From Mucilaginibacter sp. 14171R-50 (GTDB lineage Bacteria > Bacteroidota > Bacteroidia > Sphingobacteriales > Sphingobacteriaceae), in NCBI RefSeq assembly GCF_010093045.1, contig NZ_CP048115.1, positions 4,154,001-4,218,000 on the forward strand: 64,000 bases of DNA. Direction: 5' to 3'. How positions within the stretch are numbered: the first letter of the stretch is position 1; every line of letters begins with the position of its first letter. Shown here one piece after another: positions 1 to 64,000 of the stretch. The notes under the pieces are model-generated. The model had not been told where the DNA came from. It made no database searches and was given only the letters and a program-made list of their open reading frames with translations. A program made the position numbers and the translations under genes.

Positions 1-1
1 C

Positions 2-214
2 TTTAATATCGGCGGGCAAAATATTCCGGCAGGTAAGCTTAAACACAACTTTAGCAACATTAAATACAACAAAACCGACGAGATAATCGTTATTTGCAGT
101 GCCGGTATCAGGAGCGCGGCGGCGCAGGCACTACTGGCCGAAAGCGGGTTTACCAATGTGGTAAACCTTACGGGTGGCCTTAAAGCGCTGCAAAAACATA
201 ACAGTAAACAATAA
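2..214 (+). CDS. Rhodanese-like domain protein, C-terminal part
   Basis: An open frame runs in from the window edge and stops with TAA at 212-214. It encodes the last 70 residues of a rhodanese (sulfurtransferase-fold) domain. The active-site loop reads CSAGIRSA, with the catalytic Cys in the usual place after a VIC strand, followed by the conserved end of the fold (a GF-N-V-x-x-L-x-GG pattern). Rhodanese proteins of this size carry persulfide sulfur on the loop Cys; the physiological acceptor cannot be told here. The N-terminus lies outside the window. It precedes mltG by 19 bases, so the two may be co-transcribed. Confidence 0.85.
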   Translation, partial: FNIGGQNIPAGKLKHNFSNIKYNKTDEIIVICSAGIRSAAAQALLAESGFTNVVNLTGGLKALQKHNSKQ

Positions 215-233
215 CAATCTTTCCGTTATATAT

Positions 234-1253
234 ATGAAAAAATTTTGGATAGCGCTGGTGGTTATCATCATCATATCACTGGCCGGTACAGGCATATTTT
301 ATTACCTGCGCTTTTTTGGGCCAAACGTTACTGATAAGCAAGAGTACCTTTATATTAAAACCGGATCCAACCTTGACGATGTATATCAATCTATTACACA
401 ACAAGGCATAGTAAAAGATACTACTTCGTTTTTACAGGCCGCCCATAGCATGAAATACATGAAAGTTAAGCCGGGCAAATACCGTTTAAAAGCGGGCATG
501 AGCAATCGCAGCCTTATAAATATGCTTAAGGCGGGCAACCAGGAGCCGGTGAACGTTGCCTTCCACAATATACGCCTCAAAGATCAGTTTGCAGGGTTTA
601 TATCGAAAAAGATCGAGGCTGATTCGGTTTCGATCCTACGATTGCTCGATTCGGCTAAATTTGCCGAACAATATGGTTTTACTACCGATAATATTTATAC
701 GGTTTTTATCCCCAACTCGTACCAGGTGTACTGGAACACATCCGCCGAGAAATTTTTTAAGCGCATGTATGCCAACTACGAGAAATTCTGGACGCCCGAG
801 CGCAGGCAAAAAGCTGCGGCCATTAACTTAACCCCGCAGGAAGTATCTGTATTAGCGTCGATTGTGGATGCCGAAGCCCTGCACGACGACGAAATGCCGG
901 CCATTGCAGGCCTTTACCTGAACCGCCTTAAAAAAGGCATGAAACTGCAGGCCGACCCTACCGTTATTTTCGCGGTGAATGATTTTACCATAAAACGCGT
1001 ACTTAACCGCTACCTGGTTACCAACTCGCCTTATAACACCTATCTGCATACCGGTTTGCCCCCGGGACCCATCATGATGCCCTCGGTAAATGCTATTAAC
1101 GCTGTGCTGAATTATAAAAAGAGCGATTACCTGTACATGTGCGCTAAAGAAGATTTTAGCGGTTATCATAATTTTGCGGATAACGAAGCCGAGCACCGTG
1201 TAAATGCCCGCAAATTTCAGCAGGCGCTTAACGACAGGAATATAAAACGCTGA
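234..1253 (+). CDS. mltG: Endolytic murein transglycosylase MltG
   Basis: YceG/MltG family protein of 339 residues. MltG cleaves nascent glycan strands in the periplasm and so sets peptidoglycan strand length. One N-terminal membrane helix (about residues 5-24) anchors it, followed by a LysM-like region (about 38-105) and the catalytic domain, with the signature ASIVDAEA at about 208-215, then AGLYLNRL and LQADPTV. The family signature usually reads ASIVEKE; here the first Glu is Asp while the second Glu is kept. I chose the ATG at 234 because it begins directly before the membrane helix; an in-frame extension to 174 would overlap the rhodanese gene. Its stop overlaps the next start (TGATG), suggesting translational coupling. 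Confidence 0.92.
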   Translation: MKKFWIALVVIIIISLAGTGIFYYLRFFGPNVTDKQEYLYIKTGSNLDDVYQSITQQGIVKDTTSFLQAAHSMKYMKVKPGKYRLKAGMSNRSLINMLKAGNQEPVNVAFHNIRLKDQFAGFISKKIEADSVSILRLLDSAKFAEQYGFTTDNIYTVFIPNSYQVYWNTSAEKFFKRMYANYEKFWTPERRQKAAAINLTPQEVSVLASIVDAEALHDDEMPAIAGLYLNRLKKGMKLQADPTVIFAVNDFTIKRVLNRYLVTNSPYNTYLHTGLPPGPIMMPSVNAINAVLNYKKSDYLYMCAKEDFSGYHNFADNEAEHRVNARKFQQALNDRNIKR

Positions 1254-1660
1254 TGTTTGAGAACGCTACAAAACTGAGGGTTAGGTACGGCGAAACCGAC
1301 CAGATGGGTTATATGTACTACGGCAACTACGCCGAGTTTTTTGAGGTGGGCCGTGTAGAAATGCTGCGCAGCCTGGGCCTTACTTACAGCGGCATGGAAG
1401 CATCGGGTGTTATGATGCCCGTGCTGGAGCTAAAATGCAAATATCTTAAACCCGCGCGCTACGACGAGGAAATTACCATAAACGTAATTATGGATAAGAT
1501 GCCGGGCGTGAAGATCCATTTCAGGTACGAGTTGTTTAACGAAAAAAACGAACTGATACACATTGGCGAAACGCTGCTGGCTTTTATTAACATGAAAACA
1601 AACCGCCCCTGCCTGCCGCCTGCCGATTTTATTGAAAAATTAAAGCCGTTTTTTGAGTAA
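1253..1660 (+). CDS. Acyl-CoA thioesterase, YbgC/4-hydroxybenzoyl-CoA thioesterase type
   Basis: A 135-residue single hotdog-fold protein. The N-terminus carries the family signature RYGETDQMGYMYYGNYAEFF at about residues 10-29; in this subfamily the Asp of the D-x-M-G stretch and the following Y/N residues form the active site. Such enzymes hydrolyse acyl-CoA thioesters in the cytosol; YbgC homologues are tied to the Tol-Pal envelope system, FadM homologues to fatty-acid turnover. Substrate cannot be told from sequence. The start codon overlaps the mltG stop, and a YihY-family gene follows after 11 bases, so the three look like one operon. Confidence 0.88.
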   Translation: MFENATKLRVRYGETDQMGYMYYGNYAEFFEVGRVEMLRSLGLTYSGMEASGVMMPVLELKCKYLKPARYDEEITINVIMDKMPGVKIHFRYELFNEKNELIHIGETLLAFINMKTNRPCLPPADFIEKLKPFFE

Positions 1661-1671
1661 TTTTAACTGCG

Positions 1672-2652
1672 ATGAGATGGGTGCACAGATTTTTATTGAA
1701 CTTTAAGTTTTACCAATACATCACCGATTGGACAAAAACGGTTTACATACCTGGTTTCAGGCCCCTGCCCCTTTATACTGTTGTTGTTTTTTTTATTCAG
1801 GAGATCTATAAAACATCGCTGGCTAACCGCGCCGCCGCGCTGGCCTACAACTTTATGCTGGCGCTTTTCCCGGCCATTATATTTTTATTTACGTTAATTG
1901 CTTACATACCCGTTAAAGGCTTTCAGTCAGACCTCTTAAGCCTTTTTGCAATGATAATGCCTGCCAACGCTTATACTGCGTTTCACGATACCATATTTGA
2001 TATTATTGCGCGGCAAAATGGTAAATTACTGTCGGTAGGCTTTATAACCGCTTTATATTTTGCCACAAACGGCGTTAGCAATTTAATGCAGGCCTTTAAC
2101 AAATCATCCCTGATACTGGAAACCCGTACCTGGCTAAAAAGGCGGCTTATCGCCCTTATCCTTACTGTAGTTATAAGCATTGCTTTACTTATAGCTATTA
2201 TTATTATGATAGCCGGACAAGCGGTTATACATTTTATACAACACAAACTGCATAGCCAGGCCGAGGTATGGTTCTGGTTGATAGCATTCTCGCGCTGGCT
2301 CATCATTTTGGTGATATTCTTCACCAGCATTTGCATATTGTACCGCTATGGCCCGTCAAATAAGCGTAAATGGAAGTTTATAAACCCGGGCTCTATACTG
2401 GCAACATCGCTTGCCATTGTAACATCGGTAGGTTTTACTTATTACACCAACAACTTCTCATCGTACAATACGGTGTACGGTGCAATAGGTACGCTGATAG
2501 TGGTAATGGTTTACATGTATTTAAACTCCATGATACTGCTTATCGGGTTTGAACTAAACGCGAGTGTAGACCTTTCCAAGCGTACTGTACGCATTGCAAA
2601 ACCGCGCTATAACACCTTCCGTACCAAAAAACCGAGCGAAGACGGTAAGTAA
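1672..2652 (+). CDS. YihY/BrkB family inner-membrane protein
   Basis: A 326-residue integral membrane protein with about six hydrophobic segments: the first near residues 60-85, then about 115-135, 155-185, 200-225, 240-265 and 275-295. The segment NRAAALAYNFMLALFPAI is the typical signature of the YihY/virulence-factor BrkB family (the family once wrongly called RNase BN). Function is not established for the family; transport or envelope roles have been proposed. The C-terminus is basic and probably cytosolic. It is the last gene of the mltG operon; no clear hairpin follows before the tRNA promoter. Confidence 0.88.
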   Translation: MRWVHRFLLNFKFYQYITDWTKTVYIPGFRPLPLYTVVVFFIQEIYKTSLANRAAALAYNFMLALFPAIIFLFTLIAYIPVKGFQSDLLSLFAMIMPANAYTAFHDTIFDIIARQNGKLLSVGFITALYFATNGVSNLMQAFNKSSLILETRTWLKRRLIALILTVVISIALLIAIIIMIAGQAVIHFIQHKLHSQAEVWFWLIAFSRWLIILVIFFTSICILYRYGPSNKRKWKFINPGSILATSLAIVTSVGFTYYTNNFSSYNTVYGAIGTLIVVMVYMYLNSMILLIGFELNASVDLSKRTVRIAKPRYNTFRTKKPSEDGK

Positions 2653-2703
2653 CGCAATGATTGCCAACCTTTTATAAATACTTTAAAAAAAGTATAAATG
2701 AGG

Positions 2704-2734
2704 TTTGGCAATTCGGCCCGGATTTGTACTTTTG
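2704..2734 (+). promoter_or_regulatory. Bacteroidota-type promoter for tRNA-Ser
   Basis: TTTG at 2704-2707 and TACTTTTG at 2727-2734 are separated by 19 bases. They match the Bacteroidota sigma-ABfr consensus (TTTG at -33, TAnnTTTG at -7). The -7 box ends 5 bases before the mature tRNA-Ser 5' end, so the tRNA would have almost no leader. Confidence 0.75.
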
Positions 2735-2739
2735 TCCCC

Positions 2740-2824
2740 GGAGAGTTGGCAGAGTGGTCGATTGCGGCAGTCTTGAAAACTGTTGACTGTAACAGGTCCT
2801 GGGGTTCGAATCCCTAACTCTCCG
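2740..2824 (+). tRNA. tRNA-Ser (anticodon UGA)
   Basis: The acceptor stem pairs GGAGAGT (2740-2746) with ACTCTCC (2817-2823), with discriminator G at 2824. The anticodon stem GCAGT/ACTGT encloses the loop CTTGAAA, giving anticodon TGA at 2774-2776. A long variable arm, as expected for tRNA-Ser, follows, then the T-loop TTCGAAT. No CCA is encoded. It reads UCA and other UCN codons. Confidence 0.97.
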
Positions 2825-2846
2825 CTAAAACATTTAAAAGTGTAAA

Positions 2847-2881
2847 AGCCCTTTAATCTATCGATTAAAGGGCTCTTTTTT
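2847..2881 (+). terminator. Rho-independent terminator after tRNA-Ser
   Basis: An 11-bp perfect stem, AGCCCTTTAAT (2847-2857) and ATTAAAGGGCT (2864-2874), has a 6-base loop and is followed by CTTTTTT. It sits 22 bases after the tRNA. The 177 bases from 2882 to 3058 hold nothing recognisable. Confidence 0.9.
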
Positions 2882-3058
2882 GTCATTGCTTACCAAAACT
2901 CGCACCTTATCGCAAAACGCTTTTGCGTCTTTCGTCTGCAGGCTGTGCTGTACGCGAATATTGCTTAAAAGCAAGGCTACAGACAATTACCTGCATTAAA
3001 TTTGCACTTTATACCCCCGGCTGGTATCAACTCCTTTAACAGCAATTGTTATTTACGG

Positions 3059-5410
3059 TTAAATAAAAAAAGAATTGCTTCCTGCTTTTAGTGGATATCG
3101 CCTGGCTTTCCAAATTAATACACCTGTAGTTTGCCGCGGAAGATTGATATTTATTGTCCACTTACCCTTATTGAAGGTATAAGCAGCAGTAATTTTCCCG
3201 TTTGGATGGGGTATTTCGCCACTAATCGTTGTGAGTTTGCCCAGGTGGGGCTCAATTTCCACCTTACCGAATCCCGGTGCGTTGCTGTTTATTCCTAAAA
3301 CAGTCCTAAAAAACTCAATGTTAGGACTCGCGCCCCAGGCATGGCAATCAGACCGGGAGGTGTTAACATCCGAATATTCTGCCCATGTAGTAAGGCCCAT
3401 TGCTATATTTTTACGGTAAATATCTAACCAGTTCATATAATCATTTCCCAAACCCGCTTTTACAAGTGCCTGGTTCAAATAATATTTAAAGTAAATTGAG
3501 CATTGGGTTAAGCTTGTATCGCTAAGCATCCTGTTAGCTACAGCAGCCATATCCGCCTTGCCTACCACACCTGACAGTATGGCCAGTGCGTTAGTATGCT
3601 GCGAGTAACCGTTCTTTTCTTTAGTATCGGCATATAATTTTTTAACCGGGTCCCAGTACTTTCGCTTTATGGTAGCTTTTAATTGCGTTGCTTTAGCGGC
3701 ATATATCACGGCATAGTCGTGCAGCCCAATTTTTGCTTCCATGTCAGCCGCCCATTGGTAAGCCATAAGTAACTGCAGGTCGTAAATAGCGGCGCTGCCG
3801 TCTTTACCCTTAACCTCACCCCACATATTACCTTCCCAGTCAACAAACGCCCAATACGGAGTATCTTTTAATGAGCCATCAGCCTGTTGGTATTTACTAA
3901 AAAAATCCAGCACGCCCCTTTCCCCCAGAAGCTTGTCTTTAACAAATGCATTATCGCCACGGTACATCCAGTAATCATGCAGCATGCCAATATACCATAA
4001 CGAGAACGTTGATATAACCTGTGTGCCTTTGGAAGGGTAACAGCTGCTGGTTACGCCTTCGGGCAAACGCGAATGGTCGATCTGAGTAAGGGCGTTACGC
4101 GCCAGCCGGTCATCATCGGTATTATAGTATGATATCATGGCCTGTATGCGGGTATCGCCAATGTATTGCAACTGCTCGTAATATGGGCAGTCCATATACG
4201 TTTCCCAGGCGTTAAGCCTTACGGTACGCCAACCAATGTCAAGCATTTGTTTTATTTCGGCATTATCCGTGTTAAGTATTGCCGTTCGCTTAAATGGGTA
4301 ACCCGTAAATGTACCATACAGATCATTAATAGTCAGTGGCTCATTTTTGGTTTGTACTATAAGCCTTAAATAACGGTAGGTACGAAAGTTTAATGTGGTA
4401 AACGATTGCCCATCGCTGCCATCAGCTATCAGGCTGTCTATTCTTCCTACAAACTCCTTTCCTTCTACTTCATCACGGTTACCTTTTATAACGCCCTTAC
4501 TGCCTTTTTTGTAAAGCGATTCCGCATACCCAATTGATAGCCCCGCATCTTTACCACCACTAAAATTTAGCGTTACATAGGCATTTGTTTCAAAGGTTTG
4601 GTCGAGCAATATGACAGCGGTTGTATTGGCGGGCACAGTTACAGGTGCCTTATGCTCAGGAAACCCAGCAGGAATGCTTACGCCGGAAGCACGGCGCAAT
4701 TTTAGCAGGCGCTGGTAGGTCATTTCCCTTGCAGGCAATGTAGAAGGTACCAAAGCCCAATTTATACCCCAGGCCATACCTTTTAGTTTTCCATCAGCCA
4801 GTTTGACGGCCTCCGGCCAAGTTTTGTCATTATAATCGATAGTTGTCCAGTCGCCTTTAACAGCTTCGTTCATATTAACCATTTCGCCCTTGCTGGCTGC
4901 AAAAAAATAACCCGGCACAGGCTGATGGCCTATATCGCGAATGCCCTTCCAGGTGTTATTGGTATTTAATATCTCTTCGGTTGAAGTATTTCCTTGTAAA
5001 ATAAACCCGGTACGTACGCTTATCTGCGCGGCAGGGCTATATTGGGCTTCGTTCCAAACCAGTGCTGCTACTATATTTTTTCCGGCAGAGAGATAGGGTG
5101 CAATGTCAACAGTTTCATAGTTCCAGTAATAGGTATCGCCTCGTGCAGGCCCTAACGATACCAACGTACCATTAACATATAATTTATAGCGGTTATCTGC
5201 CGATACATGAACAATGAACGATGAAGGCTTAACCCCTACACTAAAACTTTTACGAAAGTAGAAAACGCCGTAGCTGCTGCCATTATCTCCCTGTGCACCT
5301 ATCCATTGCGCATTCCAGCCGCTTTTGGCAATTTTCGTATCGGCAGTTTGGGCATCGGTGTAGTCAACCAAACTTAAAAGTAAAAGCAGTACGGTAAAAA
5401 AGCGTTTCAT
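3059..5410 (-). CDS. GH78-type alpha-L-rhamnosidase-like glycoside hydrolase
   Basis: A 783-residue secreted protein with a Sec signal peptide (about residues 1-20, cut near TDA|Q). N-terminal beta-sandwich modules (about 30-370, with a lectin-like stretch that includes NRYKLYVNGTLV) precede an (alpha/alpha)6 barrel. The barrel opens with DCPYYEQLQYIGDTRIQ at about residue 406, a variant of the GH78 motif DCPQRDERLGWTGD; the acidic residues here are catalytic in GH78. TTWAEYSD further on holds a Glu where GH78 has its general base. It would act on terminal alpha-L-rhamnose or a related deoxy- or mannose-configured sugar. It is divergent from the GH2 gene, and the two share an operator at 5452-5467. 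Because the motif is a variant, substrate is less sure than family. Confidence 0.82.
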   Translation of the reverse strand: MKRFFTVLLLLLSLVDYTDAQTADTKIAKSGWNAQWIGAQGDNGSSYGVFYFRKSFSVGVKPSSFIVHVSADNRYKLYVNGTLVSLGPARGDTYYWNYETVDIAPYLSAGKNIVAALVWNEAQYSPAAQISVRTGFILQGNTSTEEILNTNNTWKGIRDIGHQPVPGYFFAASKGEMVNMNEAVKGDWTTIDYNDKTWPEAVKLADGKLKGMAWGINWALVPSTLPAREMTYQRLLKLRRASGVSIPAGFPEHKAPVTVPANTTAVILLDQTFETNAYVTLNFSGGKDAGLSIGYAESLYKKGSKGVIKGNRDEVEGKEFVGRIDSLIADGSDGQSFTTLNFRTYRYLRLIVQTKNEPLTINDLYGTFTGYPFKRTAILNTDNAEIKQMLDIGWRTVRLNAWETYMDCPYYEQLQYIGDTRIQAMISYYNTDDDRLARNALTQIDHSRLPEGVTSSCYPSKGTQVISTFSLWYIGMLHDYWMYRGDNAFVKDKLLGERGVLDFFSKYQQADGSLKDTPYWAFVDWEGNMWGEVKGKDGSAAIYDLQLLMAYQWAADMEAKIGLHDYAVIYAAKATQLKATIKRKYWDPVKKLYADTKEKNGYSQHTNALAILSGVVGKADMAAVANRMLSDTSLTQCSIYFKYYLNQALVKAGLGNDYMNWLDIYRKNIAMGLTTWAEYSDVNTSRSDCHAWGASPNIEFFRTVLGINSNAPGFGKVEIEPHLGKLTTISGEIPHPNGKITAAYTFNKGKWTININLPRQTTGVLIWKARRYPLKAGSNSFFI

Positions 5411-5451
5411 GGCTGTTCTTTAAAATTAGGCGGCAATATAATAAAATAGTT

Positions 5452-5467
5452 ATTAAATCGATTTAGC
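5452..5467. promoter_or_regulatory. Predicted LacI-type operator between GH78 and GH2 genes
   Basis: ATTAAATCGATTTAGC matches the recurring GCTAAATYGATTTAGC palindrome of this locus at 14 of 16 positions and keeps the central AAATCGATTT. It lies 41 bases before the GH78 start on the minus strand and 39 bases before the GH2 ATG, so one site could control both divergent genes. Confidence 0.7.
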
Positions 5468-5506
5468 TAATTTTTTATAAATTGCGTGCCGATAATAATT
5501 AGCTCT

Positions 5507-8170
5507 ATGCGATATATTTTAAAGTTTACTTTAAACACCTTTTTCTTACTGGTGCTGCAGGCCGCAACACAGGCCCAATCTGTTAAATTAAACTGGAAAC
5601 TGTTCCCGCAGGATGACAGGTTGTATACGCTGGAACAAATGTCGGTGCCCGGTTTCTGTACAAATAACTGGATAGATGGTGTTGTACCCGGAACTGTATT
5701 TTACGCTTATGTTAAAGCCGGCAAGGAGAAAGATCCGGATTATGCGGATAATATTTACCAGGTTGATAAATCAAAATATAACAGGCCTTTTTGGTATCGT
5801 TCTGAGTTTTTGTCGTCGGCCTTTAAACCTGGCAAAACCGTTTGGCTCAATTTTAATGGTATACACAAACGCGGCGAGATCTATGTAAACGGGCAGCATA
5901 TAGGCAGCATAAAAGGGCTTGTAGAAAGGGGAAGGTATAACATTACCAATATACTTAACACTAAAGCGCCAAACGTTATTTTGGTCTTAACCGTGCCGCC
6001 TCGAAATGACCCGGAACACAAGCACCCACTTGCCAACTGGGAAAGCCCAACTTACATTAGTAGTGGTAGCTGGGACTGGATGCCCGAAGTGCCGGGCTTA
6101 AACAGCGGTATTACCGATACGGTTAGCTTAACAACTACCGGGCCTGTGACAGTGACCGACCCATGGGTGCATACTCAATTAAAGGATCTAAACGCCGCTG
6201 ATCTAACGGTGGGGGCAAATCTCCAAAATACATCGTCGCGCACTGTAAGCGGTACGTTGAAGTTTGTTATCAATCCGGGCAATATTACCGTTAACGGCCC
6301 TCAAATAAAATTAAGGCCAAACAGCTTCGAAAATGTGACCTATAACGAAGGACAGTTTGCGCAGCTGCATATTAAATCGCCAAAATTGTGGTGGCCAACT
6401 GGCTATGGAGGTAATGCAAATGGGACACAGCATCTTTATACCTGCAGTGTTAGCTTTGAAGTTGATGGCGCAGGGGTATCAGACAGGGTGATTAAAACCT
6501 TCGGGATAAGAAAAATAAGCGCAGACACCACTTCGGTAAACGGCCCGTTACGGGTTTACATCAACAACGTGCCTGTACTTTTAAAAGGTGGTAATTGGGG
6601 AATGAGTGATTATATGCTTAAGGCACGTGGCAAGGATTACGAAACACGCATAAGGTTTCATCAGGATATGAATTTCAATATCATCCGTAACTGGACGGGT
6701 GAAGTTACAGACGAAGCTTTTTATAATTATTGTGATAAATACGGCATAATGGTATGGGATGATTTTTGGCTGAACAACTTTGGCCAGATTGACAGCCTGG
6801 GCATTTTTAAAACCAACGCCATCGAAAAAGTTAAAAAGTTAAGGCACCACCCATCAATTGTAATTTGGTGCGGCGCTAACGAGGGCGTACCCGGTGGCGA
6901 TCCTAACGGCCCGTTAAATAATACCATTAAAGCAGCCATTAAAAACAACGACAGCGACGACAGGATTTACCTTGCCCGTTCAAATGCCGGCGAAACAAAC
7001 CCTAATTTTTCCATTCATGGTGGCAGCCGCGTACTGTCAGGCAGCGGGCTTTGGAGCAATACCGACCCCAAAACTTACTTTACGGACCCTCATAACGGCT
7101 ATCTTTTTTCAAAGGACTCGTATGGTATGCGGAGCGAACTGGGCACCGCCACGTTTGTAAATGCAGAAAGCTTTAAAAAATTTATGCCTCAAGAATATTG
7201 GGTTGCCCCTACCCCTGAAGCAGTTAACAGCAAAACCAATATGTGGGCCAGGCATTACTTTAGTACCGACGGCAGCCTTGGCGGTGGGGCCGATCCGGTT
7301 AAATATATTAACACTATAAATAACAGTTATGGGAAGGCGACGTCTTTAGAGGATTTTTGCAAAAAAGCCCAGATGCTGAACGTAGAAACCATGAAGGCCA
7401 TGTATGAATCATGGAATGATCATATGTGGAAGGACGCTACGGGGATGCTGATATGGATGAGCCAGTCTGCTTATCCGTCTATGATATGGCAAACCTACGA
7501 CTATTACTACGACCTTACCGGGGCTTACTTCGGCGCAAAAAAAGCATGCGAACCTGTACATATTCAATGGAACGCGGCCAATAATTCTGTTAAGGTAATT
7601 AACAATAAAGCTTACAGCATAGAAGGATTGCGGGCAGCCGCATTTGTTTACGATATGAACGGCAAGATTGTGCCTGCTTATACTATAACCAAAAGTTTGA
7701 ATGTAGCACCGGCATCGGCCACAGAAGCATTTGTGGCATTTAGTAATGCCGGTAGCAGCCCGGCATTATCTGCTGTACATTTTTTAAAGCTCAGGCTTAC
7801 CAATAAAGCAGGAAAACTTGTGTCCGAAAACTTTTACTGGATAGGTAACGCTTATCTTGATTATACTGCCTTAAATAAAATGCCGCGGGTGGGCACAAGC
7901 TTATTGCACAGCAAGGTTAAAGTATCCACGGCAAAAAATGGCATTAATAGGTTGCTTACGTACCGCATAATTAATACTTCAAAAAACACGGCGGCGTTCG
8001 GTGTCAGGGCTCAATTGGTTGATAAGGCGGGCAAACAGCTTTTGCCGGCCTTGTATAACGATGGTTACTTCTCGTTGATGCAGGGAGAGGCAAAAACGCT
8101 TAAAGTAGAAATAGACCCCAAACTGCTTACGCGGGGGTATAACCTACAAATAAAGGCATACAACAATTAA
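5507..8170 (+). CDS. GH2 beta-mannosidase / endo-beta-mannosidase or exo-glucosaminidase type
   Basis: An 887-residue secreted GH2 enzyme. The ATG at 5507 begins a clean signal peptide (cut near TQAQ|S); an in-frame GTG at 5486 would add seven residues. Order: signal, jelly-roll sugar-binding domain (NGIHKRGEIYVNGQHIG), immunoglobulin-like domain, TIM barrel, C-terminal beta-domains. The acid/base Glu is E459 in WCGANEG and the nucleophile E544 in RSELG, the two GH2 catalytic positions. The stretch SWDWMPEVPGLNSGI is typical of the branch holding plant mannosylglycoprotein endo-beta-mannosidase and CsxA-type exo-beta-D-glucosaminidase. Beside GH92 and GH38 genes, cleavage of the beta-mannosyl (N-glycan core-like) link is the likelier role. 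It is divergent from GH78 with a shared operator. Confidence 0.85.
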   Translation: MRYILKFTLNTFFLLVLQAATQAQSVKLNWKLFPQDDRLYTLEQMSVPGFCTNNWIDGVVPGTVFYAYVKAGKEKDPDYADNIYQVDKSKYNRPFWYRSEFLSSAFKPGKTVWLNFNGIHKRGEIYVNGQHIGSIKGLVERGRYNITNILNTKAPNVILVLTVPPRNDPEHKHPLANWESPTYISSGSWDWMPEVPGLNSGITDTVSLTTTGPVTVTDPWVHTQLKDLNAADLTVGANLQNTSSRTVSGTLKFVINPGNITVNGPQIKLRPNSFENVTYNEGQFAQLHIKSPKLWWPTGYGGNANGTQHLYTCSVSFEVDGAGVSDRVIKTFGIRKISADTTSVNGPLRVYINNVPVLLKGGNWGMSDYMLKARGKDYETRIRFHQDMNFNIIRNWTGEVTDEAFYNYCDKYGIMVWDDFWLNNFGQIDSLGIFKTNAIEKVKKLRHHPSIVIWCGANEGVPGGDPNGPLNNTIKAAIKNNDSDDRIYLARSNAGETNPNFSIHGGSRVLSGSGLWSNTDPKTYFTDPHNGYLFSKDSYGMRSELGTATFVNAESFKKFMPQEYWVAPTPEAVNSKTNMWARHYFSTDGSLGGGADPVKYINTINNSYGKATSLEDFCKKAQMLNVETMKAMYESWNDHMWKDATGMLIWMSQSAYPSMIWQTYDYYYDLTGAYFGAKKACEPVHIQWNAANNSVKVINNKAYSIEGLRAAAFVYDMNGKIVPAYTITKSLNVAPASATEAFVAFSNAGSSPALSAVHFLKLRLTNKAGKLVSENFYWIGNAYLDYTALNKMPRVGTSLLHSKVKVSTAKNGINRLLTYRIINTSKNTAAFGVRAQLVDKAGKQLLPALYNDGYFSLMQGEAKTLKVEIDPKLLTRGYNLQIKAYNN

Positions 8171-8178
8171 TCAGGGAA

Positions 8179-9219
8179 TTATTGAGTTACAGCTACCGGC
8201 TTCTCAGCTTTTTTTGACGACCCCCGGATGTGAAAATCCGTTTTCAGGATAATAGATTGAGAGCTGATGTGCTGAGATAATGTATTTAATTTATTAAGCA
8301 ATACGGTTATTACACTATCTGCTATAGCTTCAATAGGCTGGGCTATGGCACTAACTGGGGGCGAAAAAAGTTTAAAAACGTCATAGTCGTCAAAAGAAAC
8401 AACCGCCAGATCATCCGGTACATTTAAGCCCAGGCTGTTAATTACCTTTAAGCCGCAGGTACCTACGTGGTTGGTACCAAAAAATACGGCGTCGAGGTTT
8501 TTGTGTTTTTTCAGGAAAGTATTCAGCGGGCCCATAATAAGTTCTTCGTCCCGGCTAAATACAATTTCCTTTATAAAGGGCTTTAAGCTGTTCTCTTCTA
8601 AAGCATCTTTATAACCCTTTAAACGGGCCTGCATTTGCGTTTGGTTTGAGGCAAATGTGATATATCCAATATTTTTGTAACCTTGCTGTATCAAATGCAT
8701 CGTAGCATTATAGGCGCTAAAAAGGTTGTCTATCTCCACAAAATCGGTATTTACCTTTGGCAAATGCCTGTCAAACAGCACTACCGGCATCCCGTCTTTA
8801 ATTAGCGAGCTAATATCATCCTCAATACCTTCGGGCGGGGCAATAATATAACCGTCTACGTGCCTGTCGCGAAACATATTGATCAGTTCGCGCGTTTTTT
8901 CAGTATCATTATCGGTACTACAGTAAATAATCTTGTAGCCATTTTTGTAGGCACGGTCTTCAATTAAGCGGGCTATAGATGCAAAAAAAGGATTGGAAAT
9001 ATCTTCGACCATTAACCCTATAATGTTTGATTTACCGGTACGCAGGCTTTTGGCCAGCGAGTTTGGCTTATAGCCTACTTCATCTACAAATTTTTGCACA
9101 CGCTCAACAAGTTCCTTTCCAATCCTTTTCTCTTGTGCACGGCCATTCAAAATAAACGAAATGGTGGTTTTTGATACATTTAAGTGGTTGGCAATATCGA
9201 CTATGGAGAGTTTTTTCAC
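8179..9219 (-). CDS. LacI-family transcriptional regulator of the PUL
   Basis: A 346-residue LacI/GalR regulator. Residues 1-25 (SIVDIANHLNVSKTTISFIL) form the helix-turn-helix, followed by the hinge (GYKPNSLAKSLRTGKSN) and a periplasmic-binding-protein-like sensor domain (about 62-335) starting IIGLMVEDISNPFF. Translation starts at GTG 9219; no ATG fits, and KKLSIVDIA aligns with the usual LacI N-terminus. It converges with the GH2 gene (8 bases apart). A palindromic site at 9275-9290 lies upstream of its own start and resembles sites before seven other transcription units of the locus, so it is the probable local regulator and autoregulator. The inducer is unknown; a mannose-containing sugar is a reasonable guess. 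Confidence 0.92.
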   Translation of the reverse strand: MKKLSIVDIANHLNVSKTTISFILNGRAQEKRIGKELVERVQKFVDEVGYKPNSLAKSLRTGKSNIIGLMVEDISNPFFASIARLIEDRAYKNGYKIIYCSTDNDTEKTRELINMFRDRHVDGYIIAPPEGIEDDISSLIKDGMPVVLFDRHLPKVNTDFVEIDNLFSAYNATMHLIQQGYKNIGYITFASNQTQMQARLKGYKDALEENSLKPFIKEIVFSRDEELIMGPLNTFLKKHKNLDAVFFGTNHVGTCGLKVINSLGLNVPDDLAVVSFDDYDVFKLFSPPVSAIAQPIEAIADSVITVLLNKLNTLSQHISSQSIILKTDFHIRGSSKKAEKPVAVTQ

Positions 9220-9274
9220 GGCTATATCAGTAAGATCAAAATATAATTATAGATAAAAATAGCATTTATATATC

Positions 9275-9290
9275 ATTAAATCGATTTATT
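9275..9290. promoter_or_regulatory. Predicted LacI operator upstream of the lacI-type gene
   Basis: ATTAAATCGATTTATT holds the intact central palindrome AAATCGATTT with weaker flanks. It lies 56 bases before the GTG start of the regulator, a position fitting autoregulation. Confidence 0.65.
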
Positions 9291-9337
9291 GCTACTTCGG
9301 CTAAATCGGCGCGAGCGGTTTAATATATCAGCGTACC

Positions 9338-10561
9338 TTAAACACTGTTTTTGTTAAGGCGCTTATAACTAAATCCAAACAAGAAGATAACAGCATAACA
9401 AACTATTGGCAGGTAGTAGGCAGTAGCTACATTATGGTTAGCTATCTGCCCCATTAGTAACGGAAACAGCCCGCCGCCTACCACCCCCATCACTATAAAT
9501 GATGAGGCCTGTTGTGTTTGCCTGCCCATGTTTTTTAAGCCAAGGCTAAATATTGTTGGGAACATGATGCTGAAAAAGAAATTGATAAATAACAACGCAA
9601 TAAATGAGGGCCAGCCAAAGCCCTGTGCTACAATAAGGCACATCACAATATTACATAAAGCAAATGCCGCTAATAGTTTGCTGGGGGCTATGTAACGCAT
9701 TAGCAAAGTGCCGGCGAAACGCCCTATCATCATCATGATCATACTAAGCGAAAAAAAGTATCCCGCCTTGCTATCGCTGAAGTGCATAATATCGTGCCCG
9801 TAATTGATAAAGAAGGCCCAGGTACCGCCTTGCGCCGCTACATTAAATAACTGCGCTATTACGGCAAAAACAAAATGCTTATGTTGGAAAAGTTTTTTAT
9901 TGGCATGAGGCACTTCTGTTGGCGAATAAGAATCTGTTGAGATACTATGTGGGTCTACCAGAGAGGGCACTTTTACAAAGGAAAATGTCACTGCTATTAC
10001 GGCTATAACCGCGCCAATAACAATGTAAAGATGTTTTACCGAAACGAGGTCCTGCTCCTGGCCGAAAATAAAATAGCTGCCTATTATGGGGCCGATAATG
10101 CCGCCGACGCCGTTAAACGCCTGCGAAAAATTAATACGCTGGTCGCTGGTGCGCTGGTCGCCCAGAGAGGCTACAAAAGGATGCGCCACGGTTTCTAATG
10201 TTGCCATGCCGCAGGCCAGTATAAATAATGCTATCCTGAAAAAAGTGAACGACTCGGCATTGGCAGCAGGTATAAATAAAAACGCACCCGCAGAATAAAG
10301 CAGCAGCCCAAGTAAAACACCGCTTTTATACCCAAACCTTTTCATGAAAAGACCGGCCGGTATCCCCATAACAAAGTAGGCGCCGAATATAGAGAACTGT
10401 ACATAAGCCGAACGGGCTTTGCTTATATTCAGCACATTTTGAAAATGCCTGTTCAATACATCACCAAGCGTCATGGATATGCCCCACATTAAAAACAACG
10501 AGGTTACAAATATGAGCACTAACAGATATTTGCGTTCGGTAAACTTTGGTTTGCTATCCAT
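9338..10561 (-). CDS. FHS-family sugar permease (L-fucose permease-like MFS)
   Basis: A 407-residue major facilitator protein with about 12 membrane helices, related to the FucP/GluP (FHS) branch. Supporting stretches are FLMWGISMTLGDVLNRHFQ near the N-terminus, the IPAGLFMKRFGYKSG loop between helices 2 and 3, LETVAHPFVASLGD in helix 4-5, and a GxxGGGLFPLLMG segment in helix 11. Members import fucose, glucose, galactose or mannose by proton symport across the inner membrane. Here it would take up the monosaccharide released in the periplasm, probably mannose. It lies downstream of GH92 (85-base gap) and upstream of the regulator gene on the same strand. Confidence 0.87.
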   Translation of the reverse strand: MDSKPKFTERKYLLVLIFVTSLFLMWGISMTLGDVLNRHFQNVLNISKARSAYVQFSIFGAYFVMGIPAGLFMKRFGYKSGVLLGLLLYSAGAFLFIPAANAESFTFFRIALFILACGMATLETVAHPFVASLGDQRTSDQRINFSQAFNGVGGIIGPIIGSYFIFGQEQDLVSVKHLYIVIGAVIAVIAVTFSFVKVPSLVDPHSISTDSYSPTEVPHANKKLFQHKHFVFAVIAQLFNVAAQGGTWAFFINYGHDIMHFSDSKAGYFFSLSMIMMMIGRFAGTLLMRYIAPSKLLAAFALCNIVMCLIVAQGFGWPSFIALLFINFFFSIMFPTIFSLGLKNMGRQTQQASSFIVMGVVGGGLFPLLMGQIANHNVATAYYLPIVCYAVIFLFGFSYKRLNKNSV

Positions 10562-10646
10562 AGTTTCGGTAATTGGTGCCGTAAATTAACTCAAATATTC
10601 ACACTACCAAAAGCTTATTGTTAACTTTTGATTCGAAAGCTTTTAC

Positions 10647-12932
10647 TTAATATTGCCTGTTAGCCTTTGATAGCGAAAATGGTTTATCCTCAATTGCCAG
10701 GCCGCGTGTAAGGTTAGGTTTATTGCCCATTTCCAAATGCAGCGTGCCGCCGTTCATGATGTCGGCATGGCTTATCCAATTGTGTGTGTACGGTTTACCG
10801 TTGAGCGTGGCCGACTGGATATAAACATTTTGCTTGCTGTTATTATTGGCCTCGACAATGAATTTATTGCCATTTTCGAGCGTAATGGTCATCTTACTAA
10901 ATAGCGGGCTGCCTACCACGTATTGGTCGGTACCGGGGCAAACACTGTAAAACCCCGCGGCACTCAACACAAACCATGATGACATCTGGCCCTCGTCTTC
11001 GTCACCCGGGTACCCGTTCTCGGTGGCGTTATACATTTTGTCCATTACCTCGCGCAGGTGCTGCTGGGCTTTCCAAGGCTGGCCCGCATAGTTATACATA
11101 TACAGCATGTGGTGAATAGGTTCGTTACCCTGGGCGAACTGGCCCATTTTAAAGGCTGCCATTTCCGTCATCTCATGTATAACTGTGCCGTAGCCGCCCA
11201 CTTTTATAGTTCCCGGCTCAGTAAATACCGAATCCATTTTAGCTGTAAAGTTTTTATCGCCTCCCATCAAATTGATAAGCCCCTGCGTATCCTGAAAAAC
11301 TGACCATGTCCAATGCCAGGCATTACCTTCGGTATACGGCCCGCCCCAGTCCATAGGGTCAAAAGGTTCTATCCAATTCCCCTTGGCGTCTTTAGCGCGC
11401 ATAAACCGCGTTTTGGGGTCAAACAGGTTCTTATAATTATACATTTGGCGGGCAAACACGTCTTCGTAATATTTATTGCCGGTTGCTTTTGCCAACTGGT
11501 AAGCGCAAAAATCGTCGTAAGCAAATTCTAATGTCCACGCGGTTGCACCTTCTGTTTGCTTAGTATACGGCACATAACCATCGGCAAAGTATTCCTTCCA
11601 GCCGGGGCGGCCATTGGCGCTGCCCCATGGGCCTTTGTTTGTAGCTTCGTGATAATAGGCTTCCAGCGCCTGTTTGGGGTCAAAGGTGCGGATGCCTTTA
11701 ATCCATGCATCTGCCAGCAGCGATATCGAATGGTTGCCCAGCATGCCCCCGGTTTCGGCCGGGAACGACCACGCAGGCAGCCAGCCGCACTGTTTTTGCG
11801 CATCCAGCAGGGCCTGTACCAGTTGGCCCTCCATTTTGGGATGCATAATGGTATTTAGCGGGAACTGCGCCCTGAAAGTATCCCAAAAACCGTTATCGGT
11901 GTACATATAACCATCGTGCAGCTTACCGTCATACGGACTATAGTAATACGGTTTACCATCTTTACCATACTCAAAAAACCGGTGCGAGAAAAGATTGGCG
12001 TGATAAAGGCATGAGTAAAATGTGGCCTTTTCTTTTTCGGTTCCCCCTTCCACCGCCATACGGCCCAGCAGGGTGTTCCAAACCTTATCGGCCGCTTTGC
12101 GGGTATCATTAAACGAATGGTATTTACCCAGTTCGGTTTGCAGCGTAAGCTCAGCCTGTTCCGGGCTGATGTATGACGAGGCTACCTTAGCCTCCACTTT
12201 TTCCCCATCCTTAAATTTAATGTATGCTCCGGCACCTTCACCTTCGGCTTCTTTGTTTTTAGCTTTTAAAGTGTTTCTTTTATTCTCCCAGGTGCCATAA
12301 CCGGTGAATGGCTTATCAAAAGTAATAACAAAATAATTTTTGAAATTTTGCGGTGCCCAGCGGCAATTGTTTACGTAGCCTGTTATGGTGCGCTTAACCG
12401 GGTCTATACTTACCATGCTCATTTTTGTATAGCCATCTAAAACCAGGTAAGAGCCTTTACCTTTCGGGAAAGTAAACCGCAGGTTGGCGCCACGCTCGGT
12501 TGGTGTCATTTCTGTGGTGATACCGTTATCCAGTTTAACACTGTAATAGCTTGGCTGGGCTGTCTCGTTATCATGACTGAACGATGCCGCGCGTTCATCC
12601 TCGTTCACCACCAGTTTACCTGTTACGGGCATTACCGAAAATACAGCATAATCGTTTACCCACGAGCTGCACTGATGCGACTGCTGAAAACCTCTGATCG
12701 TTTTTTCGAAATATTGATACTTCCAGCCGTCGCCATTTTTGCCTGTTTGTGGTGTCCAGGTGTTCATGCCAAAAGGCAGCGAGGTAGCCGGATAGGTGTT
12801 ACCGTACGAGAACTCGTATTTAGTGTTGGTACCCTGCCGCGTGTTTACATATTTAACCAGGTTAGCTTGCTGCGCCTGTAAGGCGTTTACCAAAAATAAT
12901 GCAGCAGCGCAAAAAATAAGAGGCTTTTTCAT
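10647..12932 (-). CDS. GH92 alpha-mannosidase (alpha-1,2-type likely)
   Basis: A 761-residue secreted GH92 exo-alpha-mannosidase with signal peptide (cut near LQA|QQ). GH92 enzymes are calcium-dependent, inverting, and built from an N-terminal beta-sandwich and an (alpha/alpha)6 barrel. Visible motifs are YVNTRQGTN at the N-terminus, GNEPIHHMLYMYNYAGQPWK near residue 602 with the presumed general-acid Glu, and GDEDEGQMSSW near 645 with the acidic pair used as general base. Full family length. A terminator between this gene and the upstream SGNH gene suggests it has its own promoter in 12933-12970, although I see no good operator there. Linkage specificity is inferred. Confidence 0.93.
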   Translation of the reverse strand: MKKPLIFCAAALFLVNALQAQQANLVKYVNTRQGTNTKYEFSYGNTYPATSLPFGMNTWTPQTGKNGDGWKYQYFEKTIRGFQQSHQCSSWVNDYAVFSVMPVTGKLVVNEDERAASFSHDNETAQPSYYSVKLDNGITTEMTPTERGANLRFTFPKGKGSYLVLDGYTKMSMVSIDPVKRTITGYVNNCRWAPQNFKNYFVITFDKPFTGYGTWENKRNTLKAKNKEAEGEGAGAYIKFKDGEKVEAKVASSYISPEQAELTLQTELGKYHSFNDTRKAADKVWNTLLGRMAVEGGTEKEKATFYSCLYHANLFSHRFFEYGKDGKPYYYSPYDGKLHDGYMYTDNGFWDTFRAQFPLNTIMHPKMEGQLVQALLDAQKQCGWLPAWSFPAETGGMLGNHSISLLADAWIKGIRTFDPKQALEAYYHEATNKGPWGSANGRPGWKEYFADGYVPYTKQTEGATAWTLEFAYDDFCAYQLAKATGNKYYEDVFARQMYNYKNLFDPKTRFMRAKDAKGNWIEPFDPMDWGGPYTEGNAWHWTWSVFQDTQGLINLMGGDKNFTAKMDSVFTEPGTIKVGGYGTVIHEMTEMAAFKMGQFAQGNEPIHHMLYMYNYAGQPWKAQQHLREVMDKMYNATENGYPGDEDEGQMSSWFVLSAAGFYSVCPGTDQYVVGSPLFSKMTITLENGNKFIVEANNNSKQNVYIQSATLNGKPYTHNWISHADIMNGGTLHLEMGNKPNLTRGLAIEDKPFSLSKANRQY

Positions 12933-12970
12933 TAAGTATAAAATAAATACAGTGCGGTTAGCTATATTCC

Positions 12971-12997
12971 AAAAAAGGGGGCGCTCCCACCCCCTTT
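12971..12997 (-). terminator. Rho-independent terminator after the SGNH gene
   Basis: Read on the minus strand, AAAGGGGG and CCCCCTTT form an 8-bp stem and the T-run TTTTTT follows. It lies 30 bases after the stop of the 13028-13690 gene and before the GH92 start, so it separates the two minus-strand units. Confidence 0.85.
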
Positions 12998-13027
12998 AAT
13001 CAAAATATAAAACCAACTAAAATTATG

Positions 13028-13690
13028 CTATTTAATAAGCGTTTTGTAAAGCACATCGGCTACAAGCTTATTACCTGTAGCGTTAAGGTGTACCCCATCA
13101 ACTGTAAGGATATCCCTATCCTTATTCTGCGGGTTATTTTTTAATGCATATTCATGAAACAGTTTTCTAAAATCAACAAGGCCGCAATTATTTTGTGCAG
13201 CAACGTCGCGGATGATCTGCGAATACCTGTTCAGGTCGCCATCCAGTTCATTGCTATAATCTGTTTTTTCGCCGATGCTGGCGGGTGTGCAAATGGTAAC
13301 CTTAATGCCTTTGGCCTGTAATTTTTTTATTAGCGCTGTGTAAAACTTAGCAAATTTGTCCCAATCGGTGCCGGTACCAAACAACCGTTTGTGCCAAACA
13401 TCATTAACGCCTACCCATATTACTACCATATCGGGGTTTTTGGCCAATACATCGTCTTCGTAACGCAGGTACAGGTCGTATATCTTGTTACCGCCTATGC
13501 CTGCTCCGGCAGCTTCATAGTTGCCTTCCTGTTTATTATCCTTCAGCTTTTGCTGAAAAAGGGTGATAAAGCCATCCGGTTTTACGCCGTATTCGGTAAT
13601 AGAATCGCCAAAGAACACTATCTTAACAGGCTTTACCGGCTGAAAACTGCACATAACTACTACTATGGCAAGCATTAAACATTTTTTCAT
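13028..13690 (-). CDS. Secreted SGNH/GDSL-family esterase
   Basis: A 220-residue SGNH hydrolase with a short N-terminal signal sequence. All four blocks are visible: block I FFGDSITEYG with the nucleophile Ser, block II AGAGIGGN with the oxyanion Gly, block III VGVND with the Asn, and block V DGVHLNATG with the catalytic Asp/His. Close relatives include TAP-like lipases and carbohydrate acetyl-esterases. In a PUL the most likely job is removing acetyl groups from the target glycan or its oligosaccharides. A perfect half-pair operator lies 20 bases upstream of its start, and a terminator follows its stop, so it is probably a single-gene transcript. Confidence 0.88.
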   Translation of the reverse strand: MKKCLMLAIVVVMCSFQPVKPVKIVFFGDSITEYGVKPDGFITLFQQKLKDNKQEGNYEAAGAGIGGNKIYDLYLRYEDDVLAKNPDMVVIWVGVNDVWHKRLFGTGTDWDKFAKFYTALIKKLQAKGIKVTICTPASIGEKTDYSNELDGDLNRYSQIIRDVAAQNNCGLVDFRKLFHEYALKNNPQNKDRDILTVDGVHLNATGNKLVADVLYKTLIK

Positions 13691-13709
13691 AAGGGAGTTA
13701 AACGGTTTT

Positions 13710-13725
13710 GCTAAATTGATTTAGC
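13710..13725. promoter_or_regulatory. Predicted LacI operator upstream of the SGNH esterase gene
   Basis: GCTAAATTGATTTAGC is a near-perfect 16-bp palindrome (only the two central bases do not pair). The identical 16-mer recurs at 36555-36570, 23 kb away, again directly upstream of a minus-strand SGNH gene. Confidence 0.82.
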
Positions 13726-13771
13726 TAATGTAAACAACATTTTTAACAGCAGCAAATTATACTTTACAAAA

Positions 13772-14950
13772 TTAGCGGAATTTAACCCTGATAAAACGCG
13801 GCCTGTATAGATTGGGATCGGCTTCAAGGTCTTTTATAAACTCAACCGAGTTGATGTTATAGCTTATAAGCAGCTCGCCGGGCTTAGATAAGGTAGGATG
13901 CGCCTTGGCATTATAAACTACATAAGTTTTTTGCGCCAGGTCGGGTTTACAGTCCCACAATTTTATAACCGGGCCAAACGGGCCAACGGGGCTTGCCCCT
14001 ATCCGCATCCCAACCGTAGTGCTCATGCCGCCATGCTGAAAAACCAGGGCGTACCGTCCATCGGGCAAAGCAGAAACGCTAAGCTCGTTGGATACGCTGT
14101 TGGTAACAGGTGCGGCTTTATCAATATCACCAACCCAGGCAGTGCCATCCCAGTAATCCCACTTTTTAAAGTCCTCAAAATTAACGGGGAGTACGCGGGC
14201 TACGAGCAGGTTTTTAGCCATGCCCCGTACGCCGTATATGTAAATGTAACCATCGGGCTTTGGTGCGCCTGCGGCTTTGGTGTTTACATAAACGCCCGCA
14301 CCAAATGAGCCTATATCATCTTTTCCATCAGTTAAATAAAACGGGGTATCCATTTGTTTAACTTCTTTAAAAGACATCTGTGCCCCTCCCTGTATCTTAA
14401 TAAGTGTATTACCTACTTCCCTAAAACCAAAGGCCCCTGTGCTGACATTCCTAACGCGGTAGCCAAAAATATAGGTTGCATTATTTACCTGGTTTACAAA
14501 GCCATCTCCAAGCCAGTAATAATCAGAAGGGGCTGTTTGAGGTGTTGCCGGTATAAACAATGATTCGGGCTTGCCATTTGCATCAGTACCCCAGTAAAAC
14601 TTCATTTTATCTTTAATTGGCTTGTTGCCCTCCAGTATCGCTGCCGAATTATGAATCATTTTATAACCCGGCACCATAGCGTTATCCCGAATTTCGCCGA
14701 TCATGCTATCGCTAAATATGAAAAGTGTTTTACCGTTTAACCCGGTATGCCTGCTTTCTACGCCGTTTAGCGGTATGGTATAAATGCCATCGCCGCCAAA
14801 CCAACCTGTATTACGTTTTAACAAAGCCGACCACTCCGGGGCTTCTTCCACAGTGAATTGCAGATGGGTGAGATCTACAGATTTAGTTTGCGCATGGGCT
14901 TGCAGCAACGCCGTGCAGATATATATACAAACCAATGTAATCCTTCTCAT
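13772..14950 (-). CDS. Secreted DUF4185 beta-propeller-like protein
   Basis: A 392-residue protein with a signal peptide (cut near AHA|Q) and the features of DUF4185: NTGWFGGDGIYTIPL, then FIFSDSMIG, and repeated blade-like stretches such as YYWLGDGFV and GYIYIYGVRG. DUF4185 proteins are predicted five-bladed propellers resembling GH43/GH32-type folds and occur in PULs; no activity is firmly established to my knowledge. The ATG at 14950 is preferred over an upstream TTG at 14962 because it begins the signal peptide. It lies 26 bases after the Lgt-like gene, so both are probably co-transcribed. A glycosidase role is possible but unproven. Confidence 0.75.
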   Translation of the reverse strand: MRRITLVCIYICTALLQAHAQTKSVDLTHLQFTVEEAPEWSALLKRNTGWFGGDGIYTIPLNGVESRHTGLNGKTLFIFSDSMIGEIRDNAMVPGYKMIHNSAAILEGNKPIKDKMKFYWGTDANGKPESLFIPATPQTAPSDYYWLGDGFVNQVNNATYIFGYRVRNVSTGAFGFREVGNTLIKIQGGAQMSFKEVKQMDTPFYLTDGKDDIGSFGAGVYVNTKAAGAPKPDGYIYIYGVRGMAKNLLVARVLPVNFEDFKKWDYWDGTAWVGDIDKAAPVTNSVSNELSVSALPDGRYALVFQHGGMSTTVGMRIGASPVGPFGPVIKLWDCKPDLAQKTYVVYNAKAHPTLSKPGELLISYNINSVEFIKDLEADPNLYRPRFIRVKFR

Positions 14951-14976
14951 GGGTTCAATCAATTTAAATTATAGGT

Positions 14977-16143
14977 TTATACAGGTTGGCGATACGGCCT
15001 AAAGCGTTTGTAAGCAATTATGGCTATGCCCACAACCCCACCAAGCAACATCAGGCCACCAATTAGTTCTGCTTGTGTAAAGGTAATACCTAAATAACTG
15101 TAATTGAAATTTATGCGGATGTGTTCAATTAAAAAACGCTCGCCGCCGTTAAGTATAAGGTAAATACAAAACATTAGCCCCGGTACTTTTATTTTTTTTC
15201 GGAATGTCCACATCAGCAAAAACATTCCTATACATAAAGTGGCCTCATAAAACGGCGTTGGGTAAACCCCTTTTACAAGCTGGTTACAATAATTACCGTT
15301 GCAGCTGGGTATTGGTATGCCCGCGTTAATGGCATTGTGCGGATATTTGAAACTCCACATCCAATTGGGCAGCCAATTAAGCCATTGTGGCTTAACACGC
15401 ATATTTATTATCCCCCAATCGCCGTCGCCGGCCAATTGGCAGCCTATACGGCCAATACCGTAAGCCAGCATCATACCGGGCGAGCCTATATCTGCCAGGT
15501 GTACCTGTTTCATACCATGCCGATACCCGATATACAGGTACGTGAGCGCGCCAAATATTAAGCCGCCATAATAAGCAAAACCGTTTGATGAGAACAACAC
15601 CGCCAAGGGGTTATACCTAAACTGGGCAATATGCTCCGCTGCATCGAACAGCTTGGCCCCAATAAACCCGAAAAAGCCGACACTGAAAACAATAAGCCCC
15701 ATTAACTGGTAAGGGTGCCGCGTTTCCTCAATCATCGTTGATTTTTGTAACTGATCGCGCTTTTTATCAAGGTAAACCCATACCGCAAATGCGGTTCCGG
15801 CCAATAGGCCTGCTATTGTGCTGCCATGTATTGAAAGTAGGTATCTACGCGGATCTGCTACAAAGCTTTGGTAATTAAAAATCGCCCCTAAAAATTTAAA
15901 CCCTAAAATAAATCCCAATAAGAAATTTGCCAGTATATCTAACACAGAAGCGGGCTTACCAAATACAAGCGTGCGTTTAAAGGCATGTATCTTACCGTTA
16001 GCCTCGTATCTTTTAAACTCGGATGTAAATACTACATAGGCCAATAAAAACGACAAAGCCACAAAAAAACCCAGCGTTTGTATAGGGAACGAGAACCGGG
16101 TGTTGAACACGTATTCAAAGAGGTGGCCTATGGTTGGAAACAT
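14977..16143 (-). CDS. Prolipoprotein diacylglyceryl transferase-like membrane protein
   Basis: A 388-residue polytopic membrane protein of the Lgt family. The conserved Lgt signature is seen as AYGIGRIGCQLAGDGDWG, holding the Arg and Gly of the usual GRIGNFING. Upstream GGLIFG and downstream TPFYEA and GGERFLIEHIR also match. It is longer than typical Lgt (about 260-290 residues) owing to an extended N-terminal part; such long forms occur in Bacteroidota. True Lgt attaches diacylglycerol to lipobox Cys residues. I place the start at ATG 16143, which precedes the first helix; a GTG at 16227 would add 28 residues. Its place inside the PUL, after SusC, is odd; it may be a second Lgt or a relative acting on another substrate. 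Confidence 0.8.
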   Translation of the reverse strand: MFPTIGHLFEYVFNTRFSFPIQTLGFFVALSFLLAYVVFTSEFKRYEANGKIHAFKRTLVFGKPASVLDILANFLLGFILGFKFLGAIFNYQSFVADPRRYLLSIHGSTIAGLLAGTAFAVWVYLDKKRDQLQKSTMIEETRHPYQLMGLIVFSVGFFGFIGAKLFDAAEHIAQFRYNPLAVLFSSNGFAYYGGLIFGALTYLYIGYRHGMKQVHLADIGSPGMMLAYGIGRIGCQLAGDGDWGIINMRVKPQWLNWLPNWMWSFKYPHNAINAGIPIPSCNGNYCNQLVKGVYPTPFYEATLCIGMFLLMWTFRKKIKVPGLMFCIYLILNGGERFLIEHIRINFNYSYLGITFTQAELIGGLMLLGGVVGIAIIAYKRFRPYRQPV

Positions 16144-16263
16144 ATCGCTAATGTAAAAAATACCGTTAAATTCCCTGTGCCCAACTGTATATGACCTATG
16201 GTATAAAAGCAAACAGGGATCAACCACTTTCGTGTGATGACCCCTGCCCGTTTATTTTAGTAC

Positions 16264-19200
16264 TTAAAAACCAAACTGTACACCCAGGTTAATTACACGC
16301 TGGTTAATATAAGCATCGCCGGCGGTGTTGGTTGATATCTCCGGGTCCTGCTGATATTTGTTATAGTTATCCCATGTAAACAGGTTATATGCACTCACAT
16401 ATACCCTTGCGTTATTGATCTTGAATGGTAACAATTTGTTTGGCAACTGGTAGCCAATATCAATAGTTTTTAAACGGATGTAGTAAGCGTTGATAAGCCA
16501 GTAGTCGCTAAAATACGAAGTGGGGCTGTTTACCGATGTAGGGTTTAAGCCTAGCCTTGGGAAGTTTGCTGTAGAGGCTGTTTCTGGCGTCCACCGTTCC
16601 TGATGTATAGGTTGAAACTGGCTCTGGAATGGCTCGATACCGGTGCCAATTACAGCGAAGCTATAATTAAAGGAACCCTGGAACAATACACTTACACTAA
16701 AACCTTTGTAAGCCGCCTGCAGCGAAAGGCCCAGGGTTGTATTAGGCAGGTTTGGGTTACCAATGGCCCGTTTATCAAATACGTTTATAACACCATCGCC
16801 ATTTAAGTCCTGGTAGCGCAGATCGCCGGGTTGCAGTGCTATGCCATTATCTGGCAAGGCGATAGGATTACCTGCATTTGAGCCCTGGTGGGCGTTTTTA
16901 TAAGTGGTGATGGCCGCAATATCATCAGCCGTGTAATACCCAAGGTAATGATAACCATATTGCTGGCCAATAGAGTAACCTGTTTGTGCCAACCAGGGGT
17001 AAGCGGGTGCGGCCTCGTCTTGAAAAAGTATCTTATTTTTAGCATACGAAAAAACAAAACCGGTGTTATACTGGAACTGGCCAATATTGCCATGATAGCT
17101 TATCTGCCCGTCGAAACCCTGATTTTGAGTTTTACCTATATTAACAGCAGGCAAGCCTACACCTAATATTAAAGGCACACTTCCCGGTGTAATCAACTGG
17201 TCGTCGCGTATATCATGGAAATAATCAAAGGTTACCGATATTTTATCACGAAACAGGTTCATATCCACTCCTATATCCAGTTTGCGGGCACGTTCCCAAA
17301 CTACGGTTGGGTTGCCTAACGCGCCCTCGTAAATGGTAACATAGTTTTGTTGCGATTGGCCAAAATTATACCCGCCGCCGTTGTTATAAACCTGGTTGTA
17401 AACATACCGGTTACCGGGCGCGGCATCAGAGCCTACCAAACCGTAACTGGCGCGTAATTTAAACAGGCTGAACACAGGCAGTGCCTCAGAAAAGAAATCC
17501 TCTTTTATGATATTGTAACCAACACTAACCGCGGGGAATAAACCAAAGCGATGGTTGGCGGCAAAACGGTCGGTACCGTTATATGCCAGGTCAAAGTCTA
17601 TCAGATATTTCTGTTTATAATCATACGATACTTTGCCCGACACCCCCCTGAACTTTTGCGGTACACCTACTAAATCTCCGGATAAAAGATTTTGGGCAAA
17701 GAGTGTATTTGACCGTTGATTAAACAGCACCAGGCCCGAAAAATGGTGGGTGTTGCTAAACGTACGGTCGTAATTAAGAAATAGCTGCAGGTTATAATTG
17801 TTAGTATTAATATCTGTATTACCTGTTAAGCCATAGTTTTGATAAACATACGTTCCGCCGGGACGAAGGGAGTATTGGTCCATAACAGGATTGTAATGAT
17901 ATGACGGAATCCCCTCGTTAAATATCTGCTTGGTATACTGCTCTACACTGGAGTAAGCAATACGACCCGACAATGATAACCCATCCGTAATGGCATCCAG
18001 CTTTTGTGTGGCCCCAAACAGGAAGTTAAAATCGGTTCTGCGCGAATGCTGGTATCCCCCGGTTGCCAACCGTGCGTTTAGTGTAGGCAGGTGGTCGGGG
18101 TTAAAGTTTGAATAAGCATAGCTATAGGAACCGTTAGGGTTTAAATAAGGCGATGTAAATGGCGTTTCTTTGGTAAAGTTGTAAACCTCGCCTACCGCGT
18201 TTTGATTGTAAGGCTGGTTAAGATCAGAAAAACGTGTTGTTACATCTAAACGCAGATCGAGGGTTTTATTTACCTTCAGATCAAGGTTTGAACGGAAGTT
18301 ATATCTGCGGAAGTAATAGTTAGTATTCACCAAACTTTGCGGATCGGCAAAATCGCGTACCAAACCGTTTTGGTTTAATGCCCCGCCGGATATAAAGTAT
18401 TTTAGCGCTTGTGTACCGCCCGAAATATCTAAATTAGTATTAGCCTGGTAACTTTGTTTTTTAAATATCTTATCGTACCAGTTTACATTCGGGTGGCCAT
18501 ATGGGTCGTCGTTATTTTTAAAATGAGCAAGATCTTCCGGTGTGAAGCTTTGCGGGAGGCCATCGTTCAATTGCGCTTCGTTTATCAGCAAAGCCGAATT
18601 GTAAGAATCCAAAAACTTTGGTGTTTTGGTTGGCTGCTGCACACCGCCCTCTACCCTTAAATTCACTTTTGGGGTACCGCTTTTACCACGCCGTGTAGTT
18701 ACCACCAATACGCCGTTTGCTCCCTTTATACCATACACAGCGGTTGTAGAAGCATCTTTTAAGATAGAGATGCTTTCAATTTCGTTTACGTTTATTTGTT
18801 GTAACTGGTCGTAACTGTACTCAATATCATCTACAATAATAAGCGGTTGGTTACCTGCAGGGTTTAACGAGCTTATACCGCGGATAAAGAAGTCTGATGC
18901 ATCTTTACCCGGCTGGCCCGATCCCTGCTGCGAGAAAAACCCGGGTAGCTTACCTGTCAGCGCGTTTTGCACGTTGGCTGTAGGCACGGTACGTATTTCG
19001 CCGGCAGATATAGAGCTTACCGCACCTGTATTGGTAATACGCTTACGTGTTCCGTACGCCACTACCGATACCTCGTCAAGGCCATTGGTACTTGTTTGCA
19101 AAATAATGTCAAGTGGTTTGTTGGCCTCTACCTTTAGTTCCCGGTTTATGTAGCCAATAAATCGCACTATAATGGTATTGGTTTGCCCTTTTAAGGTAAG

Positions 19201-19383
19201 CGTAAAACGGCCGTTCACATCGGTTATCGTGCCGTTGGTAGGTATACCTTTTTCTACAACCGATACCCCCGGCAACACCCCTGCTATATCGCGCACCTTG
19301 CCCGTAACTATTGTATTTTGCGCATACAAAGCCATCGGCAGCAACGTAAATATTATTTGAAAGAAAAGTATTATTTTTCTCAT
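16264..19383 (-). CDS. SusC/RagA-family TonB-linked outer membrane protein
   Basis: A 1039-residue SusC-type transporter. Order: signal peptide (cut near ALYA|Q), carboxypeptidase-like regulatory domain (about 27-100, with GVLPGVSVVEKG and DVNGRFTL), TonB-box and plug domain (about 108-235: VVAYGTRKR, LTGKLPGFFSQQ, IESISILKDASTTAVYGIKG, VLVVTTRRG), then a 22-strand-type beta-barrel ending in a C-terminal aromatic (QFGF). These proteins import oligosaccharides bound by a SusD lid, powered by TonB. It is the last of the Sus genes on the minus strand and follows a SusD gene by 40 bases, the reverse of the usual SusC-then-SusD order. Confidence 0.95.
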   Translation of the reverse strand: MRKIILFFQIIFTLLPMALYAQNTIVTGKVRDIAGVLPGVSVVEKGIPTNGTITDVNGRFTLTLKGQTNTIIVRFIGYINRELKVEANKPLDIILQTSTNGLDEVSVVAYGTRKRITNTGAVSSISAGEIRTVPTANVQNALTGKLPGFFSQQGSGQPGKDASDFFIRGISSLNPAGNQPLIIVDDIEYSYDQLQQINVNEIESISILKDASTTAVYGIKGANGVLVVTTRRGKSGTPKVNLRVEGGVQQPTKTPKFLDSYNSALLINEAQLNDGLPQSFTPEDLAHFKNNDDPYGHPNVNWYDKIFKKQSYQANTNLDISGGTQALKYFISGGALNQNGLVRDFADPQSLVNTNYYFRRYNFRSNLDLKVNKTLDLRLDVTTRFSDLNQPYNQNAVGEVYNFTKETPFTSPYLNPNGSYSYAYSNFNPDHLPTLNARLATGGYQHSRRTDFNFLFGATQKLDAITDGLSLSGRIAYSSVEQYTKQIFNEGIPSYHYNPVMDQYSLRPGGTYVYQNYGLTGNTDINTNNYNLQLFLNYDRTFSNTHHFSGLVLFNQRSNTLFAQNLLSGDLVGVPQKFRGVSGKVSYDYKQKYLIDFDLAYNGTDRFAANHRFGLFPAVSVGYNIIKEDFFSEALPVFSLFKLRASYGLVGSDAAPGNRYVYNQVYNNGGGYNFGQSQQNYVTIYEGALGNPTVVWERARKLDIGVDMNLFRDKISVTFDYFHDIRDDQLITPGSVPLILGVGLPAVNIGKTQNQGFDGQISYHGNIGQFQYNTGFVFSYAKNKILFQDEAAPAYPWLAQTGYSIGQQYGYHYLGYYTADDIAAITTYKNAHQGSNAGNPIALPDNGIALQPGDLRYQDLNGDGVINVFDKRAIGNPNLPNTTLGLSLQAAYKGFSVSVLFQGSFNYSFAVIGTGIEPFQSQFQPIHQERWTPETASTANFPRLGLNPTSVNSPTSYFSDYWLINAYYIRLKTIDIGYQLPNKLLPFKINNARVYVSAYNLFTWDNYNKYQQDPEISTNTAGDAYINQRVINLGVQFGF

Positions 19384-19423
19384 AACTGCTTAATTAATTT
19401 AGTTTAATTGATCGTTAGGGTAA

Positions 19424-21130
19424 TTACCATCCGGGGTTTTGTTTCATATTCGGGTTTTTTTGCACCTCATCGTATGGTATAGGGTATAAATACATTTTTG
19501 GTGCATTAAACCTGGTTGTAAGCACATCAATAGGGTTATAGTTAAGCGTATTACCCACACGTACAATACTAACGCCTTCGCGGGGCTGGTTCATGGTGTT
19601 TTCAGCCAGCTTCCACCGGCGTATGTCCCAGTAACGGCTCTCTTCAAAAGCAAGTTCAATACGGCGTTCGTTTTGCACTATTGTACGCATTTCGTCTTTG
19701 GTCATACCAGCCTTTAAGCCATACAGGTTGTCGGCGCCTGCTGCAATGCCCGCGCGTTTGCGTATACTTATAACAGTGTTATAAACATCGGTAGTTGGCC
19801 CCGCAGATTCATTCAGGGCTTCGGCATAACCTAATAAAAGGTCGGCATAACGCATTATCAACCAATCGGTATTATGCGCACTGTATGAGTTGGTGTTCTC
19901 AAAGTTGCCCATGAACTTACGCATGTAGTAGCCCGTTTTAGTTTGCTGTAACGAACCGTTAGGTTTACTTTGCCCGCCTTCAAACGTTTGTATTTGTGTG
20001 TTTAGCCACTGCGCCCCATTATAAAGTATGGTATAAGTTAACCGTGGGTCGCGGTTGTTATATGGGTTATTAATATCGTATTGCGAAGCCGGGTCGTCTA
20101 TAGGCAAACCATTTGCCATAGGAAAAGCATCCACCAGGCCCTGTGTGGGGCTGGTTTGGCCTTTACCGGTAGCAGCGGTAAAACCTATAGGGCCGTTGCT
20201 GGTTTCTACATTAGTGTTATTGCCGCCCTGGCGCATAAATAAAATTTCGGGATTGTTTTGAGTTAAAAACACATCCTTAAAATTTGGCAGCAGCGAGTAG
20301 GTACCTAAATCTATCACATCTTTTGCTGCGGTAGCAGCGGCTGTCCACCTGCCGGCATCATAACTGGTATAACCTGTTAAATTATTTGCCGGATCGATAT
20401 TTCCGCCATTAAACAGCGGACTTGCCGCATACAAAAGCACCCTTGCTTTTAACGCCAGCGCCGATCCTTTGGTTGGGCGATGGCTATCCGCATTCGGGTC
20501 GCTTATAGGGTATACCAGCAACGAATCCTTGATAGCGTCGCATTCGCTGACGATGTACTTTATACACTCATCAAAAGAGTTACGCGGGAGCGATATATCG
20601 TCAGATATAGTATATACATGGTTGCCCATTAAAGGTACGCCGCCATAACGCTTTACCAGTTCAAAGTAAAACATAGCCCTTAAAAACCTGGCTTCACTTT
20701 TCCAAACATACTTCATCGAAAAACCGTTGTATTTGGCCAATACCGGTACCACATCAATATTATTCACAAACTCGTTAGCCTGGCGTATGCCGGCATAATA
20801 GGTGCCCCACAAATTTTCATCGGCGGGCAGCGTATAGGAGTTATAAGACCCCGTAGATAATATAGTAACAACGTTTGAAGGGCCGGATGCCGAAGAAATA
20901 GCGTCATCTGATGCGGCATCAAGGTAATCGCCGCCAACCCGGTTATGGCCGTTGCGCAAAACGGAGTATACACCGTAAAGGTAATGCTGCGCGTTTGTAC
21001 CAGCCGAGTCCCGCGGGTCGAAAATGTGCGTGATATCCACCTTGTCTACGGGTGTCTGTTCGTATTTTTTGCAACCTGCTATTGCCAGTATAAGTGCTAT
21101 GGCTGCTATAATTTTTTTGTGATTTTTCAT
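19424..21130 (-). CDS. SusD/RagB-family glycan-binding lipoprotein
   Basis: A 568-residue SusD-like surface lipoprotein. The lipobox AIAGC puts the acylated Cys at residue 20. Family landmarks are EARFLRAMFYFELVKRYGGV, ALALKARVLLYAASPLFN, WLIMRYADLLLGYAEALNE, NERRIELAFEESRYWDIRRW and the end YPIPYDEVQKNPNMKQNPGW. SusD proteins cap the SusC barrel and bind glycan outside the cell. The ATG at 21130 starts the signal sequence; a TTG at 21154 is less likely. It follows the 21158-24253 SusC by 27 bases in the normal SusC-SusD order, so these two probably form one complex. Confidence 0.94.
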   Translation of the reverse strand: MKNHKKIIAAIALILAIAGCKKYEQTPVDKVDITHIFDPRDSAGTNAQHYLYGVYSVLRNGHNRVGGDYLDAASDDAISSASGPSNVVTILSTGSYNSYTLPADENLWGTYYAGIRQANEFVNNIDVVPVLAKYNGFSMKYVWKSEARFLRAMFYFELVKRYGGVPLMGNHVYTISDDISLPRNSFDECIKYIVSECDAIKDSLLVYPISDPNADSHRPTKGSALALKARVLLYAASPLFNGGNIDPANNLTGYTSYDAGRWTAAATAAKDVIDLGTYSLLPNFKDVFLTQNNPEILFMRQGGNNTNVETSNGPIGFTAATGKGQTSPTQGLVDAFPMANGLPIDDPASQYDINNPYNNRDPRLTYTILYNGAQWLNTQIQTFEGGQSKPNGSLQQTKTGYYMRKFMGNFENTNSYSAHNTDWLIMRYADLLLGYAEALNESAGPTTDVYNTVISIRKRAGIAAGADNLYGLKAGMTKDEMRTIVQNERRIELAFEESRYWDIRRWKLAENTMNQPREGVSIVRVGNTLNYNPIDVLTTRFNAPKMYLYPIPYDEVQKNPNMKQNPGW

Positions 21131-21157
21131 GATCGTATTTTTTATAATGGCCAAAAT

Positions 21158-24100
21158 TTAAAGTTTAACGGTTACACCAACATTTACTACCCGTTGTATG
21201 GGGTATGCACCGTTGCTAACTTCAGGATCGATACCTTTATAACCATAAAGGGTTACCAGGTTTTCGCCATTAGCAAATAACCTCATGCCCGATAACTTGA
21301 ATTTATGTATCCACTGATAAGGTAGATTGTAGCCTATCTCCGCATTTTTTAACCTTAGATAATCGCCGGAGCGAACATACAGGGTTGAATTGGCTGTATT
21401 GTTGGCATTGCCAAGCGAAAGGCGGGGAAGCGTTGCCGTAGACGCGGTTTCGGGCGTCCACCTGCCGGTTAGGTTATCGTAGCCCTGGCCTGCGTAGGTA
21501 AGTCCTAAAAAGCCCACCCCTGCAAAGCTGTTTACCATGGCTTTATTAAACATAAACTCGTTGTTTTTAACGCCTTGTATGATCATGCTGAAGCTAAACC
21601 CTTTATAATTGAACCCTAACGACGTGCCGTAGAACAACAATGGTTTTTTGTTGGCAATTGCCGAAATGTCAAACTGATTAATCACACCGTCGTTATTCAG
21701 GTCCGCGTATTTTACGTCACCCGCTTGTGCGGTATAACCGGTAGTTGTGGCACTGTTTGCAGCCTCCTGGGCATCTTTAAAGAAACCTAACGCTGTGTAA
21801 GCGTAAACAGCACGTGTAGACTGGCCCGTGTGGCGCAGCCACGGGTACGGCGAAGGTGTTTCATCGCTGAATACATTTTTTGAGTATTGTAAAGAGGCGT
21901 TACCTGATATAAAGTAATTGAAATTGCCAATGTTGTTTTGATAGGTTAAGGTAAGCTCTTCTCCCTGGTTAAGCACTACTCCAATATTTTCTGCCGAATA
22001 AGGGGTACCCAATAACAGACTATTGCGTCCGCGTATCTGCAACAGGTCTTTATACCTGTCATGATAATAATCGGCGGTTATTTTGAAATGATCGTTGAAC
22101 AGGGCGATGTCTGCGCCAATATCAATCTTATCAGCTTTTTCCCAACTGATGTAAGGGTTGGCTAACTGGTTTTGGAAAATACCCTGTACATCGCTGCGGC
22201 TTGTACCTGTGCTGTATTGGTAGCCATTAGGCGAACCGTAAGTTTGAATAAAGTTATAGTATCCAAAATTATCTACGTTGGCATTACCGGTGCGGCCATA
22301 GGTGGCGCGCCATTTCCATGAAGTTATAAAGTTTAGGTTATCCTTAATAAAATCTTCTTTAGCCATTTGCCAGCCTAAGCCACCGGCGTAAAATATACCA
22401 AACTGTTTGCCCGGAGGGTACCGGCTGTAGCCGCTGCGGTTTACAGCGCCTTCTATAAAGTATTTTCCGTCGTAGTTATAACCGGCTTTAAAAGCCTCGT
22501 TGGTGGTTGTGCTTGTTAAATCGAAATTAAGGTTAACCGAACGGGTATCATATAGCAACATACCTGTAACATTGTGCTTGCCAAATTGCCTGTCGTAATC
22601 CAGTGCCACCTGCGCAAATGCATAGCGGGCGCTTGATATGCTGGTAAAATTATTTACTTGCGCAACAGGGCTGCCCACCCCGGCGTAGGTGTCGTCGGGC
22701 TTTATTAAAAAGGTGTTGTTTTGCAACGACCTGTTAAGCAATCCCTGTGATGACAGCGCCAGGTTACCTTTAGCCTTAGCAGACAAGCCCTTGGTAACGC
22801 TGCTCATATCATAGGTAAGATCTAAATTGGCCAGTACATCGTTACTGTTTGTGCGCTGGTAACCAGAAAATTGCGATTGCGACAAAAGGTTATTGGTAAA
22901 TGTGGTGGTACCGCCAAAAGAGCCATCCGGGTTGGTAGCCGGATAGGCGTTGTTTGGTGTGGAATATAAACCGCTAAGAATGTTGTTATAACCCGCACCT
23001 GGCTGCGTGCCCGACTGGATACGGCCAAACAACTGCAAATCGACAACAAATTTTTTAGTCACGTTAACTGTCAGGTCTGAGTTGATGATGTAACGGCTTA
23101 AGTTATTATTGGTATTGTACGGTACCGAAGATGCTGTTTTAAACATGCCATCCTGGTTAAGGTAGTTTAATGATACACTGTACCTTGCTATTGCCGAGCC
23201 ACCATTTACATTAAGTTTATAACTGGTAATAGCCGAATTATCGCGCAGTAACATATTATACCAGTTCACATCAGGATGCCGCACCGGGTCGCTGTGGTCG
23301 CGGTAAGCGTTAAAATCGGCACTGCTGTAAATAGGTAGTTTGCCGTCATTCTGTAATGCCTCATTATACAGGTAAGCATACTGATAAGCAGGTAACGGTG
23401 TAGGCAAACCCAGCGGGGATTGTAAACCTGTTTGCGCCGTAAATGATATGCGCGGCGGGCCGGCCTGTGCACGCTTGGTAGTAATAAGCAGAACGCCCCT
23501 TGAACCGTTTATGCCTAATAATATATTAGAAAATCCGTCCTTTAAAACCGAAACCGATTCAATGCTTTCCGGGTCAAGCGAAGCTATCTCCCGTTGTACA
23601 CCATCAATAATGGTTATCGGCACCTGGCCACGCAGGTATAGGTTAAACTCGGTATTATCATTAGCTGAGTAGTTGTTGTGCAACACTACGTTACCAATAA
23701 AATCGCCTTGAGTTTGCGGCGTAGTTTGGGGGGTTGCAAAGCCGCTATACTGTTGCGTATATAAACCCGAAAGCTGGCCCGGTAACGCATAAGTGTAAAG
23801 CGTTGCAGGTGTAGTTGTAAGCTGGTTGGTGTATACGGTTGATATAGCACCCAGGTATTTGTCTGCATCGGCTTTGCCGTACAGCACGTCGATTTTTGCA
23901 GGCGTTTTAATGTAGGTATCAATCAGCCTGACGGTTATTGCCCGGTTATCTTTTACGGTGGCCTGGCGTACATTATAATTAGGGTGTATAAATACCAGGG
24001 TTGTATTGTTAGCGGCACTGATTTCAAAACTGCCATTTTTATCAGTGCTCACCGTATCTGCTTTGCCCTTAACACTTACCTTAACCCCTTTTAAAGGATT

Positions 24101-24253
24101 ACCGTATTCATCAAGCGCAACACCAACGGCCATGCCGGGGCGGGCATTAACTTTCGCGGTGGTATCCTGCTGCATAGCCCGGCCTGTTGTGCACAGCGCC
24201 AGCATCAGTATAACCAAAGCCGTAAAATATTTATTTAAGTAGCATTTAGCCAT
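21158..24253 (-). CDS. SusC/RagA-family TonB-linked outer membrane protein
   Basis: A 1031-residue SusC-like transporter. A signal peptide (about 1-26), regulatory domain (VGVALDEYGNPLKGVKVSV), plug with LDPESIESVSVLKDG and GSRGVLLITTKRA, and long beta-barrel are present. The plug's first part is atypical for SusC: an extended linker of about 90 residues rich in T, Q and N separates the usual plug blocks. The start is ATG 24253; the open frame reaches 24373 but that extension overlaps the DUF4961 gene and lacks signal-peptide character. A half-operator at 24284-24299 lies 31 bases upstream, so a separate promoter is possible. It pairs with the SusD gene just downstream. Confidence 0.94.
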   Translation of the reverse strand: MAKCYLNKYFTALVILMLALCTTGRAMQQDTTAKVNARPGMAVGVALDEYGNPLKGVKVSVKGKADTVSTDKNGSFEISAANNTTLVFIHPNYNVRQATVKDNRAITVRLIDTYIKTPAKIDVLYGKADADKYLGAISTVYTNQLTTTPATLYTYALPGQLSGLYTQQYSGFATPQTTPQTQGDFIGNVVLHNNYSANDNTEFNLYLRGQVPITIIDGVQREIASLDPESIESVSVLKDGFSNILLGINGSRGVLLITTKRAQAGPPRISFTAQTGLQSPLGLPTPLPAYQYAYLYNEALQNDGKLPIYSSADFNAYRDHSDPVRHPDVNWYNMLLRDNSAITSYKLNVNGGSAIARYSVSLNYLNQDGMFKTASSVPYNTNNNLSRYIINSDLTVNVTKKFVVDLQLFGRIQSGTQPGAGYNNILSGLYSTPNNAYPATNPDGSFGGTTTFTNNLLSQSQFSGYQRTNSNDVLANLDLTYDMSSVTKGLSAKAKGNLALSSQGLLNRSLQNNTFLIKPDDTYAGVGSPVAQVNNFTSISSARYAFAQVALDYDRQFGKHNVTGMLLYDTRSVNLNFDLTSTTTNEAFKAGYNYDGKYFIEGAVNRSGYSRYPPGKQFGIFYAGGLGWQMAKEDFIKDNLNFITSWKWRATYGRTGNANVDNFGYYNFIQTYGSPNGYQYSTGTSRSDVQGIFQNQLANPYISWEKADKIDIGADIALFNDHFKITADYYHDRYKDLLQIRGRNSLLLGTPYSAENIGVVLNQGEELTLTYQNNIGNFNYFISGNASLQYSKNVFSDETPSPYPWLRHTGQSTRAVYAYTALGFFKDAQEAANSATTTGYTAQAGDVKYADLNNDGVINQFDISAIANKKPLLFYGTSLGFNYKGFSFSMIIQGVKNNEFMFNKAMVNSFAGVGFLGLTYAGQGYDNLTGRWTPETASTATLPRLSLGNANNTANSTLYVRSGDYLRLKNAEIGYNLPYQWIHKFKLSGMRLFANGENLVTLYGYKGIDPEVSNGAYPIQRVVNVGVTVKL

Positions 24254-24283
24254 TGTATAAAGTTTAAATTGTTGGCAAAAATT

Positions 24284-24299
24284 AAAATATCGTTTTAGC
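24284..24299. promoter_or_regulatory. Operator-like site upstream of susC
   Basis: AAAATATCGTTTTAGC has a good right half (GTTTTAGC) and a degenerate left half of the locus palindrome. It is in the 94-base gap between the DUF4961 and SusC genes. Weaker than the other sites. Confidence 0.45.
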
Positions 24300-24347
24300 A
24301 GGGGCAAGCATAGGTTATTGCATGTGCCACTGTTATATAAAAGCTTA

Positions 24348-25349
24348 TTATTCGCACTTAAAGGTGTACACAAACGGTTCGAGTGTGTTACCGTAACCCA
24401 CTTTAGTTGTTCCCGCTTTATTGGTTACGAAGTACTCCATCTTTGTAATGGTTTGCGCATCGGTTATATTAAAAAACGCCCTGGGCCAAAAAGTTACACG
24501 ATACCTTTTGCTGGTTGCCGTTGTTTGCACCATCCGTGTTTTATCAGTCTGTTCGCACACCTGTATGGTTTTACCATCGTTGGTATACGCGGTTGCACAT
24601 AAATACAATTCGTTCTCGCCGCTAAGCGGAGTTGCTACCACGGTACCATCAAAAGTTAGGGTAACAAAATCATTGTCCAGTGATTTAGGCGGATCTACAA
24701 TGGTAAGCTGTGGGTTACAGAAATCTACTACATCGCCGGTACCCCCGGTTAGCTCAAAGCAAGGGGTTACCACTTCACTATAATAGGTGCCGTTACCATC
24801 ACTGGTGAAGCCGTTGCCGCTATCGGTAATCACATAGCCCAGCTTTACAAGCGTGTTGTTATTATCGGCGCCAACTTTTATATTTATTGATATATCACCC
24901 GTAAAAGTGTTGCCGTTGTGAGTAAAAGATTTATCTGATTGATAGGCCACCCACTCCATATCATCAATAAGGTTACCGCCTATCCCAAAGGTTTTTTTCA
25001 TGTATGCCGGCCAGGTTAAACCCCCGCCATTTTTAGGCAACGTAGCATCGGTAAGCAGCGTCATGGTGCCGCCGCCCAATGCAGGGCTGTTATAGGTTAC
25101 TTTAGTGTTTTGAGCAGCTTTCCATCCTTTCGGCACCAAAAAGCCAAAAATCAGGTAGTCAGGGCCGCCGTCGCCTGCAGTAGGGATTGAAATATGTACC
25201 GTGATAGGCACAGTTGCCCCTACTGTTGCTGTGGCTGGTTGGTCTACTCCGGTAATTACTTCGCCGCAGCAAGCCAATACTATACCTAGTATTATGCATG
25301 TGCACGCCCGCCATAAAATTTTACCTTTTATATGTAAATATGATCTCAT
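24348..25349 (-). CDS. DUF4961-like PUL surface lipoprotein
   Basis: A 333-residue lipoprotein; lipobox VLAC with Cys about residue 27. After it comes an extracellular beta-rich region (VPITVHISIPTAGDGG, then Ig-like strands) and a C-terminal module ending in LEPFVYTFKCE. Length, position beside SusD and DUF5004, and the DUF4961-like core (PKGWKA, NGTYYSEVVTPCFELTGG) support the assignment. Such proteins are thought to be accessory surface glycan-binding proteins; no enzyme motif is seen. I chose ATG 25349 since it starts the lipoprotein signal; the frame is open to 25454 but would overlap the DUF5004 gene. It is 22 bases downstream of that gene. Confidence 0.78.
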   Translation of the reverse strand: MRSYLHIKGKILWRACTCIILGIVLACCGEVITGVDQPATATVGATVPITVHISIPTAGDGGPDYLIFGFLVPKGWKAAQNTKVTYNSPALGGGTMTLLTDATLPKNGGGLTWPAYMKKTFGIGGNLIDDMEWVAYQSDKSFTHNGNTFTGDISINIKVGADNNNTLVKLGYVITDSGNGFTSDGNGTYYSEVVTPCFELTGGTGDVVDFCNPQLTIVDPPKSLDNDFVTLTFDGTVVATPLSGENELYLCATAYTNDGKTIQVCEQTDKTRMVQTTATSKRYRVTFWPRAFFNITDAQTITKMEYFVTNKAGTTKVGYGNTLEPFVYTFKCE

Positions 25350-25371
25350 AATCTGTTTTTGTTTTGTGGCC

Positions 25372-25809
25372 TTAGTTAACCTTTTGCAGTACGTACACGT
25401 AAGAGTTGTTAGCGCAGCCCGGACTAAAAGTAAGGCTAAGCTGGCGTTTACCATTTACTATTGGATAGGTAAATGCTGTAGAAACCGGTGTGCCGCCAGC
25501 TGCTGTAAACGTTATTTTATACGGGTACTCCGGGTCGTCAAGCGCGAACATGCCATCCTGGTTAACGATAAAGGGCAACCTGTTGGTAAGTTTGTAACCG
25601 CTCCCGTCAAAGTTTATCCTAAACTGGCCAAAATCTACAAGGCCTGCTAAATCGGTGCCGTTACGGGTTGCTTTTATTACCTGCCAGCTTCCGCTTATAT
25701 CTTTCAACGCTTCCTGCTTAGGCAGTACTTTTTCTGTTTTACATGCTGCGGCCATCAGCGTCACCAACAGCAATAACAGCATGCCTTTTATATTGTAAAA
25801 CTTTTTCAT
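25372..25809 (-). CDS. DUF5004-type lipocalin-like lipoprotein
   Basis: A 145-residue lipoprotein with lipobox MAAAC (Cys 23). The mature part begins ISGSWQVIKATRNGTDL, typical of lipocalin-like DUF5004 domains, and is predicted to be a small beta-barrel: FGQFRINFDGSGYKL, PYKITFTAAGG, RQLSLTFSPG. Proteins of this type occur next to SusD and DUF4961 genes and are probably surface-exposed accessory binders. It is 17 bases after the SusD gene at 25827-27578, clearly in the same transcript. No catalytic motif is seen, and the exact domain name is recognised by resemblance only. Confidence 0.75.
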   Translation of the reverse strand: MKKFYNIKGMLLLLLVTLMAAACKTEKVLPKQEALKDISGSWQVIKATRNGTDLAGLVDFGQFRINFDGSGYKLTNRLPFIVNQDGMFALDDPEYPYKITFTAAGGTPVSTAFTYPIVNGKRQLSLTFSPGCANNSYVYVLQKVN

Positions 25810-25826
25810 TTAATAATTTTTCAATG

Positions 25827-27578
25827 TTAATATCCTGGGTTTTGGAACAGTTCAGGCGATTTAGCAACCTCGGTTTGAGGTAGTGGCCATAGGTACATTG
25901 CCGGGCGGAAATTGCGCTTACGTACATTAAAAATAGTATAGGTAGCGGCATTACCATTTCGATTGATCTCGAGCCCTTTTGTTTGAATATTATCGGTTTG
26001 TTCCGCGATCTTCCAGCGGCGCACATCCCAGAAACGGTGAGCTTCAAAAGCAAGTTCTATACGTCGCTCGTTTTGGATGGCCAAACGCATGCCTGCCTGG
26101 TCAAGGCCTGCCGGTAACTGATACGGCATTAAACCCGCCCTCTGCCTTATAGCCTCAACAGCAGCATACACTTGCGTTGTCGGCCCTTCATATTCGTTCG
26201 CCGCTTCGGCATAGTTAAGCAAAACCTCGGCATAACGCATTAAAGGGAGCACCCTTTCGGTATTATGCATAAAATCTTGTGATACCGCATTAGGCGAAAG
26301 CATTTTGTTGGTATAATAACCTGTCGATGTGCCTACATGCACGGCATCCGGGCCAGTAGATATTCCCTTATAATTACCCTGGAAAATATTAACCGGCGTG
26401 AAGCCAGGAACAAGCCTGTTTTGCAACAATGTTTGGTCGCGGATAACGGTAAAATCTAAACGCGGGTCGCGGCCTTTAAAAGGGTCCTGCGGATCATAAC
26501 CTGATGTAAGATCGGTAATTGCCTTACCATTTGCCATCGGAAACGCATCAACCAGTCCCTGTAAGGGGAATGCTCCGTTTTTTCCTGTACGCGATGGCGG
26601 TTGAAACAGTTCTTCCAGATCGGAGTTATCTGAAGGGCGCATCAGCTCAAATATATATTCGGTATTATAGCGCTGGGTAAACAAATTTTGAAATCCTATA
26701 CCCGGCTTGGAGTTATCTACATTTAATTGATATGCACCAAGGCCAATAACAGCTGCCGCCGCATCCCGCGCTATTCTCCACCTCTCCTTATCAAAACCCG
26801 GATATCCTAAAACCGCGTCGTTTTTTGTGCCTGTGAGCGATTGCCCGTTAAATAGCGGACTTGCTGCATATAACAGCACCCTGGCTTTAAGCGCAAGGCA
26901 AGCGCCTTTTGAAGCCCTGCCATAATTTAAACCTGTTTGCGTATTTGGCAGGTCAGTTGCGGCAGCATCACACTCGGCCACAATATAGTTCACACACTCT
27001 TCGTAAGTGTTGCGGCCTGCGGGGATTTTATCCGTGTAGGTATAAATACTATCGCCCAGTAAATGTATACCGCCATAATGTTTAAGCAAAATAGCATAAT
27101 ACCAGGCGCGTAAAAACCGGGCTTCGGCTTTCATTTGCGCCTTCGCAAAAGCATTAATAGGCACATTGGGCAGGTTTTTCAGCAACTGATTAACTGACCT
27201 GATATTGGTATATGATATCCTGTAGGCGTCATCGGTAACCACAGCGGCATTAATTGTACCTGTTTCCCACGCCAGCGCAGTAGACCCGCCAGAGTTGTAA
27301 ACTTCCGCCTCGTCCGACGACGCGTCTAAGCCTCCATTGGGTGTTTGATTAAAGGGAGAAGGCCCATAAGTGAACCGCTTTGCCGAAGCGCTAAACCCAA
27401 CATTTTCGTAGATACCGGCTAAAAAGCGCACTGTATTGGCACTATCTTTAAACACGGTTTCTTCTGTTAAGTTAGATGTGGTAGTTTGCCCCAGGAAACC
27501 GTCCTTTTTACACGATGCAAAAAGAAACAGCGCCAAAAAAAGGGAATAAGCAACCAGCTTAAAGTAAATTTTTCTCAT
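25827..27578 (-). CDS. SusD/RagB-family glycan-binding lipoprotein
   Basis: A 583-residue SusD homologue; lipobox FASC (Cys 23). Conserved stretches are EARFLRAWYYAILLKHYGGI, CLALKARVLLYAASPLFNG, LPLMRYAEVLLNYAEAANE, NERRIELAFEAHRFWDVRRW and the end PLPQTEVAKSPELFQNPGY. It heads the minus-strand transcript (SusD, DUF5004, DUF4961, SusC, SusD, SusC) and has no SusC directly before it, which is unusual. Its partner is either the 21158-24253 or the 16264-19383 SusC. Upstream, 27579-27861 holds two operator-like sites and further half-sites, so the whole Sus block probably starts here. Confidence 0.94.
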   Translation of the reverse strand: MRKIYFKLVAYSLFLALFLFASCKKDGFLGQTTTSNLTEETVFKDSANTVRFLAGIYENVGFSASAKRFTYGPSPFNQTPNGGLDASSDEAEVYNSGGSTALAWETGTINAAVVTDDAYRISYTNIRSVNQLLKNLPNVPINAFAKAQMKAEARFLRAWYYAILLKHYGGIHLLGDSIYTYTDKIPAGRNTYEECVNYIVAECDAAATDLPNTQTGLNYGRASKGACLALKARVLLYAASPLFNGQSLTGTKNDAVLGYPGFDKERWRIARDAAAAVIGLGAYQLNVDNSKPGIGFQNLFTQRYNTEYIFELMRPSDNSDLEELFQPPSRTGKNGAFPLQGLVDAFPMANGKAITDLTSGYDPQDPFKGRDPRLDFTVIRDQTLLQNRLVPGFTPVNIFQGNYKGISTGPDAVHVGTSTGYYTNKMLSPNAVSQDFMHNTERVLPLMRYAEVLLNYAEAANEYEGPTTQVYAAVEAIRQRAGLMPYQLPAGLDQAGMRLAIQNERRIELAFEAHRFWDVRRWKIAEQTDNIQTKGLEINRNGNAATYTIFNVRKRNFRPAMYLWPLPQTEVAKSPELFQNPGY

Positions 27579-27635
27579 ATTTTAGAATTATAATAATAAA
27601 GCTATTAATTCCGGGTATTTTGTATGCTGAAGTAT

Positions 27636-27651
27636 AAAAAATCGTTTTAGC
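27636..27651. promoter_or_regulatory. Operator-like site 1 upstream of susD
   Basis: AAAAAATCGTTTTAGC: good right half (GTTTTAGC), central TCG kept, left half A-rich rather than GCTAAA. It is 58 bases before the SusD ATG. Confidence 0.5.
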
Positions 27652-27727
27652 AAGCTGTACAGGATTGCACGATATAGGTACTTCTTAAATTAAATAATTG
27701 GTTTATAATTATGTGCTAATATATATT

Positions 27728-27743
27728 GTAAAAACGATTTAGC
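27728..27743. promoter_or_regulatory. Operator-like site 2 upstream of susD
   Basis: GTAAAAACGATTTAGC: right half GATTTAGC matches exactly and the left half keeps G and the A-run. It is 150 bases before the SusD ATG; its centre is 92 bases from that of site 1. Confidence 0.55.
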
Positions 27744-27781
27744 AAAGTTTTTTTAACAATTTTTTACTTTTAATAATTTGA

Positions 27782-27805
27782 GATTTAGCAACAGCTATAT
27801 TTAGC
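27782..27805. promoter_or_regulatory. Two further ATTTAGC half-sites
   Basis: GATTTAGC at 27782-27789 and TATTTAGC at 27798-27805 stand in direct orientation 16 bases apart in the gap between the SusD start and the esterase stop. They could be auxiliary half-sites; the region is A+T-rich, so chance is also possible. Confidence 0.3.
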
Positions 27806-27861
27806 ATTTTAATAAGTTTTACAGGTAAAACAATAAATGTTTTCAAAAGATAGTAGCGGTT

Positions 27862-28689
27862 TTACCTTTTATTATTAAAATACCTGCTAAAAAATAGCGC
27901 CTGGTAGTTTACAGCGTTGGCCCAATACTCCCATGAGTGCCCTCCCGGCCGTACGGTATAGTCGTGCGGTATTTTTCGTTCCAAAAGTTTTTCGTGCAAC
28001 TCCTGGTTGCCGTTATACATACCATCGTCGTATCCGCAATCAAAGGTCAAGGCCAGCGAATTAGGTTTTAATAAATAAATCAAACTAACCACACAATGTT
28101 GTTCCCATACATCGGGGTGCTCGCTATATTTCCCTAACACCTGCTCTATGCCATAGCTATCAGCAAACTGGCGTATATCTACTACCCCACTCATACTGCC
28201 TGCTGCCCCAAATATATCCTGATGCTTAAATGCCAAAAAAAACGCACCATGGCCCCCCATACTTAAACCGGTAATAGCCCTGCCCTTACGATTAGTTATG
28301 GTGGCATAGTGTTTATCAATATAGCTTACCAACTCATTGGTTATGTAGGTTTCATACATCCATTCCTTATTCATAGGGCTATCAAAATACCACCCTGCAA
28401 AGTTGCCGTCGGGGCATACTATCAGCATATGATAGTTATCGGCCAGTTGTGAAATTGCGGGCACCTTTTTTATCCAATCGCTGTAGTTGCCGCTAAAGCC
28501 ATGCAGCAGGTACAAAACAGGATATTTTTTTTCTGCCGAATAATCTGCCGGCTTTATAACTACTGCTTTCAGGTCCTTATTCATGGCGGCACTGTGGGTA
28601 AGCGCCGTATCAATTGTTGCTGCATTTGCTTTAAGCACAAGCGTTGTTGCACAAAGTAGCAATAGCCCAATGGTTCTTTTGGTATTCAT
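27862..28689 (-). CDS. Secreted alpha/beta-hydrolase esterase (esterase D / CE1-like)
   Basis: A 275-residue protein with signal peptide (about 1-23). The alpha/beta-hydrolase fold shows PVLYLLHGFSGN (oxyanion region), the nucleophile elbow GLSMGG with Ser143, a candidate Asp217 in FDCGYDD and His251 in GGHSW, a complete catalytic triad. Relatives are annotated as putative esterases, including carbohydrate esterase family 1 acetyl- and feruloyl-esterases. In this locus it likely removes acyl groups from the glycan in the periplasm or at the surface. It lies 14 bases after the SGNH gene and is the third gene of the GH92-SGNH-esterase operon. Confidence 0.87.
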   Translation of the reverse strand: MNTKRTIGLLLLCATTLVLKANAATIDTALTHSAAMNKDLKAVVIKPADYSAEKKYPVLYLLHGFSGNYSDWIKKVPAISQLADNYHMLIVCPDGNFAGWYFDSPMNKEWMYETYITNELVSYIDKHYATITNRKGRAITGLSMGGHGAFFLAFKHQDIFGAAGSMSGVVDIRQFADSYGIEQVLGKYSEHPDVWEQHCVVSLIYLLKPNSLALTFDCGYDDGMYNGNQELHEKLLERKIPHDYTVRPGGHSWEYWANAVNYQALFFSRYFNNKR

Positions 28690-28703
28690 ATAATAAGGTG
28701 GTA

Positions 28704-30089
28704 TTATTTGGTAGCGATGATTTGTATGTGATGGGTTGTAGGTTTATTAATAGCGTATATCTGATTGATCAATACATCTATTTCTTTTTGCCAGGCATCG
28801 CGCACGCTTTTATAACGGGCACGCGAGTAGTTATCTTTATTGCCATTCACAAAAATATTTTTCACAGCTGCTTTTTTAACGCTATCCATAGCGGCATTGC
28901 TGTCGTTATACAGCATACCTTTATCTTTCAAAAAATCATACTCCATCCACATGTAATTACGCAGGCGGCGTTCAATATCCCAGCGCTCTTCATTCAACTC
29001 GCGTATTTGTATAGCTTGCTGATACTGTGGCGTGGTAGTAATTTCTGCAAGATTAACCCCTTTGTCAAATGCTGATGCTTCCCATGTACCCATTTTTTCG
29101 CCATCAATCAAGAGGTCGTAGCTGCCTTTTTTAAGGTTTTTAACGGTTAATACTTCCTGGTTAAACTCATCGTTAAATGGAACCACCTTTAATGCATCCG
29201 ACTGCTTCATATGATTGCCCCATCCGCGTGAAATGGTATCGAGCGGGTATGGCAACGACTTGGCTAAATAACTAAATGATAAAGATTTAGCGGTGGATGA
29301 TAAATTTAATACCGAGCAATTCACAGCTTTTACTAATTTTTTACCGGCGGCGTTAATGCTTACATCTGCTACCGGCAGGTTATTTAACCCCTGCGCTTTC
29401 AAAAACAGATAGGCCATCACCAAATGCCCGTCGTTATCGGGATGTATACGGTCGTTTGGCGTTAAGCTAAAAGCACTGTCGGTGAGCTGCATATGTTTAT
29501 TAATAGCATCCATCGGGTGATAAAAGTCTACAAAGCCCCAGTGATTATCCTTCGCCGACTGTTTTTGGTAATTTATCACTTTTTCAAGCGCTTCGCTTTT
29601 GTGCGGATAGATATTTTTTGTAGTGAATTTGGTTGTTTCATCATATGGCGAACTGCCTATAAGTATAGTACGGATATCCGGGTGCTTTTTTAGTTTATCT
29701 ACAACGGTTGCGTATGTTGCAAAACTACCTTGCAATCGTTTATCAATAAAATCCTGCGCATCTTTTTGGTACCACTCAAAATACCCAGTATCATTCATTC
29801 CCCAGGTTAAGGTTAACACGGTTGGCTTTTTAGCAAGCACATCGGCATCAAAACGCGTGGCTATTTGCCCAATAACATCACCGCCTATACCTGCATTATA
29901 GCAGGTGATACGCCTGTCGGGAAAATGCGTCATGTAATAAAGCCATATATACGAATGGTAATGGCCGCCATCGGTTATGCTGTTACCTACAAAAACTACC
30001 CTGTCGCCGGTTTTAAACGGCGCCACGTGTTGGGCCCTGGCACCCGCACACAAACTTATAGCAATGAGTAATGAATAGAGTTTCTTCAT
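28704..30089 (-). CDS. Two-domain SGNH hydrolase (about 460 residues)
   Basis: A 461-residue secreted protein (signal cut near ARA|Q). Residues 25-240 form the SGNH domain: VGNSITDGGHYHSY (here GNS replaces GDS), AGIGGD, TWGMNDTG, and NDRIHPDNDGH with the catalytic Asp/His. Residues 240-461 form a second part containing ITTTPQYQQA and LNEERWDIERRLRNYMW, with no assigned function. It is a paralogue of the 35148-36536 gene, sharing both parts. Likely a glycan acetyl-esterase. ATG 30089 begins the signal; it is 5 bases from the GH92 stop, so both are in one operon. Confidence 0.87.
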   Translation of the reverse strand: MKKLYSLLIAISLCAGARAQHVAPFKTGDRVVFVGNSITDGGHYHSYIWLYYMTHFPDRRITCYNAGIGGDVIGQIATRFDADVLAKKPTVLTLTWGMNDTGYFEWYQKDAQDFIDKRLQGSFATYATVVDKLKKHPDIRTILIGSSPYDETTKFTTKNIYPHKSEALEKVINYQKQSAKDNHWGFVDFYHPMDAINKHMQLTDSAFSLTPNDRIHPDNDGHLVMAYLFLKAQGLNNLPVADVSINAAGKKLVKAVNCSVLNLSSTAKSLSFSYLAKSLPYPLDTISRGWGNHMKQSDALKVVPFNDEFNQEVLTVKNLKKGSYDLLIDGEKMGTWEASAFDKGVNLAEITTTPQYQQAIQIRELNEERWDIERRLRNYMWMEYDFLKDKGMLYNDSNAAMDSVKKAAVKNIFVNGNKDNYSRARYKSVRDAWQKEIDVLINQIYAINKPTTHHIQIIATK

Positions 30090-30094
30090 ATCTT

Positions 30095-32419
30095 TTAATT
30101 TATTCCCCAATTTTTGTTAGGCTGGGCGCCCATAGTAAGTTCCAGCATCCCGCCGGCTGCTATATCGTTATAGTCGAGGTAACATTTATTGTATTTGCGG
30201 CCGTTTAACTTGGCGCTTTGTATATAAATATTAACAGGCGAATTGTTTTTAGCTACTATAGTGAAGGCTTTGCCTTTTGCATACCTCGGGTCGAGTTTTA
30301 AGGTTACTTTGTCAAATACCGGGCTGGTTATTTCCTGGCGGGTATCACCGGGGCAAACCGGATGTAAGCCCGTAGCAGCCAATACATACCATGCAGACAT
30401 TTGGCCAACGTCCTCGTTTCCAACAAGGCCTTCTACTGAGTTTTTATAAGCCCGCCGGCAAATCTCACGCGTCCACTTTTGCGTGAGCCATGGCTGCCCT
30501 AAGCGGTTATACAGAAACGGCACGTGGTGCACCGGCTCGTTGGCGTGGTTATAATAATCGTTCCACATCATATTTTCCGGTGTTTTTGCAAAAAGATTAT
30601 CAAGGTCGGCAAGTACTTTCTGTTTACCGCCCATCAACTGCACCATGCCACCCACGTCATGCGGTACAAACCACCCCTGTTGGTAAGGATTGGTCTCAAA
30701 AGTGCCGTACCACTGCGTCATTCTGCCCGAATCAGGCCATGCCACCCAGTTGCCATTATCATCTTTAGGGCGAAACCATCCCTTATCGTTGTCATAAATA
30801 TTTTTGTACGACATGCTGCGGGCTGCGTACTTATGCTCATCCGCCGGGTGGTTCAACCAGCGTGCCAATTGCGCTACGCACCATTCGTTGTAAGCATACT
30901 CCAGTGTTTGGGCAATACCTATCGAGCCGGGGGCATAACCTTTATCGCCGTTACCAAACTTCTCTACCGACCCTACCGATAACGCATAGGCCTTGTTTAT
31001 ATCGTAGTTCCGGATGCCCTTGGCGTAAGCATCTGCCAAAACAGACGTCATGGGATTGCCCAGCATACAGCCTGTATAAGCGTTTAACAGTTCCCAGCGC
31101 TCAAAATAGTCTTTATTCTTTTGGCCGGCCAGCGTTACCATAGAGTTCACCAGGTCGTTAACCAGCGAGGGGTTAATAATTGTTTGCAAAGGCATCTGGC
31201 TGCGAAAAACATCCCATCCGCTAAAAATAGTGCGCTTTTTAAACCCCTCGTTTTGATGTGCAGCACCATCGCCGCCGGGGTACCTACCGTCAACATCGCT
31301 GATGATGCGCGGATCTATCATGGTATGATAAAGCGCAGTATAAAAAACTTTTTTTTGATCGGCGGTACCCCCCTGAATATTTATTTTAGATAAAGCCTTA
31401 TTCCAAAGGGCAACCGCACGCTGAAGGGCGGCATCAAAATCCCAATCCTTTATTTCGGTTAGCAGGTTGTTTTTCGCCCCGCCTATGCTAACAAAAGAAA
31501 TGCCCGCTTTCATCAGCACCTGCTCATTGGTGTTAGTGGCAAATTCGGTGTAAAAACCCAGGTGTTTACCCTGTTTTTCCCTCACCCCTTTTAAGATAGT
31601 CGCATTCGATATCCGCTCCTGGTATTTAGCACTTTCTACTTCTTCGCGTTTGCGCACCCAGCCGTCAGGAATATCAGCACTCCATACACCAAAGTTTTTT
31701 AACGGTTTACTAAATTTTGCATAAAAATAAACTGTATAATCAGCATGTCCATCGCCATTGCCCCAACCGCCGCCATCCGGCGTGCACTTCATCCAGCCCT
31801 CGATAGTGTAGTTATCAACTACTTTTACATATTGCAGCGTTGACGTGCCACCCACCCTGCGGGCGAGATCTATTTGTATACGCGATAATTTGTTTTGCGG
31901 AAAGGTAAAGCGCAGTATGCCACTGTGCGGAGCCGCGGTCATCTCAGCCTTTATATTATAGTCGGTTAATAAAGTGCTGTAATATCCTGCGGATACTTTT
32001 TCGCTTTGCTTGGAATAAAGCGAACGATAGCCGCCCCGGGGCTGCGCTATAGTACCGGCTTTTGTTTTTAGCTTACCTGTAGTTGGCATCACTAAAAAAT
32101 TGCCAAGATCGCCATACCAGCCTATGCCGCTCATTTGCGTAAAGGCAAAACCCTCTATGCTGGTTTGTTCATAACTATAACCCGAACCGTTATCACCGCC
32201 GGTAATAGTGTTTGGACTTACCTGCACCATGCCATAAGGCGTTGTTGCGCCCGGAAATGTTTTACCGAGCCCATGATAAACACCTGCATCGGCAGTACTT
32301 GTGCTTGCACCAATAAATGGGTTAACATACGAAGCCGGGGCTTGCGCGTGCAACGTTTGCGCTGTAACAAAACAAACACAGGCAACGGCAGCAACACGTT
32401 TTTTGAAACGATATAACAT
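30095..32419 (-). CDS. GH92 alpha-mannosidase
   Basis: A 774-residue secreted GH92 enzyme (signal cut near LHA|Q). The N-terminus YVNPFIGASTSTADAGVYHG is typical of the branch that recognises calcium-bound mannose sites. HANEPVHHVPFLYNRLGQPW near residue 627 holds the presumed general acid and GNEDVGQMSAWYVL near 668 the acidic general-base pair. It differs strongly from the other GH92 of the window, suggesting another linkage preference (for instance alpha-1,3 or alpha-1,6 rather than alpha-1,2), which cannot be fixed by eye. ATG 32419 starts the signal. A half-operator lies 121 bases upstream, and an SGNH and an esterase gene follow. Confidence 0.93.
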   Translation of the reverse strand: MLYRFKKRVAAVACVCFVTAQTLHAQAPASYVNPFIGASTSTADAGVYHGLGKTFPGATTPYGMVQVSPNTITGGDNGSGYSYEQTSIEGFAFTQMSGIGWYGDLGNFLVMPTTGKLKTKAGTIAQPRGGYRSLYSKQSEKVSAGYYSTLLTDYNIKAEMTAAPHSGILRFTFPQNKLSRIQIDLARRVGGTSTLQYVKVVDNYTIEGWMKCTPDGGGWGNGDGHADYTVYFYAKFSKPLKNFGVWSADIPDGWVRKREEVESAKYQERISNATILKGVREKQGKHLGFYTEFATNTNEQVLMKAGISFVSIGGAKNNLLTEIKDWDFDAALQRAVALWNKALSKINIQGGTADQKKVFYTALYHTMIDPRIISDVDGRYPGGDGAAHQNEGFKKRTIFSGWDVFRSQMPLQTIINPSLVNDLVNSMVTLAGQKNKDYFERWELLNAYTGCMLGNPMTSVLADAYAKGIRNYDINKAYALSVGSVEKFGNGDKGYAPGSIGIAQTLEYAYNEWCVAQLARWLNHPADEHKYAARSMSYKNIYDNDKGWFRPKDDNGNWVAWPDSGRMTQWYGTFETNPYQQGWFVPHDVGGMVQLMGGKQKVLADLDNLFAKTPENMMWNDYYNHANEPVHHVPFLYNRLGQPWLTQKWTREICRRAYKNSVEGLVGNEDVGQMSAWYVLAATGLHPVCPGDTRQEITSPVFDKVTLKLDPRYAKGKAFTIVAKNNSPVNIYIQSAKLNGRKYNKCYLDYNDIAAGGMLELTMGAQPNKNWGIN

Positions 32420-32539
32420 TGTTATGAGCAATAATTACTTTGCCGGTTATCAGTGCGTATAAACATTACTGAAGTTATAGTTTACCTTAAATCCGGGCGG
32501 CGATTTTTATTAATTGGTATTAACGGCCAAATTATATAA

Positions 32540-32555
32540 GAAAAAACGATTTAGC
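32540..32555. promoter_or_regulatory. Operator-like site upstream of GH92
   Basis: GAAAAAACGATTTAGC: exact right half GATTTAGC, A-rich left half. It is in the 155-base gap between GH38 and GH92 and closely resembles the site at 27728-27743. Confidence 0.55.
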
Positions 32556-32574
32556 AAATTTTAAGAAAAATATT

Positions 32575-35148
32575 TTAAATCCCTTTTGCATTAACCAGCC
32601 TGATTGTACGGATACCGAATTTTGGCATGGAAACGTTGGTTACCAACAACCCGTTTTTTAGTTTTGCTGATGGAAGCCTTTCTTTAAACCTGCCGTCCAA
32701 CTCACATAAACTAACTTTAGCGGCAGTACAGTTAAATATAACTTTGCTTTTAACATTACCTGCGCCGGTGTTAAATAGGCGTACCAGCATATCGTTGCCT
32801 TCAAAAGTAACCGAAGATATCTCGTAGCCTTCTGGTACGCTGATGAGCGATTTGCCCTGTAGCTGCCGCGCTGTAGCTGCCATTACTATAAGCGGTTCGT
32901 TCCAGTTGTCGCTTAATTGTTGAATGTGCGCCTTATCCCATTTGCCGGCGTGTGGCACAAGCGCATAGTTTATAGTAGTAGGCGCGGTTATTTTATGATC
33001 GCGCCCCCATAAGCCCAGTCCCGAATATTGAATATCCAGCCCTAACGGAAATTGCTGCCCATGAGTATAATTGGTTGTATGATCTGTAAAAAGTGCCACG
33101 CCGTACCGGTTATCCTTATCGGTTACATCTACCCAGTTTAACAGTACGTTGTTTTTGATACTGTCCCAACGCGTAAAAAATGTATCGGTTAATTTACTTT
33201 CGGTAACATCAAACGGGGCGTTTTTGTAAACCCGTTGCTGAGTAAGGTTAAGCGGAAAGTAAGCCAATAATTTTTCCCTGTCATTATAAAAAGCTTTCCG
33301 GGGTTCACTAAGTTTATAGGTGTTTGGCGGGGTAGCACTGCCTATGCCGGGGTTGCCATTCCAGTTTATAGTTAACTGCAGGCCGATGAGCGGCTGCCCT
33401 TGCGCCACTGTCAGGGTTTGCGTATAATCGCTGCCGTTTATAGTGCCCTTTATAGCAAGCTTAATTTGCAGCGGGCCTTTCTCTAACACCTCAATGGCCG
33501 CGGAGTTATCAGCGGTGGATTTAAAGCCACCATCGTTATAAAAATTGCCGCGTAATTCGTTAAAGCCACGGGCATCCTTTTGGTCGACGAATTGTTTATT
33601 GTTTAAAGTTTTGGCAATGATACTTTTAATAATACCACCGTGTGCCGCGTCAATAATTATTTTGTACAGGTCTGTTTCTAACAAATAGGTCCCGTTTGCC
33701 AAAACCGCTATTGTAGCACCTTTTATTACACCAGCCTCATTCGTTTTTATCTGATAACCGGCGTATCCCATTGATGGTACCTGAGCCCTGAAAAGGACAT
33801 GTGTTTTATCAGAGGTTAGTTGTGCGGGGACCGGTACACCTTTATTATTTAAAACCACAAAATGACCCATATCAACACCTGTCGGCGCCTTTACGCTCAC
33901 AATTTCTTCACGGTCGCTTCCTGTGGTATTGTAAACGCTTATATAATTGCCGGTACCGGCAGTATTATTTAAGCTGTTTTGCGACGCGCTAATAATGCTA
34001 TCGCAAATTAAATTAGTGTTTGTTGTCCACCGGCTTACTTTATCTGCCCAGGTATCACCTTTTTTACCATTGTAAGGTACTATCCAGCAATCGTGATGCT
34101 GTGATAAAAGCAGCGTTCGCCACGCCGAATCCAATTGAGCCCCTGGCCATTTGATGCCCGAATAAATTTTGGCCATGGCGGCCATTTTTTCGGCCATTAC
34201 CAGCTTATTTTCTGACACACGTACCTTCTGTGCTATCCGCTGCATAACCTGCGAACCCCAAACCAGGCTCACCAGCATATCTTCCTGCGATACTTTCCAG
34301 TTTTGTCGGGCATCATTTTTTGCTATGTTGCCAAAATAATTACGCCAGGTGGTGTAAACGCTCTTTATACCATTTTTTGCCCCGGTACCTATAAACGGGC
34401 CGTTTTTCCAACCCGCGTCCTGTAAGGTCATGCCCACCGGGTGTGGCATACCCGCAGCAAAAGCAGCATTGATGTAGCCGCGGGAATTATTCCACGCTAT
34501 AGTTTGCCAGGCAGAATTTGGGGCTAATTTTTCCCCCTCGTATCGCGGTGAAGTTGTAATGGCCGTGCCATCGGGGCCAATCCAGTTAACCAGTTCGCCG
34601 GGATGGCTGCGGGTATATCCGCCCCAGCAAGTATTGGGGTTTTTAAGCGATGCATACTTATAGCCAAATGATTTGAGTATTTGGGGCAGCGCGCTCGTAA
34701 AACACGGTTCTTCGGAAGAATAGCTTGTAAAAACAGCTTCGGGGAAGTGCGCCCGGACCATTTTCATTCCATAACTGAATTGCCGGATAATGCTTTCGCC
34801 GGAGATATTATAGTTATAACTCTGTGCGTATTGCGGGTTTACATACTCTATACGACCGTTTAACGACTGATCTGCAAACAACGCCTTAAAATCGGCATAT
34901 GCGGCAGGGTCTACGTTCATTGCCCTATCCCAGGTTTCGGGTTCCAACTCCAAATTTATCTTCCACGTGGGATTTTTCTTAAGCATGTCTACCATAAAGC
35001 GGGTGTTCCAATCCGGGTAATGGCCCCAGATACCGCCGTGATAACCATCAATATAATAGGCAGTTTGGGCAGACGCATACCCGCCGAAAGCAACAGTAAA
35101 CAGTAAGGCGGTAAAAAGCCTTTTGTATAATTTGAACTTCATCAGCAT
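32575..35148 (-). CDS. GH38-like alpha-mannosidase, divergent active site
   Basis: An 857-residue secreted protein (signal cut near ASA|Q). The overall plan is that of GH38: an N-terminal catalytic barrel, a helical middle part with LLLSQHHDCWIVPYNG (GH38 enzymes have a zinc-ligand His in a QHHDA stretch here), then large C-terminal beta-sandwich domains. The usual N-terminal zinc motif (HNDPGW-like) is replaced by DGYHGGIWGHYP at about 34-45, and the region of the nucleophile reads SSEEPCFTSALPQIL instead of a D-x-F-G-H-S pattern. It may still be a mannosidase, or have another activity. The start overlaps the stop of the upstream SGNH gene as TGATG, so they are translationally coupled. Confidence 0.75.
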   Translation of the reverse strand: MLMKFKLYKRLFTALLFTVAFGGYASAQTAYYIDGYHGGIWGHYPDWNTRFMVDMLKKNPTWKINLELEPETWDRAMNVDPAAYADFKALFADQSLNGRIEYVNPQYAQSYNYNISGESIIRQFSYGMKMVRAHFPEAVFTSYSSEEPCFTSALPQILKSFGYKYASLKNPNTCWGGYTRSHPGELVNWIGPDGTAITTSPRYEGEKLAPNSAWQTIAWNNSRGYINAAFAAGMPHPVGMTLQDAGWKNGPFIGTGAKNGIKSVYTTWRNYFGNIAKNDARQNWKVSQEDMLVSLVWGSQVMQRIAQKVRVSENKLVMAEKMAAMAKIYSGIKWPGAQLDSAWRTLLLSQHHDCWIVPYNGKKGDTWADKVSRWTTNTNLICDSIISASQNSLNNTAGTGNYISVYNTTGSDREEIVSVKAPTGVDMGHFVVLNNKGVPVPAQLTSDKTHVLFRAQVPSMGYAGYQIKTNEAGVIKGATIAVLANGTYLLETDLYKIIIDAAHGGIIKSIIAKTLNNKQFVDQKDARGFNELRGNFYNDGGFKSTADNSAAIEVLEKGPLQIKLAIKGTINGSDYTQTLTVAQGQPLIGLQLTINWNGNPGIGSATPPNTYKLSEPRKAFYNDREKLLAYFPLNLTQQRVYKNAPFDVTESKLTDTFFTRWDSIKNNVLLNWVDVTDKDNRYGVALFTDHTTNYTHGQQFPLGLDIQYSGLGLWGRDHKITAPTTINYALVPHAGKWDKAHIQQLSDNWNEPLIVMAATARQLQGKSLISVPEGYEISSVTFEGNDMLVRLFNTGAGNVKSKVIFNCTAAKVSLCELDGRFKERLPSAKLKNGLLVTNVSMPKFGIRTIRLVNAKGI

Positions 35149-36536
35149 CAGTTAACTAAAGTGATATCGAAACGGTGCGGAACAGGTTTATTAATGGTGT
35201 AAAGCTGATCGGTTAACAGGTCGATTTCCTTTTGCCAGGCATCACGTACAGCTTTAAAGCGGGCCTTTTGATAGGTGGGGAAAGTTGCCGCAACGAAGAA
35301 ATCTTTCTTACCATACTTTTGCAAAGAATCCACCGTAGCATCGCCATCATTAAACAACAAACCTTTTGGCTTAAGTATGGAGTAATGGATCCAGTAATAT
35401 TCGCGCAGGCGGCGTTCTATTGCCCAGCGTTCTTCATTTAAATGCATTACTGCCAAGGCCTGCTGATACTGAGGCGTTGTAGTAATTGCTGCCAGGTTTA
35501 TACCATGCGCGAATTGCTGCGCGCTATAGGTACCAATTACTTTTCCATCTATCTTTAATAATAGTTGCTTTGCCTTTAAGCCTTTTACCTGCAACAGTTC
35601 CTGATTAAATTCCTCGTTAAACGGAATCAGCTTTAAGCTGGCCGCCTGCGCCTTTTGCGGACGGCCAAAACCACTTGGGATAGTATCCATTGGATATGGC
35701 AGCGATTTAGCGAGGTAAGTAAAACTAATTTTATTGGCTGATATAACCGGGTTGGTGATGGTGCAATTCCCGGCCAGGTCTATCTTCTTACTTTGGGCGT
35801 TTATCGCAATATCCGCGATTTTCTTTCCGGCGAGGCCTTGCGCTTTAAGAAAAATCCAGGCCATTATCATTTGCGCATCATTTGTAGGGTGTATGCGGTC
35901 GCTGCCCTCAAGGGTAAAAACCGAGTCGCGTTGCTGTTCACGCAGGTTAATGGCTGTCATGGGTACGCCAAAATCTACATATCCCCAGCCGTTGGCTTGG
36001 GCAACCCGTTGCTGTTCGGCTGCGATCTGCCGCATAGCGGCATTTTTATTAACCAGTTTTATAAATTTATTTTTCGAACTTTCATCATATGGCGACGAGC
36101 CGATCATAACCATCCTCACACCCGGATGCTGCTTTAGCTTTTCTGCTATCAATTTAAAACTTTTTACCGAAACTGCTACTTTCTCACCATATACAGCATC
36201 TGCCTCGTCGGCTTTTAAACGCTGGTAACCGGTATCATTCATGCCGAAGGTGAGTGTAACCACTGTAGGTTTTTTGGAAAACACGTCGGTATCCAGCCTT
36301 TCATACATCTGTTGGGCGATGTCGCCTCCAATGCCCGCGTTAAAAATTTTGATACGGTTATTCGGAAAATGCGTTAAATAATATAGCCATATATAGGAAT
36401 GATAATGTCCCCCATCTGTAATGCTGTTTCCTGTAAACACCACCCTATCGCCCGGTTTAAAGGGCCGAATGTTCTGTGCATGAAGATGCGTTGTTAAAAG
36501 CAGTATAAATAAAAAAGCAAGTAACCTTAGTTTCAT
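35148..36536 (-). CDS. Two-domain SGNH hydrolase, paralogue
   Basis: A 462-residue secreted protein (signal cut near LHA|Q) with the same two-part plan as the 28704-30089 gene. SGNH blocks: FTGNSITDGGHYHSY, AGIGGD, TFGMNDTGY and SDRIHPTNDAQ, where the catalytic His of DRIHP is kept. The C-terminal part contains ITTTPQYQQAL and LNEERWAIERRLREYYW. Probably an acetyl-esterase acting on the same glycan with a different position or substrate. It heads the SGNH-GH38 operon, with the perfect half-pair operator 19 bases before its start. Confidence 0.87.
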   Translation of the reverse strand: MKLRLLAFLFILLLTTHLHAQNIRPFKPGDRVVFTGNSITDGGHYHSYIWLYYLTHFPNNRIKIFNAGIGGDIAQQMYERLDTDVFSKKPTVVTLTFGMNDTGYQRLKADEADAVYGEKVAVSVKSFKLIAEKLKQHPGVRMVMIGSSPYDESSKNKFIKLVNKNAAMRQIAAEQQRVAQANGWGYVDFGVPMTAINLREQQRDSVFTLEGSDRIHPTNDAQMIMAWIFLKAQGLAGKKIADIAINAQSKKIDLAGNCTITNPVISANKISFTYLAKSLPYPMDTIPSGFGRPQKAQAASLKLIPFNEEFNQELLQVKGLKAKQLLLKIDGKVIGTYSAQQFAHGINLAAITTTPQYQQALAVMHLNEERWAIERRLREYYWIHYSILKPKGLLFNDGDATVDSLQKYGKKDFFVAATFPTYQKARFKAVRDAWQKEIDLLTDQLYTINKPVPHRFDITLVN

Positions 36537-36554
36537 GCGCCAAAGTTATAAAAA

Positions 36555-36570
36555 GCTAAATTGATTTAGC
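36555..36570. promoter_or_regulatory. Predicted LacI operator upstream of SGNH-GH38 operon
   Basis: GCTAAATTGATTTAGC, identical over 16 bases to the site at 13710-13725 and placed 19 bases before an ATG, where a bound repressor would block the promoter or early elongation. Confidence 0.82.
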
Positions 36571-36712
36571 AAAAAATCAATTTATTTTTCATGTAAGGCA
36601 ACACCCCCGAACATTTTTTGAAAAGCACCGATATGTTAAGGATTTTTTTGATGAGCACGCAAGATGTGAGAAACGCACCACTTTTATCAATGATGTAAGA
36701 AGGAATTTATAA

Positions 36713-37468
36713 CTTGCCGAAACAGCCAAATCGTTGCTAGGGCCATGGTCTGAAGGGAAAAAGATCAGTGATAATTCACGCGGCGGGCAGCCATCATTTG
36801 TATCAACTATAAAACTTGGTTCTGGAAATGTTTACCTTTTTGGCAGCGACCTGTGGAACAACGCCGCCAAAAACGAAGCCCTGGCAAACTATTACTGGGC
36901 CCCGCTTACCTTTAATGCCGATGGCTCCATCATTCCGCTTACCTGCGACCAGCCTTTTAAAGTTACGGGTAGCAAAGTGGTAACAATACCTGCTATGGAC
37001 AGCAAAAAAAGCAGTGTTAAAGGCGTAGCTGACATAGCCCGGGACACAAAACGATCGCAAACTTTTTTTGCAGAACGAAGCGGTGTTTTAAAAACGATTT
37101 ACTTACCTGCATATAAAACCGGCACCCCTGATGCAGACCTGCAAGTAGATGTTTACCGTGCCGGTGCGCAAGGCAACCCGGTGGGCAAAGCACTGGTAAG
37201 TAAAGCTATTCCGGCAAATGCAATAGGCTGGTCGGTTAAGCGGCAGGTTATTCATCCGGCTGTTAATGTAACAAAGGGTACGGCTTATTGCATCGTGCTG
37301 TCTTCGGCCACAAACACAGGCAGCTATGGGTTTACTTATGATAATGGTGGGCATCAAAACCATCAAATGTTGTTCGGTAAACTACAAGCGGGTTCTCTGT
37401 TACCCGAAAATGGTAAACAATTAAATTTCAGCCCCATCGTTACCCCAATATTAGCTATGGGCAAATAA
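36713..37468 (+). pseudogene. 5'-truncated remnant of a GH43-like beta-propeller glycosidase
   Basis: An open frame of about 250 codons begins right after an in-frame TAA at 36710 with no ATG near its start; only a TTG at 36734 could serve, and it would cut into a conserved stretch. The reading frame starts ETAKSLLGPWSEGKK, a propeller-blade motif that in GH43-like enzymes lies well inside the protein, then GGQPSFVSTI and VYLFGSDLWN. After the last blade comes a C-terminal beta-sandwich (about residues 100-230: LKTIYLPAYK, LQVDVYRAG, AYCIVLSSATN). No signal peptide or earlier blades exist upstream. It is probably a deletion remnant; expression from a TTG is unlikely but not excluded. Confidence 0.72.
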
Positions 37469-37491
37469 TTTGCTTTTTGATATTTTATTTG

Positions 37492-37507
37492 TACTATTTG
37501 ATTTAGC
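37492..37507. promoter_or_regulatory. Operator half-site upstream of the gntR-type gene
   Basis: TACTATTTGATTTAGC has an exact right half (GATTTAGC) and no clear left half. It is 217 bases before the GntR ATG; a role in linking the rhamnose and mannan modules is speculative. Confidence 0.3.
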
Positions 37508-37569
37508 CTTATTTACGGGGAATTATGCACTTGATGGGAAACTTCAATTTTATTTTTAAGCAAGATGCG

Positions 37570-37598
37570 GTTGAACCGCCTGCGATTTAAGGTTCGAC
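37570..37598 (+). terminator. Weak hairpin after the propeller remnant
   Basis: GTTGAACC (37570-37577) pairs with GGTTCGAC (37591-37598), eight pairs including one G-T. A T-rich but interrupted stretch (CTTTTATTTTT) follows a few bases later. It could be the old terminator of the truncated gene. Confidence 0.35.
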
Positions 37599-37724
37599 AG
37601 CTACTTTTATTTTTCAAAAATGTTTAAAGAAAAAACCGGCATCCCTCCTACAGATTATCGTAAAAGGGCATTAGGGTTATTATAGCGTCTAAAAGCCAAA
37701 ACTACTGGTATATTTACCTTGTTG

Positions 37725-38750
37725 ATGAAAAATTACTTAAAAATATTAAGGATAGACGAATATTCTATAACGCCGTATTACGCGCAGATATATAATTCCA
37801 TTTTGCGGGCTATTGAAGAAAAGGTGATCGATAAAGATGATATCCTGCCTTCCATAAACGACTTGAGCATAGCGCTTGATATTTCAAGAAACACCATTAC
37901 CCGTGCTTATAATGATCTTAAAAAGATCGGCGTTATCAGTTCTATTCCTGGTAAGGGCTATTTTATATCCAATACACGCGTAGATCAGTCGGTTAAGGTA
38001 CTGCTGTTGTTCAATAAGCTAAGCAGTCACAAAAAATTACTGTATGATGCCTTCGCCGAAGCGCTCGCCCAAAAAGCATCTATCGATTTTTATATTTATA
38101 ACAGCAATTTTAATTTCTTTAAAAAGCTTTTGCTTGAAAAAGTAGATAAATACGATAAGGTGGTTATTGTGCCGCATTTCAGGGACAAAGCCGATAATGC
38201 ATTTGAAGTAATAAACGAGGTACCGAAGAATAAACTGATTTTGCTGGGAAAACTGGTAGATGGCGTTACTGGCGAATTTGGAGCGGTTTACGAAGATTTT
38301 GAGAATGATATTTTTAACGCCCTTACCGATCTGATCGAAAAAATCCGCCAGTACACCACGTTAACAATCATATTTCCTAAGCAAAGCTATTTCTCTACCG
38401 ATATATTGATCGGCTTTCTTAACTTTTGCAAAACCTACAACTGCTACTACGATATCATATCCGACCTGAAAACCGAGACCATAGTTAAAAACACCCTGTA
38501 CATTACACTCACAGAAGACGACCTGGTACAACTGATAGATAATACACTTAGCCTTGGGTACACAGTTGGGGAGGACGTGGGCATCATTTCGTATAATGAA
38601 ACGGCGTTAAAAAGACTGATGCTAAATGGCATCACTACCATATCAACCGATTTTAGATATATGGGAGAAAAAGCTGCCGGGTTGGTGTTGGATAACTCGA
38701 CACAACATTTAAAAGTGCCGTTTAATACAGTTATCAGGAATTCGCTGTAA
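37725..38750 (+). CDS. GntR-family regulator with periplasmic-binding-like sensor domain
   Basis: A 341-residue regulator. The N-terminal winged helix (about residues 1-75) holds LPSINDLSIALDISRNTITRAY and the wing GVISSIPGKGYFI. The rest (about 85-341) resembles a LacI-type sugar-binding domain: VKVLLLFNKLSSHKK, then a second lobe ending in GITTISTDFRYMGEKAAGLVL. This is the AraR-like architecture that senses free sugars or sugar phosphates. Adjacent to GH106 and the rha genes, it is the probable rhamnose-responsive regulator. ATG 37725 is preferred to TTG 37719. GGTA-TATT-TACC lies at 37707-37718, just before the start, and may be its own operator. Confidence 0.87.
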   Translation: MKNYLKILRIDEYSITPYYAQIYNSILRAIEEKVIDKDDILPSINDLSIALDISRNTITRAYNDLKKIGVISSIPGKGYFISNTRVDQSVKVLLLFNKLSSHKKLLYDAFAEALAQKASIDFYIYNSNFNFFKKLLLEKVDKYDKVVIVPHFRDKADNAFEVINEVPKNKLILLGKLVDGVTGEFGAVYEDFENDIFNALTDLIEKIRQYTTLTIIFPKQSYFSTDILIGFLNFCKTYNCYYDIISDLKTETIVKNTLYITLTEDDLVQLIDNTLSLGYTVGEDVGIISYNETALKRLMLNGITTISTDFRYMGEKAAGLVLDNSTQHLKVPFNTVIRNSL

Positions 38751-38824
38751 CGATAACATCGCTTCGTACTCGCCAGGCTCCAATCAGTGACAATTGCTCG
38801 GCGGGTGTTCACAGTACGTTAACC

Positions 38825-41800
38825 TTATTTTTGATTTACAACCTCAATACGCACCGGCCCTAATAAACCCGACGATTCTAACTTATCCGTTGGATGAAAC
38901 CGTTGATTACTCAACCATGTTTTTCGCGCTGATGCGGGTAGTTTACTATCACCTATCAAACGGTTTACCCACGTATTTACCACTTTAATCTCCAGCTTAT
39001 TTTCGCCGGACTTTACGGCGGCAGTTACATCAACTTTGTAGGGAGCTGTCCAGGCGCCGCCAACGGTAAGGCCGTTTACCTTTACTTTGGCGATCGCCTT
39101 TGCCACTCCCAGGTTTAAAAATACCTTTTGGCCTTTTTTTATAGCAGTTAATGTAAATGTATTATTATAAAATGCCGTACCCGAATAATATCGGATGCTA
39201 TCATTAGGGTGAACCGACCAATCACTCAGCGTATTGAATATAACGGGGTTGACCGGGCCGCGCATTTTACTGTCGAACTTTACCGTCCATGGTTTATTGA
39301 TGGCTTTTATTTGCACAGGTACAGGGTAATTTGGTGTGGTCGAGACTGAAGTTTGCGCATCCTGCCTGAAAATAATAAAGGCGCTTTCCGACGGGGCAAG
39401 TTCAAGCGGCACGGTAGTAACACCGGCTGTTTGTGTGTACTCCGGCAATTCACGTACGCTTCCGCTAACGGCATCCCATAGCTCGGGGCGTTTACCGGTG
39501 ACGCGGAACTGCGGCGCTATTTTAACCGTTTTGTTTTCCTGGTTAGATATGAAATAGATCGAGCCATCAACTACTTTACGGTGGATAAACAACGTGGAAT
39601 TATTTTCCGTGATCCTGGCATCCGGAATAACTTTGATCAGGTCCAGCGCTTCCTGCAGCTGCATATTACTGATCACCATCCCCTTGCCTACCTTGTTTGT
39701 TTTGATAGATGTGCCGTTAATATTGCCCCATAATTCGTTAGCCAGTTTGCTAAGCTGCGCATCAGCCGCCGGATAATTCTGCAAACTTGGCGAGGTTACA
39801 GGCTTAGGGCCCAAAACAACTGCGCCTTGCTGCACCAGTTCTTTTATTTTTAAAAGCAATTCCGGGCGCATGGTGGTTAACTGCGGCAATACCAGGATGC
39901 TATATTGCATACCGTCCGGCAAAACCAATTTACCGTTTTTTACACTTAACCTGGTTTTTATTACCTCACCGTTAATATAATCAAACGAATACCCCTGTGG
40001 TAGTTCAGGATCTTGAGTACCGGTCATCTTTGGCGCGTCCTCGCTTATAAAGTAGGCTACATCTGCAACATATTTACCTTGCTGCAGCATCATGTTACAA
40101 CGCTTGATATATTTCAGGAAGATATCCATATCATAAAACCAGGTGTTTAACCGGTTAAATTCAGTACCAAAAAACGCGCTGATGCCGGGTGCTTTATCTT
40201 GATAAGGCTGGCTGATGTATACGTGCATTAGCGTATTATTAATTCCTTCTGTAAAAAAGCGATCTGCGCGTTGCTTCAGCAATGCGGGATAACGTGCATA
40301 CGGGCCGCCGGCGCATGTAAATGACTCGGCCGAAACCTTTGTTTTCCCGTAAATATGCGCTGCGGATGAGGCCGCTCGGTTCTCAATATCGCCCAGCATG
40401 CCTTCGTTCCAAAATTCACCACCTATCTCATCCGACTGCCCGCCATACTGCAAAAACTCGCCCGGGAAACCCCAGTGCCCGTAATTTTCCAGCCAGGTAG
40501 TAAGCCCATGCTGATGGCTGATATCGCGCAGGCCGCCAACATAATCATAAGCTACCCTATCGGCAACAAAACGGCGTAAGTCCCAAAGGAAACGGTCTGA
40601 TTGATCCTCACTGCCCACTACTTTTCCCTGTAAAACCGGAATATACGGCGTTGGGTTATAACCGTAAATGCTTTCAAACTTTTGTATCATGCCGTCTGTC
40701 CAGTTTTGGCCACCGGTTTCGTAGCTGTCTGCAACCGTCACCTTCCAGGTTCTGCGGTCGGCAGCGGGGATGCGTTTAATAATTTCTCCTAAATAAGCAT
40801 CAAAATGCGCGGCAATATGCTCTTTGCTCATTTTATCGGTTTCCAGGCCGGTGCCCTGGGCCGAGGCTGGCCCATTGGTCACATTAGTTGGTGTCATCCC
40901 GGTACGTTCAATGATCCAGTTTCCGGCCGGCACTTGCCATGCTAGTGTGCCATCGGCCGTCATGTATCTTGATATATCAATCACCTTTGCAGGGTCTATT
41001 ATGTATTTGCTGTCGTCAATAACAGGCTGCGCCGCCCATTGGTAAGCATTCCAGTACGGAAACGGTGTTTGCCACATCTTGGCAAGCGTTTTTTCTACAT
41101 AATTTTCCAACACCGGGGTTGATGACAACTTTATTTCTGCGATACCGCCATTATCGGTCTTTGTAAACAGTAACCGAAAATTATTAGATGTGGTAGCAGG
41201 AATAGAGATTGCAGCCGGCCCGTAAGGGTCAAAGCCAACGTTAGTAGCGTCGTTACTGCAGTCTATCATAAAATGCTTTATGGTTATGTAGGCGCCATTG
41301 TTTTTAACTTGTATATCCCCTTCCAGCGTCATACGCCTGCGGGCGGGGACAATAACCAGGCTGCGTGCGGTATATACCTTTTTAATGGTGATATCTATTG
41401 TATAACGCTTATTCGCTTCAAAATCTACCGCTGTGGAGTCGGTATGATCTGTGATCTTAGCAAGATTGTTAATAAAGGGTGCTGAACTTAAAACGGGTTT
41501 CAGATCTCTGATATCTGTTCCATAGTTTGCGTTAACTGGATAAGCCAGCACCTTAACATCCTGGAAATTCTTCTGCGGCTTTACCAGTTTGGTATTAAAT
41601 TTATAAGGCCCCTTTACCGCTATTTGAGATGATGTTAAATAGCGCATTGCCTGCTCCGGCTTAACCCATGGCCCGCCGGATTGGCTCCAACCCGGGCTGT
41701 TAAATATCCCTATCTCAATATTTAGCTCGGTAGCCCTTTTTAGCGCGGCATGTAAAATATCCCACCACTCATTGGTAAATATTTTCACTTTGCCGGGGGG

Positions 41801-42088
41801 CACGTCGTCTTGCCATATATTACCTATAAAAGCACGGTTAATGCCCACTTTCTTCATCGATTCCAGATCGTGGATCACACCTTCTTGAGATATATTATCC
41901 GATATCCAGTACCAATAAACACTGGTTTGGATAGAATCAGGAGCGGTTATAAAGCCCGTTTCAAGTTGGGCCATCGGCTTAATTTTATTTACCTGTACTA
42001 TTTGCTTTTTTGTGCTGCAGGCGTATAAAAATAAACTGGCAAGCGATATGTAAACAAACGCAGGGCGTAGCTTTTTAATAATAAACAT
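38825..42088 (-). CDS. GH106 alpha-L-rhamnosidase, lipoprotein
   Basis: A 1087-residue protein with a lipobox (LYAC, Cys 24), so likely anchored at the outer membrane or cell surface. The sequence is typical of GH106: YWYWISDNISQEGVIHDLESMKKVGINRAF near the N-terminus (quoted in part: VYWYWISDNISQEG), GIFNSPGWSQSGGPW, then SAESFTCAGG and IYISQPYQDK-like segments of the TIM barrel, and C-terminal beta-sandwich domains with WDAVSGSV and a galactose-binding-like fold (SGTAFYNNTFTL). GH106 enzymes are inverting, calcium-dependent rhamnosidases. It is divergent from rhaT; the gap holds an inverted repeat at 42207-42241. It converges on the GntR gene. Confidence 0.9.
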   Translation of the reverse strand: MFIIKKLRPAFVYISLASLFLYACSTKKQIVQVNKIKPMAQLETGFITAPDSIQTSVYWYWISDNISQEGVIHDLESMKKVGINRAFIGNIWQDDVPPGKVKIFTNEWWDILHAALKRATELNIEIGIFNSPGWSQSGGPWVKPEQAMRYLTSSQIAVKGPYKFNTKLVKPQKNFQDVKVLAYPVNANYGTDIRDLKPVLSSAPFINNLAKITDHTDSTAVDFEANKRYTIDITIKKVYTARSLVIVPARRRMTLEGDIQVKNNGAYITIKHFMIDCSNDATNVGFDPYGPAAISIPATTSNNFRLLFTKTDNGGIAEIKLSSTPVLENYVEKTLAKMWQTPFPYWNAYQWAAQPVIDDSKYIIDPAKVIDISRYMTADGTLAWQVPAGNWIIERTGMTPTNVTNGPASAQGTGLETDKMSKEHIAAHFDAYLGEIIKRIPAADRRTWKVTVADSYETGGQNWTDGMIQKFESIYGYNPTPYIPVLQGKVVGSEDQSDRFLWDLRRFVADRVAYDYVGGLRDISHQHGLTTWLENYGHWGFPGEFLQYGGQSDEIGGEFWNEGMLGDIENRAASSAAHIYGKTKVSAESFTCAGGPYARYPALLKQRADRFFTEGINNTLMHVYISQPYQDKAPGISAFFGTEFNRLNTWFYDMDIFLKYIKRCNMMLQQGKYVADVAYFISEDAPKMTGTQDPELPQGYSFDYINGEVIKTRLSVKNGKLVLPDGMQYSILVLPQLTTMRPELLLKIKELVQQGAVVLGPKPVTSPSLQNYPAADAQLSKLANELWGNINGTSIKTNKVGKGMVISNMQLQEALDLIKVIPDARITENNSTLFIHRKVVDGSIYFISNQENKTVKIAPQFRVTGKRPELWDAVSGSVRELPEYTQTAGVTTVPLELAPSESAFIIFRQDAQTSVSTTPNYPVPVQIKAINKPWTVKFDSKMRGPVNPVIFNTLSDWSVHPNDSIRYYSGTAFYNNTFTLTAIKKGQKVFLNLGVAKAIAKVKVNGLTVGGAWTAPYKVDVTAAVKSGENKLEIKVVNTWVNRLIGDSKLPASARKTWLSNQRFHPTDKLESSGLLGPVRIEVVNQK

Positions 42089-42206
42089 TCGTGGTTCAGT
42101 TGGTTAATCGGCTTAAAGGTTAAGCGTTTTCGAAAGTATCTTAAATTATCAATTTAACTATACCCAGCTATACCATCACTGATTACGGCCGTTTAAAATT
42201 CCGGAA

Positions 42207-42241
42207 GGTAACAGATAGGGATGGTTAAACAAACTGTTACC
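42207..42241. promoter_or_regulatory. Inverted repeat between GH106 and rhaT, possible GntR operator
   Basis: GGTAACAG (42207-42214) and CTGTTACC (42234-42241) are perfect 8-bp inverted arms with a 19-base spacer. The element lies 45 bases before the rhaT ATG and 118 bases before the GH106 start. GGTA and TACC ends also appear in the short palindrome before the gntR-type gene, so a shared operator is plausible. Confidence 0.5.
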
Positions 42242-42286
42242 TTTATTATTGCCTTAACCATTTATAATAAACCCAAATCCTAAATT

Positions 42287-43369
42287 ATGCAAGCAATCTT
42301 TGGTGTCATCTTTCACTTTATCGGTGGCTTTGCCTCCGGTAGCTTTTACATTCCCTATAAAAAAGTAAAGGGCTGGGCCTGGGAAAGTTTCTGGATAGTA
42401 GGCGGCATCTTTTCCTGGCTTATCATCCCTCCGCTGGCTGCCTGGTTAACCATACCAAACTTTATGGATATTATCAGCCAAACTAACGGCCAGATATTGT
42501 TGCTTACCTATTTTTTTGGTTTGCTTTGGGGTATAGGCGGCTTAACCTACGGACTTGGCGTACGGTACCTTGGGGTATCATTAGGCAGCACCATTATATT
42601 GGGCCTATGTGCAGTGTTTGGCTCCATCATACCTTCGGTTTATTATAACTTTTTCCCTAAAGAAGGTAAAGACAGTTTTAGCATGATGCTGCACAGCCAA
42701 TGGGGTCAAATGGTTTTGCTGGGTATCGTTATCTGTGCAATTGGTATTATCATCTGCGGTAAAGCAGGTACATTAAAAGAAAACGAGTTAGCCAAAAACC
42801 AAACGGTAGCCGAAGAAAATAAAGAGTACCGCTTTGGCCTTGGTATTTTTGTAGCCATTGTGTCGGGGGTGCTGAGCGCCTGTTTTAATTTCGGTATCGA
42901 GGCGGGCAAATCAATGGCCGATGCGGCTAATGTGGCCTGGAAGGCATTGCACCCTAACGCAGGTAATTTTCTGTTTCAAAACAATGTTATTTATATAGTG
43001 ATATTATGGGGCGGCCTTACTACCAACTTTATCTGGTGTATGATTCTGAATGCGAGGAATAAGACTTTCAGTAATTATACCGACGGGCAAAAACCGCTAT
43101 TAAAGAACTACATCTTTTCGGCTCTTGCAGGCACCACCTGGTTCCTGCAGTTCTTTTTTTACGGCATGGGCGAAAGTAAGTTGGGCAATGGTGCAAGCTC
43201 GTGGATCCTGCACATGGCATTCATCATCCTGATAGCAAATGCCTGGGGCTTATTATTAAAGGAATGGAAAGGGGTTAGTAAAAAAGCAATATACACCGTT
43301 ATAGCCGGCATCGCTACCATTATCGTATCGGTATTGGTGGTTGGTTATGGTAATTCAATAAAACCCTGA
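42287..43369 (+). CDS. rhaT: L-rhamnose/proton symporter RhaT
   Basis: A 360-residue inner-membrane protein with about ten hydrophobic helices. It matches the RhaT family in length and in landmarks such as FHFIGGFASGSFYIPYKKVK at the N-terminus, GLLWGIGGLTYGLGVRYLGV, GLCAVFGSIIP and the end region WGLLLKEWKG. RhaT imports L-rhamnose with a proton. It begins the plus-strand rha operon (rhaT, rhaD, rhaI, rhaK, GH78), with gaps of 45, 69, 11 and 94 bases. It would take up rhamnose freed in the periplasm by the GH106 and GH78 enzymes. Confidence 0.94.
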   Translation: MQAIFGVIFHFIGGFASGSFYIPYKKVKGWAWESFWIVGGIFSWLIIPPLAAWLTIPNFMDIISQTNGQILLLTYFFGLLWGIGGLTYGLGVRYLGVSLGSTIILGLCAVFGSIIPSVYYNFFPKEGKDSFSMMLHSQWGQMVLLGIVICAIGIIICGKAGTLKENELAKNQTVAEENKEYRFGLGIFVAIVSGVLSACFNFGIEAGKSMADAANVAWKALHPNAGNFLFQNNVIYIVILWGGLTTNFIWCMILNARNKTFSNYTDGQKPLLKNYIFSALAGTTWFLQFFFYGMGESKLGNGASSWILHMAFIILIANAWGLLLKEWKGVSKKAIYTVIAGIATIIVSVLVVGYGNSIKP

Positions 43370-43414
43370 TAAAGCATTAATAATTTAACAATCATACAAA
43401 TCAACGATTAACAT

Positions 43415-45532
43415 ATGTCTACTACAACTCAATTTAAACATGTAAGTTACTTATGGGACGATGCTAAGGCTGCGGCCCTGGCCGGAGACGAGGTAGCATT
43501 ACTGATATACCGTTCAAACCTGCTTGGCGCCGATCTGCGCCTTACCAACTACGGCGGGGGCAACACTTCATGCAAGGTAACTGATAAAGACCCTTTGACG
43601 GGGAAAGAGGTAGAAGTAATGTGGATAAAAGGGTCCGGAGGCGATATCGGTACGCTTAAAAAGAGCGGCCTGGCGGCTTTATACGTTGACAGACTAAGAA
43701 GCCTGAAAAACGTTTATCGCGGTGTAGAGCATGAGGACGAAATGGTGGAGTTGTTTAACCATAGTATCTTCGATCTTAATTCAAAAGCGCCATCTATCGA
43801 TACACCGCTGCACGGCTTTTTACCCTTTAAACACATCGACCACCTGCACCCCGATGCTGCAATTGCCATAGCCGCAGCAAAAGATGGTGAAAAGATTACG
43901 CAGGAATTGTTCGGCGGTACTATTGGCTGGGTAGGCTGGCAGCGCCCCGGTTTCGACCTCGGTCTGCAATTAAAAGAGTGCCTGGATAATAACCCTGGCA
44001 TCCGTGGCATTATGTTAGGTTCGCACGGGCTATTTACCTGGGGCGATACAGCTTACGAAAGTTACATAAACACCCTGGAAGTAATTGAAAAATGTGCTGA
44101 ATACCTGGAAGAAAGCTACGGTAAAAAAGGCCCTGTATTTGGCGGCCAAAAGCTGGAAAGCCTGCCTGCTGATGATCGAAAAAAGCAAGCCGCGACGCTT
44201 GCACCAGTTCTGCGTGGTTTCTGCTCGTCAAAAACCAGGATGATAGGCCATTTTACGGATGATGCCCGTGTACTGGAATTTATCAACTCAAACGACCTGG
44301 ACAGGCTGGCCCCGTTAGGCACCAGCTGCCCCGACCACTTTTTACGTACAAAGATCAGCCCGCTGGTATTAGACTTGAACGCTGCCGACGACCTGAGCGA
44401 TGTAGCCGCTTTAAAAGAGAAACTAAATCCTGCATTTGAGGCCTATCGCCAAATGTATACTGATTATTACAACACCTGTAAACACCCTAACAGCCCAGCT
44501 ATACGCGATGCGAACCCCGTAGTGATACTTTACCCCGGTGTCGGTATGTTCACCTTTGCTAAGGATAAACAAACCGCACGCGTTGCCGCGGAGTTTTATA
44601 CCAACGCCATCAACGTAATGAAAGGCGCCGAAGCCATATCTGAATACACTTCTCTACCGCGACAGGAAGCTTTTGATATTGAGTACTGGTTACTGGAAGA
44701 AGCTAAACTACAACGCATGCCAAAACCTAAGGCGCTTTCGGGCCGTGTTGCTTTGGTAACAGGCAGTGCGGGTGGTATTGGTAAAGCTATTGCCAAAAAA
44801 TTTGCGCAGGAAGGTGCAGTGGTTGTTTTAAACGATATGAACGCAGAGCGCTTAGCCGGTGCAGAAGAAGAATTTAACGGCCTTTTTGGTAAGGATGCCT
44901 ACGCTTTAGCGGTGATGGATGTTACTAATACCGACCAGATCCAGGCTACGATGGATATTGCGGCACTGCAATTTGGAGGTGTTGACCTGATTGTAAATAA
45001 CGCGGGTTTATCTATCTCTAAAACTATTGGCGATACCACAGCGAAAGATTGGGACTTGCTGTATGATGTTTTAGTAAAAGGTCAGTTTTTTGTTACTCAG
45101 GCGGCAGTATCTGTTATGAAAAAACAGGATATTGGTGGCGATGTGATCAATATTGTGAGCAAAAACGCTCTGGTAAGCGGCCCTAATAACGCCGGTTATG
45201 GTAGCGCGAAAGCAGCGCAATTACACCTTAGCAGGCTAAATGCGGCCGAGTTGGGTAGCGATAAAATAAGGGTGAACGTAGTAAACCCTGATGCTGTTAT
45301 AAGCGATAGTAATATTTGGGCAGGCGGCTGGGCCGAAGGCCGCGCCAAAGCTTACGGTATTACTGTTGAGGAGTTACCCGCCTACTACGCCAGGCGTACT
45401 TTGCTAAACGAAACCATTTTACCTGATGATATAGCCAACGCGTGCTTTGCATTTGCGGGTGGTTTGCTTAACAAATCAACCGGTAATGTGCTTAATGTTG
45501 ATGGCGGCGTTGCCACAGCATTTGTACGATAA
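43415..45532 (+). CDS. rhaD: Bifunctional rhamnulose-1-phosphate aldolase / short-chain dehydrogenase
   Basis: A 705-residue two-domain enzyme. Residues 20-420 form a class II aldolase/adducin domain: YGGGNTSCKV (about 46-55), HIDHLHPDA with zinc-ligand His residues (about 140-148) and GSHGLFTWG (202-210). Residues 440-700 form an SDR domain: cofactor motif TGSAGGIG (449-456), NNAG (528-531), catalytic Tyr595 and Lys599 in YGSAK. The aldolase splits L-rhamnulose 1-phosphate into DHAP and L-lactaldehyde; the SDR part is believed to oxidise lactaldehyde to lactate. Such fusions (RhaEW/RhaD types) are known in Bacteroidota, Bacillus and others. Cytosolic. Confidence 0.93.
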   Translation: MSTTTQFKHVSYLWDDAKAAALAGDEVALLIYRSNLLGADLRLTNYGGGNTSCKVTDKDPLTGKEVEVMWIKGSGGDIGTLKKSGLAALYVDRLRSLKNVYRGVEHEDEMVELFNHSIFDLNSKAPSIDTPLHGFLPFKHIDHLHPDAAIAIAAAKDGEKITQELFGGTIGWVGWQRPGFDLGLQLKECLDNNPGIRGIMLGSHGLFTWGDTAYESYINTLEVIEKCAEYLEESYGKKGPVFGGQKLESLPADDRKKQAATLAPVLRGFCSSKTRMIGHFTDDARVLEFINSNDLDRLAPLGTSCPDHFLRTKISPLVLDLNAADDLSDVAALKEKLNPAFEAYRQMYTDYYNTCKHPNSPAIRDANPVVILYPGVGMFTFAKDKQTARVAAEFYTNAINVMKGAEAISEYTSLPRQEAFDIEYWLLEEAKLQRMPKPKALSGRVALVTGSAGGIGKAIAKKFAQEGAVVVLNDMNAERLAGAEEEFNGLFGKDAYALAVMDVTNTDQIQATMDIAALQFGGVDLIVNNAGLSISKTIGDTTAKDWDLLYDVLVKGQFFVTQAAVSVMKKQDIGGDVINIVSKNALVSGPNNAGYGSAKAAQLHLSRLNAAELGSDKIRVNVVNPDAVISDSNIWAGGWAEGRAKAYGITVEELPAYYARRTLLNETILPDDIANACFAFAGGLLNKSTGNVLNVDGGVATAFVR

Positions 45533-45552
45533 GTAATAGTATATATCAGTCC

Positions 45553-45573
45553 CCCCGCAACCAATGGCCGGGG
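45553..45573 (+). other. Short GC-rich hairpin between rhaD and rhaI
   Basis: CCCCG (45553-45557) and CGGGG (45569-45573) flank an 11-base loop and are followed by ATTTTAC. It could weaken read-through or protect mRNA ends inside the operon. It is short and lacks a proper T-run. Confidence 0.35.
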
Positions 45574-45601
45574 ATTTTACACCTCAATAAACCTGAGAAA
45601 G

Positions 45602-46876
45602 ATGCAGATAGAGAAACATTTAATTGATGAGCACAACCATCATTTAGCCAAAAAACATCAACGCAATTTTGAGCACATAGCTGCCGACATAAATAATGTC
45701 GACAGTATTTTAAAAAAACTTGTCGCTTTTAACGTGGCCATCCCGAGCTGGGCTTTAGGCACCGGCGGTACACGTTTCGGCAGGTTTAGCGGTGGCGGCG
45801 AGCCGCGCAGCCTAGAAGAAAAAATTGAAGATGTTGGCGTTATCCATGCACTGAACAGATCAAGCAATTCCATTTCGCTACATATTCCCTGGGATATCCC
45901 TGATAATGCCACGTCGATAAAACAACTGGCTTCGCAATTAGGCCTGCACTTTGATGCGGTAAATTCAAACACCTTCCAGGACCAGGCTAACGCAACGCAT
46001 AGCTATAAATACGGCTCGCTACACCATGTGGATAAGCTCGTGAGGGCACAAGCCATTGAGCATAACATCCAGGTGATCAATTATGGTAAGGAACTTGGTT
46101 CGAAGGCGTTATCAGTTTGGTTATCTGACGGTTCAAACTTTCCTGGTCAATTGAATTTCAGGCAGGCATTTCAACGCACGCATGAGAGCTTACAGGAAAT
46201 ATACAACGCGCTGCCAAACGACTGGAAGCTATGGATAGAATATAAGCCATTCGAACCTAATTTTTATTCTACCACAATCGGCGATTGGGGGCAATCCCTG
46301 CTGCTGGCTAACAAACTTGGTGATAAAGCTGCTACCCTGGTTGATCTCGGTCACCATTTACAAGGCACCAACATCGAGCAAATAGTTTCCCTGTTATTGA
46401 TGGAAGGTAAACTTGCAGGGTTCCATTTTAACGACTCTAAATATGGCGATGACGACCTTACCGTTGGCAGTATTAACCCCTACCAGTTGTTTTTAATATT
46501 TAATGAACTGGTAGAAGGTATGGACGCCCGCGGCATGGTCCACGCTACAGATATTGGGTGGATGATAGATGCATCGCACAATGTTAAAGACCCGATGGAA
46601 GATCTTTTACAATCAGTACAGGCTATTAAAATAGCTTACGCGCAGGCTTTACTGATAGATACAAAGGCTTTAAAGGCGGCGCAGCAAGACAACGAAGTAG
46701 CGCTTGCCCAGGAGATTTTGCAACAGGCCTATCGGACAGATGTACGGCCGCTGATAGCCGAAGCCTGCAGGCAGGCAGGCGGCTCTCTGGACCCCATCGG
46801 TGCTTACCGGAAACTTGAGGTGAGGAATAAGTTAATAAAAGAACGCGGCTTAAAAACAGTAGCCACCGGTTTATAA
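45602..46876 (+). CDS. rhaI: L-rhamnose isomerase, RhaI type
   Basis: A 424-residue cytosolic enzyme of the xylose-isomerase-like TIM-barrel superfamily, of the RhaI kind (Pseudomonas stutzeri L-RhI-like) rather than E. coli RhaA. Metal-ligand stretches are visible: WIEYKPFEPNFYSTT (Glu), LVDLGHH (Asp and His), GFHFNDSKYGDDDL (His and Asp) and HATDIGWMID (Asp). It interconverts L-rhamnose and L-rhamnulose. It stands between rhaD and rhaK in the operon, and is 11 bases before the kinase gene. Confidence 0.92.
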   Translation: MQIEKHLIDEHNHHLAKKHQRNFEHIAADINNVDSILKKLVAFNVAIPSWALGTGGTRFGRFSGGGEPRSLEEKIEDVGVIHALNRSSNSISLHIPWDIPDNATSIKQLASQLGLHFDAVNSNTFQDQANATHSYKYGSLHHVDKLVRAQAIEHNIQVINYGKELGSKALSVWLSDGSNFPGQLNFRQAFQRTHESLQEIYNALPNDWKLWIEYKPFEPNFYSTTIGDWGQSLLLANKLGDKAATLVDLGHHLQGTNIEQIVSLLLMEGKLAGFHFNDSKYGDDDLTVGSINPYQLFLIFNELVEGMDARGMVHATDIGWMIDASHNVKDPMEDLLQSVQAIKIAYAQALLIDTKALKAAQQDNEVALAQEILQQAYRTDVRPLIAEACRQAGGSLDPIGAYRKLEVRNKLIKERGLKTVATGL

Positions 46877-46887
46877 ACGAAAGCGAT

Positions 46888-48270
46888 ATGAGTGCGATAC
46901 CCGTTATAGCCATATTTGATGTTGGGAAGACGAATAAAAAGTTATTCCTGTTTGACGAGAATTACCAGATAGTTTTTGAAAAAACAGCCCGCTTTTTAGA
47001 GACAGTGGATGAGGATGGCTATCCATGCGAAAATATTGAGAGCTTAAGGCTTTCGGTGTTCGATTCGCTGAGCGAGGTTTTCCGCATGAGTGAGTTTAAG
47101 GTAAAGGCAGTGAATTTTTCGGCCTATGGTGCAAGCTTTATTTATGTTGGCGAGGATGGCAAACCACTTACGCCCCTGTACAACTATCTAAAAAGTTACC
47201 CGGAAGAATTGAGCGAGCAATTTTATGCAAAATATGGAGGTAAAGACAAAGTGAGCGTGCAAACCGCATCGCCGGTGCTGGGCAGCTTAAATTCCGGGCT
47301 GCAGCTCTACCGTTTAAAGTACGAACAACCTGAAGTTTTTAAAAAAATAAAATACGCACTGCATTTACCCCAATACCTGAGCTATTTGCTTACCGGAAAA
47401 GCTTGTTCTGACCTCACCAGTATTGGCTGCCACACCTGCCTTTGGGATTTCGAACAAAACCGCTATCATGAATGGACGCAACACGAGGGCATCGCGCTAA
47501 AGTTGCCCCCTATATTACCTGCTAACAAGGTGATGCCTGCGTTATTCCCCGGCAATAACTACAAGGTGGGAATTGGCCTGCATGATAGTTCAGCGGCGCT
47601 TATCCCATACCTGGTTAATTTTCATGAGCCGTTTATACTCATCAGTACCGGTACCTGGTGCATCAGCTTAAATCCTTTTAACCAGCAGCCCTTAACAGCC
47701 AATGAATTGAAAGACGACTGTTTGAGCTACCTGCAATACCAGGGCCAGCCGGTAAAGGCATCAAGGTTGTTTTCGGGGTACGAGCACGAGCAGCAGGTTA
47801 AAAAAATTGCAGCACACTTCCATACCGATATTATCAAATACCGGAACGTTATATTTGAGCCGGAAGTTATCAGTCACCTGAAAGCCAAAAAAAATTCGGT
47901 GACACAAAATGCCGATGCCAAAACATCCGCGTTTGAGAAAAGGGACCTTTCTGAATTTCATAATGATATAGAAGCTTATCATCAACTTGTGCTCGACCTT
48001 ATAAACCAACAGGTTTACGCCACGCAACTGGTATTAAAAGGCACCCCGGTAAAACGCATATTTGTTGACGGCGGCTTTAGCAAAAACAGTGTATTTATGC
48101 ATTTGCTTGCTTCAGCTTTCCCGGCAATTGAAGTATTCTCGGCTTCCATGGCGCAGGCTACTGCAGTAGGCGCGGCGTTGGCTATTCATAAAGAATGGAA
48201 CCGGAAACCTATACCAAATGATATTATCCAATTGAAATATTATTCTTCCAGTCAAACCATTAGTATATGA
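46888..48270 (+). CDS. rhaK: FGGY-family rhamnulokinase
   Basis: A 460-residue FGGY sugar kinase. The N-terminus carries the phosphate-binding loop FDVGKTNKK (about residues 10-18); the second half has LISTGTWCISL and the adenosine-site stretch FVDGGFSKNSVF. Context in the rha operon identifies the substrate as L-rhamnulose, which it phosphorylates at C1 with ATP. It differs from E. coli RhaB in sequence but occupies the same step; similar divergent kinases are found in Bacteroidota rha operons. It is followed after 94 bases by the GH78 gene. Confidence 0.88.
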   Translation: MSAIPVIAIFDVGKTNKKLFLFDENYQIVFEKTARFLETVDEDGYPCENIESLRLSVFDSLSEVFRMSEFKVKAVNFSAYGASFIYVGEDGKPLTPLYNYLKSYPEELSEQFYAKYGGKDKVSVQTASPVLGSLNSGLQLYRLKYEQPEVFKKIKYALHLPQYLSYLLTGKACSDLTSIGCHTCLWDFEQNRYHEWTQHEGIALKLPPILPANKVMPALFPGNNYKVGIGLHDSSAALIPYLVNFHEPFILISTGTWCISLNPFNQQPLTANELKDDCLSYLQYQGQPVKASRLFSGYEHEQQVKKIAAHFHTDIIKYRNVIFEPEVISHLKAKKNSVTQNADAKTSAFEKRDLSEFHNDIEAYHQLVLDLINQQVYATQLVLKGTPVKRIFVDGGFSKNSVFMHLLASAFPAIEVFSASMAQATAVGAALAIHKEWNRKPIPNDIIQLKYYSSSQTISI

Positions 48271-48364
48271 ATGTTGGCTTGTTTATACCTTGTAGACCAG
48301 TTTTACCCGGGCGCCGCAATTGCAGCCTATATTTTTAATCAGTTCAACCTTAGATTAATTTAAA

Positions 48365-51040
48365 ATGATCAGAAACCTACTTACTTTATCGTTATGCCTT
48401 GTTTTAGGATCAAATTGTTTTGCGCAATTAAGCGCGGAACGGCTGCTTACCGAAAACCAGGCCGATCCAATCAGCATTGATGCTAAAACACCGCGCTTTA
48501 GCTGGCAAATGGAGGCAGGGAATACAAAAAATGTATTGCAATCGGCTTATCAGATCAGGGTGTATACGGCGGATGATAATAAACTGATCTGGAATAGCAA
48601 TAAGGTTGCTGATAGTCAATCGATATACGTGCCATATAAAGGCCCTGCATTAACATCGCGCACAGCTTATGTCTGGCAGGTTATGATCTGGGATAATAAA
48701 GGTCATGCCTCGCCATGGAGCAAAAAAGCTACGTGGCGCATGGGAATGTTATCTCCTACCGATTGGAAAGCAATGTGGATAGGTCCCGGTTATGCAGGCG
48801 ATATGGTAGATAAACCAAGCTCCATGTTTCGTAAAGGCATCACCCTTAAAAAAACCGTAAAAAGCGCTTTTGCATATATAACCGCCCACGGCTTATACGA
48901 AGCGCAAATAAACGGCGCAAAAATTGGCGATGCCTACTTAACCCCTGGCTGGACAAGCTATCATAAACGCCTTCAATATCAGGTTTATGATGTTACAAAA
49001 ATGCTGGTCAAAGGTGAAAATGCCATTGGTGCAAAGGTAGGCAGTGGTTGGTACCGGAGCACACTGGTATCAAGCCCTAACCACTATGGGAAAGATGTAG
49101 GCCTGTTGTTCCAACTGGAAGTCGCCTATACCGACGGCACACATGAAACTATCGTATCTGACGGGAGCTGGAAATCTGCAACGGGCGAGCTCCGGTACGC
49201 CGAGATATATAACGGCGCCACAATAGATGCCCGAATGGAACAAAAAGATTGGGCAAAGCCCGGTTTTGATGACAGCAGGTGGACTGCCGTAAAGGTGCAG
49301 GATTATGGTAAAGAGAACTTTATAGCAACTTATAACGAGCCGGTAAAAAAACACGAAACTTTCAGAGCACTTAAAGTTATAACAACCCCCAAAGGAGAAA
49401 AGGTTATAGACTTTGGGCAAAACCTGGTGGGTTGGGTACGGTTAAACGCCAACGGCAAAGCCGGCGATTCGATAAAAATATCCCACACGGAGGTGTTAGA
49501 TAAGGCGGGGAACTTTTACACCGAAAACCTTAGGGGCGCAAAAGCGCAAAACGTATATATCCTTAAAGGCGGCGGCAATGAATATTTTGAACCCCAGTTT
49601 ACCTGGCAGGGATTCAGATACATTAAGGTTGAAGGCGTTAGGGGCGATTTAAACCTTGATAACTTTACCGCTGTGGCCGTTTATTCGGATATGGAACCTA
49701 CAGGGGTGTTTACCACATCAAACCCGATGCTGAACCAGTTGCAGCATAATATACAATGGGGTCAAAAAGGCAATTTCCTGGATGTGCCCACAGATTGCCC
49801 GCAACGTGACGAACGCCTAGGCTGGACAGGCGACGCGCAGGTGTTTTCGCGCACGGCATCGTTTAACATGAACGTGCACAACTTTTTTACTAAATGGTTA
49901 AAAGATGTAGCTGCCGACCAAAACAGCGATGGCAGTGTGCCGCATATTATTCCTGATGTATTTGATGGCCAAAACGGAGGTGCTACGGGTTGGAGCGATG
50001 TTGCAACCGTTGTGCCATGGAACATGTACCTGGCCTATGGGGATAAAGAATTATTACAAAACCAATATCCAAACATGAAGGCATGGGTTGATTACATGCA
50101 GAAACATTCGAAAAACAACCTTTGGAACACTGGCTGGCACTTTGGCGACTGGCTGTTTTATAGCGTAGAGAATGATCTTGATGGTATGTCGGCCATAACC
50201 AGCAAGTATTTAATAGCGCAGTGCTTTTACGCATACTCAACCCAGTTACTGATAAATGCGGCCACTGCATTAGGCAATAAAGCGGATGCAGACCACTACA
50301 CCATTTTATTACAACAAATAAAAGCGGCGTATTTAAACGAGTACGTAACGCCAAATGGCCTTATCTCCTCGGATACGCAAACCGCTTATACGCTCGCCTT
50401 AGCGTTTGATATGCTGCCCGATAATTTACGTGAACAGGCCGCCGGAAGGCTGGCGGCTAACATTGCCCGGTATGATAACCATTTAACCACCGGCTTTTTG
50501 GGTACCCCCTATCTATGCCATGCCTTAAGCCGCTTTGGTTATGCCGATGTTGCTTATAAACTATTGCTGCAGGATACTTACCCATCGTGGTTATACCCTA
50601 TAAAAATGGGCGCTACTACTATTTGGGAAAGATGGGACGGCATAAAACCTGATGGTAGTTTCGAAACCCCAACCATGAATTCCTACAACCATTACGCTTA
50701 TGGCGCCATTGGCGATTGGATGTACCGGGTTACATCGGGCATTGATACGGACCCCTATGCCCCCGGCTATAAAAAGATAATTATCAAGCCAACCGTTGGT
50801 GGTAAATTAACCTATGCTAATGCAAGTTATCAAACACCTTATGGCAAACTAGTATCTAACTGGAAAATAGAGGGCGATACGTTTAACCTTGATGTTGAAG
50901 TACCGGCCAATACCACCGCTACCGTTTATGTGCCCGATTACAACGAAAAAGAAGGTTATAGAACAGAACACATAGGTTCGGGCAGTTACCATTTTATCAG
51001 CAAATCATTTATCAATCCGGTTAATCACACTAAGCCATAA
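48365..51040 (+). CDS. GH78 alpha-L-rhamnosidase
   Basis: An 891-residue secreted protein (signal about 1-20, cut near CFA|Q). Order: N-terminal fibronectin-like domain (RLLTENQADPISIDAKTPRF), rhamnosidase N domain (YEAQINGAKIGDAYLTPGWT), concanavalin-like domain, catalytic (alpha/alpha)6 barrel and C-terminal beta-sandwich. The canonical motif DCPQRDERLGWTGDAQ is at about residues 476-491 and holds the general-acid Glu; the general-base Glu is in TTIWERWDG at about 755. Length is standard for the family. It removes terminal alpha-L-rhamnose and is the last gene of the rha operon. A hairpin follows at 51081-51104. Confidence 0.94.
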   Translation: MIRNLLTLSLCLVLGSNCFAQLSAERLLTENQADPISIDAKTPRFSWQMEAGNTKNVLQSAYQIRVYTADDNKLIWNSNKVADSQSIYVPYKGPALTSRTAYVWQVMIWDNKGHASPWSKKATWRMGMLSPTDWKAMWIGPGYAGDMVDKPSSMFRKGITLKKTVKSAFAYITAHGLYEAQINGAKIGDAYLTPGWTSYHKRLQYQVYDVTKMLVKGENAIGAKVGSGWYRSTLVSSPNHYGKDVGLLFQLEVAYTDGTHETIVSDGSWKSATGELRYAEIYNGATIDARMEQKDWAKPGFDDSRWTAVKVQDYGKENFIATYNEPVKKHETFRALKVITTPKGEKVIDFGQNLVGWVRLNANGKAGDSIKISHTEVLDKAGNFYTENLRGAKAQNVYILKGGGNEYFEPQFTWQGFRYIKVEGVRGDLNLDNFTAVAVYSDMEPTGVFTTSNPMLNQLQHNIQWGQKGNFLDVPTDCPQRDERLGWTGDAQVFSRTASFNMNVHNFFTKWLKDVAADQNSDGSVPHIIPDVFDGQNGGATGWSDVATVVPWNMYLAYGDKELLQNQYPNMKAWVDYMQKHSKNNLWNTGWHFGDWLFYSVENDLDGMSAITSKYLIAQCFYAYSTQLLINAATALGNKADADHYTILLQQIKAAYLNEYVTPNGLISSDTQTAYTLALAFDMLPDNLREQAAGRLAANIARYDNHLTTGFLGTPYLCHALSRFGYADVAYKLLLQDTYPSWLYPIKMGATTIWERWDGIKPDGSFETPTMNSYNHYAYGAIGDWMYRVTSGIDTDPYAPGYKKIIIKPTVGGKLTYANASYQTPYGKLVSNWKIEGDTFNLDVEVPANTTATVYVPDYNEKEGYRTEHIGSGSYHFISKSFINPVNHTKP

Positions 51041-51080
51041 TTATCTGTTTTTTGTAACCTGTTACATAGTTGCAGCCATT

Positions 51081-51104
51081 AACCGGTAAGAATTACTTAC
51101 GGTT
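51081..51104. terminator. Hairpin between converging GH78 and lipoprotein genes
   Basis: AACCGGTAAG (51081-51090) and CTTACGGTT (51096-51104) pair with one bulged base around the loop AATTA. It touches the lipoprotein stop. There is no strong T-run, so it is a probable but weak bidirectional terminator. Confidence 0.4.
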
Positions 51105-51339
51105 ACCTGTGTTTATCTTTGCTTTCGGAATCCGTAACCTGATTTTTATCGCTACCGGGGCCTACGTTCTTACTCGTATCATTTTTCGAGGCCTCGGGTC
51201 GTTCACGGGGGGCGTTTTGCTTTTCATATACAGTACTGTCGGGCTTATCGTTCGCGCCTATAGCGCCCTGGGGGTTTCCTTTACAACCTGATAATATAGC
51301 GCTAACGGCTATCGCTGATATAACTAATACCTTTTTCAT
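51103..51339 (-). CDS. Small lipoprotein of unknown function
   Basis: A 78-residue protein. The signal MKKVLVISAIAVSAILSGC ends in a lipobox with Cys 19. The mature 60 residues are highly charged and low in hydrophobics (rich in K, D, E, N, P and S), so it is probably disordered. I do not recognise a family; similar short tails are common in Bacteroidota cell-envelope lipoproteins. ATG 51339 is the evident start. It converges with the GH78 gene and is divergent from the carbamoyltransferase gene, with 208 bases between. Confidence 0.7.
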   Translation of the reverse strand: MKKVLVISAIAVSAILSGCKGNPQGAIGANDKPDSTVYEKQNAPRERPEASKNDTSKNVGPGSDKNQVTDSESKDKHR

Positions 51340-51547
51340 AGTTTGATGTTTAGTAATTAATGGGTTGATGATAAAATAACCAGCGAAAGGAATCAATGTT
51401 TAATCAAATAAATAATATTTTTCCTAAAACTATAATTTTGTAATCCTGTTAAAAGAGAGTTGCTTATATATTACAGTACGTATTTTTCACTTACAGATCC
51501 GCTGCAACATTAGTTATTAATAGAATTATAGTTTAAATCTGCTACAG

Positions 51548-53329
51548 ATGTTTACATTAGGGATCAACGCGGCCTTTCATGACTCGGCCGCCTGTATAGT
51601 AAAAGACGGCATTTTACTTGCTGCAACTGAAGAAGAGCGTTTTACCCATTTCAAGCACGGCAAGCGGCCGGTACCATTTTCAACCTGGGAGCTTCCTTTT
51701 CACGCAATAGATTATTGTTTAAAGGTTGCCGGCATACATATCAATGATATAGACCATATTGCTTACTCGTTTGACCCATACCTGATCATCGGCGAAAAAT
51801 ATCGCGGCAAAGAAACTATCGAAATACCTTTTGAGGAAGGCCGCTCACATTTGAACGATGAATTTGCCAACCCCTGGGAACCTTTGTTCCTGTCTTCTAT
51901 CATTAACGCCCCCGGCCAGTTAAGGGATGGCTGGCCCCACCACTTGCAGCAGCGTTTTATTGGCTGTAACATTGGCCGCGAAAAATGGCATTTTGTTGAG
52001 CACCACATAGCACACGCGGCCAGCGCGTTCAACTGCTCGCCATTCCGTACTGCTGCAGTGATGACGGTAGACGGGCGGGGCGAGCAAGCCACCACTACCT
52101 ATAATATTGGCCGCGGCCAGCAGTTGGACAGGATAGGCCAGGTAAACATGCCGCATTCGTTAGGGTTGCTTTATGAAGATGTAACCACTCATCTTGGCTT
52201 CCTGCATTCGTCAGACGAGTATAAAGTAATGGCGCTGGCATCATACGGTAAGCCCGAGTTTGCAAACGATTTCAGGGAGATCATACATATCGGCAGTAAC
52301 GGCCAGTATACCATAAACAATCAGAACCTGGTGGAACGGTTTGGCCCTAAAAGGCTGCGCCACGAAGAGTTTACAGCCTTCCATTTCAACATTGCGCATT
52401 CGATGCAGTTGGTACTGGAAGAAGCTATGCTTGAACTTACCGGCTGGCTACAGCAGGAAACCGGCGAAGAAAACCTTTGCCTTGCCGGTGGCGTAGCCCT
52501 CAATTGTGTGGCTAATGCCCGCATACGCGATAAAGGTTTCTTTAAAAATATTTGGGTGCAGCCTGCCTCAGGCGATGATGGCACGGCTCTGGGTGCCGCG
52601 CTGTGGGTGGATGCGCAGGAGCGCAAAAGCGATGAAAAAACCTTTGTGATGGACCATTGCTACTGGGGCCCACAATATACCGATGTTGAAATAGAAAAAC
52701 AGCTTAAGCTTTGGAAGGTGCCTTACCGCAAGCTGGATAACATCGCTGAAGAAACCGCCGATATACTGGCACAAGATAAGATCATTGGGTGGTACCAGGG
52801 CAGGATGGAGTTTGGGCCGCGGGCCTTGGGCAGCCGTTCTATTCTTGCATCGCCTATTAACCCGGCTATGCAGGCCAGGCTTAACGAAGTTAAGGACCGT
52901 GAAGATTTCAGGCCGGTGGCTCCGGTTGTGCTGCAGGAAAAAGCCCACGAGTGGTTTAACAATGCCGAGTATTCACCTTTTATGCTATTTATTTATGATG
53001 TAAAAGAAGATAAGGCCGATAAAATACCTGCAGTACGCCATACCGATGGCACGGCCCGCATCCAAACCATTAACGAGCAACAGCATAAAGATTATTACGA
53101 TTTGCTTAAAGCCTTTGAACGCAAAACCGGCGTGCCGGTGTTGGTAAACACGTCGTTCAACACGCTGGGCAAGCCTATTGTATGCACCCCGCGCGATGCA
53201 GTAGAATGCTTTTGGTCGTCGCCCTTTGATGCATTAATTATCGGATCATTTGTAATTGAAAAAGAAAGTGGAACTAATAACAGTATCTATAGTAATTCCA
53301 ACATATCGGCGGCCGAAACTGTTAACTAA
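51548..53329 (+). CDS. O-carbamoyltransferase (NodU/CmcH/TobZ family)
   Basis: A 593-residue enzyme. The N-terminal Kae1-like part begins LGINAAFHDSAA, with EERFTHFKH and the metal-binding EHHIAHAASAF (His-x-x-x-His) and VDGRGEQATTT (Asp); LAGGVALNCVAN closes it. The C-terminal YrdC-like part shows GWYQGRMEFGPRALGSRSI and FRPVAPVV. In TobZ these parts first make carbamoyl-AMP from carbamoyl phosphate and ATP and then transfer the carbamoyl to a hydroxyl of a sugar or antibiotic. Here the acceptor is probably a glycan made by the adjacent glycosyltransferases. The last 20-25 residues are not family-like and are encoded in the overlap with the GT2 gene. Confidence 0.92.
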   Translation: MFTLGINAAFHDSAACIVKDGILLAATEEERFTHFKHGKRPVPFSTWELPFHAIDYCLKVAGIHINDIDHIAYSFDPYLIIGEKYRGKETIEIPFEEGRSHLNDEFANPWEPLFLSSIINAPGQLRDGWPHHLQQRFIGCNIGREKWHFVEHHIAHAASAFNCSPFRTAAVMTVDGRGEQATTTYNIGRGQQLDRIGQVNMPHSLGLLYEDVTTHLGFLHSSDEYKVMALASYGKPEFANDFREIIHIGSNGQYTINNQNLVERFGPKRLRHEEFTAFHFNIAHSMQLVLEEAMLELTGWLQQETGEENLCLAGGVALNCVANARIRDKGFFKNIWVQPASGDDGTALGAALWVDAQERKSDEKTFVMDHCYWGPQYTDVEIEKQLKLWKVPYRKLDNIAEETADILAQDKIIGWYQGRMEFGPRALGSRSILASPINPAMQARLNEVKDREDFRPVAPVVLQEKAHEWFNNAEYSPFMLFIYDVKEDKADKIPAVRHTDGTARIQTINEQQHKDYYDLLKAFERKTGVPVLVNTSFNTLGKPIVCTPRDAVECFWSSPFDALIIGSFVIEKESGTNNSIYSNSNISAAETVN

Positions 53330-54242
53330 CTGCCTGCAGGCGCTGCTGCAGCAAAAATTTGATAAGTGGCTTTACGAGATAATTGTAGTAAGCGATGGAC
53401 CAGACGAGCAAACAAAACAGGTAGTTAATAAATGGGCGGCGTACGAGTATCCGCAGATGCGTTACCTGCCGTTAACTGTAAAAAAGGGCCCTGCAGCGGC
53501 CCGTAATTATGGCTGGTTAAACGCCCGCGGCAAAATTATCGCCTTTACTGATGACGATTGCACGCCCGACCCACATTGGCTGCAGGAACTTGTCAAGCAC
53601 TGTAACCCCAACCAGGATGTTGCAATTACCGGCAGAACAATTGTGCCCATTGGTAAAAACCCCACAGATTATGAACAGAACACCGCGCATTTGCAAACCG
53701 CAGATTTTATAACCGCTAACTGCGCCTGCACAAAAAATGCCCTGATAAAGGCCGGGGGCTTCGACGAGCAGTTTAGTATGGCCTGGCGCGAAGACAGCGA
53801 CCTGGAGTTTAAGCTTATTGATAATAATATCCCTATAAAAAAAGTAGAAAGCGCCATTGTGGTGCATCCGGTGCGGAGCCCGGCATGGGGCGTAAGTATT
53901 AAGGAGCAAAAGAAAACCATGTACAACGCGCTGCTTTATAAAAAGCACCCAACATTATATCGCAAAAAGATAAGCCAGACAACCCCGGTATTATATTATT
54001 GCATTATAACGGCTTTTATAATGATGCTGGCGGGGATAGTAAGCGGGCAGTCGGCTGTAACGCTGGTTGGTTGTGCAGGCTGGCTTGGTTTAACAGCCTA
54101 TTTTATTTTTAAACGGCTTTATAAAACCAGGCTCTCCGTAAATCATATCACCGAAATGGTTATCACATCTTTTATCATCCCATTCGTATCGGTATTTTGG
54201 CAATGGTATGGTGCATTTAAGTTCCGCGTATTATTTATTTAG
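53268..54242 (+). CDS. GT2 glycosyltransferase with C-terminal membrane helices
   Basis: A 324-residue GT-A-fold enzyme. VSIVIPTYRRP opens the fold, EIIVVSDGPDE holds the nucleotide-binding Asp, FTDDDCTPDPHW is the D-x-D metal motif and MAWREDSDLEFKL the acceptor-site acidic motif. Two hydrophobic helices (about residues 245-280) and a short third precede the C-terminus, suggesting an inner-membrane enzyme with a cytosolic active site. No ATG precedes the fold: GTG 53268 or TTG 53256 must serve, both inside the carbamoyltransferase gene (62-74 bases of overlap in another frame). Donor and acceptor are unknown. Confidence 0.88.
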   Translation: MELITVSIVIPTYRRPKLLTNCLQALLQQKFDKWLYEIIVVSDGPDEQTKQVVNKWAAYEYPQMRYLPLTVKKGPAAARNYGWLNARGKIIAFTDDDCTPDPHWLQELVKHCNPNQDVAITGRTIVPIGKNPTDYEQNTAHLQTADFITANCACTKNALIKAGGFDEQFSMAWREDSDLEFKLIDNNIPIKKVESAIVVHPVRSPAWGVSIKEQKKTMYNALLYKKHPTLYRKKISQTTPVLYYCIITAFIMMLAGIVSGQSAVTLVGCAGWLGLTAYFIFKRLYKTRLSVNHITEMVITSFIIPFVSVFWQWYGAFKFRVLFI

Positions 54243-54243
54243 A

Positions 54244-55239
54244 ATGATGAAATTACCAGCTTCCCAGATCAGAAAGATAACAATTTTCAGGGCCTTACAG
54301 TTAGGCGATATGCTTTGTGCCATACCGGCTGTCCGGGCCCTGCGCTATGCATACCCTGATGCCGAGATAACTCTGATAGGTTTGCCCTGGGCAAGATCGC
54401 TTACTGAAAGATTCAGTAATTATTTCGATAAGTTCATATCCTTTCCCGGCTATCCCGGTTTGCCCGAGCAAGAATTAAACCCTGCTGCCTTTATCGCATT
54501 TCTTGATGATGTGCAAAAGATACAGTTCGATCTCGCACTACAAATGCAGGGTAACGGCTCTGTAATCAACCCGATGGTTGAACTTTTTGGGGCTGCTTTC
54601 ACCGCCGGTTATTCCACAGAAGGACATTACGCGCCGGATAACGGCTTATTTATGCCCTATCCGGATCATGGGCATGAAATAGACAGGCACCTGGCACTCA
54701 TGGATTTTTTGGGCATTCCGTTACAGGGGAACGATATGGAATATCCCCTTACGACAAATGATTACGACTCCCTCGACCAGCTTAACCTGGGTATCGAACC
54801 AAAAAATTATGTGTGCATACACCCTGGGTCGCGCGGTGCATGGCGGCAATGGCCCGTAAAATATTTTGCGGCGCTGGCCGATTATTGCATCGAGCAGGGT
54901 TATAAGGCAGTACTTACAGGCACAAGGGACGAATCAGACATTGTAGATTCAGTTATCAGCCATATGCGTTACGAACCTATAAACACTGCCGGCAAAACAT
55001 CTATGGGCGCAGTGGGTGCACTCATAGAGAATGCAGCTATGCTCATTTCAAATTGCACGGGGGTATCGCATATCGCATCAGCATTTAAAACACCAAGTAT
55101 TGTTATTAGTATGGACGGCGAACCGCAGCGATGGGGGCCTTTAGACACCCGTGTACATCGGACCATCAACTGGCTTCAAACACCCGATTTTCATTTGGTA
55201 TTCCGGGAAACGGTTGAGTTTGTGACACTGGTGAGTTAA
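54244..55239 (+). CDS. GT9 glycosyltransferase (heptosyltransferase family)
   Basis: A 331-residue protein of the ADP-heptose:LPS heptosyltransferase family. RALQLGDMLCAIPAVRAL is the family N-terminus; the second domain has VCIHPGSRGAWRQWP, VLTGTRDE and ISNCTGVSHIASAF, the nucleotide-sugar site. It starts one base after the GT2 stop (ATG 54244 or 54247), which points to translational coupling. The family transfers heptoses or other sugars to lipid-linked glycans in the cytosol. It is the last of the plus-strand arm and overlaps, tail to tail, the next GT9 gene by 74 bases. Confidence 0.88.
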   Translation: MMKLPASQIRKITIFRALQLGDMLCAIPAVRALRYAYPDAEITLIGLPWARSLTERFSNYFDKFISFPGYPGLPEQELNPAAFIAFLDDVQKIQFDLALQMQGNGSVINPMVELFGAAFTAGYSTEGHYAPDNGLFMPYPDHGHEIDRHLALMDFLGIPLQGNDMEYPLTTNDYDSLDQLNLGIEPKNYVCIHPGSRGAWRQWPVKYFAALADYCIEQGYKAVLTGTRDESDIVDSVISHMRYEPINTAGKTSMGAVGALIENAAMLISNCTGVSHIASAFKTPSIVISMDGEPQRWGPLDTRVHRTINWLQTPDFHLVFRETVEFVTLVS

Positions 55240-56296
55240 GCAATTGGGTAACAGCCTCAACAATATCGTTTGGAGCCGGGTGCTTAACGGATTTGTTGTA
55301 AAGCATTGTATTTACCCAGGCAATAACCTGATTTTTGCTGCGCAATTGTTCGGGCACCGGAAACTGCAGTACTTTGTGGGGGACACTCCATGGCGTATGC
55401 TGCGGATTAGTTTGTGCATATAGCACAACTACAGGCGTGCCAACAGCAGCAGCTATGTGTACCGTACCTGTATTAACAGAAATTAACAGAGGTGATCTTT
55501 TAACAAGACAGATAAACTCCGAAAGCGTGAACATACCAGCGGCGGAAAAACTACCCGCCCCAATGCGAGCTTCCAGTTCGTCGGTTAATTGCCGCTCTGC
55601 CTCTGAGCCTGTCAGGATCAACTGGTAACCCTGCTCAATTAATAGCTGCCCTGCTGCTGCCCACCCTTCAACGGGGTATTCCCGCTTTAATTCACTTACA
55701 CCTGCATGCAGCAACAGAAAAGGCTTTTCAAGGTCTGCCCCTATTTTTTTTAATTTGCCGGGAATGGCAGGCCACAACGCCTCATCAGCATTGAGATTAA
55801 GTGCCTCATGTTGCGGGTACGCGCCAACAGTTGCTACCAGGTCAAGGTCGCGCCGTACCTGGTGTTTAATTTCGTGGTAAGGTTCAATATCAGGTACCCA
55901 ATTATTAATGAGTTGATACGGGTTTTCGCGGCAATAGGACAATATTTGCGGCACCCCAGCTAAATAGGCCAGCATTGCTGTTGGCACCGGGTTTTGGCTA
56001 TAAACTGTAAATATAACCGCAGCATCAAAGTTGTATTGCTTAATGGCAGCTACAACTTTGTTAAAACTTTCGGGGCCTGGAGCTGCGGCCGTTTTAACCC
56101 ATGGCAGGTCAAAGATGATGGCGTCATCAATTTCGGGCATATGTTTTATGATACCTTTTGCCATTGATGAGGTCAATACTGTTATTTTTGCCCCAAAACT
56201 TTCTTTTAAAGCACGGATAGCCGCGCCCGTCATGATCAGGTCGCCCATATTATCCGGGCGGATGCAAAGTATATTTTTACAGCCCTGCCAGTTCAT
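55166..56296 (-). CDS. GT9 glycosyltransferase (heptosyltransferase family), second copy
   Basis: A 376-residue GT9 enzyme. ILCIRPDNMGDLIMTGAAIR is the N-terminal signature; LLLHAGVSELKREYP, LILTGSEAE and LLISVNTGTVHIAAAVGTPVV form the donor-binding domain. It is only distantly similar to the GT9 on the opposite strand, so it is probably not a recent duplication. Its start overlaps the GmhB-like gene by 20 bases, implying coupling in the minus-strand arm (GT4, GT4, GmhB, GT9). The pairing with a heptose-bisphosphate phosphatase suggests a heptose donor. The last 25 residues are poorly conserved and overlap the opposite gene. Confidence 0.87.
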   Translation of the reverse strand: MNWQGCKNILCIRPDNMGDLIMTGAAIRALKESFGAKITVLTSSMAKGIIKHMPEIDDAIIFDLPWVKTAAAPGPESFNKVVAAIKQYNFDAAVIFTVYSQNPVPTAMLAYLAGVPQILSYCRENPYQLINNWVPDIEPYHEIKHQVRRDLDLVATVGAYPQHEALNLNADEALWPAIPGKLKKIGADLEKPFLLLHAGVSELKREYPVEGWAAAGQLLIEQGYQLILTGSEAERQLTDELEARIGAGSFSAAGMFTLSEFICLVKRSPLLISVNTGTVHIAAAVGTPVVVLYAQTNPQHTPWSVPHKVLQFPVPEQLRSKNQVIAWVNTMLYNKSVKHPAPNDIVEAVTQLLNSPVSQTQPFPGIPNENRVFEAS

Positions 56297-56855
56297 GTTC
56301 GTTATTTAATAGCAACAAGTTTGCGGCCTGGTTAATGGTTTGGCACACGATAGTTGGTTTACGGTACGGCCCTTCTATCCACTCTGTTTCGTTACCATTG
56401 TCGATTAAGACAGTATTACAGCCGGCCCTGTTGCCGGCCTCCACGTCGTTTAAAATATCGCCTATCATCCACGAATCGTTTAAGCTTATCCGATGATCAG
56501 CCGCCGCCCTCAGCAGCATGCCGGGCGCAGGCTTACGGCAATCGCATTCCTTGTCATATCCCGGCACGCTACCCTGAGGATGGTGGGGGCAGTAATAAAA
56601 CCCGTCTAACTTTAAATTATTGATAGTAAACAGTTCTTCCATGCGGTTTGCCACGGCCAGCAATTTATCCTCAGCGAAGTATCCCCGCGCCACGCCCGAC
56701 TGATTTGATATGATGATGAGCTTAAACCCCTCATACTGCAGCTTTTGCAGCCCTTCTGTTACCTTATCTTCCAATGTGATTTTTTCAGGGTCTACATTGT
56801 AAGGGATATCGGGTATCAGAGTACCGTCCTTATCAAAAAAAATTGCCTTGTTCAT
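56277..56855 (-). CDS. gmhB: GmhB-like HAD phosphatase (heptose 1,7-bisphosphate phosphatase)
   Basis: A 192-residue HAD-IIIA enzyme. FFDKDGT places the nucleophile Asp8 and acid/base Asp10; ISNQSG is HAD motif II and GDILNDVEAG motif IV. The zinc site typical of GmhB/HisB is CPHHP with CDCRKP. GmhB removes the C7 phosphate of D-glycero-manno-heptose 1,7-bisphosphate on the path to ADP- or GDP-heptose. Together with two GT9 enzymes this implies a heptose-containing product, although GmhA and HldE genes are not in the window. It sits 2 bases after the GT4 gene. Confidence 0.87.
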   Translation of the reverse strand: MNKAIFFDKDGTLIPDIPYNVDPEKITLEDKVTEGLQKLQYEGFKLIIISNQSGVARGYFAEDKLLAVANRMEELFTINNLKLDGFYYCPHHPQGSVPGYDKECDCRKPAPGMLLRAAADHRISLNDSWMIGDILNDVEAGNRAGCNTVLIDNGNETEWIEGPYRKPTIVCQTINQAANLLLLNNEHELAGL

Positions 56856-56857
56856 GG

Positions 56858-58141
56858 TTAAGCTGCCTGGTATTCCCCGGTTATCAGTTCGGCTTCGCCG
56901 GCGGCCGGGATAAGCGCATCATACAAGCTGATAACCCTTTTTGCAACCTTTGCCCACGTAAAATGGGTATTTACCCGGTATATCGCATTTTCGCCCATAC
57001 GGCTTAACAGTTCGCCATTATCAATTACCTTGCTGATCTTATCCGCCAGTATTTCGGGGTCATGCGGGTTTACCAATAACCCGGTTTCGCCGTCGGCAAT
57101 GCTGTATTTTATCCCGCCCACATTGGCACCTATTACCGGTGTGCCGCAAGCCATCGCTTCTAAGGGTGTTATTCCAAACGGTTCGTACCAGGGGGTGGTG
57201 ATGAACAGATCGGCGGCTGAATAGTAAAATTTAAGCAGGTGGCGGTCTTTGCGGCCGGTAAATATGATAGAATCCACTACATTATGTTCACGCGCTACGC
57301 GCATTAACCTCGCAAATTCAGGGCAGCATTCTTCAGTCAAAATTTCGCTCTCGCCGCCCACTATTAAAAGTTTAACCGGCTTTTCAAGGCCTTTTAAATT
57401 GCTTAAAGCGCGTATAACATTATCAACACCTTTACGCGGCACCATACGCCCAAGTTGCAGTATAATATGTTCATTTTGCGGTAAGCCCAATATTTTGCGG
57501 GCAGTTGACTTGCCAACAGGGTAAAACTCTTTTGAACTGAAACCGCACGGGATTATGCTGACCTTACTTTCGGGTGCATTATAATATTGTATCAGATCGT
57601 CCATATCCTGAGGGCACTCCGCAATAATATGGCAGGCCTCCTGTACGGCCTGTTCCTCAATCAGCAAGCGCTCAGCAGGGAACTTGTCGGCTTGCGCCTG
57701 GTGTATTTTACGCACATGGCCCAATGCATGAAAAGTTACCACAAATGGTATATCCAGCTCTTTTTTAATACCCATAGCCACATACGCCGACATAAAAAAG
57801 TTGGCATGTATCAAAGAGTAATGCAGGTGCCGGTTTATGATAAACGCCACCATATTACCTTTAAATTCATCCATATATTGCAGCAGTTCCTCTTTTATAA
57901 CGTTTGCTGCAGGGCCTGCCTGTATATTTATTACACGCACTCCCGGAAGCCAGTCAATCACATCCTCAAGTTCCTGATTGTCTTTACGGGTAAATACATC
58001 AACCAGGTACCCCTGTGCTGCAAGGTGCCTGGCCAACTGTGCAACGTACACATTTTGGCCGCCGGTGTCAACGCCGCCAAGGCTTGCCAATGGTGATGCA
58101 TGTTCGCTTATCAGCGCAACTCTTTTTGTTTGATATTTCAT
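56858..58141 (-). CDS. GT4 glycosyltransferase, sucrose-phosphate-synthase-like
   Basis: A 427-residue GT-B enzyme. LGGVDTGGQNVYVAQLARHL near the N-terminus is the acceptor-domain signature of the sucrose synthase/SPS-like branch of GT4. VVTFHALGHVRK, LQLGRMVPRKGVDNVI and YEPFGITPLEAMACGTPVIG (the E-x7-E motif at about residues 320-330) form the donor site. It uses a nucleotide sugar with retention. Sucrose synthesis is unlikely in this setting; membership in the heptose/carbamoyl cluster argues for a glycan role. It is separated by 2 bases from both neighbours, so it lies within the minus-strand operon. Confidence 0.88.
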   Translation of the reverse strand: MKYQTKRVALISEHASPLASLGGVDTGGQNVYVAQLARHLAAQGYLVDVFTRKDNQELEDVIDWLPGVRVINIQAGPAANVIKEELLQYMDEFKGNMVAFIINRHLHYSLIHANFFMSAYVAMGIKKELDIPFVVTFHALGHVRKIHQAQADKFPAERLLIEEQAVQEACHIIAECPQDMDDLIQYYNAPESKVSIIPCGFSSKEFYPVGKSTARKILGLPQNEHIILQLGRMVPRKGVDNVIRALSNLKGLEKPVKLLIVGGESEILTEECCPEFARLMRVAREHNVVDSIIFTGRKDRHLLKFYYSAADLFITTPWYEPFGITPLEAMACGTPVIGANVGGIKYSIADGETGLLVNPHDPEILADKISKVIDNGELLSRMGENAIYRVNTHFTWAKVAKRVISLYDALIPAAGEAELITGEYQAA

Positions 58142-58143
58142 AT

Positions 58144-59115
58144 TTATACTATTTGGGCGGCAGTGGTTTGGCTTTTCGCGGTGACTTCGTTAAAAAGGGT
58201 CTCCCAATCGTTGGTAAAACGCCCTATACTAAAGCGCTGTAAAGCTACTTCCCTGCCTCTGGTGCCAATTTCGCGGGCCAGTTGCGGCTCGCTGATCAAT
58301 AATTTCATTTTGTCTATCAGGTATTCTACATCGGTGTGTATAAACCCTGACACGCCATTTTCGATAACTGCAGATAACTCTGTTGTGGCAAGCCCTACTA
58401 CGGGTATGCCCATCATCATGGCTTCGCATATAGCAAGGCCAAGGCTGGTGTATCTTATCGGATTAAAAAAGAAACGGCAACGGCTTTGAAATTTTGGCAA
58501 CTGCGGATGCAGCACCTCCCCCAGTCCAAGTTCGCCTGTGCCCATGCCTACCAGATCAAGCGGTACATGTTTACGGGCGTGCATAAATATATCGTGCCCC
58601 AGCAAACGGCCGCGGGCGGGTAAATTATTAATTACTACAATTCCGCGGTCAAGGTCGCCCTGGTATATAGCGCCAGGGTCGGTCACCCCATGCTCGATAA
58701 CACGGGTTGGCGTTTTGTTACTATCCCACATCAAGCGGTTAAAATGTGTAACATGTACCAACACCATGTTTTCATCATCCACAACATGTTTGGTATCGGT
58801 AGGGTGTTGGCGCGGCGGGTCATGTTCAATATAAATTCGAGGCAGCTCGCGCTGCTCCGCAGTCAATATCTCGTACTGATCAACCAGGTAGTTATTGTTG
58901 GTTTGATACACAACGCAATCAAACTCGTGGTACTTCACCTCTTCGGCAGGTATTTCTTTCACATTGTCACCAAAAGGGAAGGTCTCTCCCCTTCCATAAT
59001 AACCTTCGGTCTTTTCGGGCTTTGTTGGTATGTATATGTCGTAATTGCCCTGCGACAGATAAAAAAGGTAGCTGCCATGTATATGCCAGGTAAATACTTT
59101 CAGTTTGTTTTGCAT
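58144..59115 (-). CDS. GT4-like glycosyltransferase
   Basis: A 323-residue GT-B type enzyme that heads the minus-strand arm. The N-terminal part KVFTWHIHGSYLFYLSQGNY is characteristic of glycosyltransferases that travel with carbamoyltransferase genes. The donor domain has FFFNPIRYTSLGLAICEAMM with the second Glu of the E-x7-E pattern, and GIPVVGLATTELS. The first Glu of the pattern is replaced here (NPIRYTSLG). ATG 59115 directly precedes the fold; ATG 59136 would add seven residues. Product and acceptor unknown. Confidence 0.82.
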   Translation of the reverse strand: MQNKLKVFTWHIHGSYLFYLSQGNYDIYIPTKPEKTEGYYGRGETFPFGDNVKEIPAEEVKYHEFDCVVYQTNNNYLVDQYEILTAEQRELPRIYIEHDPPRQHPTDTKHVVDDENMVLVHVTHFNRLMWDSNKTPTRVIEHGVTDPGAIYQGDLDRGIVVINNLPARGRLLGHDIFMHARKHVPLDLVGMGTGELGLGEVLHPQLPKFQSRCRFFFNPIRYTSLGLAICEAMMMGIPVVGLATTELSAVIENGVSGFIHTDVEYLIDKMKLLISEPQLAREIGTRGREVALQRFSIGRFTNDWETLFNEVTAKSQTTAAQIV

Positions 59116-59562
59116 AAAATGTTGTGGTGCTAACACGCTATTTTAACCAATAACAAAGCCAAACGTTAATTAACTTATAAATAATTTCATATCGTTATAA
59201 GATTTGTAATTTCCGTGCTAAAAATGATGCCTTTTTTAAAGATCTCATCATGGGCGGGCAGTTAACCGTTCGTTTATTATGACAACCGGTGTCTAGTTAT
59301 ACTGACACCGGGCTTACCAAAACATTGGTGAAATAAAATCAACGGCTGTTTTTTGTTTTTGGATACCTTATAACACTAAAACTAAGGGGAAGCGATTCTA
59401 CCCCCAACGCTACAATTTGTGGAAGCGGTTATGGGCCACATTGTACTCGTGATAACTACTGGGATTTAAAAATGATATTTAACTAAAAATTAAATTCCGA
59501 AAAGCAATAAGGTAAAAGAGCTGGCGGCAACGATATGGCCGGAAAAAGCAGCGTAAAATGGA
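59116..59562. other. Intergenic region of about 450 bases
   Basis: No gene is supported here. It must hold the promoter of the minus-strand glycan arm near 59116-59220 and the 3' end of the CDF gene. The only structure I see is the hairpin at 59286-59311. No Bacteroidota -7/-33 pair stands out. Confidence 0.6.
59286..59311. repeat. Perfect 8-bp inverted repeat
   Basis: CCGGTGTC (59286-59293) and GACACCGG (59304-59311) flank a 10-base A+T-rich spacer. There is no T-run on either strand, so it is more like a protein-binding site or structured RNA than a standard terminator. Confidence 0.5.
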
Positions 59563-60477
59563 TTACACCGGTTCTACCAACAGGTGCCTGAAATGAGGAT
59601 AACGCTGCTGAATTTCAGTTCGCAGCCGGTCTATAACGATCACCATCTCCTGGCTGGGCACATCTGGTTTAAATTTAACACGCAATTGTACTATCACTTC
59701 TTCGGGGGCCAGGTACATCGACTGGCTACTCACCACGCTAAGGGTGGCATCGTCCGATTCGATCATCAGTATCATTTCATTGATTTCGGCTTTACCGGCA
59801 CTCTCGCCCATCAAAAGGCTCCGGCTCTCACGCACCAGGAACACCGCTACCATTGTAAGCAGCAAACCGATCAAGATAGAAGCCACGCCATCCAGGTACG
59901 GATTGTTTAATACCTGGCTTAAAACAATACCCGTAAATGCCAAAAGAATACCTATTACATCTGCCGAATCTTCAAAAAGCACAACAAATGTAGATGGGTC
60001 TTTACTTTGTTTTACCGCTTTCCAAAAAGGGGTGTCGCCCCTTTGCCGGTTAAATTCGCGCAGGGCGGTAATGAGCGAAACGCCGTCAAAAACAAAGGCG
60101 ATGCCGAGCACAATATAGTTCCATATTGGGTTATTAATTGGTTCGGGGTGCAGCAAATGATGGACGCCCTCGTAAATTGAGAACCCGCCTCCTAATGCAA
60201 AAAACAGCAAGGATACCACAAACGCCCAAAAGTACAGTTCCTTTCCATATCCAAAAGGGCGCTTTTCATCAGGCGGACGCTGGCTTTTGCGCAAGCCCAG
60301 CAGCAGCAGTACCTCGTTACTAGTATCAACCAACGAGTGGATGCCTTCGGATGCCATGGCCGAGCTGCCGGTAACAAACGCAGCTGTCAGCTTTGTAGCC
60401 GCTATTAACAGGTTTGCAGCCAGGGCGGTATAGATAGGAGTTTTGGAACCGGGCATAAACGTTTTACAAAGTAACAT
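59563..60477 (-). CDS. Cation diffusion facilitator (CDF) family transporter
   Basis: A 304-residue inner-membrane exporter with about six helices in the first 215 residues and a cytosolic C-terminal domain. MASEGIHSLVDTSNE holds the metal-site pattern of helix 2 (the usual S-x-x-x-D/H positions; the family most often has HSLxDxxN) and FEDSADVIGI the matching helix-5 site. The loop PPDEKRPFGYGKELYFW is typical of the FieF-like branch. CDF proteins exchange Zn, Fe, Mn or Co for protons; metal cannot be assigned. ATG 60477 and ATG 60456 are both possible starts; the second gives the commoner length at the N-terminus. Confidence 0.9.
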   Translation of the reverse strand: MLLCKTFMPGSKTPIYTALAANLLIAATKLTAAFVTGSSAMASEGIHSLVDTSNEVLLLLGLRKSQRPPDEKRPFGYGKELYFWAFVVSLLFFALGGGFSIYEGVHHLLHPEPINNPIWNYIVLGIAFVFDGVSLITALREFNRQRGDTPFWKAVKQSKDPSTFVVLFEDSADVIGILLAFTGIVLSQVLNNPYLDGVASILIGLLLTMVAVFLVRESRSLLMGESAGKAEINEMILMIESDDATLSVVSSQSMYLAPEEVIVQLRVKFKPDVPSQEMVIVIDRLRTEIQQRYPHFRHLLVEPV

Positions 60478-60541
60478 TTGTTACCCCCTGAGGTTTGCAC
60501 ACACCGGCCACAAAACCATCAATAATTTAAATTGATAACAC

Positions 60542-60573
60542 TTGCCCTATATTCTTATAACTTTTTATATTTG
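60542..60573 (+). promoter_or_regulatory. Bacteroidota-type promoter before tRNA-Ser-CGA
   Basis: TTG at 60542-60544 and TATATTTG at 60566-60573 are 21 bases apart and fit the TTTG / TAnnTTTG consensus. The tRNA begins 68 bases downstream of the -7 box, so a leader would need trimming. Confidence 0.5.
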
Positions 60574-60641
60574 CCGCCGCAAGCATTTACCGGGTATATT
60601 TTATCCCGCAACGACGGAACTTTTGTTAAGGTAATGCATCC

Positions 60642-60731
60642 GGAGAGGTGTCAGAGTGATCGAATGTGCCTGATTCGAAATCAGGTGTACTGTAACAGGT
60701 ACCGGGGGTTTGAATCCCTCCCTCTCCGCCA
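60642..60731 (+). tRNA. tRNA-Ser (anticodon CGA)
   Basis: The acceptor stem pairs GGAGAGG (60642-60648) with CCTCTCC (60721-60727); discriminator G at 60728 is followed by an encoded CCA. Anticodon stem CCTGA/TCAGG surrounds the loop TTCGAAA, anticodon CGA at 60676-60678. A long variable arm confirms the Ser identity. It reads UCG. The other tRNA-Ser in the window (UGA) lacks the encoded CCA. Confidence 0.96.
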
Positions 60732-60734
60732 AAC

Positions 60735-60774
60735 AAATAAGCCCTCGGGAGTTCCTGAAGGCTTATTTATTTTT
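60735..60774 (+). terminator. Terminator after tRNA-Ser, probably bidirectional
   Basis: AAATAAGCC (60735-60743) pairs with GGCTTATTT (60760-60768) and is followed by ATTTTTA. On the minus strand the same hairpin lies 14 bases after the DUF4199 stop and could end that transcript too. Confidence 0.75.
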
Positions 60775-60787
60775 ATTATTTGCCTGA

Positions 60788-61321
60788 TCAGGCAGCTTCA
60801 ACCGGTTTTTGCCTTCTTTTCAGGATCAGCGCGGCAATTATCGAGATCACCAAACCCACCGGCACTATTTCCATGTAGGTAAACATTATATTCACAAGCG
60901 GGTTGCGATACATTTCTATATAATTGTCTGTTTCAGCCATCTTAGCCTGTATCTCGGCGGCGCCGGCTCCCTGCGCTTTCATATCCGCCAGCATCAGCGC
61001 TTTGTATTTATCAAAAAAGTCGGGCACAAAAAATGTGTAATCTATCATCCATACAATAACATATATTGTTGAGGCAACTAATGTTATCAAAAGCCCTATC
61101 TTTAATCCCCTGCCAAAGCTGATAACGCCGTTGTTATAATTATCGCGGTAGTTTTTGATGCCTGCAAAAATCACCGATAAACCCACTATCATGGTTGCAT
61201 ACCCAAAAAACATCCGGGCGTTCATGCTTATATTAAGCGTAAGCAATTGCTCGCTAAGCAGAAACCAGCCAACGCTTATTAAACCGCCAATTAAACCACA
61301 GATTAAAATTATCCTTTTCAT
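60788..61321 (-). CDS. DUF4199 family membrane protein
   Basis: A 177-residue protein with four hydrophobic helices (about 3-22, 33-55, 72-95 and 148-168). GVISFGRGLKIGLLITLVAS and the long hydrophilic stretch with a coiled-coil-like MLADMKAQGAGAAEIQAKM before the last helix are typical of DUF4199, a Bacteroidota family of unknown function. It lies 100 bases downstream of a membrane LuxR-type gene on the same strand. This pairing is frequent as far as I recall, and suggests a regulator-target or partner relation. No enzymatic motif. Confidence 0.87.
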   Translation of the reverse strand: MKRIILICGLIGGLISVGWFLLSEQLLTLNISMNARMFFGYATMIVGLSVIFAGIKNYRDNYNNGVISFGRGLKIGLLITLVASTIYVIVWMIDYTFFVPDFFDKYKALMLADMKAQGAGAAEIQAKMAETDNYIEMYRNPLVNIMFTYMEIVPVGLVISIIAALILKRRQKPVEAA

Positions 61322-61421
61322 TTTTTTAAAGTTTTAAGTTTGGTTCAAAAGTGGGTTAACAGTTTGTTTTCAGGGTCATACTTTTGGGTGATTTTTAAAA
61401 AAACGGGTATATCCTGCAGAT

Positions 61422-61889
61422 TCAGGGTATCAGGTGCAACCGTTTTGCCTTTTCAATAGCCTGGGTGCGGCGTTCAACTTCAAGTTTTAAAAACAGGTTT
61501 GAGGTATGGGTTTTAATAGTGTTTAACGATACAAACAGGCGGTCGGCAATTTGCCGGTTACTTAACCCGTTAGCTATTAATTGCAAAACCTCCAGTTCGC
61601 GATTACTTAGGCGAAGCTTATCGGCTACATCGCGGTTAAATGTAAAATTTGGATTGGCAAAAACTTCTTTTTCAACCACCACGGTTTTTAGCTTTGGCCC
61701 CGTAAGTTTGGTGGCAAGCCAGATACCCAAAGCCGTAAAAACTATAGCTATCCCCCCGGTGTACAGTTCAACCGCGTTATTGATAATAACAAAATGCCAC
61801 TCCAGCCATTTAAGCAATAACAACAGCCCGGCTAACGATACGCCGTAAATTATACTCTGCTTGTTTCTTTGAAGTAGGTTAAAGGTCAT
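61422..61889 (-). CDS. Membrane-anchored LuxR-type transcription factor
   Basis: A 155-residue protein. Two hydrophobic helices (about 14-29 and 39-62) are followed by a linker and a LuxR/GerE helix-turn-helix at about 92-150 (LSNRELEVLQLIANGLSNRQ, SLNTIKTHTSNLFLKL). It has no receiver domain, so the DNA-binding domain is tethered to the inner membrane. It is upstream of the DUF4199 gene on the same strand, which may be a partner or target. Signal unknown. Confidence 0.88.
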   Translation of the reverse strand: MTFNLLQRNKQSIIYGVSLAGLLLLLKWLEWHFVIINNAVELYTGGIAIVFTALGIWLATKLTGPKLKTVVVEKEVFANPNFTFNRDVADKLRLSNRELEVLQLIANGLSNRQIADRLFVSLNTIKTHTSNLFLKLEVERRTQAIEKAKRLHLIP

Positions 61890-62002
61890 TATAAAAGCTG
61901 TTGCCGCTTAAAAATAGTCAATTAAAACATAATGGCAATATCCGCTTCTGAAAAGTCGGCGGCAATAGCTTAAATGATGGCAGATGGACTATCAAGTATT
62001 GG

Positions 62003-62383
62003 TTAGTAAAACTCGGACCTGAAGCTGTGTTGCGGCATTTCACCTTCTTCGGGGAGCTTCATTATATTAAGCCGGCCGGCTACAATAAAGGTATCGTACC
62101 GTTTTATGCCTAATTGATCTACGCTTGCCTGGGTGGTTACTTTCCCCTCCAGGTAAACTTCGGCTCCTTCTTTTAAATTATCTACCTCGATAGCTGCCAA
62201 ACTTTCGACCACGCGGATGCTGTGATATTCGGCATGCTGCTGACTTACCTTTTGCCGGTTAAATACTTCGTCAGTTACAAGCTGAAAGCACAGCCATTTT
62301 TGTTTTTCTATTATTCTCCATGCTGGTTTATTAGCGATAAGACCGAGCAGAATGGCTTTGTTAATTCCTGAATTTTGAAACAT
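62003..62383 (-). CDS. SSB-family single-stranded-DNA-binding-like protein
   Basis: A 126-residue OB-fold protein like the SSB family. INKAILLGLIANKPAWRI corresponds to the first SSB strands; EYHSIRVVESLAAIEVDNLKEGAEVYLEGKV (quoted in part: LKEGAEVYLEGKV) and RYDTFIVAGRLNIM to the later ones. It lacks the acidic C-terminal tip (DDDIPF-type) that housekeeping SSB uses to recruit partners, ending instead in SFRSEFY. It is thus probably a paralogue with a special role rather than the main SSB. Same strand as, and 20 bases after, a response-regulator gene. Confidence 0.8.
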   Translation of the reverse strand: MFQNSGINKAILLGLIANKPAWRIIEKQKWLCFQLVTDEVFNRQKVSQQHAEYHSIRVVESLAAIEVDNLKEGAEVYLEGKVTTQASVDQLGIKRYDTFIVAGRLNIMKLPEEGEMPQHSFRSEFY

Positions 62384-62403
62384 TTTAGTTGAGCAAGTTG
62401 CTG

Positions 62404-62799
62404 TTAGTAAATGGCCGGCTCATTAGATCTGAATCCGGCCGATAGTATAGTTTTAATATTTTTAACCAGATCGGTTAGTTCAAAAGGTTTGGGTATAAAT
62501 TTATCGCACCCATAATTGCCAAGCGATAAAAGCACCCTCGGGTATGCCGAAAATATGATTACAGGCAGCTGACTTGTTTGCGGGGTTACTTTCACCTGGT
62601 GACATATCTCGCCCCCATTTATGCCCTTAAGTAAATAATCTATCAATAAAATATCGGGGTTATAATTATTAATAAGCGTTACCAAATCATCCGCGGTATT
62701 TGATGTCTTTACAGAAAAACCTTCGTACTTTAATGCCTCTTCCATAATATCCAAAACGTCGGCATTATCATCAATTACAAGCACTTTCTTCTTTTTCAT
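62404..62799 (-). CDS. Single-domain response regulator (CheY-like)
   Basis: A 131-residue receiver domain. The acidic pair DD (10-11), phospho-acceptor Asp54 in LLIDYLLKG, Ser/Thr in IIFSAYP and Lys in IPKPF are all present. No output domain; it would act by phosphorylation-dependent binding to a partner. It stands between an 88-residue hypothetical gene (4-base gap) and the SSB-like gene (20-base gap), in what looks like one transcript. No kinase is adjacent. Confidence 0.9.
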   Translation of the reverse strand: MKKKKVLVIDDNADVLDIMEEALKYEGFSVKTSNTADDLVTLINNYNPDILLIDYLLKGINGGEICHQVKVTPQTSQLPVIIFSAYPRVLLSLGNYGCDKFIPKPFELTDLVKNIKTILSAGFRSNEPAIY

Positions 62800-62803
62800 G
62801 TTG

Positions 62804-63070
62804 TTATGTGGTTATAATGCTTTTATCCAGATCAAAGTAAACAAGGGTACTGTCTACCCCTGCGGCCATTTGCACAGGTTCTTTAAGGATATTAAAGAAA
62901 GTATCGTAGGCTTTTGGCAGCCTGCGGATGTGGGGAGATTTTGCTATCGGGGTTAGCGTTATACATACATCGGCTTCTGCCGAATCAACGCAGGTTGTAC
63001 GTGAGTAGCAATATCTGAAGCCTTTTGAAATCACCAGTTTCAGAACGGCGGATGTAGCGGGAACTTTCAT
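62804..63070 (-). CDS. Hypothetical protein of 88 residues
   Basis: ATG 63070 opens a frame that ends 4 bases before the response-regulator start, typical operon spacing. The protein has no signal peptide or membrane helix. CYSRTTCVDSAEADVC contains three Cys residues that might bind metal or form disulfides; the C-terminal third (VDSTLVYFDLDKSIITT) resembles a beta-hairpin. I recognise no family. Codon use looks like that of its neighbours, so a real gene is likely, but the reading is by position mainly. Confidence 0.55.
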   Translation of the reverse strand: MKVPATSAVLKLVISKGFRYCYSRTTCVDSAEADVCITLTPIAKSPHIRRLPKAYDTFFNILKEPVQMAAGVDSTLVYFDLDKSIITT

Positions 63071-63208
63071 AACGGCAGTATTTAAAACAAATGTACCGGC
63101 TATGATTTCTTACAGTTCCGTATTTATACAACTTATAGTGATAAATAAATACGGTATTTAATTATTAATATAATTTAATAATAAAAAGCGCTTACTTTAA
63201 AGCGTAGA

Positions 63209-63859
63209 TTAACTTACAATACCGTTTATTATGGCAAAGCGTACCAAAGCTGCGGTATTTCGCGAAGCCGTTTTATCGATAAGGGCTTGCCTTTGGCTTT
63301 CTACGGTTCGCTTACTGGTAAACAGCTTATCGGCTATCTCTTGGTTGGTATATCCTTCGGTAATGAGGCCTAATACCTTTACTTCTTTTGCAGAAAATTC
63401 TATATCCCGCAATTTTGGCAGGGCAGACGGATCGGGAATGGTCAGCAGTCGTTTTAAAAACTTTGAACTGAGGTCAGAACAAATATACAGATTATTGAGC
63501 TGTGTATGCTTTACCGCAAACACCAGTTCGGCAGGATTTACGCTTTTTAATAAATAACCACTTGCCCCTGCCTGGAAAGCCTTTATTACATCTTTCTCGT
63601 TATCCAGCGCACTCAAAATAATTACTTTACACTGGGGGTAAAGCTTTTTTACATTTTCAACAAGCTCTATCCCACCCATATGGGGCATGTTCATATCCGC
63701 AAGTATCGCATCGGCGTGTACACCATTTTCAAGCAGCGACAAAACTTCGTTGCCGTTGGTAGCCGAGCCTGCTACATAAATGTCGGGCTCTTTTTCTAAT
63801 AACGATATAACGCCGTTCCGCACTATGTTGTGATCTTCCGCCAGTATAATATCTATCAT
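63209..63859 (-). CDS. NarL/FixJ-type response regulator
   Basis: A 216-residue response regulator. The receiver (1-122) has the acidic pair E8 and D9, phospho-acceptor Asp55 in ILADMNMP, Ser in IILSALD and Lys in YLLKSV. The LuxR-type helix-turn-helix (about 150-212) shows FSAKEVKVLGLITEGYTNQE and SKRTVESQRQAL. It is 56 bases downstream of the end of a histidine-kinase gene, which is probably its cognate sensor. Targets unknown. Confidence 0.93.
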   Translation of the reverse strand: MIDIILAEDHNIVRNGVISLLEKEPDIYVAGSATNGNEVLSLLENGVHADAILADMNMPHMGGIELVENVKKLYPQCKVIILSALDNEKDVIKAFQAGASGYLLKSVNPAELVFAVKHTQLNNLYICSDLSSKFLKRLLTIPDPSALPKLRDIEFSAKEVKVLGLITEGYTNQEIADKLFTSKRTVESQRQALIDKTASRNTAALVRFAIINGIVS

Positions 63860-63915
63860 CAGGTTAATTTAAAAGTTTAATACGCCTTATCTAAACAATA
63901 ATATATAACACGCAA

Positions 63916-64000
63916 CTACTGCATAGGTTTAGGATCGATGTTTACCACGGCACCCTGGCCCGGCAGCGAGTTAACATTTAACTGCCCGCTAAATAACTTA
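63916..64000 (-). CDS. Histidine kinase, C-terminal end (partial)
   Basis: The minus strand reads into the window edge with a frame that ends in TAG at 63916-63918. It encodes KLFSGQLNVNSLPGQGAVVN and eight further residues. The S-x-P-G-x-G pattern is the G2 box of the HATPase domain near the C-terminus of histidine kinases. The rest lies outside. The response regulator at 63209-63859 follows. Confidence 0.7.
   Translation of the reverse strand, partial: KLFSGQLNVNSLPGQGAVVNIDPKPMQ

Follow-up and report, generated by a model that had tools for sequence, protein, structure and literature searches.

Seven genes are packed into two convergent arms within the window, the 64,000-nucleotide stretch of the Mucilaginibacter sp. 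14171R-50 genome analysed here (Table 1). The plus-strand arm runs CT-GT2-GT9a and the minus-strand arm GT4b-GT4a-HAD-GT9b. CT and GT2 overlap by 74 nt when GT2 is read from its TTG start and by 62 nt from a GTG; GT2 and GT9a are separated by 1 nt (using the GT9a ATG). In the right arm, GT9b and HAD overlap by 20 nt, with gaps of 2 nt between HAD and GT4a and between GT4a and GT4b, and the arms meet in a tail-to-tail overlap of 74 nt between GT9a and GT9b. The sequence-only reading had described seven genes in two converging arms with overlaps or gaps of at most 2 nt; all of these reading frames and named families were recovered. No promoter motif shared by both arms was seen in alignments of 14 Mucilaginibacter-type loci. 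Catalase, ferritin-like, hemerythrin or ANTAR/STAS genes adjoin some annotated copies of the cassette; no stress genes were seen flanking the window's own.

Table 1. Genes of the cluster (positions in the window)
Gene and predicted product	Position	Strand	Remarks
CT: sugar O-carbamoyltransferase (TobZ/NodU family)	51548..53329	+	Pfam; opens left arm
GT2: glycosyltransferase, hydrophobic C-terminus	53256..54242	+	Glycos_transf_2; TTG start
GT9a: heptosyltransferase-type glycosyltransferase	54244..55239	+	Glyco_transf_9; ORF opens 54208, ATG 54244
GT9b: heptosyltransferase-type glycosyltransferase	55166..56296	-	Glyco_transf_9; last gene of right arm
HAD: GmhB-like heptose 1,7-bisphosphate 7-phosphatase	56277..56855	-	Nearest PDB structures 3l8e/2gmw
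GT4a: glycosyltransferase resembling sucrose-phosphate synthase and MshA	56858..58141	-	Glycos_transf_1
GT4b: short two-domain GT4 glycosyltransferase	58144..59115	-	Opens right arm; ORF opens 59136, ATG 59115

Encoded proteins

The carbamoyltransferase scored above cut-off for both of its domains (Carbam_trans_N, 212.7 bits; Carbam_trans_C, 243.6 bits), and its nearest PDB structures are a decarbamoylnovobiocin carbamoyltransferase (9s2t), GdmN and TobZ. After alignment with 9s2t, the sugar O-carbamoyltransferase motif columns proved at least 97% conserved across 88 CT rows. CT shares its two domains and these motifs with TobZ, NovN, GdmN and NodU, whose substrates are antibiotics or Nod factors, but forms a separate orthologous group linked to heptose glycan genes: the best 80 orthologues are 58-93% identical to it, as against at most 48% for other Bacteroidota carbamoyltransferases among the matches listed. 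In a CT tree, the cassette group formed one clade against four outgroup rows, with labels clustering by phylum; 25 of the 84 inner branches are weak, and horizontal transfer may have occurred, although the tree gives no positive sign of it. No CT relatives were found in viral contigs, and the stretch around a Gemmatirosa relative (41%) held no other cassette gene.

GT2 scored 108.2 bits against Glycos_transf_2. Of the 76 loci having both genes, 71 place it next to CT, no more than 400 bp away and in the same orientation. A strongly hydrophobic C-terminal segment is present in 74 of 82 GT2 rows, making doubtful the earlier view that the cluster lacks a membrane component.

The HAD protein fell just below the cut-offs of two GmhB models (146.5 bits against 149.6; 151.9 bits against 178). 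Its closest structures (~1e-33) are D,D-heptose 1,7-bisphosphate phosphatases, which we take to be E. coli GmhB. Residues C89, H91, C104, C106, R107 and K108 are invariant or nearly so (at least 97% of 71 rows); the C-x-H ... C-x-C residues presumably form a zinc loop. A second GmhB-like gene lies elsewhere in the genome. GT9a and GT9b scored 90.5 and 85.6 bits against Glyco_transf_9. The PDB relatives of GT9a are 3tov and 1psw, the latter an ADP-heptose LPS heptosyltransferase II; 1psw is also the nearest structure to GT9b, which reached 110.4 bits against heptsyl_trn_II (cut-off 134.6).

GT4a (Glycos_transf_1, 149.3 bits) matched 6kih (3e-75) and MshA (3c48, 7e-66). Its K83 and R158, which at least 97% of 76 rows share, correspond to MshA residues that presumably bind the acceptor phosphate. 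GT4b scored 43.6 bits to PF13692, with Pfam matches covering the C-terminal part only. Its AlphaFold model (mean pLDDT 90.9) aligned with GT4 enzymes over ~290 residues (Z ~25), and on this model GT4b is a predicted GT-B enzyme; many GT4 structures tie (BshA, 7qsg, SPS, TarM), so that the fold indicates no donor.

Conservation and the Streptomyces counterpart

Co-occurrence of the genes was assessed in loci picked by CT alone (the 80 best orthologues; stretches of 8.6-21.8 kb; tblastn, E 1e-8). The complete seven-gene set was found in 59 of the 80, spanning several phyla, and six of the genes in 6 more; some of the incomplete loci stop at a contig end. None of the loci of 23 other Bacteroidota carbamoyltransferases (10.8-16 kb) had GT2, GT9a, GT9b, HAD or GT4b, and two had a GT4a match of 23-25%. 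The neighbourhood comparison bears out the proposal that the set is a conserved unit. Among 121 genomes of the family, orthologues of both CT and GT4b were present in 28, CT only in 1, GT4b only in 7 and neither in 85 (Fisher p 8e-20, uncorrected for relatedness). CT orthologues were counted from 64% identity upwards and GT4b orthologues from 300 bits upwards, limits chosen after the gap was visible; a genome with a CT fragment of 27 residues was scored as CT-negative.

Layout and content vary among relatives. All seven genes lie in one co-directional run in 17 of 29 Pseudomonadota loci and also in Streptomyces, unlike the two arms of the window. Six loci from the Dictyobacter class were read; one has all seven genes and two have little besides CT and GT2. 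In four relatives the stretch read contains the heptose genes but neither CT nor GT2, and carbamoylation therefore looks optional. By gene content, CT and GT2 are a putative accessory pair to a wider core, GT4b-GT4a-(SIS or SDR)-HAD-(HldE)-GT9b plus GT9a. The claim that the seven genes form a unit stands as regards co-occurrence; that they are the functional unit is not supported, given the wider core with its accessory pair and the placement of further heptose genes ~190 kb away (see below).

The pathway had also been put forward as a candidate undescribed one, which does not hold: a counterpart to all seven genes exists in a Streptomyces cluster whose gene order fits that of cwg. A plasmid-borne cluster of 12 genes (L136: epimerase, CT, GT2, HAD, GT9, GT, GT, SIS, HldE, GT9, GT, GT; it includes SIS and rfaE2) gave reciprocal best matches to 7 of 7 window proteins at 25-46.5% identity, as compared within these two gene sets, the GT9 enzymes at only ~25-26%. 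A second Streptomyces plasmid cluster has, as annotated, no HAD and neither GT9. In S. coelicolor, cwg (SCO6179-6190) is described, in the available text, as a putative 'cell wall glycan' operon and sigma-E target, vancomycin-induced and partly sigma-E dependent (PMC6767563); it has been in the literature since 2002 (Hong et al. 2002, through citing papers). Eight named cwg genes, among them those for a phosphoheptose isomerase and for a bifunctional synthase/transferase, fit the plasmid gene order by position in the part of PMC5839063 available; on this basis cwgB would be CT and cwgI HldE, and cwgD, a 'dehydratase' there, fits a HAD only loosely. The likeness to cwg rests on the plasmid cluster as a stand-in for the S. 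coelicolor proteins and on published names. The window's cluster differs from both in its converging arms, and from the Streptomyces cluster in having no epimerase, SIS, HldE or two extra GTs; its host has LpxC, and the sigma-E control described is that of S. coelicolor cwg (PMC6767563). Neither a cwg product nor a Gram-negative counterpart was found in the open-licence PMC papers searched (including PMC5839063, PMC8005017, PMC5882110, PMC6767563, PMC13011467, PMC3123327, PMC3899966).

Heptose supply and the question of LPS

The window's cluster has neither GmhA (SIS) nor HldE. An HldE-type protein (PfkB plus CTP_transf) is encoded in 16 of the 80 loci, adjoining GT9b in all 16, and a SIS/GmhA type in 10, adjoining HAD in 8 of the 8 loci with both; 64 loci have no HldE and 70 no SIS within the stretch. 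HldE, SIS/GmhA and HAD (GmhB) types sit together in 8 of the 80, and because of this the heptose content proposed for the product is well supported: as judged from sequence, some orthologous clusters encode the ADP-heptose route itself. In the Mucilaginibacter genome, HldA, GmhA and an HldC-like protein are grouped with a GT9 at C1:4405.9-4409.2k, ~190 kb from the cluster.

LpxC was found in the three other carriers searched as genomes (the window's host, Cupriavidus and Pedobacter), with no match in a Dictyobacter genome or a Herpetosiphonaceae MAG, the completeness of both not being given; the sixth record searched was the Streptomyces plasmid alone. The cassettes of both LpxC-negative genomes have HldE and GmhB types, and one also has the SIS/GmhA type. 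Since no LpxC was found in two carriers, and the cassette occurs on a Streptomyces plasmid, LPS is probably not its general product. The suggestion of a carbamoylated heptose glycoconjugate is supported by the heptose genes and the CT motifs; LPS decoration as a general function is not supported.

A narrower form of the LPS explanation, in which the cluster of this diderm would add to or modify the core in the way proposed for WapO, appears unlikely. The genome has LpxC, the GT9 enzymes are related to heptosyltransferase II, and the available text of PMC8005017 describes carbamoylation of Pseudomonas core heptose, with WapO (PA5005) thought to act on heptose II and a cluster that, like the window, sets a carbamoyltransferase alongside heptosyltransferases. 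However, Pfam found no heptose-kinase family among the seven genes, in contrast to the Pseudomonas cluster, and the cassette occurs where LpxC was not found. WapO is likened here by its published description. In Bacteroidota, the cassette could still have taken on a role in LPS.

A candidate carbamoylated heptose glycan

The reading that we consider more likely than not is that the cluster is a Bacteroidota version of a widespread cwg-type cassette, making a short carbamoylated, heptose-containing envelope glycan. ADP-heptose synthesis takes GmhA, a kinase (HldA/HldE), GmhB and an adenylyltransferase (HldC/HldE); in this genome the cassette would supply the GmhB-like phosphatase, and HldA, GmhA and the HldC-like protein would come from genes elsewhere. 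The two GT9 enzymes would then add heptose, presumably from ADP-heptose; the two GT4 enzymes and the membrane-attached GT2 may add further sugars, in an order that we can only propose; and CT would O-carbamoylate one of the sugars, probably that on which its partner GT2 acts. The end product would be a glycolipid or wall-linked oligosaccharide rather than LPS core in general, its structure, acceptor and location being predicted, and perhaps made under envelope or environmental stress.

Two other products were weighed against this envelope glycan. We consider it quite unlikely that the cluster makes a diffusible carbamoylated heptoside, which GT4a would assemble on a sugar phosphate and which would be exported to serve as a secondary metabolite or protective solute. 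The nearest relatives of GT4a are sucrose-phosphate synthase and MshA, and it keeps K83 and R158; the solved relatives of CT tailor antibiotics (by structure names), and 12 of the 80 loci have an MFS gene nearby and 26 an ABC homologue. Yet of the four residues that contact the phosphate in MshA, two are altered in the GT4a-MshA alignment, the GT2 C-terminus is hydrophobic, and neither the gene list nor Pfam revealed an exporter within the window's cluster. An ordinary surface glycan free of heptose, with HAD acting on another sugar bisphosphate and the GT9s using other donors, is very unlikely. Some GT9 enzymes are not heptosyltransferases, the GmhB cut-offs were missed, and most relatives lack HldE in the stretch, but the GmhA and HldE types that do occur, with HldE invariably beside GT9b, argue against such a product.

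A broader reading, to which we give a little less than even weight, is that monoderms and diderms share one pathway, ancient or spread widely by transfer, for an LPS-independent heptose glycan, with GT4b-GT4a-GmhA-GmhB-HldE-GT9b/GT9a as the pathway's core and CT plus GT2 as a plug-in carbamoylation module. If true, this would define a structurally uncharacterized class of envelope-stress glycan, cwg being the sole member noticed so far in the literature searched. Gram-negative soil bacteria share the cassette with Chloroflexota in which LpxC is not detectable, and the CT-GT2 pair is present in some carriers and missing from others; such carriers would serve as natural knock-outs and as simple hosts in which to hunt for the glycan. 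The pathway would also put ADP-heptose to use in a conserved envelope glycan other than LPS, a point of interest because this sugar nucleotide is generally read as a sign that Gram-negative LPS is being made.

Gene layout and predicted enzymes

The seven genes form two arms that converge with a tail-to-tail overlap of 74 nt. In the left arm, the gene for a TobZ/NodU-family sugar O-carbamoyltransferase (CT) overlaps that of a glycosyltransferase with a hydrophobic C-terminus (GT2) by 74 nt, and a gap of 1 nt separates GT2 from the heptosyltransferase-type gene GT9a. In the right arm, a second such gene (GT9b) overlaps a GmhB-like phosphatase gene (HAD) by 20 nt; gaps of 2 nt lie between HAD and GT4a and between GT4a and GT4b, both GT4 glycosyltransferases. 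The intergenic distances as measured bear out in substance the tight spacing in two converging arms described in the sequence-only reading. The left-flank ORFs and the cation-efflux gene were left out of the set; the former, with an isomerase-like and a kinase-like ORF beside a rhamnosidase, suggest rhamnose use. The window spans positions 4154001-4218000 of its genome, a single contig of 4.5 Mb, and the CTs nearest to its own are from Mucilaginibacter.

Positions of the cluster, its flanks and related features (window coordinates unless a contig, locus or genome is named; C1, contig of the window genome G000; L129 and L094, loci read)
Feature	Position	Direction	Remark
CT-GT2-GT9a	within 51548-59115	rightward	left arm; GT9a ATG at 54244
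GT4b-GT4a-HAD-GT9b	within 51548-59115	leftward	right arm
GH78 alpha-L-rhamnosidase and two ORFs resembling isomerase and kinase	45602-51040		left of cluster; rhamnosidase scanned, the two ORFs by appearance
Cation-efflux gene			right of cluster
HldA, GmhA, HldC-like and further GT9	G000:C1:4405900-4409200 (L129:7938-11215)		split-type ADP-heptose gene group
Second GmhB-like gene	window genome, 4320822		
ABC exporter adjoining cassette	L094:3547-6219	minus	891 aa; Burkholderiales

CT aligned to 9s2t across the family motifs, and at least 97% of 88 rows conserve these motif columns; HAD keeps its zinc-loop residues. The closest solved structures to GT9a and GT9b are 3tov and 1psw; both proteins retain Asp in the N-terminal GD motif, a residue that is presumably catalytic, as in WaaC. 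GT4a is similar to sucrose-phosphate synthase and MshA. GT4b is predicted to be a complete GT-B enzyme, and its AlphaFold model (mean pLDDT 90.9) matched several GT4 enzymes with Z ~25 over ~290 residues. The C-terminal segment of GT2 is hydrophobic in 74 of 82 rows, which suggests an acceptor in the membrane.

Conservation and accessory genes

A CT match was found in 164 of 395 genomes of the phylum. Among the matches listed, those in seven genomes, including the window genome, are at least 63% identical and the others at most 48%; by sequence, the window CT belongs to an orthologous group distinct from other carbamoyltransferases. An alignment of the seven close CTs was used to scan species genomes, the best 80 loci (58-93% identical) were taken, and gene presence was scored by tblastn (E 1e-8), contig ends included. 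GT2 was present at 76 of these loci, GT4a at 71, GT4b, GT9a and GT9b at 70 each, and HAD at 68; all seven genes were found at 59 loci, six at 6, five at 5, four at 5, three at 1 and two at 4. At 23 control loci around non-orthologous Bacteroidota CTs (stretches of 10.8-16 kb), GT2, GT9a, GT9b, HAD and GT4b were never detected, and GT4a matched at two, with 23-25% identity.

Orthologues were then defined across 121 genomes of the family by cut-offs of at least 64% identity for CT and at least 300 bits for GT4b: 28 genomes carried both, one CT only, seven GT4b only and 85 neither. The two genes are distant or on separate contigs in several of the 28. Within the genus the cassette is patchy, since CT occurs in 6 of 13 genomes. 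Eight stretches of ~16 kb were read from all seven genomes with GT4b only (two from one of them, G396). Four (L162, L163, L164, L167) run GT9b-HldE-HAD-(SIS or SDR)-GT4a-GT4b, where HldE is of the bifunctional type and SIS a GmhA-type isomerase, with GT9a in the first three; neither CT nor GT2 was found in these four (~16 kb each). Another (L169) holds GT9b-HAD-SIS-GT4a and a GT4b at 42%, and the remainder (L165, L166, L168) show a variant layout, GT4b-SDR-HldE with other glycosyltransferases. CT adjoins GT2 in 71 of the 76 loci with both. Because CT-less stretches keep the heptose genes, and CT and GT2 pair up, the heptose part looks like the core and CT with GT2 like an accessory module. Separately, G396 carries two differing versions of the heptose cassette (L169, L165).

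Heptose supply

GmhA, HldE and GmhB provide the route to ADP-heptose. An HldE-type protein (PfkB + cytidylyltransferase) occurs in 16 of the best 80 loci, adjoining GT9b on the same strand in all 16, and a GmhA-type SIS protein in 10; SIS adjoins HAD in 8/8 loci with both, and HldE, SIS and HAD occur together in eight of the 80. The carbamoylated-heptose chemistry proposed earlier is plausible, its heptose link being supported by HldE, SIS and HAD in relatives. SDR (at least 45%) and HAD are adjacent in 13 of the 14 loci of relatives with both. In the HAD-GT4a slot of relatives (e.g. L060, L075, L162-L164) SIS and SDR tend to substitute for one another, as if the SDR marked another heptose or another way of supplying it; both are present in 3 of the best 80 loci. 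In the window genome itself, HldA, GmhA, an HldC-like gene and another GT9 lie together, and there is a second GmhB-like gene (table).

Other carriers and the cwg operon

LpxC had no match in G505 (Dictyobacter, locus L073) or G506 (Herpetosiphonaceae MAG, locus L075), completeness not given for either; both cassettes include HldE and HAD, and that of L073 SIS too. LpxC is present in a Cupriavidus and a Pedobacter as well as in the window genome; the cassette product would not be LPS in general. In the Dictyobacter class, 10 of 47 genomes have a CT that matches at 70% or above over a long stretch, and one more has a fragment. Six loci of this class were read: L172 has all seven genes plus SIS and HldE, L174 has six (no HAD) and L170 five; L175, on a short contig, has four, L171 has three, and L173 has CT and GT2 only.

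One Streptomyces plasmid cluster runs epimerase-CT-GT2-HAD-GT9-GT-GT-SIS-rfaE2-GT9-GT-GT; a second plasmid has a shorter one, without HAD and GT9 by annotation. In the plasmid collection, nine Burkholderiales plasmids or megaplasmids encode CTs 59-62% identical to that of the window, and the annotation of the four read shows the cassette, accompanied by PIG-L, ABC, extra GT and UDP-glucuronate decarboxylase-like genes. The ABC exporter of L094 ends in a response-regulator receiver domain, a fusion verified in this one protein; homologues, some weak, occur in 26 of the best 80 loci. A long inverted repeat, possibly an operator, lies upstream of GT4b in Mucilaginibacter relatives (L048-L051, L053); none was seen in the window.

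The seven window proteins have one-to-one partners in the first of these Streptomyces plasmid clusters, which has 12 genes, best both ways within the two gene sets, at identities of 46.5% (CT), 41.7% (GT4a), 37% (HAD), 35.4% (GT4b), 30% (GT2), 25-26% (GT9a to J) and 25.7% (GT9b to E). In the accessible parts of the literature, the S. coelicolor cell wall glycan operon cwg (SCO6179-6190) includes transferases (cwgB, C, E, G, J), a dehydratase (cwgD), a phosphoheptose isomerase (cwgH) and a bifunctional synthase/transferase (cwgI) (PMC5839063); these eight named genes match the Streptomyces cluster by position, cwgD only loosely. The operon has 12 genes, is predicted to serve cell wall glycan synthesis, and is partly sigma-E dependent and vancomycin-induced (PMC6767563); cwgE is a putative heptosyl transferase (PMC5882110), and salt activates cwgA (PMC13011467). 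The same portions of these four papers give no product. From gene position, cwgB would encode the CT, the sequences compared being those of the plasmid cluster. To call the pathway undescribed was not fully right, the cwg system having been described; biochemically it is unsolved as far as the literature seen shows.

The sequences show gene content and conservation; which donors and acceptor are used, in what order and where, and any role in stress are inferred. ADP-heptose would most likely be supplied to GT9a and GT9b, and further sugars would most likely come from GT4a and GT4b; GT2 most likely acts at the membrane, CT most likely carbamoylates one sugar, and the product would be a short envelope glycan. 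The cluster is real, conserved and heptose-linked, and is a variant of a described system that is, as far as seen, biochemically unsolved.
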